A stretch of DNA of 42,901 bases from Sulfurovum sp. (GTDB lineage Bacteria; Campylobacterota; Campylobacteria; Campylobacterales; Sulfurovaceae), in NCBI GenBank assembly GCA_027082955.1, contig JALWTA010000037.1:1-42901 (forward strand), given 5' to 3'. Made by a program: the position numbers and the translations under genes. Shown here in pieces: positions 1-42,901 of this stretch; position 1 is the first letter of the stretch, and each line of letters opens with the position of its first letter. The notes beneath the pieces were generated by a model, which made no database searches, was not told where the DNA came from, and saw only the letters and a list, made by a program, of their open reading frames with translations.

Positions 1-44
1 TCTCTCAACCCACTCGGTTAAGGTCCCTGTGTTTGTGGACGCGT

Positions 45-73
45 ATTATAGCACCGAACGTCACCCTTGTCAA
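45..73 (-). promoter_or_regulatory. Strong sigma-70 promoter with UP-like A-tracts, firing left
   Basis: On the minus strand a perfect TTGACA (73-68) is followed after exactly 17 bases by a perfect TATAAT (50-45). Upstream of the -35 box, at about 78-112, the minus strand carries phased runs of A, like an UP element that binds the alpha subunit C-terminal domain. A double-consensus promoter is unusual here, since other promoters in this window have only a recognisable -10. The pattern suits an rRNA or other stable-RNA operon whose body lies left of position 1. The transcribed leader at 1-38 contains no gene I can identify. Confidence 0.85.
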
Positions 74-242
74 GGGTTTTTCCAATTTTTTTTCAATTTT
101 TTTGGTTTTTTTGATCCGCTTACATTAATATATTATAAAACTCAACTTCCGCTCATCACTTAAGTTGAACCAAAATTTCTTATCTTGCATTAAGATATTT
201 TGCTTTACAATATTAGTCATATTTATATTAGTAGGAATTTTT

Positions 243-428
243 ATGCGTTTTTACATTACGTTAGGAATTATTCTCTTCGCAGCAGGATGTACAGATGCAA
301 CTTCACCGGAACCAAACCAGGAACTCAATGCAAAGCAAGAGATCAAAAAGAACCTTACAGAAGCCGAGCAGGCACGAATGGAGTATCTTGCTTTAAAAGC
401 CAAAAGAGAAAAAGAGACTGCGTTTTAA
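243..428 (+). CDS. Small putative lipoprotein
   Basis: A 61-residue protein with a short hydrophobic N-terminus ending in Ala-Ala-Gly-Cys, a plausible lipobox cleaved before Cys16. The mature part is short, charged and likely helical, rich in Glu, Lys and Ala. The reading frame is open from 165, but the ATG at 243 is preferred: it has AGGAA just upstream and puts the lipobox at the usual distance from the N-terminus, while the longer form would add a second hydrophobic stretch. It would be lipid-anchored in the inner or outer membrane. No family recognised and function unknown. It stands alone upstream of the BI-1 family gene. Confidence 0.6.
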   Translation: MRFYITLGIILFAAGCTDATSPEPNQELNAKQEIKKNLTEAEQARMEYLALKAKREKETAF

Positions 429-509
429 TACTTCCTTGAATATTAACCTTGGATTAATCTCTCTCCACTATACTTTCCATCATAAATATTATTTTGAAAA
501 GGATTATCA

Positions 510-1199
510 ATGGCTTTATATGACAGAGACTATACTGCAACACATGAAACCGGCTATGTTCAGGAGTCTGCAACCGTTGACTTTATGAAGAAAACTTATC
601 AACTTTTGGCAGCAAGCATGATTGCCGCTGCTGCAGGTGCTTATGTAACTATGCCTTATGCAGCTGCTGTGTTTGAATACAGATGGTTCATTTTCGGAGC
701 GGAACTTCTTGTACTCTTCTTTGGTCTTGGTATGAGTAGAAACAAACCGGGATTGAATCTTGCAATGCTTTTTGTCTTTACCTTTTTGACTGGGGTATCG
801 CTTGTTCCACTGTTTGCCACAATGATAGGACTTGGCAATGGTGAAGTGATTGGAAACGCTTTTTTAATGACATCGGTACTTTTTGGTGCCTTAAGCCTAT
901 TTGCTATCAATAGTAAAAGCGACTATTCAAGTTGGGGGAAACCTCTCTTTATAACCCTTATAATCGTAATCGTCGCTTCTCTGATTAACTACTTTTTGCT
1001 TCAAAGTCCGCTACTGCATATCATTATAACAGCAGGAATACTGCTGCTGTTTGGGATTTTTACCATCTATGATACACAGAATATTGCCAACGGTGCCTAT
1101 GATTCGCCCGTTGATGCAGCAGTATCTCTATACATCGATTTTTTAAATATGTTCACTGCAATTCTGCAACTGCTTGGGATCATGGGAAGTGACGATTAA
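510..1199 (+). CDS. Bax inhibitor-1/YccA family inner-membrane protein
   Basis: A 229-residue protein with a short polar N-terminus (about 1-27) and then seven hydrophobic segments, the usual topology and length of the bacterial BI-1 (YccA/YbhL) family. The late motif around IYDTQNI, followed by a helix containing LYIDFLNMF, is characteristic of the family. Members of this family are linked to membrane-protein quality control (YccA and FtsH) or to pH-sensitive calcium leak (YetJ); which applies here cannot be told from sequence. The start has AAGGA about seven bases upstream. It appears monocistronic, with a new -10 box before secG. Confidence 0.9.
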   Translation: MALYDRDYTATHETGYVQESATVDFMKKTYQLLAASMIAAAAGAYVTMPYAAAVFEYRWFIFGAELLVLFFGLGMSRNKPGLNLAMLFVFTFLTGVSLVPLFATMIGLGNGEVIGNAFLMTSVLFGALSLFAINSKSDYSSWGKPLFITLIIVIVASLINYFLLQSPLLHIIITAGILLLFGIFTIYDTQNIANGAYDSPVDAAVSLYIDFLNMFTAILQLLGIMGSDD

Positions 1200-1252
1200 T
1201 CCCCCCCAGACTCTCCTTCTCTTCACTTACCGCACTTTCAATATAGTTTGGG

Positions 1253-1258
1253 TATAAT
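1253..1258 (+). promoter_or_regulatory. -10 box upstream of secG
   Basis: A perfect TATAAT about 49 bases before the chosen secG start. The region 17 bases upstream shows no TTGACA-like hexamer, consistent with the weak -35 requirement of campylobacterotal sigma-70. It would drive secG and perhaps frr-pyrE. Confidence 0.5.
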
Positions 1259-1306
1259 CGCCCAAATTATTGCCCGTTACTTATGGGTATCGAAGAAGAG
1301 GAATCT

Positions 1307-1639
1307 ATGACATCAACACTGTTAATCATACAAATTATTCTGGCTATTGCCATTACCATCGTTGTTTTACTCCAAAAGAGTTCAAGTATCGGTCTGGGGG
1401 CATACAGCGGAAGCAATGAATCTGTATTTGGCGCCAAAGGTCCAACAGGTTTTTTGGCAAAAATGACATTTGCATTAGCACTTGCCTTCATTATCAACAC
1501 GCTCGCACTTGGATTTTTCTACACCCAAGAGAGCAAACGTTCTGTCGTTGACACAATGCAGCCGAAGAATAACACCGTCGTTCCCGCCGCACCTTCAAAA
1601 TCCTCAACTCCATCTGCCCCTTCAGCGCCTGCCAAATAA
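1307..1639 (+). CDS. secG: Preprotein translocase subunit SecG
   Basis: A 110-residue SecG, the small accessory subunit of the SecYEG channel in the inner membrane. It shows the family's two membrane helices (about residues 1-22 and 48-70) joined by a loop with the typical LLQKSSSIGLGAYSG and FGAKGPTGFLAK segments. The C-terminus is a low-complexity Pro/Ser/Ala tail, common in this phylum. The frame is open from an ATG at 1283, but the ATG at 1307 has AGAGGAA upstream and gives the standard SecG N-terminus. Next comes frr after about 120 bases. Confidence 0.93.
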   Translation: MTSTLLIIQIILAIAITIVVLLQKSSSIGLGAYSGSNESVFGAKGPTGFLAKMTFALALAFIINTLALGFFYTQESKRSVVDTMQPKNNTVVPAAPSKSSTPSAPSAPAK

Positions 1640-1763
1640 AAGCAGGCACCTACAACCACACACCATAACACATAGTAACGAGACATTCTGCCAACGCCTG
1701 TACTGAAGTACATAAAAAGGTAAAAAAGGGTAAAATTCACTCAAAATACCCGAGGAGAGAAAT

Positions 1764-2321
1764 ATGGTGAATGAAATTTTTGAACATGCCGGTGAGCATA
1801 TGGACAAGAGCATCGAAGCACTCAAACGCGACTTTGCATCACTACGTACTGGGAAGGTCACGACCAGCATTGTAGACAACATAAAAGTTGATTATTATGG
1901 CACACCCACACCTCTTAATCAAGTAGGAAGTGTCATTGCCACTGACGCAACAACCATTGCAATTACACCATGGGAGAAGAACCTGCTCAATGACATAGAA
2001 CGGGCTATCCAAGAAGCCAACATCGGTGTTAATCCGAACAATGATGGAGACTTTATTAAACTTTTCTTCCCCCCTATGACATCAGAGCAGCGCCAAGAGA
2101 TCGTGAAGCAAGCAAAAGCCATGGCTGAAAATGCACGAGTTGCCATTAGAAATGTGCGTAAGGATGCCAACAACAAAATCAAAAAGCGGGAAAAAGACAA
2201 AGAGATCAGTGAGGATGAGTCCAAAAAAGCACAGGACGAAGTCCAAAAGATTACCGATGCACATATACAACAAGTTGATGATCTCTTCAAATCCAAAGAA
2301 GCGGATATCTTAAAGGTATAA
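1764..2321 (+). CDS. frr: Ribosome recycling factor
   Basis: A 185-residue ribosome recycling factor, the standard length. With EF-G it splits post-termination 70S ribosomes. Recognisable segments are the N-terminal helix with LRTGK (about residues 28-32), the [12 protein letters not shown] region of domain II, and the C-terminal helix with [10 protein letters not shown] and ISEDE. The start ATG has GAGGAGAG upstream. The stop TAA is followed by one base and then the pyrE start, so the two genes are almost certainly co-translated; secG-frr-pyrE may be one transcript. Confidence 0.96.
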
Positions 2322-2322
2322 T

Positions 2323-2928
2323 ATGAATATTGAACAAATCTATAAGGATGCGAATGCTCTTCTTGAGGGGCACTTTCTGCTTGCAAGCGGCAATCACTCT
2401 GCGAGATACCTGCAAAGCGCCAAAGTACTGGAATACCCTGAAAAAGCGGCACAGCTTACTGACGCTCTGGCAAAAATGATCAAAGAAGCAGGCATTGAAG
2501 TAGATACAGTCTGTGCTCCGGCACTTGGCGGTGTTCTCGCGGGCTATGAACTAGCACGATCACTGGGGGTTCGTTCCATATTTGTCGAAAAACAAGACGG
2601 AGGTATGGTACTGCGACGCGGTTTTGAAGTTCGTCCAAACGAAAAGATCATTATTTGTGAAGATATTATCACTACCGGCGGCTCTGCCCTTAAAGCGGCA
2701 CAAGCGATTGAAGCACTTGGTGCCGAGGTTGTTGCTTTCGCTTCATTGGCCAACCGTGGATTTTGCCGAAGAGAAGGAAGTCAGATAGATGCAAAACCAG
2801 AATGCAAGCTCCCTTCAGATGTTCCCTTTTTCTCTCTGGAAGATTTCACTTTTGAAATGTACGCACCAGATATATGTCCCATGTGCAAAGAGGGCTCTTC
2901 TGCAATTAAACCTGGCAGCAAAGGATAG
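2323..2928 (+). CDS. pyrE: Orotate phosphoribosyltransferase
   Basis: A 201-residue type I phosphoribosyltransferase that joins orotate to PRPP to make orotidine monophosphate in pyrimidine synthesis. The PRPP-binding loop with two acidic residues and TTGGSAL lies at about 112-122 (CEDIITTGG), and the [15 protein letters not shown] segment suits the flexible catalytic loop of the family. Near the C-terminus a CPMCKEG pair of cysteines is present, as in the PyrE subgroup of this phylum and others. The start lies one base after the frr stop. It ends tail to tail with the PAS gene 15 bases on. Confidence 0.95.
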
Positions 2929-2943
2929 ATAGGAGGTCTGCCA

Positions 2944-3453
2944 TTAAAAATTACAGGCACCTCTACCCATAAACACCTCTCCGCAATATTGACTGGTGGC
3001 ATTTACGTCACCACTTGCTTTGATGGCTTCATACTCGGCCATCACATTTTCTAGTTCTTTTGCATTGGGAGCACGACGCGTTGCCATAAATCCTGTTATC
3101 GTACCGTTTTCATCTATTTTCGGCTGTACGATCAATTCTGTCCAGTACCCAATACCCTCTTTAGAAATATTGCATACATATCCACTCCATGTCTTTCCTT
3201 CAGAGGTTTTTTGGCATGCATCTTTGAAGATAGATGTCGGCATATTTGGATGCATATGGGCACAGTGCGGGGATCCTATCACCTCATCTTTCTCATAGCC
3301 GCTTATCTCCACAAATCGGCGGTTTGCATAGGTAATCACCCCATCCATGTCCGTTTCTACCAGCAACGGCTTCCCATCATAAATAAACTCTTCATCTCGT
3401 GCATCTTCTCTGCTAATCTTGCGTCCGCTCTTTACATTTGTAAATGTCGCCAT
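2944..3453 (-). CDS. PAS-domain protein, CetB/Aer-type sensor
   Basis: A 169-residue protein consisting mainly of one PAS domain (about residues 25-130). The ITYANRRFVEISGYEKDEVIG stretch, the later histidine/proline motif before MPTSIFKD, and the WSGYVCNISKEG segment resemble Aer and the Campylobacter CetB family, which bind FAD and sense redox state for energy taxis with a separate signalling partner. No output domain is present, so it would need a partner, and none lies in the window. The ATG at 3453 has AGGAG six bases upstream; the frame opens 11 codons earlier without a good ribosome site. The tail ends in a short Cys-containing segment. A CetB-like role is inferred. Confidence 0.75.
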   Translation of the reverse strand: MATFTNVKSGRKISREDARDEEFIYDGKPLLVETDMDGVITYANRRFVEISGYEKDEVIGSPHCAHMHPNMPTSIFKDACQKTSEGKTWSGYVCNISKEGIGYWTELIVQPKIDENGTITGFMATRRAPNAKELENVMAEYEAIKASGDVNATSQYCGEVFMGRGACNF

Positions 3454-3484
3454 CGCATTTCTCCTGTAGGCATAATTTGTGCCC

Positions 3485-3490
3485 ATTATA
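3485..3490 (-). promoter_or_regulatory. -10 box upstream of the PAS gene
   Basis: TATAAT on the minus strand, 31 bases before the PAS start. No convincing -35. It suggests the PAS gene can be transcribed independently of the ATPase gene above it. Confidence 0.4.
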
Positions 3491-3519
3491 AATGAAATTG
3501 ATTTAAAGTTTACTTTATC

Positions 3520-3536
3520 TATAGATTTAATCTATA
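3520..3536. repeat. Perfect short palindrome at the end of the ATPase gene
   Basis: TATAGATT-T-AATCTATA, eight-base arms around one base, overlapping the TAG stop of the HerA-like gene and just upstream of the PAS promoter. It could be an operator; there is no GC-rich stem or U-run, so a terminator is unlikely. Confidence 0.35.
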
Positions 3537-5865
3537 CACGCCATACCAAAGCACAATTCATCACATCAATATCGGTTCTGCGGGGCTTGATAATAAGTGG
3601 TTCTACAGAATAGGAATTGACATCATAACGCTCATTGAGTTGATCAATCTTGGATTCCAATTCTTCCTCAAGCGCATCGATGTCATCCTGTATAGATGCG
3701 ACACGGGCTTCGGCTCGACTCATATCGGCTCGTTCTTTCAATATTTTGCCACCCTTATTGACTGCTCGTCCTATCTTGGTTACACTCCGCTTGCCAAACA
3801 GTGCACCAAGGACAGATATACCGGTTTCTATAAGTGAGTTCACTGTGTCTGCGTTCTCTTTTTCAACACGTTCCTTTGCCCGCTGAAGCCGATCAAGCAA
3901 AACTTTCTCTTTTTTGCCATATCGCTCTTTGAGCTTTTCTATCTCCGCTTCTTTTTTCTCTTGCAGGGCATCCTCAATCTCAACCATAAAGTCCGCTTTG
4001 GAATCTCCCGGATGTGATGCCATTTTCAATGCCGGGCATTTCCACAACTGCAAGCTTTGTGTCTGGTATAAATGTGCTTTAAGTTCACGGATAGCATGAC
4101 GAAGCCCTTTATCTCGCAAAATGATTTCCGGAAGCATTGCAAAATGGGCATCTTTGGGTGCATTGTGCGGAAAGCGTTCAAAATCATTTTCATCCTCTTG
4201 CGCTTCTCCCCATTCTATACGCTGCATTTCCTCAGTCAAAGGAAGTGAAACAATAAGCATCTTCTGCTCATCAATCCCCCTACGCTGATTGAAAAAATGT
4301 ATTGTAACCTTTGCGCCCAGAGTAGCGTAGAAGTCATTGTTTCCGGATATATCCGGTTCATAATATTGGGCTATAGAACTGTCTATTTGCTGCAGTGTCG
4401 CTTTTGTATGCACAACACTCTGCCGTGCACTTCCAGAAACGTTTGTCTTCGAATCAATATCCATTTTCTCATCTGCCATCAATTCTGAAATTTCATCTCT
4501 CTTTAACGGTCCCTTGAGATAGCTCATAACCCATCTTGTTGTAAATAGACGGATATCCTCCAAATGTGTGCTTTTTAAAAAAAATGTACGCTGCCTCAAC
4601 GAAGAGAGCAGTGCGCGTATCTCTTTAGTCTCAAAAGAAGATCCAATCTTTCCTCCAAGCCCCTCTATCACACGGTCAATATCTTGCCGTGTCTGCAATC
4701 TGCCGATGAACCATGTACCGATATTTGCAAGCCCTTTATAATCAAGATCGACAGGGTTTTGTGTACTGAGTACAATGCCGGTACCAAAAGCCCTTGCCTG
4801 CTTCAGAAGCAAGAGCATCGGTTCTTTGCTGGGAGGATTTTTGGTAGGCGGGAAAAATCCGAATATCTCATCCATGTAGAGCATTGCTTTCAGCCGTGAT
4901 GCGCCACTTTGACGACGCATCCATGCAATATATTTGTTCAAAAGCAATGTAACAAAGAACATTCTCTCCTCATCATTAAGATGTGAGATGGAAAAAATAG
5001 AGATCTTTGCTTTCCCCTCATCATCATAAAGCAGTTTTTGTATATCAAGCGGTTCGCCTTGAAGCCACAGTGAGAAACTGGGACTTGCCAATAATGCATT
5101 GAACTGCGTTGCCAGCTTAAAACGTTTTTCTTTTGGAAAGAAATCTTCCAAAGAGAGGACCCCCACACTCTTAAACGATGGTGAAATAATGGCTCCTACC
5201 ATTTTCTCTATGCCCATATCTTCCCCTGCAAGCCATGCCTGCTTCAATATTTGTGCAATCAGGATATAAGATGGAGAATCCAATGCATCCGTTGCCTCAC
5301 CAATGAGTGCCAACAAACTCGTTGCAGTGCTTTTCAAGTAGGATGAGAACAGATCACTGTCTTGCATAATTTCATCTGGCGGAACACCCATAGAAGCGAG
5401 GATATTTACAGGGATACCCGATGAACTGCCCGGTGTGTAGATCAACCTTTTTACACGAGAAAAGCGCTTTACACGTTCACTCGACTGCCCCCAGCTTTCA
5501 ATCCCTTCTTTCCAGCGCCGCGCAACCGTTTCTGCATAAACCAGAGGCTCCTCCCCTTTTGCCTCTGCTTCATCTTTGACCCAAGGTAAAAAATGTTGAG
5601 GATCAAATGCCGGATCAGTCAGACAGAGATCACCCATATCCCCTTTAGGATCGATCACTATAGCAGGAATATTATCAATAGCTGCTTCTTCAAGAAGACC
5701 GATACCCAAACCGGTTTTTCCTGATCCCGTCATCCCGATAATCGCTGCATGGGTTGTTAAATTTTTATTTTTAAGCAGTGTCAAGACTTCTGTAACGTCT
5801 CCCTGCTCTTTGTCAACCTCTTTTCCAAGATAAAACAATCCTGCTTTTTCATAAACGGTCTGCAT
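3532..5865 (-). CDS. HerA-like ATP-binding protein (DUF87/DUF853 type)
   Basis: A 777-residue FtsK/HerA-superfamily ATPase. Walker A is GMTGSGKT at residues 44-51, followed by the VIDPKGDMGDL strand at 70-80. Walker B is LYMDE at 329-333, and the STQNPVDLDYKGLANIG segment at 367-383 is typical of the HerA/DUF853 group. Residues of about 640-760 are strongly charged and predicted coiled coil, flanking a small Gly/Ala hydrophobic patch (ISVLGALFG). HerA proteins pump DNA in repair or defence with NurA-type nucleases, but the DUF853-type branch has no settled role, and no nuclease gene is adjacent. It is followed 78 bases on by the PAS gene. Confidence 0.85.
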   Translation of the reverse strand: MQTVYEKAGLFYLGKEVDKEQGDVTEVLTLLKNKNLTTHAAIIGMTGSGKTGLGIGLLEEAAIDNIPAIVIDPKGDMGDLCLTDPAFDPQHFLPWVKDEAEAKGEEPLVYAETVARRWKEGIESWGQSSERVKRFSRVKRLIYTPGSSSGIPVNILASMGVPPDEIMQDSDLFSSYLKSTATSLLALIGEATDALDSPSYILIAQILKQAWLAGEDMGIEKMVGAIISPSFKSVGVLSLEDFFPKEKRFKLATQFNALLASPSFSLWLQGEPLDIQKLLYDDEGKAKISIFSISHLNDEERMFFVTLLLNKYIAWMRRQSGASRLKAMLYMDEIFGFFPPTKNPPSKEPMLLLLKQARAFGTGIVLSTQNPVDLDYKGLANIGTWFIGRLQTRQDIDRVIEGLGGKIGSSFETKEIRALLSSLRQRTFFLKSTHLEDIRLFTTRWVMSYLKGPLKRDEISELMADEKMDIDSKTNVSGSARQSVVHTKATLQQIDSSIAQYYEPDISGNNDFYATLGAKVTIHFFNQRRGIDEQKMLIVSLPLTEEMQRIEWGEAQEDENDFERFPHNAPKDAHFAMLPEIILRDKGLRHAIRELKAHLYQTQSLQLWKCPALKMASHPGDSKADFMVEIEDALQEKKEAEIEKLKERYGKKEKVLLDRLQRAKERVEKENADTVNSLIETGISVLGALFGKRSVTKIGRAVNKGGKILKERADMSRAEARVASIQDDIDALEEELESKIDQLNERYDVNSYSVEPLIIKPRRTDIDVMNCALVWRV

Positions 5866-5916
5866 AAATTACACTCCTTGATGAATAGTCTATTATTGTA
5901 GCAGGTTTTCGCTGAC

Positions 5917-6528
5917 TTACAGTCCAGGGAATGAAGAGGGTTTCGGCGGTGCTTTTTTCTGTAATCGCACTGGAGGATTAGCCTGTTTTTTACGCCGAGG
6001 GGGTATTGGTTTAGGCTTTGGGGGAGTTGGTTTTGTAATGCCCTGCACCAAAAAAGCATCAGGTTTTTTATCTTTTTGCTGCAATACCACTAATACTTTA
6101 TCTTTAACATAGGTCACATCAAAATGTACAATATCTCGACTCACGGCATCAGTATCTATCTGTTCCCCGTCTTTCACGGGAAGATGATAATCTGTCCCTT
6201 CTGTCCGAATCAAAATATGATCCTCTTTTGTCACTACCCAGCATACCTTTGCTTCCGCACGCCCATACAAACTATTATGCGTCCTTTCCATGCATAGCCT
6301 GTCAAAGTCATCTTTTTTGATGGACAGGTTTCCATCAGATGCTGCAATGTCCAAAAAAAGTGCATGTGCAACACGCTTATCATACTCACTCTGTTCAAGA
6401 TATCTGCGAAGCTGGCGATTCGAATCATTCAGTACATCCGTACTACGGTACAATACTGGCAAGATAATCCCCATCAAAGCAATGGCTATCAAAACCTCAA
6501 TAATGGTAAATGCGGCTCGTATACGCAT
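5917..6528 (-). CDS. Type II secretion minor pseudopilin, GspJ-like, with Pro/Lys-rich tail
   Basis: A 203-residue protein with a class III prepilin signal: a very short basic leader and Ala6-Phe7 cleavage site, then FTIIEVLIAIALMGI with the conserved Glu at mature position 5. The middle is a soluble domain. The last 40 residues are rich in Pro, Lys and Arg (PPKPKP, PPRRKK), which is unusual for a pseudopilin. It is the last gene of the minus arm, sharing the TAATG junction with gspE. Placement after gspE and a size near 200 residues favour GspJ, but sequence alone does not settle J against another minor pseudopilin. Confidence 0.7.
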   Translation of the reverse strand: MRIRAAFTIIEVLIAIALMGIILPVLYRSTDVLNDSNRQLRRYLEQSEYDKRVAHALFLDIAASDGNLSIKKDDFDRLCMERTHNSLYGRAEAKVCWVVTKEDHILIRTEGTDYHLPVKDGEQIDTDAVSRDIVHFDVTYVKDKVLVVLQQKDKKPDAFLVQGITKPTPPKPKPIPPRRKKQANPPVRLQKKAPPKPSSFPGL

Positions 6529-8042
6529 TATCCGTCCATTAAACCTACGCGAACAGCTTCTTCGTAACTTGTTTCCCCTGCAATAAGCATCAATTTTAGT
6601 TTATCCGATATTGTCTGCATGCCCCGCTGCTTCATAGCTTCTCTAATTTGATGATCATTAAACCCGTCTTTCATCATCATCTTCACTTCATCATCTATCA
6701 TAAAAAGCTCTCCTATTGCCTGCCTTCCCTTATAGCCGGTAAAATCACATACTTTGCAACCCTTCGCATGATAATACTGAGCATCAGAGGGGATACCTAC
6801 TTCTTCGGTAACTGCTTTTGGTAAATTGACTGGTTCTTTGCAATGGCTACAGAGTTTTCGCGTTAAACGCTGCGCCAGTACTCCCAAAAGTGTAGAGGAG
6901 ATCAGAAAATTTTCAATACCCATATCCATCAAGCGGCTCAACGAAGATGTTGCATCGTTGGTATGCAGTGTAGAAAGCAGCAAATGCCCTGTGAGTGCAG
7001 CGCGTAACGCTATGTCAGCAGTTTCTGAGTCTCGAATCTCTCCCACCATAATAATATCCGGATCTTGTCGCAGGATAGAACGCAACCCGGCAGAAAAAGT
7101 TAACCCCACTTTTTCATTAACCTGTATTTGAGAGATATTATCCGCATTGTATTCTACCGGATCTTCGACCGTAATGATGTTTTTATCAGGGGTCGCAATA
7201 TGCTGCAAACAAGCATGCAGGGTTGTTGATTTCCCTGATCCGGTTGGTCCTGTCACCAATATCATGCCATGCGCATGGGTTAAGAGTCTATAAAGATTCT
7301 GTGTAATATCTTCCTGAAAACCGAGTGATTCCAGCGTGGGGATATGTTCACTCTGTGCCAAAATACGCATCACGATACGCTCTCCATGATATGTCGGCAA
7401 AATAGACACCCTCACATCCAGTGTCTTACCGGAGATAGCAATTTGGGTACGCCCATCTTGGGGAAGACGTTTTTCCGAAATATCAAGATTGGAGATAACC
7501 TTGATACGGTTGATCACAAGTGCTACAACCATCCTATCTAGATCCAAATGTTTTTTCAATGCACCGTCTATACGGAAACGCACTTCCCCTTTACGTTCTT
7601 GACTCTCAATATGTATATCACTCGCTTCTTTTTGAAGCGCTTGAAAGAAAAGCGAATTGACCAATTTAATGATAGGGGCAGACTCTTCATTTGAAAGCAG
7701 GTCCTGCGAATTTCGGATAAATTCTAAAAGTTCTGATTCTACTTCGATCAGATCTTCTGTCGTGGTAGACATCTCTGCGAACTCAGAGCCGGTCTGAATT
7801 TCAAGAAATTTGTTTTTAAGCCGTTCAAAACTTTCTTTGTCAACCGTTGCAATCGGATATTTCAAACCAAGCTTAGAAAAATAGTTTAAAGCATCTGAAA
7901 CAGTTTCATGATTAACAATGGCATATCTTTTCCCCTCGACAATAGCAAAAAGAAGATGATGTTTCAACGCGATCTTGTGATCGATCCCCTCTTCCCATAG
8001 TGGCTCAAGATCTACATCCTGAAGATGTGGGAAGCGCAACAT
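6528..8042 (-). CDS. gspE: Type II secretion ATPase GspE
   Basis: A 504-residue cytoplasmic hexameric ATPase that powers pseudopilus assembly. Walker A GPTGSGKST lies at 265-273, the Asp box ITVEDPVEY at 290-298, Walker B IIMVGEIRD at 330-338 and the His box TGHLLLSTLHTNDA at 351-364. A four-cysteine zinc motif (Cys398, 401, 429, 432) sits in the C-terminal part, typical of GspE/PilB. The N-terminal 90 residues are the divergent domain that docks to GspL. Its start overlaps the gspD stop by one base (TAATG), as does its own stop with the GspJ-like start. The Campylobacter homologue of this class (CtsE) serves DNA uptake. Confidence 0.95.
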   Translation of the reverse strand: MLRFPHLQDVDLEPLWEEGIDHKIALKHHLLFAIVEGKRYAIVNHETVSDALNYFSKLGLKYPIATVDKESFERLKNKFLEIQTGSEFAEMSTTTEDLIEVESELLEFIRNSQDLLSNEESAPIIKLVNSLFFQALQKEASDIHIESQERKGEVRFRIDGALKKHLDLDRMVVALVINRIKVISNLDISEKRLPQDGRTQIAISGKTLDVRVSILPTYHGERIVMRILAQSEHIPTLESLGFQEDITQNLYRLLTHAHGMILVTGPTGSGKSTTLHACLQHIATPDKNIITVEDPVEYNADNISQIQVNEKVGLTFSAGLRSILRQDPDIIMVGEIRDSETADIALRAALTGHLLLSTLHTNDATSSLSRLMDMGIENFLISSTLLGVLAQRLTRKLCSHCKEPVNLPKAVTEEVGIPSDAQYYHAKGCKVCDFTGYKGRQAIGELFMIDDEVKMMMKDGFNDHQIREAMKQRGMQTISDKLKLMLIAGETSYEEAVRVGLMDG

Positions 8043-10039
8043 TAGAATACTCCTATGACATCAGTCTGTTTTTTATCATCTGAAGGTACTTGTTTGATAC
8101 GCCTGCTAGCCGGAACACTACCTGCACCGCCGGAGACATGTTTTTTATGTTTTTCAAGCAACTGATAGACATAATCATTGTATTCCTGCTGCACCTCTTC
8201 AAGTTCATCAAGCATCTCCTTGAGTTTTTCGAGATCACCACTTTTTCGAACAATATATGGAGTCAGATAAATGACAACATTGGTTTTTCTATTTAGATCA
8301 GAAGTGTGGGTAAATAATTTCCCAAGCACGGGAATATCACCAAGTATCGGGATCTTTGTAACCCCCTTCCCGCCTGCATTCTTGATCAGACCGCCCAAAA
8401 TAATTGTCTCACCATTATTTACAACAGCTGTTGTTTTGACATCCCTTTTAGTGGTTGTAGGACGATCAGCATTAGGTGATTCGTTGTCCAAGACATCTTC
8501 GATGGTGGTTTGCACATCAAGATTTACTTTGTTATCACTGGAAAGTCTCGGTTTAACCTTGAGAGTCAGCCCAATATCCTCACGGCTGTAATTGTTAATC
8601 ACATTGGAATTACCCGTTGTCGACTGCTGTGCTTGTGTCAAAATGGAACGTGTCTGCCCCACATAGATCGATGCTTCTTTATTATTCGTACATAAAATAG
8701 AAGGTTCGCTCAGAATATGCGCAGCTCCGTTACGCTTAAGCAGATCAAGCTGTGCCCCCAATGCAAACACGCTGTTGGTGCCTTCCGGAAACTTGAATGC
8801 GGGATTGTTCTCGATGATATAGCCACCGTTTCCGTCAGGAACGCGACGTGTATTGTTGGTATTTAGGAAAGCAAGCAGTGCAGGTGACATTTGAAGCGCC
8901 TTCGCTCCAAAATTTCCAGCAAGAGTAAACAAGCCATTGCTGCTAATAGAACCGCCATTGATACCATATTTCAATCCCACGCGTTCTGCAAGATTGCTAT
9001 CTATCTCAACAATTCTTGCTTTAACATAGACCTGGACTTTTGGAATATCGATCTTGCTGACAGTTTCACGAATATTACGCATTTGCTCACCTGTTGCCAG
9101 AATAATAAGGGCATTGCGCTCTGCATCTGAAACGACCATTGCTTTGCTTGGCGGCTTGCTCCCTTTCTTTCTGCTTTTCATTGCAACATTGTTCATTTGT
9201 GCCACCAACTTGCTCAAAAGCTTTTCCATCTCTTCCGCATTGGAGTTTTTCAGCCGTAGTACATACATTTTCTGGGCTTGTTCTTCTCCTTTGATGTCCA
9301 ACTGTTTGATGTATCGGATCATTCTGTGATTGTTCTCTTCTTTACCCACAAGAACAATTGCATTCGTTGCTTCATCTTTGAAAACATCAACTTTCTCACT
9401 CTCAATCGTTTGTGGAAAAAGCTTTTTTGCCATATTTTGAACATTGGGGAAAATATCCTTCACATTCGCATATTTCAAACGAATGATTGTAGAACGTTTC
9501 AAGCCTTTTTTCTCAATGGCATTGATCAACTTGGAAATGGACTGCAAGGTTCTTGGTGTTGCCGTTACCGCAAGAACATTGTTCTCTTTAAAAGAGATTA
9601 CTTTGTCGCTTCTTTGAAGCAACGGTTTTATTTTTGCCCGAATAACTGCTGCATTGGAACGTTTAAGCGGAAACATCACGGTCTTCATTGTCTCTCCCTG
9701 AACAGAGTTGCTGACATCGACCCCTTCTCCGGCTGCATTGGCACTTTTGACAACTTTGTAAAAATCTCCCTGATCGATAATCGTCAGCCCTCTGCTTCCT
9801 AAAATAGAATTTGCCAAAGGAAGCAAAGAAGATTTTTTTATAGGCTCCTGCGATACAAAATTGATCTTTCCTTTCAAGTCAGCATCTATCAGAATATTTT
9901 TATGGGTGATCTTGGAAACCATCTCTATAAAATCTTTGACACTTAAGTCACGAAAGTTGACATTGACCTTGGCATCCTCAGCCTGGAGGAGAGCAAGCAA
10001 GACCATTCCGGTTAGCAGTATTTTTTTAATTAATTTCAT
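8042..10039 (-). CDS. gspD: Type II secretion outer-membrane secretin GspD
   Basis: A 665-residue secretin, the outer-membrane channel. A signal peptide covers about residues 1-20, ending at LLQAED. The N0 domain begins VNVNFRDLSVKDFIEMVSK, followed by N1-N3 repeats; the N2-N3 region includes a basic insert (SRKKGSKPP). The C-terminal secretin domain carries the family signature near VTKIPILGDIPVLGKLF and ends with VVIYLTPYIV. About 60 residues beyond this form a charged, partly coiled tail that could be the pilotin-binding S domain; no GspS gene lies nearby. The start overlaps the end of gspC by 14 bases. Confidence 0.95.
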   Translation of the reverse strand: MKLIKKILLTGMVLLALLQAEDAKVNVNFRDLSVKDFIEMVSKITHKNILIDADLKGKINFVSQEPIKKSSLLPLANSILGSRGLTIIDQGDFYKVVKSANAAGEGVDVSNSVQGETMKTVMFPLKRSNAAVIRAKIKPLLQRSDKVISFKENNVLAVTATPRTLQSISKLINAIEKKGLKRSTIIRLKYANVKDIFPNVQNMAKKLFPQTIESEKVDVFKDEATNAIVLVGKEENNHRMIRYIKQLDIKGEEQAQKMYVLRLKNSNAEEMEKLLSKLVAQMNNVAMKSRKKGSKPPSKAMVVSDAERNALIILATGEQMRNIRETVSKIDIPKVQVYVKARIVEIDSNLAERVGLKYGINGGSISSNGLFTLAGNFGAKALQMSPALLAFLNTNNTRRVPDGNGGYIIENNPAFKFPEGTNSVFALGAQLDLLKRNGAAHILSEPSILCTNNKEASIYVGQTRSILTQAQQSTTGNSNVINNYSREDIGLTLKVKPRLSSDNKVNLDVQTTIEDVLDNESPNADRPTTTKRDVKTTAVVNNGETIILGGLIKNAGGKGVTKIPILGDIPVLGKLFTHTSDLNRKTNVVIYLTPYIVRKSGDLEKLKEMLDELEEVQQEYNDYVYQLLEKHKKHVSGGAGSVPASRRIKQVPSDDKKQTDVIGVF

Positions 10040-10865
10040 AATGTAGCTCCATGTCGGTATTTCCCCGCTGTATTGTTAATGTCACATTGGACATATCATT
10101 CATATTCCTATATGCATTGAAGGCTGCACTATAACTTGTCAGTGCCTGCCCATTGATCGATTTCAGGACATCGCCGCGTTTCAATCCAAGCTTGGCAAAA
10201 GGACTGCCTCGCCTGACAAATGTGACCTGAAATCCTGTCAATGCGTTGCCCTCTTTCATATCTCGCATACCAATATCTTTATACACTTCATCAATATGCT
10301 GGGTATAGTGTGTGACAAGACTTCTGTCAATGATCCGTCGATCCCCAGCTGCAATAATCTCTTCATTAGAAGATACTGTATCTTCATGCTTAGGCATATC
10401 TGACATAGTGTTTTGAGGAGAAACCGCTGAAATGCCTGTATCTTTTGGTGTATAAAGCATAAGTTGATATGATTTGCCCTTTTTTTGGAACAAGGCATAG
10501 TCCCGACCTGCACCCGTCAAAATAAAGCCCATAACCGATTCACCTTTTGCTACAATACTGGTCTTTCCTTTATACATAACAGTTACAATCGCATGTGCTT
10601 TATCACTGTAGACAGCAAGCAATTTCATATCCTTGATACTTGTACCTTTTCTCTGCGGCATACCATGCAGTACAGGTACTCTGGTATGCTCTGATAAGGA
10701 TATGGGATAATAGAGTGCTTTCAATGTTGCTTTATCCTTGTGGTCTATCCCGGAAGAAGGCAGCAGTATCAATCCGGTAACAAACCATAACAACTTGACA
10801 GTAAATGAGACAACCAATATACTGATAACTGTATCGAGAGTATTCATTTTAGAAAGAGGTTTCAT
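10026..10865 (-). CDS. gspC: Type II secretion inner-membrane protein GspC (PDZ type)
   Basis: A 279-residue protein with one N-terminal membrane helix (about 10-35), a beta-rich homology-region-like domain at about 75-140 (HAIVTVMYKGKTSIVAKGES), a variable linker, and a PDZ domain at about 205-278 with GSPFAKLGLKRGDVLKSING. This is the GspC layout, linking the inner-membrane platform to the secretin and helping select substrates. The ATG at 10865 has GGGGG eight bases upstream and overlaps the gene before it by 17 bases; an internal ATG at 10847 is possible. Neighbours gspN-like and gspD agree with the assignment. Confidence 0.88.
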   Translation of the reverse strand: MKPLSKMNTLDTVISILVVSFTVKLLWFVTGLILLPSSGIDHKDKATLKALYYPISLSEHTRVPVLHGMPQRKGTSIKDMKLLAVYSDKAHAIVTVMYKGKTSIVAKGESVMGFILTGAGRDYALFQKKGKSYQLMLYTPKDTGISAVSPQNTMSDMPKHEDTVSSNEEIIAAGDRRIIDRSLVTHYTQHIDEVYKDIGMRDMKEGNALTGFQVTFVRRGSPFAKLGLKRGDVLKSINGQALTSYSAAFNAYRNMNDMSNVTLTIQRGNTDMELHYEIN

Positions 10866-11367
10866 AATACCATCCCCCTTTCACATCTTTATGCAACTGT
10901 GATCTGAACATGCCAAAAGCATCTATTTTAGCTAAATATACATGCATTTTGTGTGTCCGAAAGTCAATCCAGCCATGCATACCCTGCAATGTCCCTTCTC
11001 CGTTCAAATATATGCGGAAAGGACGCAGGATACTGTGTGTTAAAACAATTTGTGGTACACGAGAAGGGAAATATCCGGCAAAGCCCTTCTCCATCTCGAT
11101 ATTGTCAAGCCTAACACGTGAATAGAACAACAGTGTATCAAAACGTATTTTTTTGACCGTAGCAATACGAATGCCCTGAAAGTAGATAACCGGGCGGGTA
11201 AGAGTCAAGGAGAACAAGCCTGGATCTATGCCCGCCTCATTTATTTCAACACCCTGCTTTTGCAGTGTTCGCTCAAGTGTAAAATAGAGTGATTCTTTAG
11301 GCATAAAGACAATGATTGAAACCAATATCACAACCAGATAAAAACAACACTTTTTTACCACTTGCAT
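10849..11367 (-). CDS. GspN-like type II secretion protein
   Basis: A 172-residue protein with an N-terminal membrane helix (about 7-22) and a periplasmic part built of beta segments (SLTLTRPVIYFQGI, VRLDNIEM, GTLQGMHGWIDFRT), resembling the short GspN family, distantly AsmA-like. GspN occurs in a subset of type II systems, usually beside gspM/gspC, and its role is unclear. It lies between the GspM-like gene (13-base overlap) and gspC (17-base overlap), so translation is coupled. The assignment rests on fold style and position more than on motifs. Confidence 0.65.
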   Translation of the reverse strand: MQVVKKCCFYLVVILVSIIVFMPKESLYFTLERTLQKQGVEINEAGIDPGLFSLTLTRPVIYFQGIRIATVKKIRFDTLLFYSRVRLDNIEMEKGFAGYFPSRVPQIVLTHSILRPFRIYLNGEGTLQGMHGWIDFRTHKMHVYLAKIDAFGMFRSQLHKDVKGGWYYETSF

Positions 11368-11759
11368 ACGAACTCCATACGATATACTGCCTGATGCCGT
11401 TCTATCTTGATATGTTCTATCTGTATTGCTGTATCAAGCAGCCGTGTTGTTAGTGTACCTAGTTTTGTCGAAGAGAGACCATTGCAAGCTGCTGAGAGTT
11501 TTCTGCCTTTGCGATGCCAATTATTGCACTCCTTTGGGAAAGCTGCATGTATCTCTTCAAGTCCCTTTTCTATATGGTGGACATCCCCCCATCTGTGTCG
11601 GAGCAAAACTGTCTTGCGAAGCATTACACTTTCTTGAAGCATCTTATTGTGTTCTTCTTCGGCTCTTTTATGCGAAAGATGTTTATAGCCCAATGCAAGA
11701 AGCGCAAACACTATTGCAATCAATATGATCATTTCATCTCTATAGCGAAAGTTCATCAT
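11355..11759 (-). CDS. GspM-like type II secretion protein
   Basis: A 134-residue protein with a single N-terminal membrane helix (about 9-25), a helical segment with EEEHNKMLQESVMLRK, and a small C-terminal domain. Size, topology and place between the GspL-like and GspN-like genes match GspM, which binds GspL in the inner-membrane platform; sequence similarity is weak, as usual for GspM. Two cysteines lie near the middle of the soluble domain and one in the C-terminal CKW. AAGGA stands upstream and the ATG overlaps the stop of the preceding gene (ATGA). Confidence 0.6.
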   Translation of the reverse strand: MMNFRYRDEMIILIAIVFALLALGYKHLSHKRAEEEHNKMLQESVMLRKTVLLRHRWGDVHHIEKGLEEIHAAFPKECNNWHRKGRKLSAACNGLSSTKLGTLTTRLLDTAIQIEHIKIERHQAVYRMEFVCKW

Positions 11760-12679
11760 AACTTTCCTTCTATCTGCAGCAATGTCTCGGAAAGTTTTTT
11801 AAACTTCCACTTTTGATAGGAGACTGCATGGGCTATCTGCTTTGCTGCATTTCCCTTGGTAACGGCAATTTTTGCCATAAATCTTTTCTCATCCATTTCA
11901 AATAAGGACAGTGAGGCATCTCTTCCGAGCATACCGGCAATTTGGCCGATTACAAGACGTTTTTTGCGCTCATTCTTATCTATTGTCTGGTATTTTTTTA
12001 AAATATTTGAACGGGTATAACTGTTTACCAAAACCGGGTATTTTGTGTAATAGGTAGAGAGCAATGATACAAGATGTTTGTTCTCACTGTCATACCGCCG
12101 CCCTTCTACAAACCATATAAGACCAAAACCAATGAGAACAGTGACAAGTGCAATCAGTTGTTTTTGGTTCATTGTTCCCAAGGAACGACTCGGGGGGACT
12201 ATCCCTTTTTTAGGCAACATATCTCGTGAAAGCCTTTGCCACTGCTGAACGGAAATCCCTTCTATCGGAACTACGGTAGCATTACCATCAAGATTCATCA
12301 GTGCATTTGATTCACCAAGTTTCACCGCCCCATTCAGCTTTCCAGCTATTTGCTGTGCAAAATATATTTTATGTATTTTAGAAAGCGGTATCCCCTTGCC
12401 TTCCAAAAAATCAAGAATTTTCTGTATATCGTATGCAATAAATATCCATTGATTTTCCTCTTTATAGACAAAATAGGCTACCGAAGTTTCCTTATCTATC
12501 AAACCTTCAAAAACGGATGGTGCAATTTTCTTTGCCTGATATGCGAATCGTACAGGTATTGATTCACGTTTTATGGTATAAAAATACGGTGTCAGTATAA
12601 CATCTACAGGAGCTGATGGCTCTGTCATTTTCATGTCACGGTACGCCAACACCGTATTATTGCTGTCCATCAAACTCAA
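11756..12679 (-). CDS. GspL-like type II secretion protein
   Basis: A 307-residue protein with a cytoplasmic domain (1-170), one membrane helix (about 174-191) and a periplasmic domain of about 110 residues. This mirrors GspL, which recruits the GspE ATPase through its cytoplasmic actin-like domain. The cytoplasmic part is shorter than in classical GspL (about 230 residues), resembling PilM-reduced versions in this phylum. It overlaps the GspK-like gene upstream by 23 bases and the GspM-like gene downstream by four. The assignment depends on topology and gene order. Confidence 0.65.
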   Translation of the reverse strand: MSLMDSNNTVLAYRDMKMTEPSAPVDVILTPYFYTIKRESIPVRFAYQAKKIAPSVFEGLIDKETSVAYFVYKEENQWIFIAYDIQKILDFLEGKGIPLSKIHKIYFAQQIAGKLNGAVKLGESNALMNLDGNATVVPIEGISVQQWQRLSRDMLPKKGIVPPSRSLGTMNQKQLIALVTVLIGFGLIWFVEGRRYDSENKHLVSLLSTYYTKYPVLVNSYTRSNILKKYQTIDKNERKKRLVIGQIAGMLGRDASLSLFEMDEKRFMAKIAVTKGNAAKQIAHAVSYQKWKFKKLSETLLQIEGKL

Positions 12680-13586
12680 AATCCTTTACCTCTCCATCAT
12701 TATCGGTGAAACGAAATCTGTACTGTTTATCTCTGTAACCATACCATACACTGCATTGTGCAGTATCGGGGAGGTCATCTGCGAATAGTGACTCACGGTA
12801 TGAGAACCCATATGCCGCTGACAGATGCTTTAATGCACCTTCTCCTGGCTGCCACTCCTCTTTAATTGCATCTTTATCCAGATGAAACAGCATAGACAAC
12901 AGCTCTACAGAGAGATAGTTCCCGTCTATAAACGGACCATCACCATTACGGGATACGGGCTGAAAACCAAACAGCCGTCTCCATGGAACCGCACTAACCC
13001 GATCATCACCTGTGCGAAACTGATAACGTGTCAGTACATCCACAAACATTTGATAAGAAATCATAGCATGATTTTCTCTCAAACGTCCTTGTATATCCTT
13101 GTGTACCATGCGATCTCCAGATTGCTGCAACATCCTTTCCAGCAGTTCAGGGTCATTTATCTCATACTCCTGTGCAACAGTATCGTAGACCTTTTGTGCA
13201 ATAGTATACCTCTCATACATTAGCGGATCGTTAGCACCAAACAGCCAATTGATATTGATCACATTATGAAGTGGTCTGCATTTTATCAATACCGGGGAAG
13301 TACTATCTTCAGACAATAGAGGAAGCGGTTTCTGATACAACAGAGCATAGAGCCGTTTTCTCTCTTTCAGTCCATGCAGCATCTGCTTCAATTGGGCATA
13401 ATAGAGATTTGCCTGTATCAGTGCACTCTCTTTGCTTGCTTCTTTTCTCGCCTGGTCGAGATATGTTACAAGTACTCCCGTAAGCATCATAACAATCAAA
13501 AGCACAGAAAGTGTGATCAGCAAAGCAAATCCTCGCTTTCTCGGTAAAAGCCCCGTTCCCTTCTTCAACACACACTCCATTCCCAT
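12657..13586 (-). CDS. Type II secretion minor pseudopilin GspK-like
   Basis: A 309-residue protein with a prepilin signal at RKRGFALLITLSVLLIV: cleavage is expected after Gly19, and mature position 5 is Ile instead of Glu. Lack of Glu5 and the large size fit GspK, the tip subunit that starts pseudopilus assembly with GspI and GspJ. The soluble domain contains NDPELLERML, in the place of the helical insert of GspK. It is the first gene of the minus arm, its start lying 93 bases from gspG on the other strand. An internal ATG two codons in is an equally good start. Confidence 0.75.
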   Translation of the reverse strand: MGMECVLKKGTGLLPRKRGFALLITLSVLLIVMMLTGVLVTYLDQARKEASKESALIQANLYYAQLKQMLHGLKERKRLYALLYQKPLPLLSEDSTSPVLIKCRPLHNVININWLFGANDPLMYERYTIAQKVYDTVAQEYEINDPELLERMLQQSGDRMVHKDIQGRLRENHAMISYQMFVDVLTRYQFRTGDDRVSAVPWRRLFGFQPVSRNGDGPFIDGNYLSVELLSMLFHLDKDAIKEEWQPGEGALKHLSAAYGFSYRESLFADDLPDTAQCSVWYGYRDKQYRFRFTDNDGEVKDFEFDGQQ

Positions 13587-13679
13587 TGCTCTTGTACTGT
13601 TAAAATAAACTCGATAAAATACCCCATCCCATGTATGAGAAACCGCTCATATTATAACAGAAGCAACCCAAGGATTAAA
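13587..13679. promoter_or_regulatory. Divergent promoter region between the two type II secretion arms
   Basis: Ninety-three bases separate gspK (-) and gspG (+). On the plus strand TATTAT (13650-13655) is a candidate -10 box about 25 bases before the gspG start. On the minus strand an AT-rich stretch near 13600-13620 could serve gspK. No strong -35 on either side. A shared region implies joint control of both arms. Confidence 0.45.
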
Positions 13680-14123
13680 ATGAAACAGGCTCTTTTTTGC
13701 ACACAATCGGACAGGAAAGCTTTCTCGCTACTGGAACTGCTCATCGTTATTGTTATTCTCGGTGGACTGGTCGCGATAGTAGCACCCGGTCTTATGGACT
13801 CGGCTGATCAGGCGAAACGTGATACGGTTTGTCTCAAAATGGACGATCTGAAAAAGCGACTGGATATGTTTAAGCTCGATAATGGTGTCTACCCCGATAC
13901 CGAAGAGGGATTTGAAGCACTTCTTTCAAACCCTGATCCAGACAAATATCCAGGATACAGGACCAAACCCTATCTGAAAAAACTACCGCGTGATTCCTGG
14001 CATACGCCATTCGTCTACATTAACAAAGGTGACGATGTCGAGATTATCTCGCTGGGTGCCGACAGAAAACAGGGAGGAGACGGCAACAACAAAGACATCC
14101 TCTTCTCACGTTGCAACAAGTAA
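13680..14123 (+). CDS. gspG: Type II secretion major pseudopilin GspG
   Basis: A 147-residue major pseudopilin. The prepilin site is Ala14-Phe15 with Glu at mature position 5 (FSLLELLIVIVILGGLVAIVAP). The C-terminal part carries hallmarks that set true GspG apart from type IV pilins: DNGVYPDTEEGFEALL, LPRDSWHTPFVY and the acidic LGADRKQGGDGNNKDI, which binds calcium in known GspG structures. The ATG at 13680 has AAGGA upstream; the frame opens 15 codons earlier but that would lengthen the leader beyond what is usual. It heads the plus arm. Confidence 0.94.
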   Translation: MKQALFCTQSDRKAFSLLELLIVIVILGGLVAIVAPGLMDSADQAKRDTVCLKMDDLKKRLDMFKLDNGVYPDTEEGFEALLSNPDPDKYPGYRTKPYLKKLPRDSWHTPFVYINKGDDVEIISLGADRKQGGDGNNKDILFSRCNK

Positions 14124-14128
14124 ATTCT

Positions 14129-14665
14129 ATGATGCAGACATCCAAAAGAGGATTTTCTCTGCTGGAACTGCTCCTAGTGATTTTCATTATTTCACTGGTT
14201 TACTATCTCGGATTTGAAGCCCTTGGAAAACCTGAAAAAAAACCACCTCTTCTCTCTCCTAAAAACCTCACGCTGTCAATACGGCATGCTCCTTTTTTTC
14301 ACGGAAAAGGTACCCTGATCTGTACAGATCGATGCACCCAATGCTACTTCAGAGAATCTATTGCATCACCCTTTAGACAATATCGGGGAGAGACTGACCT
14401 AAAAGGCACTGTTGCCTATTGGATAGATGCGGATCGCACTGTTCATCTCCTTGATTATGGACACTACCAAAACAAAAAAGTTTGCCTGAAAATAGATTTT
14501 TTTGCAAACGGCAGCAATACTCCTGTTATCCTCAAACAAAACAATAAGGTCTATTATATACCCTCCTATTTCGGACCGGTCAAAACCTTTGTTTCCCTTG
14601 CGGAAGCCAAAAACTATCGTCTGCGTACAGCATTGCCGATAGAACGACAAGGAGACTTTTATTGA
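14129..14665 (+). CDS. Type II secretion minor pseudopilin (GspH position)
   Basis: A protein of about 178 residues with a prepilin site at Gly8-Phe9 and Glu at mature position 5 (GFSLLELLLVIF). Position after gspG suggests GspH, but the soluble domain is not typical. It includes a compact cysteine cluster (CTDRCTQC) at about residues 61-68 and one later Cys, which may form a disulfide or bind metal. The frame is open from a TTG at 14111 that overlaps gspG; the tandem ATGs at 14129 and 14132 give a more normal leader. Likely translated by coupling, as no strong ribosome site is present. Confidence 0.65.
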   Translation: MMQTSKRGFSLLELLLVIFIISLVYYLGFEALGKPEKKPPLLSPKNLTLSIRHAPFFHGKGTLICTDRCTQCYFRESIASPFRQYRGETDLKGTVAYWIDADRTVHLLDYGHYQNKKVCLKIDFFANGSNTPVILKQNNKVYYIPSYFGPVKTFVSLAEAKNYRLRTALPIERQGDFY

Positions 14666-15069
14666 AAACTTTTCGCCCGGCATTTACGCTCATCGAAATT
14701 CTCATATCGGTACTTATCCTCTCTACATCCATTGTCTATGTTATGAAAATTTATGCTCAAAACCATACACAGTCATACTACATAACGCAGCGATATAAAG
14801 ATGCAATGTACGATTCTCTGTTTTTGACACAAGATGCACTGCGATACTCCGGAGAACATAAAGATGCATACGAACTTTTACACAGATCTCTACCGATACA
14901 CAATGACAAAAGCAGGGAGATACTCCGTCATATCTTACGAACAATTATCGTTTCAGAAGAGGAAACGATTCATCAGGAGGAGGGGATGCCACATGTACAG
15001 TCAAAAAAAGAGATACTCAAAGGAAGATTCACAGCCTCCTATAATCATATCAAAATAGAGTTATTTTAA
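14662..15069 (+). CDS. Type II secretion minor pseudopilin (GspI-like)
   Basis: A 135-residue prepilin-like protein with Ala7-Phe8 cleavage site and Glu at mature position 5 (FTLIEILISVLILS). Small size and order G-H-I suit GspI. The start is TTG at 14662, four bases inside the preceding gene, with AAGGAG about seven bases upstream; no ATG lies nearby. The C-terminal half is charged and short of recognisable motifs. It is followed by 155 non-coding bases before gspF. Confidence 0.65.
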   Translation: MKTFRPAFTLIEILISVLILSTSIVYVMKIYAQNHTQSYYITQRYKDAMYDSLFLTQDALRYSGEHKDAYELLHRSLPIHNDKSREILRHILRTIIVSEEETIHQEEGMPHVQSKKEILKGRFTASYNHIKIELF

Positions 15070-15163
15070 CTTCGCTTCTACGAATAGACCAAATCTTGAA
15101 ATCACAGGTTTGAGTTTGATTGTGTCCGATTCAACTCTAAGCACCCGGGAGAGATAAACCCGA

Positions 15164-15169
15164 TATAAT
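15164..15169 (+). promoter_or_regulatory. -10 box upstream of gspF
   Basis: A perfect TATAAT about 55 bases before gspF, in the 155-base gap after the GspI-like gene, with no good -35. It suggests that gspF and the genes after it can be transcribed apart from the pseudopilins. Confidence 0.4.
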
Positions 15170-15224
15170 ACGATGAACCCGAATTTGCATTGGGATACGA
15201 AGATTCAGTTACACAGAGGGACAG

Positions 15225-16442
15225 ATGCTTTTCAAATATAGAGGCTTTGACACAACAGGAAAGCGTGTCAAAGGCACCATTTCTGCATCATCTATAGAAG
15301 ATGCAGTACAGAAACTGAAACACCAAAATATCTACTATGAAAAGATGGTTCCGACAAGCGAAGGCTTCTCTCTGTCCAGGCTGACACAAAAAGAGATGCC
15401 CGGTGAGCAGCTTGCTTCTTTTTCCAGAGAACTCTCATCCTATTTAAAATCGGGAATGACGATTCTCACAGCCATACGTCTCATGGAAAACCAGCATGCC
15501 GGAGAAAAACGATACCTCTCTTTTCTTAATGCGGTTAGAACCATGATCGACGAAGGACAATCACTTTATCAGGCACTTTCATCCCAAACGGTTTATCATC
15601 TTCCGGAATTTTACCTACAAAGCCTCAACATTGCCGGACAAAGCGGGAAGATGAGCGAAGTACTTACCAACATGGGCAATTTTTTCTCATCACAGGAAAA
15701 GGTTAAGAAACAGGTGAAGGGTGCGATGGTCTATCCTGCCGTAATCTTTACTGTCGCCATTGCAATCACAGGATTTCTCATCACTTTTGTTGTTCCAAAA
15801 ATCACTGAAATTTTCAATGATACGGACCAAAAACTTCCACCTATTACTCGCTTTGTACTTGCCATAAGCGACTTTTTAACAGCACACTACCTACTCCTTC
15901 TTGGAATACTCATAATATTGGTTATCCTTTGGAAGCTTATGTATGCAAAATGGAAAACATTTCGACGTACTGTAGACAGTATCATACTGCATCTTCCTAT
16001 TCTCGGTAACCTTGCACAAAATCATGAACTTGGCAGATTCTCCTATATACTTTCACTCATGCTAAGCAGCGGTGTCGCCTATGCACAGGCCGTTACGCTC
16101 TCCGTTGCTTCTTTTAGCAACACAAGACTTTCAGAGATATTCGGTCGTGCTTCCGACAAAGTCATGGAAGGGAACAAGCTCTCCAATGCACTGCAGTTGA
16201 CACAGGGAACCAAGATCAAACGGAATTTTTTGCAGTCACTAGCTTTGGGGGAAGAGTCGAGTGAAGTGAGCGAAGTACTGGGAAACCTCTCCAAACTCTA
16301 TGCTGAGGAGAATGAAGAAAAACTCAAAATTCTACTCAGTCTTCTTGAACCTGCAATGATGCTTCTCATCGGTTCGATTGTCGGCGTAATCGTCTCTGCG
16401 ATGCTGCTGCCGATTTTTACCATGACACAAGGATTGAAATAA
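15225..16442 (+). CDS. gspF: Type II secretion inner-membrane platform protein GspF
   Basis: A 405-residue GspF/PilC protein with two copies of the T2SSF domain (about 70-195 and 270-395) and three membrane helices (about 170-195, 220-240 and 375-400). FSRELSSYLKSGMTIL and the later FSYILSLMLSSGVAYAQA are the repeated domain starts. It is the core of the inner-membrane platform and couples ATP hydrolysis by GspE to pseudopilus assembly. The stop overlaps the next start by one base (TAATG), tying an RDD protein to the secretion operon. Confidence 0.94.
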   Translation: MLFKYRGFDTTGKRVKGTISASSIEDAVQKLKHQNIYYEKMVPTSEGFSLSRLTQKEMPGEQLASFSRELSSYLKSGMTILTAIRLMENQHAGEKRYLSFLNAVRTMIDEGQSLYQALSSQTVYHLPEFYLQSLNIAGQSGKMSEVLTNMGNFFSSQEKVKKQVKGAMVYPAVIFTVAIAITGFLITFVVPKITEIFNDTDQKLPPITRFVLAISDFLTAHYLLLLGILIILVILWKLMYAKWKTFRRTVDSIILHLPILGNLAQNHELGRFSYILSLMLSSGVAYAQAVTLSVASFSNTRLSEIFGRASDKVMEGNKLSNALQLTQGTKIKRNFLQSLALGEESSEVSEVLGNLSKLYAEENEEKLKILLSLLEPAMMLLIGSIVGVIVSAMLLPIFTMTQGLK

Positions 16443-16933
16443 TGGCAAAACCGCGCATTAGGGATGTAAAACAGGGAAGAGTTGTAAAAAATGAAACATC
16501 GAGCACATCCAAAAAAGAACACCACAAACTTCCTTATGCTTCCGCATCGGAAAAGGTCAAAGCCTTTCTGACAGACAGTTTTATGCTGTTGATGCCCATT
16601 ATGTATGCAGTGTTCTACCTTGTTATGGGAGGCAGAGAAGGATTTGCTGCACACAAGGCTTTGGGATGGCTCTATATTCTTCTGCCTCTAGTCACGATAC
16701 AGACACTCTTTATGTTCAAATCGGGTCAAACACCCGGATACCGTGCCTATGATCTGGAAGTGGTCGAAGAGAAAACCGGCACACGTCCAGGGCTCCTCCT
16801 TATTCTCTTTCGCAACCTCACTGCCATCCTCTCTGCTGCAACACTGATAGGGTGGGTGCTGATGTTCTTTCGAAAAGATCGTAAAAATCTTCACGATATG
16901 CTCAGTGGCACTGTCGTTATCAAAAAATCATGA
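16442..16933 (+). CDS. RDD family membrane protein
   Basis: A 163-residue RDD-domain protein. After a basic, polar N-terminus of about 30 residues there are three hydrophobic segments. The first ends with LTDSFMLLMP (the usual Arg-Asp is Thr-Asp here) and the second is followed by SGQTPGYRAYDLEVV, matching the RDD pattern; it closes with the RKNLHDMLSGTVVI motif, also typical. RDD proteins are poorly understood small membrane proteins, some linked to ion exchange. Its coupling to gspF is conserved-looking but its role in secretion is unknown. Confidence 0.85.
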   Translation: MAKPRIRDVKQGRVVKNETSSTSKKEHHKLPYASASEKVKAFLTDSFMLLMPIMYAVFYLVMGGREGFAAHKALGWLYILLPLVTIQTLFMFKSGQTPGYRAYDLEVVEEKTGTRPGLLLILFRNLTAILSAATLIGWVLMFFRKDRKNLHDMLSGTVVIKKS

Positions 16934-18045
16934 ACCCCTATGCTACCGCCTTGCCGCTTTTGCTAAGTGCTTTTTATTTTTTCTATTTTGCTCTGGTCGG
17001 TGTCTATGTGATCTTTTTACCCAAAGTGCTGCTTGAGGTCGGATATACTGCGACACAAGTGGGTATTATCTATGCCGCTGCCCCGTTTATGCGGTTTCTT
17101 CTGCCCTTTTTCTTTCGAAAATTCGTTTCACTGACACCCAAAATCTATCTACTCGCTCTTTTTTTAACACTTATTGCGACACTGCTCTTTTGGGAAACCG
17201 TTAATCGCTTCTATCTTTATCTGGGGACCAACCTGCTTTTTGGCGGAGCAATGGGGGTAACACTCCCCTATGTGGAGACCATAGCACTGGCAACACTTTC
17301 CAAAGAGCGGTACGGCAAAGTACGTCTTTGGGGCTCTCTTGGGTTCATGGGGATTGCACTGTGGCTGGGCAAGGTGCTCTCCTCTCCGCAAGAGGCACTC
17401 TACTATCTCTCAGCAATGACATTTCTAACCATGATATCTGGCATGATGGTCATTCGTTACGACAGCACAGCACATGCATCAGCACAGGATGATGCCTCCT
17501 TCTCTTTAACACGATACTGGGCATTTTGGATCTCTGTCTTTTTAATGCAGGTTGGCTTTGGCGGTTTCTACAACTTTTTTACCATTTATGAAACAGCACA
17601 CGGTATCTCCCTGGAAATGACAAGCTGGATGTGGAGCTTCGGTGTTATCTGCGAAATTGTTATGCTCTACTTTCAAGCGCCGCTGCTCCAAAAAAACCTT
17701 CTTGTCATTTTACAGTTTGCCACACTGGTCACGGCATTGCGCTGGCTGATACTCTATCTCTTCCCTGACTCTGTGCCGCTGACCTTCGCTTCACAATCGC
17801 TGCATGCTGTCAGCTTCGCTCTATATCATACTGCCGCAATCACATACGTTTTCTCGCTTTACACGCAAAAGAAACTTGCGCAGCAATTCTTTTTGGGGAT
17901 TGCATTTGGTTTGGGCGGTTCCGTAGGTGCTGTGCTTTCCGGGAAACTCTACGGAGAGTACCTCTTCCTTATCGAATCGGCCATTACGCTTGCTGCTTTC
18001 ATCGCGCTTTACATACATGCTCAACGAAAAAAGGAAAAACAATGA
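16930..18045 (+). CDS. MFS transporter, HcaT/MFS_1-like type
   Basis: A 371-residue transporter with about twelve hydrophobic segments. YFFYFALVGVYVIFLP at the N-terminus and GKVRLWGSLGFMG at about 135-147 are typical of the MFS_1-like branch that includes HcaT and nucleoside permeases. Substrate cannot be inferred. The ATG overlaps the end of the RDD gene and its stop overlaps mobA by four bases, so the three are translated together. Confidence 0.85.
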   Translation: MNPYATALPLLLSAFYFFYFALVGVYVIFLPKVLLEVGYTATQVGIIYAAAPFMRFLLPFFFRKFVSLTPKIYLLALFLTLIATLLFWETVNRFYLYLGTNLLFGGAMGVTLPYVETIALATLSKERYGKVRLWGSLGFMGIALWLGKVLSSPQEALYYLSAMTFLTMISGMMVIRYDSTAHASAQDDASFSLTRYWAFWISVFLMQVGFGGFYNFFTIYETAHGISLEMTSWMWSFGVICEIVMLYFQAPLLQKNLLVILQFATLVTALRWLILYLFPDSVPLTFASQSLHAVSFALYHTAAITYVFSLYTQKKLAQQFFLGIAFGLGGSVGAVLSGKLYGEYLFLIESAITLAAFIALYIHAQRKKEKQ

Positions 18046-18611
18046 AACATAAGATACCCGCGGTCATATTCGCCGGAGGGAAAAGCTCCCGTATGGGAAA
18101 AGATAAAGCGCTGCTGCCGTTTGGTACACACGCCTCATTGACAGCCTACCAGTATTTCAGGCTCGAACAGATTTTTGATACCGTATATGTCAGCAGCAAA
18201 ACAAAAGATTTTGGGTTTGATGCACCAATCATCAGCGATCTGTACCCAGACTACTCCCCTATGGCAGGGCTTGTATCTGTTTTTGAGTCGCTCGATGCAG
18301 AAAGATGTTTTATTCTCAGTGTTGACGCACCATTCGTCACCGAAGAGATCATCGCTGCCCTGATGACCGCAGATACCGACTGTGATGCCGTTATCGCACG
18401 AAGTCACGGAAAAGTGCAGCCGCTTTGCGGTATATACAGCCGCTCCATTCTGCCAAGAGCAAAAACAGCACTGCAGCAAGGACTTCATAAAATGGGCATT
18501 CTTCTTGCAGAGTCACATACGGTCTATGTTGATTTTGACGAGGAAGATGCGTTTATCAACATCAACCGCCCTGACGAATACAAAAAAGCGCTACGCCTTC
18601 TTGAAGTGTAG
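18042..18611 (+). CDS. mobA: Molybdenum cofactor guanylyltransferase MobA
   Basis: A 189-residue nucleotidyltransferase that adds GMP to molybdopterin to give the guanine dinucleotide cofactor used by DMSO-reductase family enzymes. The GTP-binding N-terminal signature is AVIFAGGKSSRMGKDKALLPFG (about residues 7-28), with the acidic SVDAPFV motif at about 94-100 and the later QPLCGIYSR. The start overlaps the transporter's stop (ATGA). Its stop overlaps the LysR gene tail to tail by 21 bases. Confidence 0.93.
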   Translation: MKHKIPAVIFAGGKSSRMGKDKALLPFGTHASLTAYQYFRLEQIFDTVYVSSKTKDFGFDAPIISDLYPDYSPMAGLVSVFESLDAERCFILSVDAPFVTEEIIAALMTADTDCDAVIARSHGKVQPLCGIYSRSILPRAKTALQQGLHKMGILLAESHTVYVDFDEEDAFININRPDEYKKALRLLEV

Positions 18612-19508
18612 GCTCACCCCGTTTTCAAGCATCTGTATCATCAGCTTTTTAGAGAAAAAGATAAACTTTTCAAAAAGCGTGCTGTGATACTTGTCTTTAT
18701 GATATATCATCAGGAAATCACGCTTACACTCAAAATTTTTAACCGGAACACGGTAGAGTTTCTCGTCTGCCAGCTCATTTTCGACAGATATCTTTGAAAT
18801 ACAGGTAAGACACTCGCGATTCATCAGAATACTCTTAATAGACTCAGTATGTCCAAGCTCAAAGAAGATATTCAGATCATCCACCTTCTCTTTAATGTAG
18901 TTAAGGAACACCTCGCGTGTACCGGAACCTTTTTCCCGCAGTACCCACCGTTTCTCTGCCAATTCATCGATATAGCATGGTTTTGCAAACGGTTTGTGGG
19001 AGGTTACAATAATCAGCTCATCAACCCCGATCTTCTCTTTGATAATATCGGATCCGCCAACGAAACCTTCTACAAAACCGACATCGATCTGTCCATTCTG
19101 TATCATCTCGGTGATCTCTTTGGTGTTTCCTTCTTTAAGTGTGATCTTCACATCAGGATAAGAGCTCATATAACTGCAAATAATCGAAGGCATCAAGTAG
19201 TCAACGATCGTCGTACTCGCCCCAACCCTGATCATTCCCTTGTTTTCCGAGTTCTGAAACTCATACTCTATATCCGACAGCCTCTTGAACAGTGGATCGA
19301 TCTCTTTGTAAAATGCCCTTCCCACCTCATTGAGTACCAATTTTTTATTGATACGGTCAAAGACCGGACGCCCCAGAATATTTTCAAGCTCTTTAATAGA
19401 CATGGAAATGGCGGACTGACTGAGGTTCATGGACTTGGCAACATTGGTCAAATGTCCAGACTCCACAACATTGAGAAATATCTCCATTTGTCTGAGGGTT
19501 AGCTTCAT
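18591..19508 (-). CDS. LysR family transcriptional regulator (YeiE-like by context)
   Basis: A 305-residue LysR regulator. The winged helix-turn-helix spans about residues 2-60 (LRQMEIFLNVVESGHLTNVAKSMNLSQSAISMSIKELE is the usual pattern), then a periplasmic-binding-protein-like effector domain from about 90 to 290. It is divergent from a YeiH-family exporter, as YeiE is beside YeiH in enterobacteria, and probably controls it. The ribosome site is weak. A LysR box overlaps its own -10 (TATAAT at 19573-19568 on the minus strand), which suggests self-repression. Confidence 0.88.
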   Translation of the reverse strand: MKLTLRQMEIFLNVVESGHLTNVAKSMNLSQSAISMSIKELENILGRPVFDRINKKLVLNEVGRAFYKEIDPLFKRLSDIEYEFQNSENKGMIRVGASTTIVDYLMPSIICSYMSSYPDVKITLKEGNTKEITEMIQNGQIDVGFVEGFVGGSDIIKEKIGVDELIIVTSHKPFAKPCYIDELAEKRWVLREKGSGTREVFLNYIKEKVDDLNIFFELGHTESIKSILMNRECLTCISKISVENELADEKLYRVPVKNFECKRDFLMIYHKDKYHSTLFEKFIFFSKKLMIQMLENGVSLHFKKA

Positions 19509-19554
19509 AGTTCACTCACTTTTATTCGAAAAAATTTATTATGGCTGACGATAA

Positions 19555-19579
19555 TTTTGATTTTACTATTATATCAAAA
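19555..19579. promoter_or_regulatory. LysR-type binding box between lysR and the YeiH-family gene
   Basis: TTTTGAT, 11 bases, ATCAAAA: a perfect seven-base inverted repeat containing the T-N11-A core that LysR proteins bind. It overlaps the minus-strand -10 of the regulator (19568-19573) and lies just upstream of TACAAT (19586-19591), a candidate -10 for the exporter gene. Confidence 0.75.
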
Positions 19580-19585
19580 ATATGG

Positions 19586-19591
19586 TACAAT
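19586..19591 (+). promoter_or_regulatory. -10 box of the YeiH-family gene
   Basis: TACAAT, 53 bases before the start codon. The LysR box occupies its -35 region, fitting activator-dependent transcription. Confidence 0.45.
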
Positions 19592-19643
19592 TCCAAAAAT
19601 TTTATCAGTTTTTTTTAATAAATCCAACTTATGAGGTAAGAAT

Positions 19644-20711
19644 ATGGCATTTTCTCCAGAAAATCGCAAGGGTACACTCAGCGGTATCCTTTTTGTTGCA
19701 ATCTTTGCAGCAGGTGCAACCTACATTGCAGGGCTCGGTCCTGTCAAAGCGTTGGGGCTTTCTCCCCTGGTCATCGGTATCGTTATGGGTATATTCTATG
19801 CCAATACACTGCATAACAAGATGCCTGTCGAGTGGCAAAGCGGTATTACCTTCTCCGCAAAGAAGATCCTTCGTTTTGCCATCGTACTGTATGGTTTCCG
19901 TCTTACATTCCAGGAGATCATTGCGGTTGGTCCTGACGGGTTCCTCGTCTCTCTGACCATGCTGACGAGCACATTGATACTCGGTTCCATTCTGGGATAC
20001 AAAGTCTTCGGCATGGAAAAAGACACTTCCATCCTCACCGCTTCAGGTGCAGCCGTCTGTGGTGCCGCTGCGGTACTGGCAACAGAACCGGTACTCAAAT
20101 CAGAAGAGTACAAAGCTGCTATCGCCGTCTCTATGGTCGTACTTTTTGGTACCATTTCTATGTTCCTCTACCCTATTCTCTATACGGGTATCATTGAACA
20201 TGCAACAGGTTTCCTGCATATGACCGCACGTGAATTTGGTATCTACACCGGCGGTACCATCCACGAAGTGGCACAGGTTGTCGCCGTTCCAGCTTCCGTT
20301 CCCGGTTCTCCAAAAGAGATGGCAGATGCTGCCGTTATCGTTAAAATGACCCGTGTCATTCTCATTGCACCAATGCTTATTGTGCTTGGGCTCTATCTTG
20401 CATGGGATGCCAAGCGTACAGGCGGAGAACACAGCGGTAAGACAAAACTGGTTATTCCATGGTTTGCAGTTTACTTCATTATGGTAGCCGGATTCAACTC
20501 ACTGCACCTGCTGCCTGAGACACTGGTACACACCATCAACCAGATCGATACCTTTCTGCTGACCATGGCAATGACCGCACTGGGAATGGGTACGATCTTC
20601 AGCAAGTTCAAAGGGCTCGGTCTTGCGCCGCTATACACCGCACTGGGTATGTTCGCATGGCTGGTCATCGGCGGATTTGTTGTCACTAAATTCATTGTAG
20701 AGGTACTCTAA
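19644..20711 (+). CDS. YeiH/UPF0324 family putative sulfate exporter
   Basis: A 355-residue integral membrane protein of the YeiH (UPF0324) family with about ten hydrophobic segments. Family signatures include GIVMGIFYANTL, KKILRFAIVLYGFRLT and the central GGTIHEVAQVVA segment. The family is annotated as putative sulfate exporters on limited evidence. GAGGTAAG precedes the start. In a sulfur-oxidising host, removal of sulfate or sulfite would make sense, but that is inference. The gene is divergent from a LysR regulator and ends before a 10-base-stem hairpin. Confidence 0.9.
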   Translation: MAFSPENRKGTLSGILFVAIFAAGATYIAGLGPVKALGLSPLVIGIVMGIFYANTLHNKMPVEWQSGITFSAKKILRFAIVLYGFRLTFQEIIAVGPDGFLVSLTMLTSTLILGSILGYKVFGMEKDTSILTASGAAVCGAAAVLATEPVLKSEEYKAAIAVSMVVLFGTISMFLYPILYTGIIEHATGFLHMTAREFGIYTGGTIHEVAQVVAVPASVPGSPKEMADAAVIVKMTRVILIAPMLIVLGLYLAWDAKRTGGEHSGKTKLVIPWFAVYFIMVAGFNSLHLLPETLVHTINQIDTFLLTMAMTALGMGTIFSKFKGLGLAPLYTALGMFAWLVIGGFVVTKFIVEVL

Positions 20712-20727
20712 ACTCCTCGTTTCTCTT

Positions 20728-20750
20728 GCTCCAACGCTCTGCGTTGGAGC
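20728..20750. repeat. Strong hairpin between convergent genes
   Basis: A perfect ten-base stem (GCTCCAACGC / GCGTTGGAGC) with a three-base loop, 17 bases after the exporter stop. No U-run follows on either strand, so it is not a standard intrinsic terminator. Its form recalls REP palindromes. The rest of 20712-20923 shows nothing else I can identify. Confidence 0.6.
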
Positions 20751-20923
20751 GCACACTCACCTCTTTTCGGTCATAATTCATATATACTCTCCCGCAATGC
20801 TGACTATCTTTCACTGTTGGCACGTAAGCAATAACAGATGATTACACTTTTGTGTTGCTCTGGACCTGTTTTATATCTGCAGGATACACAACGAGTAGGA
20901 CTTACTGCTACATAAAGTCCTTT

Positions 20924-22021
20924 TCAAGAAAAACGATATATACAATTTCGACCGGACTGCTTAGCCTTGTATAGTGCTTGATCTGCTTTTTTGAAGAGCG
21001 TTGAAACATCACTATTTGCCTCTGAAACTGCAATACCTATGCTTATCGTACACACAAACTGCTCTTCATCCACTACATCAATGTTCATCTCTTCGGCTGA
21101 TGAACGCAACTGTTCTGCAAGTTTCAAAGAAGCCTCTCTATCCGTATCTGGCAAAAGTATGCCAAATTCCTCTCCGCCAATACGCGCTACGATACCTGCG
21201 GCTCCTACCTCCTTGGCAAAAAGTGCAGAGAGCGATTTTATCACCTCATCTCCAACAGGATGTCCATATTGATCGTTAATTGATTTAAATCTATCGATAT
21301 CTGCAATCAGAAGTCCCAGTGATGTCCCTGATGCTTTTGCATGCTCCAAAAGATTGTGAAATGTCTCCATAAAATATCTTCTGTTATAAAGTCCACTAAG
21401 CATATCGGTATAGGAAAGACGCTCAAGTGATTTTTCCATCTCATATCGATGACGATAATTTCGGGCATAAAAGTACTGTATAATAATCGCTATCGACGCA
21501 GCTGGCCAAATCAGTACAGCATAGTTTGCCTGCTGAAAACCATTGACAAAACCTGCCTCTGCAAAGAGCTGAGGGAAAGCAGCGACAATCATAATGCTGA
21601 TGATATTGATCCAAAGAGGAAAAGCCTGAAATGCAATAGGCGGCAGAAGCATGTAGAACATAAATCCGGCGATACCATATATCATACCCTTCTCAAGATG
21701 TGTCAAAATGAGAAGATAGTCTACCAGAGTAAGCAGTGTGAAAAATAGTGCAAGCCAGCCAAGCATATAAGGGTTCTTCCACTTTCTCAGCAATACATAT
21801 TCTATAAGAAGAATGAGAAAAAAACACCGAAATCCTATCGTCTCTTTAGCGCCTACAGGATCGGTAATATAGTCCCATATCCAAAGTATAACACCAAGAA
21901 AAGCACCAAAAAGAAAAACATTTGCGGTAAAAAGACGATGGTCTTTGAATTTTTTGTATATAAGCCCTTTTGATTCATCTATTTTCAAACTATGCCACCA
22001 TCTGTTCAAGACAACAAACAT
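20924..22021 (-). CDS. Membrane-bound diguanylate cyclase (GGDEF)
   Basis: A 365-residue protein. The N-terminal 195 residues hold about five to six hydrophobic segments of no named sensor family. After a linker helix, the GGDEF domain (about 200-363) begins at LSYTDMLSGLYNRRYF and has the active-site GGEEF intact, so cyclic di-GMP synthesis is expected. The inhibitory I-site RxxD that normally lies five residues before GGEEF is absent (the place reads Gly-Ala-Ala-Gly), so product feedback of that kind is unlikely. A good AGGAGG precedes the start. It stands alone. Confidence 0.92.
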   Translation of the reverse strand: MFVVLNRWWHSLKIDESKGLIYKKFKDHRLFTANVFLFGAFLGVILWIWDYITDPVGAKETIGFRCFFLILLIEYVLLRKWKNPYMLGWLALFFTLLTLVDYLLILTHLEKGMIYGIAGFMFYMLLPPIAFQAFPLWINIISIMIVAAFPQLFAEAGFVNGFQQANYAVLIWPAASIAIIIQYFYARNYRHRYEMEKSLERLSYTDMLSGLYNRRYFMETFHNLLEHAKASGTSLGLLIADIDRFKSINDQYGHPVGDEVIKSLSALFAKEVGAAGIVARIGGEEFGILLPDTDREASLKLAEQLRSSAEEMNIDVVDEEQFVCTISIGIAVSEANSDVSTLFKKADQALYKAKQSGRNCIYRFS

Positions 22022-22169
22022 ATCTACTCTCCTTCTTCCTTTAATTATAACACATAGAAGAAGCTAAACCGCAGACCAATAGAAAGTGTTTGGAGTTAAA
22101 ATAAAATGCAACGGCTTAAATGAGAAGTGAAATATACCGATGATTTGAATGGGTGTTATGTTTTTAAAG

Positions 22170-22245
22170 TGGTGGCCACGAATGGACTCGAACCATCGAC
22201 CACTACCATGTCAAGGTAGTGCTCTACCAACTGAGCTACGCGACC
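22170..22245 (-). tRNA. tRNA-Val (anticodon GAC)
   Basis: A 76-base cloverleaf on the minus strand. Acceptor stem GGTCGCG pairs with CGTGGCC (one G-U at each of two positions), the D-arm is GCTC/GAGC, the anticodon stem is CTACC/GGTAG around TTGACAT giving anticodon GAC, the T-arm carries TTCGAGT, and the 3' end is A-CCA, encoded. A TATAAT on the minus strand at 22270-22265 is a plausible -10 for it. It reads GUC and GUU codons. Confidence 0.95.
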
Positions 22246-22337
22246 ACATATTTTGTAGGTGGGAATTATATATGAAAGAAGCTTAATAAACGACATAGAG
22301 GCAGGATTACCAAAGCAAAAAAGGTTTTTTGACGCTA

Positions 22338-22367
22338 TTGACATTTCAAACGACTCTCTGCTATAAT
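22338..22367 (+). promoter_or_regulatory. Sigma-70 promoter of the toxin-antitoxin operon
   Basis: TTGACA (22338-22343), 18-base spacer, TATAAT (22362-22367). Both boxes are perfect. Transcription would start near 22374, at the edge of the palindrome that follows. Confidence 0.8.
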
Positions 22368-22375
22368 GCAAAAAA

Positions 22376-22390
22376 GTGCCAAAATGGCAC
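22376..22390. promoter_or_regulatory. Operator-like palindrome of the toxin-antitoxin operon
   Basis: GTGCC-AAAAT-GGCAC, a perfect five-base inverted repeat just downstream of the -10 box and 17 bases before the antitoxin start. This is where a ribbon-helix-helix antitoxin is expected to bind and repress its own operon. Confidence 0.65.
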
Positions 22391-22406
22391 AGATAAAAGG
22401 ATTTTG

Positions 22407-22676
22407 ATGACTACAAAAACTCCTCGCATTACGGCTCGTGTAGATGTAGATACCCAGGAGCTTCTGTCAAAAGCAGCCGCTGTTTCAGGCATATCGAGTA
22501 TCAATGCTTTTGTATTGAACGCTGCGATAGAAAAAGCGAAAAAGATTATGCAAAAAGAGCACACACTAAAGCTCAGTGCCAGAGATGCCATGCTTTTTGT
22601 AGATGCACTGGATGCACCACAGGTCAATCCAAGATTAAAACAAGCTGTCAAAAACTATGAGACCAAAACACAATGA
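22407..22676 (+). CDS. DUF1778 (TacA-type) antitoxin
   Basis: An 89-residue antitoxin of the DUF1778 family. The N-terminal ribbon-helix-helix (about residues 5-48: RITARVDVDTQELLSKAA, then SSINAFVLNAAIEKA) binds DNA; the C-terminal part with LSARDAMLFVDALDAP is the segment that usually caps the toxin. The ATG at 22407 has AAGGA upstream; the frame opens further up, across the promoter, so the long form is not credible. It overlaps the GNAT toxin by four bases, the standard arrangement. Confidence 0.9.
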   Translation: MTTKTPRITARVDVDTQELLSKAAAVSGISSINAFVLNAAIEKAKKIMQKEHTLKLSARDAMLFVDALDAPQVNPRLKQAVKNYETKTQ

Positions 22677-23164
22677 GAAGCGTCGTCCTTGACAGAAAGA
22701 GGCATGACAGAAAATCTTTTGATTGCGGGGTGAAAGCACTTAACAACTACTTGCAACTGATGGCAGGTCAACATGCAAGCAGAGACAATACCCGAACATT
22801 TGTTTTGGAAGATGACAACAATCCAAGCGTGATCATAGGCTACTATACGCTGACGATGATAAGCATAGACCTAACAGCACTCCCCGCAGACTTGCAGAAA
22901 AAACACCACAATGTACATTCAGCCGGTCTCATAGCACGTCTGGCAGTAGATAAAAAATATAAAGGGAAAGGGTTTGGAGAGTGGCTGCTTGTGGATGCAT
23001 TGAAAAAATTGCTGCATGCCAGTGACAGTGTGGCTTTTCCTTTTATTGTCGTTGATGCCAAGGACGGGGCGGTTGATTTTTACAAAAAATTTGGTTTTGT
23101 GCCTTTTCTTGATGCAAAGCATAGACTGTTTATCACAGTTGACAGCGTAAGAAAGGGATTTTAG
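22673..23164 (+). CDS. GNAT-family toxin (TacT-type)
   Basis: A 163-residue acetyltransferase toxin. In characterised pairs, TacT-type enzymes acetylate the amino acid on charged tRNA and stop translation. Expected features are present: the RHDRKSFDCGVKALNNYL segment near the start, GYYTLTM, the acetyl-CoA loop in LAVDKKYKGKGFGEWLL (about 100-116), and the late VVDAKDGAVDFYKKFGF with the conserved Tyr. It appears intact. The ATG overlaps the antitoxin stop. Confidence 0.9.
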   Translation: MRSVVLDRKRHDRKSFDCGVKALNNYLQLMAGQHASRDNTRTFVLEDDNNPSVIIGYYTLTMISIDLTALPADLQKKHHNVHSAGLIARLAVDKKYKGKGFGEWLLVDALKKLLHASDSVAFPFIVVDAKDGAVDFYKKFGFVPFLDAKHRLFITVDSVRKGF

Positions 23165-23311
23165 TGTTTACTTGTTCTCTGTGCTTGGAACGGGAGCAAA
23201 GAATTGTTATTGTCACCTCCCCTATGCTTGTGCTCCAATTTGAAAAAGGGCATCACTTATGCTCATGTACAGCAATGCCCTGCCTATTCATCGATTTTAC
23301 GACTTAGCGTA

Positions 23312-24820
23312 TCAATCACCGATCCGTTTAAAGGTCTCACCGAATCCTTCAAAACCACTGACCGTCCCGTCCGGTTCAATTTTGAATTTTAGAAATTCAC
23401 GGGTAGCCGGGAGGTACTCCGTAACAAAAGTGTCCAAATGCCAATGGCTTAGCGGTAGGTTATGCCGAGATGAGACCAGATGCAGCGTATTGCCAGAACG
23501 GGTAATCGTAAGTTTTCCGATTGCCGGGCTTTCATACCGTCCTGTGTAACGATCCAGCGGCAAGCTCGGTTTAGTCGATGGCAGCCGTTTCTTCTGCAAC
23601 ACTTGCCATTGAGCCTCCTGCTGTTTGTGGCGTTTTTCGTAAAGATCAAAGACCTTACCGTTCCAGTCAATGCGGGCATTGGCAGGGCGGTTGTCCATGA
23701 CTTCCCAGAGCAATGCGTGGCGCAACTCAGCGCTGCTGAGATTGATGAGTGCGACCACTCCTCTACCCTGTTCGCGATCCAGTCCGATAATAGCACTGAA
23801 ACCGGTCAAGCTGCCGGTGTGGTAATCGATTTGACGTCCTTGAAAATCCTCTTGGAACCAACCCAGACCGTAGCTTGTCCAGTGGGGCTTGGTAAGTTCT
23901 GCGGTAGGGTGAAAATCGGCGCGAGCGATCAGCATTTGAGGGGTAAATATCGTCTTGAAGCTTTTTTTGGAAAGCAGACGCTTGCCGTTTGCGGTCACTC
24001 CGCCACGCAACATAAACTGTGCCCACAACGCAAGATCATGTACGTTTGACCATACTGAGCCTGATGAGTCGACAAAATCATCGGGCAAATCCCAATCTGC
24101 CTTGTGAAGTTTTCCATTTAGGTAGTAATAGGGCGTGACACGGGAATATCCTTTTGGAATTTCACCGCGATAGCCAAAGGTTTCATTCATTCCGATAGGA
24201 TGCCACAGATGTTCACGCAAAAAGTGATCCCAACGCTGACCGCTGACACGCTGGATGATTTCTCCCAGCATACCATACATGGTGTTGTTGTAGATAAAAC
24301 GCGAACGCAGCCCGGCTTGTGGTTTGACCCATGCAAGGTGCTTAAACTGCTCTTTCAGCGGCATGGCGTAAAAATAAGACCAGAAGTCCGTACGCGGCAG
24401 ACCGGTACGGTGGGTCATAAGGTCACGTACTGTGACCTGCTCAGTAAGCATAGGATTGCTAAAATGCACTTCCGGCAGGTATTTTGAAACTGGGTCATCA
24501 AGGGAAAGCTTACCCTCGTCCACCAATATCATCACTCCGGCATCGACCATGTTCTTGGTGTCAGAACAGATGGCAAACAGAGTATGCTCGTCTACAGGCT
24601 TGCCATTGAGAGTAGCGGTCTTTCCAAAGCCCTGCATGAACAGAGTCTTCTCCTTGGAGACCACCCCCACCGCCATGCCCGGCACATGCCACAGATCCAT
24701 GCCGCGTTTGACGAATCCGGACAGATCCTTGGGTAAGGGCTGTGCAGCCACAGCCAAACTGGAGATGAAAAGCAAAAAGAGTACGAGCAGATGCCGCACA
24801 TAGCGAAAGAAAGTGTACAT
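23312..24820 (-). CDS. Secreted serine hydrolase, beta-lactamase/class C PBP-like
   Basis: A 502-residue exported protein. A signal peptide covers about 1-26, ending AVAA. The beta-lactamase fold follows with the catalytic Ser-x-x-Lys (SDTK) at 86-89, the Tyr-Asn-Asn motif at 177-179 and His-Thr-Gly at 334-336, so the active site looks complete. A C-terminal domain of about 100 residues (from about 395) resembles DUF3471-type lids. Such proteins include D,D-peptidases, esterases and PbpE-like enzymes; actual substrate unknown and antibiotic hydrolysis should not be assumed. It has its own promoter and no operon partner. Confidence 0.88.
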   Translation of the reverse strand: MYTFFRYVRHLLVLFLLFISSLAVAAQPLPKDLSGFVKRGMDLWHVPGMAVGVVSKEKTLFMQGFGKTATLNGKPVDEHTLFAICSDTKNMVDAGVMILVDEGKLSLDDPVSKYLPEVHFSNPMLTEQVTVRDLMTHRTGLPRTDFWSYFYAMPLKEQFKHLAWVKPQAGLRSRFIYNNTMYGMLGEIIQRVSGQRWDHFLREHLWHPIGMNETFGYRGEIPKGYSRVTPYYYLNGKLHKADWDLPDDFVDSSGSVWSNVHDLALWAQFMLRGGVTANGKRLLSKKSFKTIFTPQMLIARADFHPTAELTKPHWTSYGLGWFQEDFQGRQIDYHTGSLTGFSAIIGLDREQGRGVVALINLSSAELRHALLWEVMDNRPANARIDWNGKVFDLYEKRHKQQEAQWQVLQKKRLPSTKPSLPLDRYTGRYESPAIGKLTITRSGNTLHLVSSRHNLPLSHWHLDTFVTEYLPATREFLKFKIEPDGTVSGFEGFGETFKRIGD

Positions 24821-24851
24821 TGACTGACTCCTGAGTATGATGTTTTACGGA

Positions 24852-24869
24852 ACAGACTTTTCTGTCTGT
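24852..24869. promoter_or_regulatory. Inverted repeat at the hydrolase start site
   Basis: ACAGAC-TTTTCT-GTCTGT, six-base arms, directly downstream of the -10 of the hydrolase promoter and over the likely start point. Position suits an operator or a 5' hairpin; no regulator gene is adjacent. Confidence 0.4.
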
Positions 24870-24870
24870 C

Positions 24871-24899
24871 ATTGTATCACCTTCAAATTATGAAGTCAA
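24871..24899 (-). promoter_or_regulatory. Sigma-70 promoter of the serine hydrolase gene
   Basis: On the minus strand TTGACT (24899-24894), 17 bases, TACAAT (24876-24871). Start would fall near 24864. The gene's ATG at 24820 has AGGAG seven bases upstream. Confidence 0.7.
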
Positions 24900-24930
24900 A
24901 CTACACAAAATCCCCAAATAAAAAAAGAGG

Positions 24931-25584
24931 TTATTTCTTCTGACACACCCAGCTGCTCTCTTTGCATAGACGATCCAAATAGCGCTGTGCTTCTGTCTGC
25001 CCGCTTTGGAGTGCGGCACGCAGATTGTCGTAGGCTTTCAGCTTGTCAGGGTTGATGCCTTCACCCCATGCGTACAGGATGCCAAGGTTGAGCTTGGCAT
25101 TTGCGTCACCCATCTCTGAGGCTTTTTGGAAGTAGGAGAAGGCACGGTTTGTGTCTTTCTTGACTCCTTCTCCTTTAAGGTAGAGCGCGCCAAGGTTGTT
25201 GTACGCCTCTTTAATGCCGTTTTGTGCCGCTTTCTCGTACCAGTAGCGTGCACGCTCAAGTGCGTGGGGATCTTTTGTACCCATCGCATGGTAGAGACGG
25301 GCAAGGTTGTACTGTGCCGCAGCGACATTCTGCTTAGCTGCTTTTTCATACCAAGTCATCGCTTTGGTCAGATCCTGCTGTGCACCCTGCCCCTTGGCAT
25401 ACATCAGCCCGACATTGAACTGTGCTTTCGCGTCACCGTTCTTGGCAAGCATGTAAAACCCGTTAAGCGCTTCAATGTAGCTGCCTTTTTTGTAGGCTTC
25501 CATCGCATTGTCAAACTCTCCGGCTCCCAATAGTGACAGAGCAAGCAGCGTACCTGCCAGCAGCCTCATACCATGTTTTCTCAT
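24931..25584 (-). CDS. Sel1-repeat (TPR-like) exported protein
   Basis: A 217-residue protein with a signal peptide (about 1-21, ending LLGAG) followed by about four to five Sel1-like repeats, seen as recurring AQFNVGLMYAKGQG, AQYNLARLYHAMG, AYNNLGALYLKGEG and AKLNLGILYAWGEG. It ends with a short Cys-containing segment (LCKESSWVCQ), as in the cysteine-rich SLR proteins of Helicobacter, although the repeats themselves here lack paired cysteines. Likely periplasmic scaffold; function unknown. The ATG overlaps the dapF stop (ATGA); a second Met five codons in is possible. Confidence 0.85.
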   Translation of the reverse strand: MRKHGMRLLAGTLLALSLLGAGEFDNAMEAYKKGSYIEALNGFYMLAKNGDAKAQFNVGLMYAKGQGAQQDLTKAMTWYEKAAKQNVAAAQYNLARLYHAMGTKDPHALERARYWYEKAAQNGIKEAYNNLGALYLKGEGVKKDTNRAFSYFQKASEMGDANAKLNLGILYAWGEGINPDKLKAYDNLRAALQSGQTEAQRYLDRLCKESSWVCQKK

Positions 25585-26327
25585 ATCAGTGTCTCCGCAA
25601 TGAATGTCTTGGTTACTTTGCCGCCAAAGCGGTATACCCCGTCTTCATAGCTGACATAGAGCTCGTCCCCGCTTTTGGGGTGTACACGTATCTGGTCGAG
25701 CACACGCCCCTCTTTGTGGTTGCGAATGAAACAGGCGACCATCCCTGTTCCACAGGCGAGGGTCTCATCTTCTACCCCACGTTCATAGGTACGTACATAC
25801 ATGGCATCATCCGTTACTTTACAGATATTGACATTGGCATTGTACTTCTCTCTGAGCCTGCGCATCTGGGCGATATCAAAAGTGTCGATGTCGTCACGTA
25901 CCGCTACCAGATGCGGTACACCGGAGTCTATCAGCCACCAGTTCTCACCATCCTCTTCAATATCGGTACGGATAATGCGCGGTGCAACCATGTCGCTGAC
26001 CACATAGACGCCGTTAATGGTAGCACGGATCACCCCTGCACCGGTAAGGAATTCTGCTTTGCCATCTTTGCAGATGCCCTTTTCATGCGCGAAGTGTGCC
26101 ACTGCACGGCTGGCATTGCCGCACATTGCCGCATAGGAGCCGTCGGCATTGTAGAACTCCCATTCAAAGTCATACTCCGGATGCGGCAGCACCACGACCA
26201 TACCGTCTGCACCGACACCGTTTTGGCGGTGGCAGAGCTTTTGTGCCAGCGCGCTCCTGTCTGCCTTCTCCTGTGCAATGAAGATGATAAAATCATTGCC
26301 GTTGGCGGAATATTTGGTTACGGTCAT
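25581..26327 (-). CDS. dapF: Diaminopimelate epimerase
   Basis: A 248-residue DapF that converts LL- to meso-diaminopimelate for lysine and peptidoglycan. The two catalytic cysteines are Cys69 in AMCGNASR and Cys192 in ACGTGM, both in family motifs; the N-terminal YSANGNDFIIF is typical. It is slightly shorter than the 270-280 residues of enterobacterial DapF, as is usual in this phylum. It overlaps coaE upstream by four bases and the Sel1 gene downstream by four. Confidence 0.95.
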   Translation of the reverse strand: MTVTKYSANGNDFIIFIAQEKADRSALAQKLCHRQNGVGADGMVVVLPHPEYDFEWEFYNADGSYAAMCGNASRAVAHFAHEKGICKDGKAEFLTGAGVIRATINGVYVVSDMVAPRIIRTDIEEDGENWWLIDSGVPHLVAVRDDIDTFDIAQMRRLREKYNANVNICKVTDDAMYVRTYERGVEDETLACGTGMVACFIRNHKEGRVLDQIRVHPKSGDELYVSYEDGVYRFGGKVTKTFIAETLI

Positions 26328-26917
26328 GCAAACTCCTTCAAAATCGCCTCTTTTGCTTTTTCGTATTCTACCCTAAGTTGGGTTTGGTCTTTACTGTTGT
26401 CGATGACATAGTCTGCCAGATAGCGCTTCTCTTCAATGTCTATCTGCACAGCAAGCCGCTCCAGTACCGCTTCCTTTTCAAGACCGTCACGCTGCATACA
26501 TCTTTCTATCTGGAGAGATTGCGGTGCATAGACTACCAGCGTACGTCCAATGGGATAGCGTCTGCCCTCAAAAAAGAGCGGTATGTCCACAATGTAGGGT
26601 TTGCTTTTGGCATCTTCCTTTTGGGCTCGTTCTTCAATACGCTGATAGATCAGCGGATGCAACAGTGCTTCGAGTCTTTTGCGCTCTCTTGGTTCAGCAA
26701 AGACAATCGCCCCAAGCCGTTTTCTGTCCACCTTGCCATCCTGTACCACCTCATCACCGAACATCTGTGCAACCGTTTGAGCCTGCTCATCCAGCATATC
26801 ATGGGCAATTTTGTCCGCATCTATTACCGTAAAACCATCCTCTTCAAACATCTTGGCGACCGAACTTTTACCTGTCGCAATACCGCCGGTCAGTGCCACC
26901 GCATACGCAAACGCCAT
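26324..26917 (-). CDS. coaE: Dephospho-CoA kinase
   Basis: A 197-residue kinase for the last step of coenzyme A synthesis. The P-loop GGIATGKSS is at residues 11-19, followed by the DADKIAHDML segment and the RPxG-like lid region with RKRLGAIVFAEPRERKRLE in its usual place. The ATG at 26917 lies two bases after the stop of the L,D-transpeptidase gene and uses an AAAGGTGG that overlaps the end of that gene. A GTG three codons earlier is in frame but lies inside the ribosome site, so is less likely. Confidence 0.94.
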   Translation of the reverse strand: MAFAYAVALTGGIATGKSSVAKMFEEDGFTVIDADKIAHDMLDEQAQTVAQMFGDEVVQDGKVDRKRLGAIVFAEPRERKRLEALLHPLIYQRIEERAQKEDAKSKPYIVDIPLFFEGRRYPIGRTLVVYAPQSLQIERCMQRDGLEKEAVLERLAVQIDIEEKRYLADYVIDNSKDQTQLRVEYEKAKEAILKEFA

Positions 26918-26919
26918 CG

Positions 26920-28593
26920 TTACCACCTTTTATACGATTGCAACTGCATCTTATCGTAGTGATAGACATCGTCTCTGAACTGAAGTTTCCCGTCATAGTC
27001 GACCCATGCTGTCAGGTAGATGATGTCAACCGGTACCTTCTCTTTAAGACGCAGATAGACATTTTTTTTGCCCTGCAAAATCTCCTGCGATTTTTCAAAA
27101 TCGACATTTTTTTCAAAAGAGGCAAAGGTCTTGAGCAGTTCTCTTGGCTTCTCCAGCCGCACACATCCGTGGCTGAAGGCACGTTTGGGGCGTTTGAAGA
27201 GCGGTTTGGTCGGTGTATCATGCATATAGACCGAAAAACGGTTCGGGAAAAGAAACTTCACTTTACCCAACGCGTTTTTGTACCCCGGCACCTGCGCGAA
27301 GCGGTAGGGTACTGTTTTGGAGTAGCGGTACTGCGACCAGTCCACTGATGCAGGGTCTACCTTGTGTGCATCTTTTCCCCACCCTGTGTAAACCTCTATA
27401 TTCTCCTTTGCCATAGCATGCGGATTGCGCAGTAGTTTTGGGATCATCTCTTTTTGGATAATGCTTTTGGGCACATTCCAGTAAGGGTTGAGCACGATCA
27501 TCTCAACCTCATCGGAGAAGATAGGGGTCGGATGATTCGGTTTTCCGGTGATCACCTTCATGGTGTCTATCAGCTTGCCGTCCTGTTCAAAATAGAGTCT
27601 GAAAAACGGAATATTGATAATGATATGTCTGTGCGGCTGTCTTGGATTGAACCATTTGATACGGTCAAGGTTCAGACGCAGGATGGTAATACGGCGGGAG
27701 ACGGGAATGTTCAATACCCTCAGTGTTGCCGGACCGACCACCCCGTCATCTGCCAACCCGTTTCGGCGCTGAAAGTGTTTGACCGCCTCCACAAGACAGC
27801 GGTCATAGCTGTCATCTTCACTGCTGTCGCTGCACCCGACATAATCTCCTGTCACCTTCAGGCGTTCACGCAGTGCATAGACACCACGGTCACGCATTCC
27901 CGGTTTCAATGTCTTCCCAAGTGATACATGCTTCCATCCACCCTTCTGCTGAAGCTTCAGGTAGTGTGCCAGCGATTTTTGCAGTGCCTTGTAGTGGTAA
28001 GCTGTCGGTACTGCTTTTTTCAACATCGCATACATATCTTGTCCCAACATCGCCTTTTCCGCCATAGCGATGGCATCGACCTTGGGACGGTGCAGTTCCC
28101 ACTCCGTACTGACATCGTTGACAATCAGGTTGGCAATGCGTGCCCTAAAGGCTCCCCAGTTGATACTCCCAAAATAGGCGTAGTTGACATAGGCTTCATA
28201 GAGCAAAGAGATTTTAAACTCCATTTCCATTCGCTTCAAAAAGTTTCCCGGTACACCATAGAGCGCCTGTGCTTCCTGTTCAAGATGGCGGGCATCATAA
28301 TAGAGCCGACTTTTGGAATCCAGCGTCTCGTCCTCTTTCATCGTACGAAACAATCCTTCCGCGGCCGGAGAGAGCTTCTTTTCCTGCATCCATATAGGCA
28401 AAAAGAGTACCCTTTTGTAAAGTCGCTTTAGAAAACTTTTGGAAGGTTGCGGCTTTAAGGAGTTAAAGATCACCGCCGTCGCATGCTCTTCATAAGCAAG
28501 TTTGTTCGCAAAAAGCAAACCGCTTTGCAATATCCATATTGCCATCACTGCACCAAGCCAGGTATGTACTCCCTTGCGCCATCGCTGCATCAT
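26920..28593 (-). CDS. L,D-transpeptidase (YcbB/LdtD-like) with peptidoglycan-binding domain
   Basis: A 557-residue periplasmic enzyme that makes 3-3 cross-links in peptidoglycan or anchors proteins to it. An N-terminal signal or anchor lies at about 12-29. The scaffold domain is followed by a peptidoglycan-binding domain near residues 230-295 (FQRRNGLADDGVVGPAT) and the YkuD catalytic domain near 320-490, with the active-site SHGCVRL; the nucleophile is Cys477, and the upstream His is in YMHDTPTK. It heads an operon with coaE, dapF and the Sel1 gene; dapF supplies the meso-DAP that these cross-links use. Confidence 0.92.
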   Translation of the reverse strand: MMQRWRKGVHTWLGAVMAIWILQSGLLFANKLAYEEHATAVIFNSLKPQPSKSFLKRLYKRVLFLPIWMQEKKLSPAAEGLFRTMKEDETLDSKSRLYYDARHLEQEAQALYGVPGNFLKRMEMEFKISLLYEAYVNYAYFGSINWGAFRARIANLIVNDVSTEWELHRPKVDAIAMAEKAMLGQDMYAMLKKAVPTAYHYKALQKSLAHYLKLQQKGGWKHVSLGKTLKPGMRDRGVYALRERLKVTGDYVGCSDSSEDDSYDRCLVEAVKHFQRRNGLADDGVVGPATLRVLNIPVSRRITILRLNLDRIKWFNPRQPHRHIIINIPFFRLYFEQDGKLIDTMKVITGKPNHPTPIFSDEVEMIVLNPYWNVPKSIIQKEMIPKLLRNPHAMAKENIEVYTGWGKDAHKVDPASVDWSQYRYSKTVPYRFAQVPGYKNALGKVKFLFPNRFSVYMHDTPTKPLFKRPKRAFSHGCVRLEKPRELLKTFASFEKNVDFEKSQEILQGKKNVYLRLKEKVPVDIIYLTAWVDYDGKLQFRDDVYHYDKMQLQSYKRW

Positions 28594-28621
28594 CTCACCT
28601 TATTGTTTATATTTGCCAATA

Positions 28622-28627
28622 ATTATA
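28622..28627 (-). promoter_or_regulatory. -10 box upstream of the L,D-transpeptidase gene
   Basis: TATAAT on the minus strand, 29 bases before the start. It would drive the ldt-coaE-dapF-Sel1 operon. Confidence 0.5.
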
Positions 28628-28715
28628 CCCAAATCTAAAAACAGAAAACTTACAAAACCCATACTCACATCGTTGCTCTATCTGCGACTACATCGTGCCC
28701 TTATCGAAGAAATGC

Positions 28716-28721
28716 TAAAAT
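28716..28721 (+). promoter_or_regulatory. -10 box of the Bat operon, placed for a leaderless mRNA
   Basis: TAAAAT, preceded by TGC, ends seven bases before the A of the batA ATG. With usual spacing, transcription would begin on that A. No Shine-Dalgarno sequence lies between or upstream. Confidence 0.4.
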
Positions 28722-28727
28722 GAACCT

Positions 28728-29633
28728 ATGCACTTTACATTCGCCTCTCCCTGGTTTCTGCTGTTGCTGCTGCTGATACCCTGCTTCATCTGGTGTCGCA
28801 ACTACAGCAGACGCTTCTACTTTTCAAAAACAGCATGGGCAGGCACAGAAAGTCCGGTATTTTCTGCCGATACGTGGCTGAAGATCCTCGCGTTTTCTCT
28901 GATGGTCACTGCCCTTGCCGGACCGTTTGTCTATGAAAGTGAAGGGCACGCAACGAAGAAAGGACGAGACCTTGTCCTTGCTATCGATGCATCAGGCTCC
29001 ATGGCACAAAGCGGATTTGATGAAAAAGACCGTTTCAAAACCAAGTATGAAACGACCATTGCATTGGCCAAAGCTTTTATTGAACACCGGTATGATGACA
29101 ACATCGGGGCAGTGGTGTTCGGCACATTTGCCTATACCGCTTCACCACTCACCTATGATCTCAAAGCCCTGTCCGATCTGATTGGAATGACAAATGAAGG
29201 CATTGCCGGAGAGAGTACCGCTATCGGGGATGCTATCATGCAGTCTCTGCGCACCCTCTCTTTTGGGAAGGCGAAACAGAAGGTGATCATCCTCATCACA
29301 GACGGCTACCACAATGCCGGAAGCCACTCTCCCAAAGAAGCAGTTGCAGAAGCGAAAAAACAGGGAGTCAAGATCTACACCATCGGCATCGGCAGCAAAC
29401 GTGACTATGACAGCGGGCTGCTTGAGACCATTGCCAAGGCTACCGGTGCAAAAAGCTACGGTGCGCTGAATGCCGATGCGCTCAAAGAGGTTTTCAGTGA
29501 TATCGCGGCACTTGAGCCAAGCCAGATTCGCGGAGAGAACTACCTCAACAAACGCCTCCTGATCTTCCTGCCGATACTCGGGGCAATGCTGATCATACTT
29601 TGGCTCTTTTGGAGAGAGGAGGCATCGGCATGA
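28728..29633 (+). CDS. BatA-like membrane VWA-domain protein
   Basis: A 301-residue protein with membrane segments near 8-22 and 50-66, a von Willebrand factor A domain (about 80-265) and a C-terminal helix (about 276-294). The metal-ion site is present as DASGS at 87-91, with the later Thr in GESTAIGD and Asp in ITDGYHN. It starts a five-gene Bat/MoxR operon. Such proteins are thought to form inner-membrane complexes matured by the MoxR ATPase and linked to periplasmic stress tolerance. The start matches the usual FASPWFLLLL opening, yet it lacks a ribosome site. Confidence 0.9.
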   Translation: MHFTFASPWFLLLLLLIPCFIWCRNYSRRFYFSKTAWAGTESPVFSADTWLKILAFSLMVTALAGPFVYESEGHATKKGRDLVLAIDASGSMAQSGFDEKDRFKTKYETTIALAKAFIEHRYDDNIGAVVFGTFAYTASPLTYDLKALSDLIGMTNEGIAGESTAIGDAIMQSLRTLSFGKAKQKVIILITDGYHNAGSHSPKEAVAEAKKQGVKIYTIGIGSKRDYDSGLLETIAKATGAKSYGALNADALKEVFSDIAALEPSQIRGENYLNKRLLIFLPILGAMLIILWLFWREEASA

Positions 29634-31174
29634 GTCTGCTCTATCCGCAGCTGTTGTGGCTGTTCATACCGCTTATACTGCTTGGATACTACCATAGACC
29701 GCTTGGTATGCACAAACGTGTCCATTGGCTCATCCTTGCCCTGCTCCTTCTGGCTCTTGCAAGACCACAGTTGCAAAAAGGTATTCAGAAGGCGCAGGTG
29801 CAGGCACACGATATCATCATCGCTCTGGATGTTTCCTACTCTATGCGTGCACAGGATATCAAACCGGACCGCTATACCTTTGCACAAAAGACCATCGATG
29901 CACTTCTCTCCCAAAACAGCCGTGACAACATGATGCTCATTGCTTTTACCACCAATCCGCTGCTGCTCTCTCCTCCTACAACAGACCATGCCATTGTCCG
30001 TACAGCACTGCACGCACTCAACCGGGACAACATCCTGACCAAAGGTACCTCTTTGCAAAAACTCTTTGCCAAGATCGCCTCCATGCCAAAGGTCAAAAGG
30101 GAACTTCTGCTCATTACCGACGGGGGTGAAGAACAAAATCTGGAACACCTTACTGCAGCACTTGCATCTTCTCCCGTACACCTTACCGTCCTTGCCATGG
30201 GAACGCAAAAAGGTGCTACGATTCCCAAAAAAGACGGCACTCAATTGACAGACAAAGAGGGGCATCTTGTCGTCTCACGCATCAACCCGATCCTCAAACA
30301 GCTCAGTCAGGCTGTAAATGGTCACTACATCGAACCACAAAGCTCACCGGAAACAACGGCAGAAGCGATCGAGAAAGCATTCGCCTCCGCAGAGGATGTT
30401 TCACATACTGTCACCAAAAAACGCTATCACTACACAGAGCTCTATCCGCTGCCGCTGCTGTTTGCACTGCTGCTCTTTTTCATGTTGCATACACGGGCGT
30501 CCAAGTATCTTCTGCTGCTCTTTTCACTTCTGGGTATTTCGGCACAGGCCTCACCGCTTGACCTTTACTATCTGCATGCCGCCTACAACGCCTACAATAA
30601 AGGAAGGTATCATACCAGTGCAAAACTTCTTGAAAAAAGCGAAACCGATTCGCTTCAACGCCGCTACACACTTGCTTCAATACACTACAAAAAGGGAGAC
30701 TACAAAGGTGCTATCGCACTCTACCGTTCCATCAAAACCCGTTCCATGCCGCTTAAGCAGACACTTCTTTACAATATTGGCAATGCCTACGCCCATCTCA
30801 AAGCATACGATAAAGCCAAAATGTACTATACTAAAGCATTACAGTTGGGAAGTGATGCCGATGCACTGCACAATCTGAAACTGGTCGTACTGTTGCAGCA
30901 CAACAGCAAACAGGCACAGGGGCGTTCCCTTCCCAAACCGCAGGGAGGCAGTCCGTCAGCGGCAGTACAGGTCAGTGAAAAAGACCAAAAAAGCCAAGAG
31001 AAACAGGAGAGTTCGGGTTCTGGTTCCGGTGGAGAGAACAGCAGGCACACCAAGGAACATGCCAAAAAGAAACAGCGGCTCCTTATGGACAACAAACCGC
31101 AAAAACAGCCACTTGGCTCAAAGGTATATGAACTGATCAATAAAGGATATATCCGTGAAACACAGCCTTGGTAA
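29630..31174 (+). CDS. BatB-like VWA protein fused to TPR (BatC-like) region
   Basis: A 514-residue protein. Two N-terminal helices (about 5-21, 31-46) precede a VWA domain with metal site DVSYS at 67-71; a third helix region follows (about 273-303). Residues of about 310-425 form TPR-like repeats (AYNAYNKGRYHTSAKLLEK, ASIHYKKGDYKGAIALY, GNAYAHLKAYDKAKMYYTKAL), then a disordered Gly/Ser/Lys tail. It therefore combines BatB and BatC, separate genes in some bacteria. The ATG at 29630 overlaps the batA stop (ATGA); the frame opens ten codons earlier inside batA. Confidence 0.9.
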   Translation: MSLLYPQLLWLFIPLILLGYYHRPLGMHKRVHWLILALLLLALARPQLQKGIQKAQVQAHDIIIALDVSYSMRAQDIKPDRYTFAQKTIDALLSQNSRDNMMLIAFTTNPLLLSPPTTDHAIVRTALHALNRDNILTKGTSLQKLFAKIASMPKVKRELLLITDGGEEQNLEHLTAALASSPVHLTVLAMGTQKGATIPKKDGTQLTDKEGHLVVSRINPILKQLSQAVNGHYIEPQSSPETTAEAIEKAFASAEDVSHTVTKKRYHYTELYPLPLLFALLLFFMLHTRASKYLLLLFSLLGISAQASPLDLYYLHAAYNAYNKGRYHTSAKLLEKSETDSLQRRYTLASIHYKKGDYKGAIALYRSIKTRSMPLKQTLLYNIGNAYAHLKAYDKAKMYYTKALQLGSDADALHNLKLVVLLQHNSKQAQGRSLPKPQGGSPSAAVQVSEKDQKSQEKQESSGSGSGGENSRHTKEHAKKKQRLLMDNKPQKQPLGSKVYELINKGYIRETQPW

Positions 31175-32291
31175 GATAGGGATCATACTGCTGCTGGTAT
31201 TGTCGCTGCATGCGGAAGATTTTACTGTAAAGATGCATGCCGATACCCTCTCCCCCTATGTGAAAGAGCCTGTTCTGCTCTCAGTCGACTTCAACCAGAC
31301 CAACCCAAAACCTATCCTGCTTTTTCAATTTTCCATTGTACCCAACACCGACTACCGCATACATCAGATCTATGCACGGCATGATGATACACTGCACCAT
31401 GCCCACCAACACAACCTCTATGAGATCTATCCGCTGCGCTCCGGAGATATCAACATTACATTCAAGCTTATCAAACGTGTCACCAATGATGACAAAGTGC
31501 GCTATTATTCATCAGGAGACCGTGATGACTTTAAAAAACTTGAGACCACAGACTACCCGATCTCTCTTGCTCCGCTAAAGCTGCATGTCAAACCCCTGCC
31601 CAAGGGGACACAGCTTGTGGGCAATTTCAAACTTGACGTTAGCCTGAAACAAAAAAAAGCAGATGCCTATGCACCTATCCCCCTTAAAGTCACCATTTCC
31701 GGTAATGGTTACCCGCCGGTACTGCCGCATATTATAACGCCTGACAAGTCTTTCACCCTTTTTAGTGAAAAACCGATTGCGCACATCCGTCATTCACAAG
31801 ATGGGACACACAACACTGTCATCTACCCTATGGCGATCTCCGCAGCACACTCTTTCACTCTTCCGGAAACAACCCTTCAAGCATTCAACCCCAAAACAGA
31901 ACGCAGCTACAAACTGACTATCCCTGCCGAACCTATCACCATCACGCCTGTTGACAAATCAACCCTCGTTGACAAGGTTGACAACCCCAAACCGTTGACA
32001 GTCAACTGGCAGTGGTTATACCCCCTGCTGGGATACCTCAGTGCGTTTATCGCAGGATTTGCAACCGCATGGCTGATGAAACAGCGGCGCAAGAAAACCC
32101 GTATGCAGACCCATCCCCTCAAAGCGAAGATAGATGCATGTGCAGATGAAAAAGCCCTGCTGGCGCTGCTCATGGCACAGGGAGACAAACGCTTTGAAAG
32201 CGTTATTGGCAAACTGGAAGCAAGCCTCTACGGCGACCAAAACCAGACACTCAAACAACTCAAACAGGAAGCAAAGGAGCAACTCTCATGA
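31155..32291 (+). CDS. BatD-like exported protein
   Basis: A 378-residue protein with a signal peptide (about 1-20, ending LSLHA), a beta-rich periplasmic region to about 290, one membrane helix (about 290-310) and a cytoplasmic basic/helical tail. This is the BatD layout, and its location after the VWA genes agrees. The start is GTG at 31155, 20 bases inside the preceding gene, with AAGGATAT upstream. There is no catalytic motif. It is coupled to moxR by ATGA. Confidence 0.8.
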   Translation: MKHSLGKIGIILLLVLSLHAEDFTVKMHADTLSPYVKEPVLLSVDFNQTNPKPILLFQFSIVPNTDYRIHQIYARHDDTLHHAHQHNLYEIYPLRSGDINITFKLIKRVTNDDKVRYYSSGDRDDFKKLETTDYPISLAPLKLHVKPLPKGTQLVGNFKLDVSLKQKKADAYAPIPLKVTISGNGYPPVLPHIITPDKSFTLFSEKPIAHIRHSQDGTHNTVIYPMAISAAHSFTLPETTLQAFNPKTERSYKLTIPAEPITITPVDKSTLVDKVDNPKPLTVNWQWLYPLLGYLSAFIAGFATAWLMKQRRKKTRMQTHPLKAKIDACADEKALLALLMAQGDKRFESVIGKLEASLYGDQNQTLKQLKQEAKEQLS

Positions 32292-33235
32292 CAACGACCA
32301 TCATGCAACTCAAAACCGAACTCTCCAAGGCGGTCATCGGACAGGAAGCGATGATCGAAGGGCTGCTCATCGGGCTGCTGTGCGAAGGGCATATTCTGGT
32401 AGAAGGGGTGCCCGGCCTGGCAAAGACTACCACTATCAATGCACTCTCCCGTGCCATTGGGCTGGACTTCAAACGTATCCAGTTCACCCCCGACCTGCTC
32501 CCCTCCGACATTATCGGTGCACAGATATACAACCCCAAAGAGCACACCTTCAGCATCAAAAAAGGACCTCTTTTTACCAATCTGCTTTTGGCAGATGAGA
32601 TCAACCGTGCGCCGGCAAAGGTACAGTCGGCGCTGTTGGAGGTAATGCAGGAACAGCAGGTGACCATTGGAGATGAGACCTTCCCTCTGGAGCATCCGTT
32701 TCTGGTCATGGCAACCCAGAACCCCATTGAGCAGGAGGGGGTCTACGCCCTGCCCGAAGCACAGCTTGACCGTTTCATGATGAAACTGGTCGTCACCCAC
32801 AACGATGAGGCACAGGAGCTTGAGATCATGCGCAAAGGAGCGACCAAAAGCTTTGGCGAAGTCAAGCAGGTATTCGACAAAGAGGCGCTCTTTGCACTGC
32901 AAAAGCAGCTTGAAACGATCCACATAGACCCCGAACTCGAACAGTACATCGTAAGCCTTGTCTCCGCCACACGCAACCCGGAGAAGTTTGGTCTGGAGGG
33001 TGTTGCTGCTGACATCATGTACGGTGTCAGCCCCCGTGCCTCCATCGACCTCTACAAAGCTTCCCGTGCCAAAGCTTTCCTGCGGGGCAACGACTATGTC
33101 AGTCCTGCTGATATCGGCTATGTCATCCATGATGTACTCCGCCACCGCATCGTACTCAGCTATGAAGCAAGGGCCAAAGGCATTCAGAGTGATGAGATCA
33201 TTACCAAGATCGTTGAAGCGGTGCCGGTACCGTAG
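32288..33235 (+). CDS. MoxR family AAA+ ATPase
   Basis: A 315-residue AAA+ ATPase. Walker A is GVPGLAKT at 40-47, Walker B LLADEINRAP at 100-109, and sensor 1 is in the MATQNPIEQEGVYALPEAQLDRF stretch near 140-162, the MoxR hallmark. MoxR enzymes act as chaperones that activate VWA-domain partners, which here are the two Bat proteins encoded just upstream. Its TAG stop lies inside the first copy of a heptamer repeat array. Confidence 0.95.
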   Translation: MTTTIMQLKTELSKAVIGQEAMIEGLLIGLLCEGHILVEGVPGLAKTTTINALSRAIGLDFKRIQFTPDLLPSDIIGAQIYNPKEHTFSIKKGPLFTNLLLADEINRAPAKVQSALLEVMQEQQVTIGDETFPLEHPFLVMATQNPIEQEGVYALPEAQLDRFMMKLVVTHNDEAQELEIMRKGATKSFGEVKQVFDKEALFALQKQLETIHIDPELEQYIVSLVSATRNPEKFGLEGVAADIMYGVSPRASIDLYKASRAKAFLRGNDYVSPADIGYVIHDVLRHRIVLSYEARAKGIQSDEIITKIVEAVPVP

Positions 33236-33287
33236 GAAGTAGGAAGTAGGAAGTAGGAAGTAGGAAGTAGGAAGTAGGAAGTAGGAA
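33232..33287 (+). repeat. Tandem array of eight GTAGGAA heptamers
   Basis: Exactly eight uninterrupted copies of GTAGGAA (56 bases). The array begins at the last codon of the MoxR gene, and the first copy supplies its TAG stop. Such heptamers expand and contract by slippage. It opens the 305-base gap before the DUF58 gene. Confidence 0.97.
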
Positions 33288-33319
33288 TGATAATACGATG
33301 TAAGCTTTTGTCAACCTTG

Positions 33320-33476
33320 GTCAATAAAAATATTGCGCTGTTATTGCTTTCTCGTAGGGTGCGTAATCACGCACCATTGAGACGCATGACAACCAAACAT
33401 GCTTATATTACAAACGGTTTGAAGGTGCGTGCCTACGCACCCTACATATTCTCTCTTGTCAATCAAAGCATTGCGC
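33320..33476 (+). repeat. Imperfect direct repeats flanking the inner inverted repeat
   Basis: Two copies of a 19-base sequence beginning GTCAAT and ending ATTGCGC, at 33320-33338 and 33458-33476, agreeing at 16 of 19 positions. They stand on either side of the inverted-repeat pair at 33354-33445. They could mark the ends of an inserted element or an older duplication. Confidence 0.6.
33354..33445. repeat. Paired REP-like palindromes in inverted orientation
   Basis: Arms at 33354-33375 and 33424-33445 are inverted copies of each other, matching at 20 of 22 positions, 48 bases apart. Each arm also folds alone: GGTGCGT and ACGCACC form a seven-base stem around four bases. This double palindrome is like REP/BIME elements. 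At 33493-33519 a pyrimidine-rich stretch (TCCTAACTCCTACC and similar) is a loose inverted counterpart of the heptamer array. No coding sequence is seen in 33236-33540. Confidence 0.8.
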
Positions 33477-33540
33477 AGCAATGCATACAACAACTCCTAA
33501 CTCCTACCTACTACCTCCTCACTAAATCGGAGCTCAAAAA

Positions 33541-34368
33541 ATGAGCACCGATTTCCGAGCGCTCCAGCTCAAAGCCCGTCATCAGGTCTATACACTGCTC
33601 AGTGGGCACAACCTTTCTCGTCTGCATGGGGAAGGGTACGATTTTGCGGAGCTTCGGGAGTATCAGATGGGGGATGATATCCGCAAGATCAACTGGACCA
33701 TTACGGCAAAACTGGGAAAACCCCACATCAAAGAGCTGCATGCAAGCAGAGAGCTCTCCGTGGTGGTGGCAGCGATGATGGATGGCGGGGTCTATTTTGG
33801 GGAAGAGAATGCCAAACAGCAAACCATCACCGAAACTGCTATGCTGCTTGGGTATGCCGCACAACACGGCGGAGATCTCTTTACCGGTATTGCCTATCTG
33901 CCAGACCAGACAGTCACGACACCGCCGACAAAACAGCTCTACCACATTGAACAGTTTACACAGAAGCTCTATGAAGCTTCGCTTTTGCATACAGCGCTTG
34001 AAACCAACACCGCACTGCGCAACCTTTTTGGCAGGCTCTACAAACCTTCTTTGCTTTTTATCATTGGTGATTTTCTCGAAGAAGCAGATCTCTCACTGTT
34101 GGCACAGCGACATGAAGTCATTGCTGTCATTATACGGCACAGAGAAGAGGACTTTCCCAGAAAACTTGGAGAGGTGCTGCTGCATAACCCCAAAAACGCA
34201 AAAGCGCACAAAACCTTTTTCGCCAAAAAGAGCATACAGCGCTACACAGCACACCGAGAGGCACACGATGCGAGACTTGCCGAGCACTTTGCCCGCTACG
34301 ATATCCGATCGGTCAAGATCTATACCGATGAATCACCGCTAAATAAGCTTCTACCGCTGTTTAGGTGA
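33541..34368 (+). CDS. DUF58 domain protein
   Basis: A 275-residue DUF58 protein, the usual partner of MoxR. The family signature is in the GEGYDFAELREYQMGDDIRKINW stretch (about residues 24-46), followed by a degenerate VWA-like fold. No signal peptide or membrane helix is seen. In most genomes it follows moxR directly; here the repeat block intervenes, and GGAG at 33528-33531 (in CGGAGC) is the likely ribosome site. It ends without a gap against the tail of the AsmA-like gene on the other strand. Confidence 0.9.
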   Translation: MSTDFRALQLKARHQVYTLLSGHNLSRLHGEGYDFAELREYQMGDDIRKINWTITAKLGKPHIKELHASRELSVVVAAMMDGGVYFGEENAKQQTITETAMLLGYAAQHGGDLFTGIAYLPDQTVTTPPTKQLYHIEQFTQKLYEASLLHTALETNTALRNLFGRLYKPSLLFIIGDFLEEADLSLLAQRHEVIAVIIRHREEDFPRKLGEVLLHNPKNAKAHKTFFAKKSIQRYTAHREAHDARLAEHFARYDIRSVKIYTDESPLNKLLPLFR

Positions 34369-34521
34369 TCAGAGTCCGAAGCTTTTTAACAGTGCACCCG
34401 CCTCTTTGCCCCACTTCTTTTCAACTTTCTCTTCAAGTTTTTTGCCGTACTGCGCTTTGATGGTACTGCCGGCATCAAGAACAAACCTTGGCTTGTCTGT
34501 GCTGCCAGAGATCTTCCCCTA
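34369..34521 (-). pseudogene. Detached C-terminal tail of the AsmA-like gene after an in-frame amber codon
   Basis: On the minus strand the TAG at 34521-34519 that ends the AsmA-like frame is followed, in the same frame, by 49 sense codons up to a TGA at 34371-34369. The translated tail begins GKISGSTDKPRFVLDAGSTI and runs into a Lys/Glu-rich helix (KKLEEKVEKKWGKE), then ends SFGL. A tail with a KP-x-F-x-LD-x-G motif and a charged helix is how such AsmA-like proteins of this phylum commonly end. The final TGA abuts the DUF58 stop with no gap. A single substitution would restore an 830-residue protein. Confidence 0.75.
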
Positions 34522-36861
34522 GAGCACCTTCCCTTCATAGAAGAACTTAACCCTGCCGCTTTGTGCTTTTGTACGTGTATTGATGTACCCCTGTGTAATG
34601 GTAATGCCACTGCGTGTCCCTTTTGCCTGAAGGGTATAGCGCACCTGATCGCCGTTGATATCGGCATGGTAATGGGTTTTTCGGAAAATAATACGCGAGG
34701 GGTCTTTCCCCAGTACTGCGGTGAGTACCTCGGTAAGCGGGCTGGGCTTGATTTGGAAATTTTTCAACATCAAATCGGCGTTGCCTCTTCTTGATACCGT
34801 GTCATACACCACCTTGCCGTCTGCCGTACCAAGAAAACGCGGAGGGTAGCCAAGCATACGCAAGAGTCTCTCCAAAGGCACATTGCCAAGATTCATAGTA
34901 AACCGGTTATGCTTGAGTACAAAAGTGATTTTGCCGCCAAGAGACGATGTCTCTCCGGTTGCACTCAGAACATCTTGCCGCTGCATCGCTTTCCCCTGAA
35001 GCTGCATTGCCCCGTAGAGTTTGCGTCCAATCAGCGGTTCAAGCGCTAAAAGAGAAGGCACCTTCAAGTCATAGTCCAGCGAAAGGTTTTGCTGTTTGAG
35101 TGCTGCGCGGATGTGCTGCAGACGCAGTGTACCCAGGGAACTTTGCAAAAGCCCTTCCGCCGTTGCGTGCCCCTGTTTCATGTTGGCATCAAACTGAAGC
35201 AGACCAATCTGCATTTTCAGGGCTTTACCCATAAGCTTTTGCATCGCTCTTGGCTGTGTAGAAAGGTGCTTCCCTGCAAGATGCAATGATCCGTCAAGGG
35301 TTGTGAGGTTGGCAATATCGGCTTTGAGATTGAGTCTGCCCTGAAGGGCTTGAGGGTATCCTGCCAGAGCAAGCAGCCTTTGTGCGTAGAGTCCGGCTGC
35401 ATTCACATTAGCTTTGATACCGGCATAGTGAAATGCCACATGCTCTCCAAGCCCTTTGAGCGTGCCCTCTACCAAGATCTGTTTATCATAACCGAGTTTC
35501 CCCTCTGCCTCAAGGGCTTGATGCGACTTCACACCCAAGAGTGCCATATCTTTCATTCGCAATGCGTAATGGGTTGAGAGCTTCTGGGAGGCTGTCTCGT
35601 AACGCAGCTTTTTAAGAGTAAGGTCTGCGATGGTAGAGCGTAATGAAGCAGAGGAAAACAGCACCCCTTTTTGAAGTGTTCCTTCCGAATGGAGACTGAG
35701 CCGGTTGTGCAGCGGCAATTTTCGTTTCCATAAACGCGCTACGGTTTTAGCATGAATGCTGCCGTTGGTCACATCAATCAGATATCTCCCTGACTGTAGT
35801 GACATATCATTCAGATCGACAGTGCCATCGAGGTTCCCCTCAAGCAATGCCGGCTGCCGGGTCAATCTCAACAGTTTCGCTGCCGAGAGTGACTGCATCT
35901 TCAGGTGTACCTCTTTGCCCGCATCGAAACTGAGCGTGCCGCCAAGGGAGTGGCTTATACCGTGGATTTGAAATGCTTTGTCTTTGGCGGCAATGGTTCC
36001 TGTGGCACTGAATGCACCGGCGAGTTTGTTCCCGGTAACAATACGCATCTCTTTGGCTGCCATCGTATATTTTGAATGCAGTGCGTTGGTCTGTGTATTA
36101 TACTGCCCCTCTGTCAGTGTTAGATGCAGCAGGTTGCTCTTTGCATGCGCATCAAACAGCACAAAAGCACCGTCAAGCTTTGCATCGGCACGCAGAGAAA
36201 CACGGCTTTTGGGAGGGAGTGTGTAGCCATAATGCTTTTTGATGAGCGCCCTTTGCAAATAGGCATCTTTCACCCGCAGTTGCGCGGTACCCTTCGCACC
36301 TTCCGTTCCAATGTGCGGCATATGGATGGTCAGATCTGCTTTTCCCTTGATGATCGGCGGCTCTTTGGCAAGTACCAACAGCTCCGAAATGGAAAGTCCC
36401 TTGACGATCGCTTCAATATCTTTAGGCTCCCCTTTTTCAACGTAGACCTTATAGGCAAGCGGGGCATGGAGCGCATGCCCTTTGCCGTTTAGACGGATCA
36501 TATCGGTAACGCCCCTGAACTTTCCGCCAATGTGAATGTTTGAGAGTGTTACCCCTTGATAGGTGAATGCTTTTGCCCTAAGAGCATACGCACCCGAAAA
36601 GGAGCGTTTCAACACATTGTAGTTTGAAACGGTACGAAAATGCAGCTGCCCATTGAGCCGTGCAGCCAGTGTGACCCTGCCTGGACGCAGCTTGAACTGC
36701 TCTATGGCAACAGGCATACCTGTTGCTTTTTCAAGACGTGACTGTATATAAGGGGCAAGAAAGGCGTTGCCGGCATCGCTGAAAATGTAAAGTGCCATCC
36801 CCAGCAGAAGCAGCAAAATAACCAGCAAAACAGAGAGAAAACGAATAGCTATACGGTTCAT
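34519..36861 (-). CDS. AsmA-like envelope protein, probably truncated
   Basis: A 780-residue protein with an N-terminal membrane helix (about 8-28) and a very long periplasmic beta-repeat region, the layout of AsmA/YhdP/TamB-like bridge proteins that help carry phospholipid between membranes. GMPVAIEQFKLRPGRVTLAAR near the start is the typical first repeat; the C-terminal third has ALEPLIGRKLYGAMQLQGKA and FLGTADGKVVYD. The frame stops at an amber codon beyond which 49 codons remain open (see the adjoining entry). Absence of this tail may or may not abolish function. A TAAAAT at 36876-36871 (minus) would give a three-base leader. Confidence 0.8.
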   Translation of the reverse strand: MNRIAIRFLSVLLVILLLLLGMALYIFSDAGNAFLAPYIQSRLEKATGMPVAIEQFKLRPGRVTLAARLNGQLHFRTVSNYNVLKRSFSGAYALRAKAFTYQGVTLSNIHIGGKFRGVTDMIRLNGKGHALHAPLAYKVYVEKGEPKDIEAIVKGLSISELLVLAKEPPIIKGKADLTIHMPHIGTEGAKGTAQLRVKDAYLQRALIKKHYGYTLPPKSRVSLRADAKLDGAFVLFDAHAKSNLLHLTLTEGQYNTQTNALHSKYTMAAKEMRIVTGNKLAGAFSATGTIAAKDKAFQIHGISHSLGGTLSFDAGKEVHLKMQSLSAAKLLRLTRQPALLEGNLDGTVDLNDMSLQSGRYLIDVTNGSIHAKTVARLWKRKLPLHNRLSLHSEGTLQKGVLFSSASLRSTIADLTLKKLRYETASQKLSTHYALRMKDMALLGVKSHQALEAEGKLGYDKQILVEGTLKGLGEHVAFHYAGIKANVNAAGLYAQRLLALAGYPQALQGRLNLKADIANLTTLDGSLHLAGKHLSTQPRAMQKLMGKALKMQIGLLQFDANMKQGHATAEGLLQSSLGTLRLQHIRAALKQQNLSLDYDLKVPSLLALEPLIGRKLYGAMQLQGKAMQRQDVLSATGETSSLGGKITFVLKHNRFTMNLGNVPLERLLRMLGYPPRFLGTADGKVVYDTVSRRGNADLMLKNFQIKPSPLTEVLTAVLGKDPSRIIFRKTHYHADINGDQVRYTLQAKGTRSGITITQGYINTRTKAQSGRVKFFYEGKVL

Positions 36862-36887
36862 AATGCTATTATTTTACCCCTTTTGGC

Positions 36888-37976
36888 TTACACAAAGAGC
36901 AAAAAGGCAAAGACAATAAAGAGGATCACGTGCAGGAATCCCTCCAGCACATTGGTCTCTCCGTCATTGAAGTTGACCATGCTTACCAGCAGCGTCAAGG
37001 AGATGAGCATGGTCTGTACCGGTGTGAGAGAAAGGTTCAGTTCCAGCCCCATAAAGTAGGCCACCACGATCACGGCAGGGATGGTTAGCAGTACCGTTGC
37101 CAGGGAAGCACCCAGTGCAATATTGATCACTGTCTGCATACGGTTGTCTACCGCTGCACGTACCGCAGTGATCAGCTCCGGTGCTGCGGAAATCACCGCC
37201 ACACCCACAGCACCGATGGCAAGCGGCAGCCCAAATGTCTCAAGTGTATTGCCCATAAAGACAGAGAGCAGCTCAGAGAGTACACCAATCACCACGATAG
37301 AGACAACCAAATTGAAAGCATGGTACCATGCATTGATCTCATGGTGCGGCGCTTCACATCTCTCCCCTTCCGGGCAGCTCTCACTCTGGTTGTACTCAAA
37401 GAAGTAGCGATGCGACTTCAGCTGTACACGCGTGAAGATGGTATAGAGCAGCAAAAAGACCACCACATTGAAGAGCATGAACTGCTGATGGTGGGCAGGA
37501 TCGATAAACTCCGGCAACACCATCGCAATACCGATGGCAACCAGCAGCATCGAGAGGTAAGAGTTGGTCGAGTCGACATTGTAGGGCTGTTCGCCGTATT
37601 TCAACCCGCCAATGATCGCCGCAAGCCCAAGCAGCCCGTTGATGTCAAGCATGATCGCCGAGTAGATGGTATCTCTTGCCAGTACAGGGTTGTTTGCATG
37701 CATCATCATAATGACAATAATGACGATCTCCACAATGACCGCAGACATCGTCAGGATGAGTGTCCCATAGGGTTCTCCAAACTTCTCCGCAAGCATCTCC
37801 GCATGGTGTGAGACTGACATAGCCGCATAGATGATCACAGCAAACAGCACGCCAAGCCCGACAAGGTTGCCCAGAGTACTCTCTGTCAGCAGGTGCTCAA
37901 AATGCCCTATGAGCACAAATGCGGCAATAGATGCAAAAAGACTGTACTCTTTGAGAAACTGTTTGAGGATCGCCAT
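36888..37976 (-). CDS. chaA: Calcium/proton antiporter, ChaA-like (CaCA family)
   Basis: A 362-residue exchanger with about eleven hydrophobic segments. The two alpha repeats are recognisable: GEPYGTLILTMSAVIVEIVII at about residues 67-87 and GAVGVAVISAAPELITAVRAA at about 245-265. Between the halves is a hydrophilic loop with Cys, Glu and His (SCPEGERCEAPHHE), as in E. coli ChaA. It exports calcium, sodium or potassium in exchange for protons. Its start follows one base after the stop of the HTH protein gene, so the two are co-expressed. Confidence 0.88.
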   Translation of the reverse strand: MAILKQFLKEYSLFASIAAFVLIGHFEHLLTESTLGNLVGLGVLFAVIIYAAMSVSHHAEMLAEKFGEPYGTLILTMSAVIVEIVIIVIMMMHANNPVLARDTIYSAIMLDINGLLGLAAIIGGLKYGEQPYNVDSTNSYLSMLLVAIGIAMVLPEFIDPAHHQQFMLFNVVVFLLLYTIFTRVQLKSHRYFFEYNQSESCPEGERCEAPHHEINAWYHAFNLVVSIVVIGVLSELLSVFMGNTLETFGLPLAIGAVGVAVISAAPELITAVRAAVDNRMQTVINIALGASLATVLLTIPAVIVVAYFMGLELNLSLTPVQTMLISLTLLVSMVNFNDGETNVLEGFLHVILFIVFAFLLFV

Positions 37977-37977
37977 C

Positions 37978-38640
37978 TTACTTCACAAGCTCCCAGTAGT
38001 CACTCTGCATGTCAACCTTGAACTTCCCCTCTTGCTTCATCACACGCGTATCGCCTGACTTCCATGCTTTTTTTACCTGCTTGAGCACCTTCTCTTTCTC
38101 TTTTTGTTTCTTGACATTCAGCGCCTTGAAGAGCTTTTTCATCCCCGCCCACTGCGGCGTGTTCTCCTGCACTTCCGTAACCTCTTCGGTCATGACATCA
38201 ATGGCTTCAGGTGCGCTTTTCTGCTCGATCTGCTGCACGTAGAGCGTGCGCATCTCATGAAATGCTTCTTTGAGCAGGTCTATCTCGCCGCGAAGGGTGG
38301 TAGTGATCTGCTTGTTGGACTTTTTGAGATCTTTAACGGTACCTTTGAGTACAGCAATGGTTTCATCTTTTGCCGCTAGCAGCGCTTCATAGTCTTTTTG
38401 GGGTACCGCTTCGGCTCTTGGGGAAGGTTTTGATGCAGCAGGCTTTGTCTGGGGCTTTGCCGGTTGGGCAGTTTTGGGTGCATCGCTCTTTGGTTCCACC
38501 TCATCGGTATCGACAACGATGTACAGTTTGCCCTCCACATCCTTGGCTGTTAAGATGCCCCGTTTGATCTTCGCATAGACCGCCTGTCTGGAGATGCCAA
38601 GCTCTTTGGCATACTCTGCTGGTTTCATCAGCTTTTCCAT
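37978..38640 (-). CDS. Helix-turn-helix protein with coiled coil
   Basis: A 220-residue protein. Residues of about 4-40 form a MerR/excisionase-like helix-turn-helix (KPAEYAKELGISRQAVYAKIKRG). A Pro/Ala/Lys-rich linker follows (about 50-80), then a coiled coil (about 80-140) and a basic tail. The layout resembles small DNA-binding partition or plasmid-replication accessory proteins and uncharacterised proteins of this phylum. The ATG at 38640 has GGAG six bases upstream; a TTG four codons earlier is less likely. TATGAT at 38676-38671 (minus) is a candidate -10. Coupled to chaA; role unknown. Confidence 0.7.
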   Translation of the reverse strand: MEKLMKPAEYAKELGISRQAVYAKIKRGILTAKDVEGKLYIVVDTDEVEPKSDAPKTAQPAKPQTKPAASKPSPRAEAVPQKDYEALLAAKDETIAVLKGTVKDLKKSNKQITTTLRGEIDLLKEAFHEMRTLYVQQIEQKSAPEAIDVMTEEVTEVQENTPQWAGMKKLFKALNVKKQKEKEKVLKQVKKAWKSGDTRVMKQEGKFKVDMQSDYWELVK

Positions 38641-38727
38641 TCCCTGCTCCAATGTATCAATGTTTGGTAAATCATAGCATAACTTTTATGAATTTTGGAG
38701 AGGAGGATGTGTGGGCTTGGGAAAGAG

Positions 38728-39363
38728 CTATTTTTGGGTACCGTCAAGCACCGGTACAAAGAGGCACGGTTCGATCGCCTCGGAAGTGATGCGTCCGTTC
38801 TTTTTGTAAAAACGGGTAAGTATATGATAGTTCTCGCTCTGCTCAATGGGAGCCAGCAGAATCCCGCCCTCTTTGAGCTGGTCAAACAGCACCTGCGGCA
38901 CCTCTTTTGCCGTCGCAGAGAAGAGAATGCGCTCAAACGGGGCATACTGTTTCCATCCGCGCTGCCCGTCATCGAAACGGGTAAAGACATTGTGCATCTC
39001 AAGTGCACTGAAACGGCGTTTTGCCTCTTTGAGCAGTTCGTCAATGCGTTCAATGGTAAAGACCCGTCGGCATATCTTGCTCAAAATCGCCGCCTGATAA
39101 CCGCTCCCGCAGCCTACCTCAAGCACCGAGTCCACCCCTTTAAGCTCAAGGTGCTGGGTCATCTTCGCAACAGTCAGAGGAGAGGAGATCCACTGGCTGG
39201 CAGCCAGCGGCAGCGCATCGAGTTTGTAGGAGAGGTGTCTAAACTCAGGCGGCACAAAAGCTTCTCTGTCCACTTCGAGAAACGCTGCTTTAACATGCGG
39301 ATGCAAAGGGAAATGCTGCTCTATCTCGGCAACAAGATTTTGCCTGTTTCGTGCCTTGATCAT
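38728..39363 (-). CDS. pcm: Protein-L-isoaspartate O-methyltransferase
   Basis: A 211-residue enzyme that methylates isoaspartyl residues so that damaged proteins can be repaired. The SAM-binding motif LEVGCGSGYQAA is at about 81-92 and the preceding ISSPLTVAKMTQHLEL is the family's substrate-side signature (usually ISQPYIVA). The third motif region is LLAPIEQ. Last gene of the nrdB-amidohydrolase-pcm run, 54 bases after the previous stop. Confidence 0.93.
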   Translation of the reverse strand: MIKARNRQNLVAEIEQHFPLHPHVKAAFLEVDREAFVPPEFRHLSYKLDALPLAASQWISSPLTVAKMTQHLELKGVDSVLEVGCGSGYQAAILSKICRRVFTIERIDELLKEAKRRFSALEMHNVFTRFDDGQRGWKQYAPFERILFSATAKEVPQVLFDQLKEGGILLAPIEQSENYHILTRFYKKNGRITSEAIEPCLFVPVLDGTQK

Positions 39364-39417
39364 ATTGTGGTGATCCCCTGTCTGCTTATCTTTGACGGCA
39401 TTCTATCGAAACTATGG

Positions 39418-40149
39418 TTAATCCATCACAATATAGCGTCGTATCTTCTTGATCTCTCTAAAATCAACGCTTCCCTCTATTGCCTCTTTGGTATCATCCA
39501 TAACCACATCCCCGTTTGGAGAGATAATGGCTGAAGAGGATGCCATGTCACTGTCGCTGCTGTTGGAGACAATGACATAACACTGGTTCATTACCGCAAG
39601 TGCCTGAAAGAGGATTTCAAGGTGGCGTTTTCTTGGCTTGCCCCAGCGTGCGGGGACAAAGACCACATCGGCACCCTCTATCTGCTTCCATAAGTCCTTA
39701 AACCGCAGTTCAAAGCAGATAAGCAGCGCATACTTCACCCCGTCTATCTCAAAGGGTTTGATACGCTTCTTTTTGCCTGCTGTCAAATAGATGTCTTCAT
39801 CCCCAAGCTTGAAAAGCTTTACCTTCTCCTGTTTGTGAACGATTTTGTGTCTGTGAATCACCACCGCCTGATTGTAAAAGAGTCCCTTCTCTTCGATCAG
39901 CAGGGTAAAGACAACGATCTGCTCACCGATCTCCTGCTTAAGCACCTTCAGGGCTTTGGCGGAAAATTTTGCTGCTGTTGCAAGGTGTTCATAGTCGTAA
40001 GCGGTCAGAAAGACTTCCGGAGCGACAATGATCTCTTTGTCCGCATGGCTTCTGATATGGGCAAGCAGCGTTTCAAGGTTGCTCTGGTAGCGTTTTTCAG
40101 AAGGAAGCTGCAGTGTTACTGCCGCCATAGGTGCACGTCTATGCAGCAT
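39418..40149 (-). CDS. Carbon-nitrogen hydrolase (nitrilase superfamily)
   Basis: A 243-residue amidohydrolase with the catalytic triad of the superfamily: Glu in VAPEVFLT (about residue 45), Lys in KQEKVKLF (about 109) and Cys in LLICFELRF (about 145). The residue after Cys is Phe-Glu, as in many small bacterial members. The substrate, probably a small amide, cannot be assigned. The ATG at 40149 has AAAGG eight bases upstream; a second ATG at 40128 is also possible. It begins 11 bases after nrdB. Confidence 0.85.
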   Translation of the reverse strand: MLHRRAPMAAVTLQLPSEKRYQSNLETLLAHIRSHADKEIIVAPEVFLTAYDYEHLATAAKFSAKALKVLKQEIGEQIVVFTLLIEEKGLFYNQAVVIHRHKIVHKQEKVKLFKLGDEDIYLTAGKKKRIKPFEIDGVKYALLICFELRFKDLWKQIEGADVVFVPARWGKPRKRHLEILFQALAVMNQCYVIVSNSSDSDMASSSAIISPNGDVVMDDTKEAIEGSVDFREIKKIRRYIVMD

Positions 40150-40160
40150 ACAGGCAGCCT

Positions 40161-41180
40161 TTAAAAGTCATCCAGATCAAGGCTTCCCTTGGAATAGTTG
40201 GTGACATTTCCTTCAAAGAAATTCGTTTTTTGATCATTGAATTTGGAGAAGTTGTCCACCCACTTAATAGGATGCTCGACATTGTAAAGCTTTTCGAGCC
40301 CTACCGCATGCAGTCTCTGGTCGGCAAGATACTTGATGTACTGTTCGATAATCTCATCAGTCAGCCCCAAAATCTGCCCCTGAGTAATGTAGGCACCCCA
40401 TTCACTCTCCAGCTTCACAGCTGAACGGAACATCTCGTACACTTCATCGATCAGTTCTTTGGTGAAGAGTTCTGGACGCTCACGCTTTATGGTGTTGATC
40501 ATGTTCTGAAAAATGAGCAGGTGGGTTACCTCATCACGCTGAATGAAACGGATCATCTGCGCAGAACCGAGCATCTTGTCTGCACGTGCCAACGTATAAA
40601 GATAGGTAAAGCCGCTGTAGAAATAGATACCCTCAAGGATCTGGTTGGCAAACATTGCTTTGACGATGTTTGTATCGGTCGGGTCTGCTGCAAGATCTTC
40701 ATAGACTTTTGCAATGGCATCATTTTTGTGTTTAAGCTTCATATCGCGACGCCACAGCTCGTAAATTTCGTCGGTATTGGTAGAGATGGAGTCAACCATT
40801 ACCGCATAACTTTGTGAATGCAGTGCCTCTTCAAATGCCTGACGCACCAAAATGAGGTTCACTTCCGGAGCGGTGATGAACGGATTGAGGTTGTCTATGA
40901 TGTTGTTGGTTTGCAGCGAATCCATGAAGATCAGCTGTGCGAGCACCTTGTCATACGCCTGTTTCTCTGCATCGGTAAGATGTTTGTAATCGTTGACATC
41001 GCGTGTCATGTCCACCTCTTTGGGGAACCATGTGTTGTTGAGCATCATCTCCCACAGATTGTATGCCCACTGATATTTGATGTCATTGAGTTCAAAGATT
41101 CCTGTCGGGTTTCCACCGAAGATCTTCCGCTCGTTGGTCTTCTCCTCAGATTCAGGGTTGTAAATCTTTTTTCGTATCAT
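40161..41180 (-). CDS. nrdB: Ribonucleotide reductase class I, beta subunit
   Basis: A 339-residue radical-bearing subunit that makes deoxyribonucleotides with NrdA, not in this window. The di-metal ligands are in place: Asp in LIFMDSLQ, Glu and His in EEALHSQSY, Glu in LEGIYFY, and Glu/His in RDEVTHL. The radical Tyr follows in HSQSY. The C-terminal acidic SLDLDDF suits the NrdA-docking peptide. The ATG at 41180 has AAGGTAG upstream; the frame opens 17 codons earlier across the likely promoter (TATAAT at 41228-41223, minus), so the short form is chosen. Confidence 0.95.
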
Positions 41181-41222
41181 AGTGCTACCTTCTGGCTGAA
41201 TTTTTGTCGTGTTTTTTGAAAT

Positions 41223-41228
41223 ATTATA
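41223..41228 (-). promoter_or_regulatory. -10 box of nrdB
   Basis: TATAAT on the minus strand, 42 bases before the chosen nrdB start. It lies within the upstream extension of the open frame, supporting the later start. Confidence 0.5.
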
Positions 41229-41250
41229 CACATCTAAGCTGATTTTTCGC

Positions 41251-41256
41251 TACACT
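41251..41256 (+). promoter_or_regulatory. Candidate -10 for the gene at 41264, nearly leaderless
   Basis: TACACT ends eight bases before the ATG at 41264, so a transcript would have about one base before the start codon. No Shine-Dalgarno sequence is present. Confidence 0.3.
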
Positions 41257-41263
41257 CTTGGCT

Positions 41264-41782
41264 ATGAAAAACATTGAGCGAACAAGTCTTGAAAAACTAT
41301 TGCAGATCGTTCCCGACCATCCGGGTATTCGCCTGCTCCATTTTGCCGAAAGTGGCGAAGAGATGCCACGCATCCTTGGTGATTTTGTCGAGAAGAAAGG
41401 ATATGAGTATCAGATAAACTGTCTTGAAGAGTCCTTTCTCCTTGCTATGCAGCGAACCTTTGAAGAGAGCCCCAGCGTGCACCCTGTCAAATTTACCCTC
41501 CAGCGCCCCCGCTACATGGTGCAGGGAAAGGTCTTTGACTATGTCTTTGTCACAGCTTCTGTTCCCGCATCTATACGAGAAGACTTTCTCAAGCGCGTAC
41601 ACCCCATTATGAAAAACGGCGGGAACATTCTGCTGTTTCTTCCCAAAGGAGAACGGGAGGTACGCTGGGAATGGCTTGCCCTGCTTGAGGAGCACTACTA
41701 TGTCGCCTCCAGCACCATCGATGACCTCTTTGCACATTATGATGTGGTGGTCTCCAAAAAGATGCACGGCTGGGGCGGATGA
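41264..41782 (+). CDS. Conserved-looking protein of unknown function, upstream of mutY
   Basis: A 172-residue cytoplasmic protein without signal peptide. The order of segments recalls a Rossmann-like methyltransferase that has lost its SAM motif: IRLLHFAESG in the first strand, VFDYVFVTAS in the fourth, then IMKNGGNILLFLPKG. No glycine-rich loop is seen in the first motif, so activity is doubtful. The ATG at 41264 is preferred to a TTG two codons earlier. It overlaps mutY by four bases, hence co-translated, and is divergent from nrdB. Confidence 0.7.
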   Translation: MKNIERTSLEKLLQIVPDHPGIRLLHFAESGEEMPRILGDFVEKKGYEYQINCLEESFLLAMQRTFEESPSVHPVKFTLQRPRYMVQGKVFDYVFVTASVPASIREDFLKRVHPIMKNGGNILLFLPKGEREVRWEWLALLEEHYYVASSTIDDLFAHYDVVVSKKMHGWGG

Positions 41783-42747
41783 GAGCCATACACCAAAAGA
41801 TTCAAAACTGGTACAAAGAACACGGCAGAACCAACCTGCCGTGGCGCAACACGGATGATTCGTACCCTATTTGGCTCAGTGAAGTAATGCTGCAGCAGAC
41901 ACAGGTCAAAACCGTCTTGGAGCGGTACTACTTTCCGTTTCTTGAGAAGTTCCCCACACTTGAGGCACTTGGCAATGCACCGCTGGATGAGGTGCTGAAA
42001 ATGTGGGAAGGGCTTGGGTACTACAACCGGGCTAAAAACCTGCATAAAACAGCACAAATATTGACTCAAACACAAGGCACTGCCCCCGCACTACCCTCCA
42101 AGATAGAGGAGCTTATGAAACTTCCCGGTATCGGCAAAAATACCGCCCATGCCGTTGCCGCCTTTGCGTTCCGTCAGAGCGTACCAGTCATGGAGGCAAA
42201 CGTACGGCGCATCCTCTGCCGTATCCATGCCATGGAAAATGCCGATGACAAAGCCCTCTGGCAGATCGCCTATGAGATGGTCGACAGAAACGACCCCTTT
42301 GGGTACAATCAGGCGATGATGGACATTGGGGCAACCCTCTGCACACCCAAAGCACCCCAGTGTGAAAGATGCCCCTTTGAGAACATCTGCCAAGGCAAGC
42401 ACGATCCCAAACGCTATCCAACAAAAAAGAGACGTACCGTACCGACACGAGAGCAGCATATCATGCTCAATCTCTACAACAACAAACTCGCCCTCACAAA
42501 ACGGCAAGGGAAATTCCTGCATGGTCTCTGGGGGTTTCCAACTACCGAAGTGCCGCTGTGTGCCGCGGAGTACATAGGCGAAGTGACGCACACCTACACC
42601 CACTTCAAACTCACCTGCAAAGTCTATCTCTATGATGCGCTTGAGCAGAGCGAAGACCACTACTTCACCCCGAAGCAGATACGCCGGCTTGCTATCTCCA
42701 AGGTTGATGAGAAAATCTTGAACTTGTATTTGGATAGTGTGCAGTGA
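41779..42747 (+). CDS. mutY: A/G-specific adenine glycosylase MutY
   Basis: A 322-residue base-excision glycosylase that removes A opposite 8-oxo-G or G. SEVMLQQTQV (Glu35 is the catalytic acid), GLGYYNRAKNLH and the helix-hairpin-helix LPGIGKNTAHAVAAF are intact. The [4Fe-4S] motif is Cys-x6-Cys-x2-Cys-x5-Cys at about 188-204. A C-terminal NUDIX-like 8-oxo-G-reading domain follows (about 225-320), with YTHFKL in place of the usual FSH motif. The catalytic Asp of LDGNV is replaced by Glu (MEANV, Glu139). ATG overlaps the previous gene. Confidence 0.93.
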   Translation: MRAIHQKIQNWYKEHGRTNLPWRNTDDSYPIWLSEVMLQQTQVKTVLERYYFPFLEKFPTLEALGNAPLDEVLKMWEGLGYYNRAKNLHKTAQILTQTQGTAPALPSKIEELMKLPGIGKNTAHAVAAFAFRQSVPVMEANVRRILCRIHAMENADDKALWQIAYEMVDRNDPFGYNQAMMDIGATLCTPKAPQCERCPFENICQGKHDPKRYPTKKRRTVPTREQHIMLNLYNNKLALTKRQGKFLHGLWGFPTTEVPLCAAEYIGEVTHTYTHFKLTCKVYLYDALEQSEDHYFTPKQIRRLAISKVDEKILNLYLDSVQ

Positions 42748-42757
42748 ATAGTTACCC

Positions 42758-42777
42758 AAATCTCGAAATAGAGATTT
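42758..42777. terminator. Weak hairpin after mutY
   Basis: AAATCTC-GAAATA-GAGATTT, a seven-base stem ten bases after the mutY stop. No U-run follows, so termination would be weak. Confidence 0.35.
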
Positions 42778-42828
42778 CGACTTAATGGAAAAAACGGGTT
42801 GCTAAAAACCTAAGCAAAGCCCGGTAGC

Positions 42829-42901
42829 ATGGTGCTTAAAAAGGGATTATTTACAATGCGCTGTAAAAAAATGCCCAAAATGCGGTTCAAACCATACAAA
42901 A
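42829..42901 (+). mobile_element. Start of an IS1-type transposase (InsA-like zinc ribbon), frameshifted, cut by window edge
   Basis: An ATG at 42856 (in frame with one at 42829) encodes MRCKK, then meets a run of seven A (42865-42871). In that frame the sequence goes on as MPKMRF, but one base over it reads KKCPKCGSNHTK, the start of the Cys-x2-Cys zinc ribbon of IS1-type InsA proteins. The second frame has no start codon of its own back to a TAA. Six A instead of seven would join them. Only about 70 bases are present, so the family call is tentative; GGTAGC at 42823 could be near the element's left end. Confidence 0.5.

Follow-up and report, generated by a model that had tools for sequence, protein, structure and literature searches.

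A premature amber codon in a conserved 830-codon Sulfurovum gene: probably a recent nonsense change

A gene of 830 codons in a draft genome of Sulfurovum sp. has probably undergone a recent single-base nonsense change, TAC to TAG, with a product that ends 50 residues early. We infer that the TAG is the base present in the living cell. The gene lies in the window, i.e., the whole stretch of 42,901 nucleotides that was analysed (contig C37). The source assembly is a 2.10 Mb draft of 48 contigs with an estimated completeness of 95.6%. The closest relative found is the MAG Sulfurovum sp. JALTYW010000115.1, hereafter the sister, with the corresponding gene at locus L032 (same gene as G074/L076). 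The features of the region are:

34519 to 36861, minus strand: truncated open reading frame of 780 amino acids, AsmA-like by weak similarity; the sister locus (L032/L076) is intact and has 92% amino acid identity
34519 to 34521, minus strand: premature stop TAG (amber) at codon 781, which is TAC (Tyr) in the sister
34372 to 34518, minus strand: conserved C-terminal tail of 49 codons, GKISGSTDKPRFVLDAG followed by a Lys/Glu-rich, helix-like end; homologous in 27/27 orthologues
34369 to 34371, minus strand: ancestral stop TGA, common to the window and the sister
33541 to 34368, plus strand: convergent DUF58 gene, intact in both genomes; its stop adjoins the ancestral TGA
36888 to 37976, minus strand: cation exchanger gene (Pfam Na_Ca_ex), upstream on the same strand, intact in both genomes

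The truncated open reading frame has a hydrophobic anchor at the N-terminus and a long body after it. Past the TAG (34521-34519, minus strand), the frame continues as GKISGSTDKPRFVLDAGSTIKAQYGKKLEEKVEKKWGKEAGALLKSFGL for 49 sense codons and ends at the TGA at 34371-34369. A sequence-only reading had described an AsmA-like frame that ends at TAG and is followed by 49 sense codons, and had the TGA of the tail exactly abutting the DUF58 stop. Sequence and translation agree with the former, the coordinates with the latter. With zero bases between them, the two convergent stops together read as the palindrome TGATCA (34366-34371), in the sister as well. The full-length frame encodes 830 amino acids, of which the TAG cuts off 50, the last 6% of the protein.

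The sister protein has the same length and is 92% identical over 830 residues. The two genes align across 831 codons with no indels and share the TGA stop; the tails are 96% identical. Codon 781 of the sister is TAC, encoding tyrosine. Of 78 genomes of the genus searched, 30 had a match with an E value of at most 1e-60, and among these 30 an internal stop is present only in the window's copy. The site alignment comprised 27 other orthologues of the same genus that cover codon 781; L078 runs off its contig inside the tail. Codon 781 is a sense codon in all 27 (Tyr in ten, Arg in seven, Thr in five; Lys, Ser, Asn, Ile and His once each), and all 27 have a homologous tail. Gly-782, Gly-786 and Pro-791 are invariant in the alignment, Ile-784 and Asp-796 invariant or nearly so. 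The viral contigs and plasmids searched provided no useful relative. An alignment with homologues had been proposed as a check on the sequence-only reading: the relatives read a sense codon at this site and carry the tail, and none was found to end here with an unrelated sequence behind. Since the sister has TAC and all 27 orthologues have a sense codon, the window gene as assembled carries a tyrosine-to-amber nonsense change relative to the sister.

The length of the open frame is unremarkable by itself. At least 49 sense codons follow 12% of the stops in the window, counted in any frame, and a composition-based estimate for an open run of 49 codons is 6.6%. The distinctive feature is the codon usage of the tail, with a score that reaches the 63rd percentile among true in-frame stretches and is matched by only 0.3% of those out of frame. 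The tail is not a product of chance because it is homologous to the tails of 27 orthologues, and a chance open frame was ruled out on this ground. A separate downstream gene was also rejected: 0 of the 49 codons are ATG, GTG or TTG, and the tail is collinear with the full-length orthologues.

The divergence from the sister bears on the age of the stop. The body of the gene has a dS of 0.177 and a dN/dS of 0.24. The tail has four synonymous and two nonsynonymous differences (dN/dS 0.13). At most one of these two nonsynonymous changes is placed on the window branch; with some outgroup sets, neither is. The neutral expectation for the tail on this branch since the split is about 8-10 amino acid changes. 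The body evolved without clear acceleration on the window branch, with 12 versus 12, 22 versus 18 or 32 versus 27 changes by outgroup set. With at most one amino acid change in the tail against the 8-10 expected (P from 4e-5 to 0.003), the stop is recent, or an error, or the tail is kept under selection by readthrough. If the tail was neutral after the stop arose, this comparison places its origin within about the final 30-45% of the window branch. A long-standing pseudogene was dismissed, as neither body nor tail has decayed.

The designation AsmA-like needs a qualification. Matches to AsmA-family profiles were marginal and occurred in 2-4 of 23 homologues (best E 2.6e-4), and the window protein itself had no match to these profiles. 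Weak matches of some orthologues involved AsmA (PF05170, NF008091), YhdP and GspN models. Membership of the truncated protein in the AsmA superfamily is plausible. Solved structures included no match to the window protein, and neither the family profile nor the Pfam AsmA model revealed a paralogue in the genome. Two sequences were modelled, both poorly (mean pLDDT 31 and 45). An N-terminal helix was predicted at moderate confidence, and the remainder of the models is unreliable. In these low-confidence models the TAG falls inside a beta-strand, and the tail goes on with another strand and two helices.

A nonsense change of this kind would have turned the tyrosine codon TAC into TAG by one base, with loss of the conserved protein end, and would be young relative to the split from the sister. 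Judged from the models, the 780-residue product would lack what are probably the remainder of one beta-strand, a further strand and a charged C-terminal helix. Without these elements, the product is probably impaired and may be expected to work poorly or not at all. Trace amounts of full-length protein could arise by ordinary leaky termination.

The use of TAG in the genome was examined in a sample of about 383 kb with 269 predicted genes. TAG is the stop codon of 70 of these genes (26%). RF1 is present and intact in the genome, and a search of the genome for pylS found none. Wholesale amber recoding was discarded with the intact RF1 and the wide use of TAG as a stop, and pyrrolysine with the missing pylS; the argument against wholesale recoding made from the sequence alone gains from all three results. 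The tail is the sole high-scoring, non-overlapping in-frame extension in the 383 kb census. Among the other uncovered extensions, those of L102 and L107 start a new lipoprotein-like gene in-frame, that of L101 is ambiguous and some score poorly. The anticodon CUA was present in none of the 33 tRNAs recovered, an incomplete set. By anticodon, tRNA-Tyr, -Trp, -Thr, -Cys and -Ile are absent from it. Many of the recovered tRNA genes sit near contig ends, and the missing genes were probably lost in assembly gaps. A CUA tRNA could have been missed in the same way.

Between the moxR and DUF58 genes lies an inverted-repeat element (33354-33445) with the arms GTAGGGTGCGTAATCACGCACC and GGTGCGTGCCTACGCACCCTAC at a spacing of 48 nt. 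A genome search gave 43 matches, many of which cover one arm only or are the same place counted on both strands, and several matches were obtained in the sister genome. The gap between moxR and DUF58 measures about 237 bp here versus about 75 bp in the sister, and because of the shorter gap in the sister the element looks like an insertion. By form alone, it looks REPIN/MITE-like. The genome has two Y1-transposase matches above the Pfam cut-off. At the moxR end, the heptamer GTAGGAA occurs eight times in perfect tandem (33232-33287), with the TAG stop of moxR within the first unit; the array is possibly of variable length.

The main rival to a recent nonsense change is a consensus error from sequencing, assembly or a mixture of strains, in which case the cell would carry a sense codon and produce the 830-residue protein. 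In a single assembly of a species, such an error looks identical to a real mutation. An error would fit a TAG that stands in one assembly (48 contigs, 95.6% complete), a change of a single base, and a tail and body without decay. The surroundings speak against it: eight neighbour genes compared with the sister are free of frame-breaking stops and gaps, one of them being split over two sister contigs, and in 383 kb no further gene was seen to be broken ahead of a conserved tail. The assembly therefore shows no sign of being rich in errors. In consensus sequence with good coverage, substitution errors are generally uncommon, which also counts against this reading, and we regard it as somewhat unlikely. 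An older, fixed and tolerated truncation, with a functional shorter protein and a drifting tail, would suit a gene with lower conservation than most neighbouring genes (92% amino acid identity to the sister versus 95-99.5% in six of eight; two others have 78-82%). The tail sequence has been kept, however, the 8-10 neutral amino acid changes are not seen, and the five residues named above are invariant or nearly so across the orthologues, which makes such a truncation extremely unlikely.

A tail that is still translated by readthrough would likewise stay unchanged. Functional readthrough or amber suppression requires that a suppressor tRNA or leaky termination provides useful full-length protein. 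The nearly unchanged tail, the many residues tolerated at codon 781 across orthologues and the unrecovered tRNA-Tyr gene in an incomplete tRNA set are consistent with this. The base after the TAG is G; in a reporter library in E. coli, stops followed by G were read through more often (PMC11126739). The bases following codon 781 are, however, identical in the sense allele of the sister; the stop context is thus inherited and not an adaptation. Folding of the RNA 3' of the TAG is no more stable than that of shuffled sequences (z 0.14), giving no sign of a stimulatory structure there. The stop is not conserved, with no other orthologue having an internal stop at the site or elsewhere. TAG terminates about a quarter of the sampled genes, none of which has a further coding-like non-overlapping tail other than a following gene, and RF1, pylS and the CUA anticodon gave the results described above. 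Functional readthrough is accordingly very unlikely. Slighter still is the chance that the TAG is tolerated through a suppressor tRNA that escaped the search, such as a tRNA-Tyr variant encoded in an assembly gap, so that short and full-length protein are made side by side. Among the three options first named for this site (nonsense mutation, error and readthrough), the nonsense change is the best supported, and readthrough lacks positive support.

For annotation, the appropriate label is a premature-stop allele, or a probable error, of a conserved protein of 830 amino acids, and not a protein of 780 amino acids. Amber recoding should not be read into this genome. Provided that the TAG is real, the gene is a natural truncation allele and could show whether the C-terminal tail of a little-described envelope protein matters.

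Programmed readthrough and amber recoding, as in pyrrolysine genes, share with this case an in-frame TAG and a conserved coding tail; here, in contrast, the TAG is unconserved in orthologues, pylS is missing and TAG is common as a stop. The bridge proteins of the AsmA superfamily (AsmA, YhdP, TamB and YdbH) resemble the truncated protein in the N-terminal hydrophobic anchor and the long body, and weak matches of some orthologues add to the likeness. They differ in that the window protein has no AsmA model match, no solved-structure match and no reliable fold model. In E. coli TamB, a member of this superfamily, growth is impaired by a deletion in the C-terminal domain, the part that contacts the TamA barrel (PMC12800296). 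An ordinary nonsense mutation or strain-level pseudogene has the same one-base stop, intact frame, conserved tail and intact copy in the sister, whereas here only the last 6% is lost and no other decay has yet occurred. The event is probably an ordinary kind of nonsense change.
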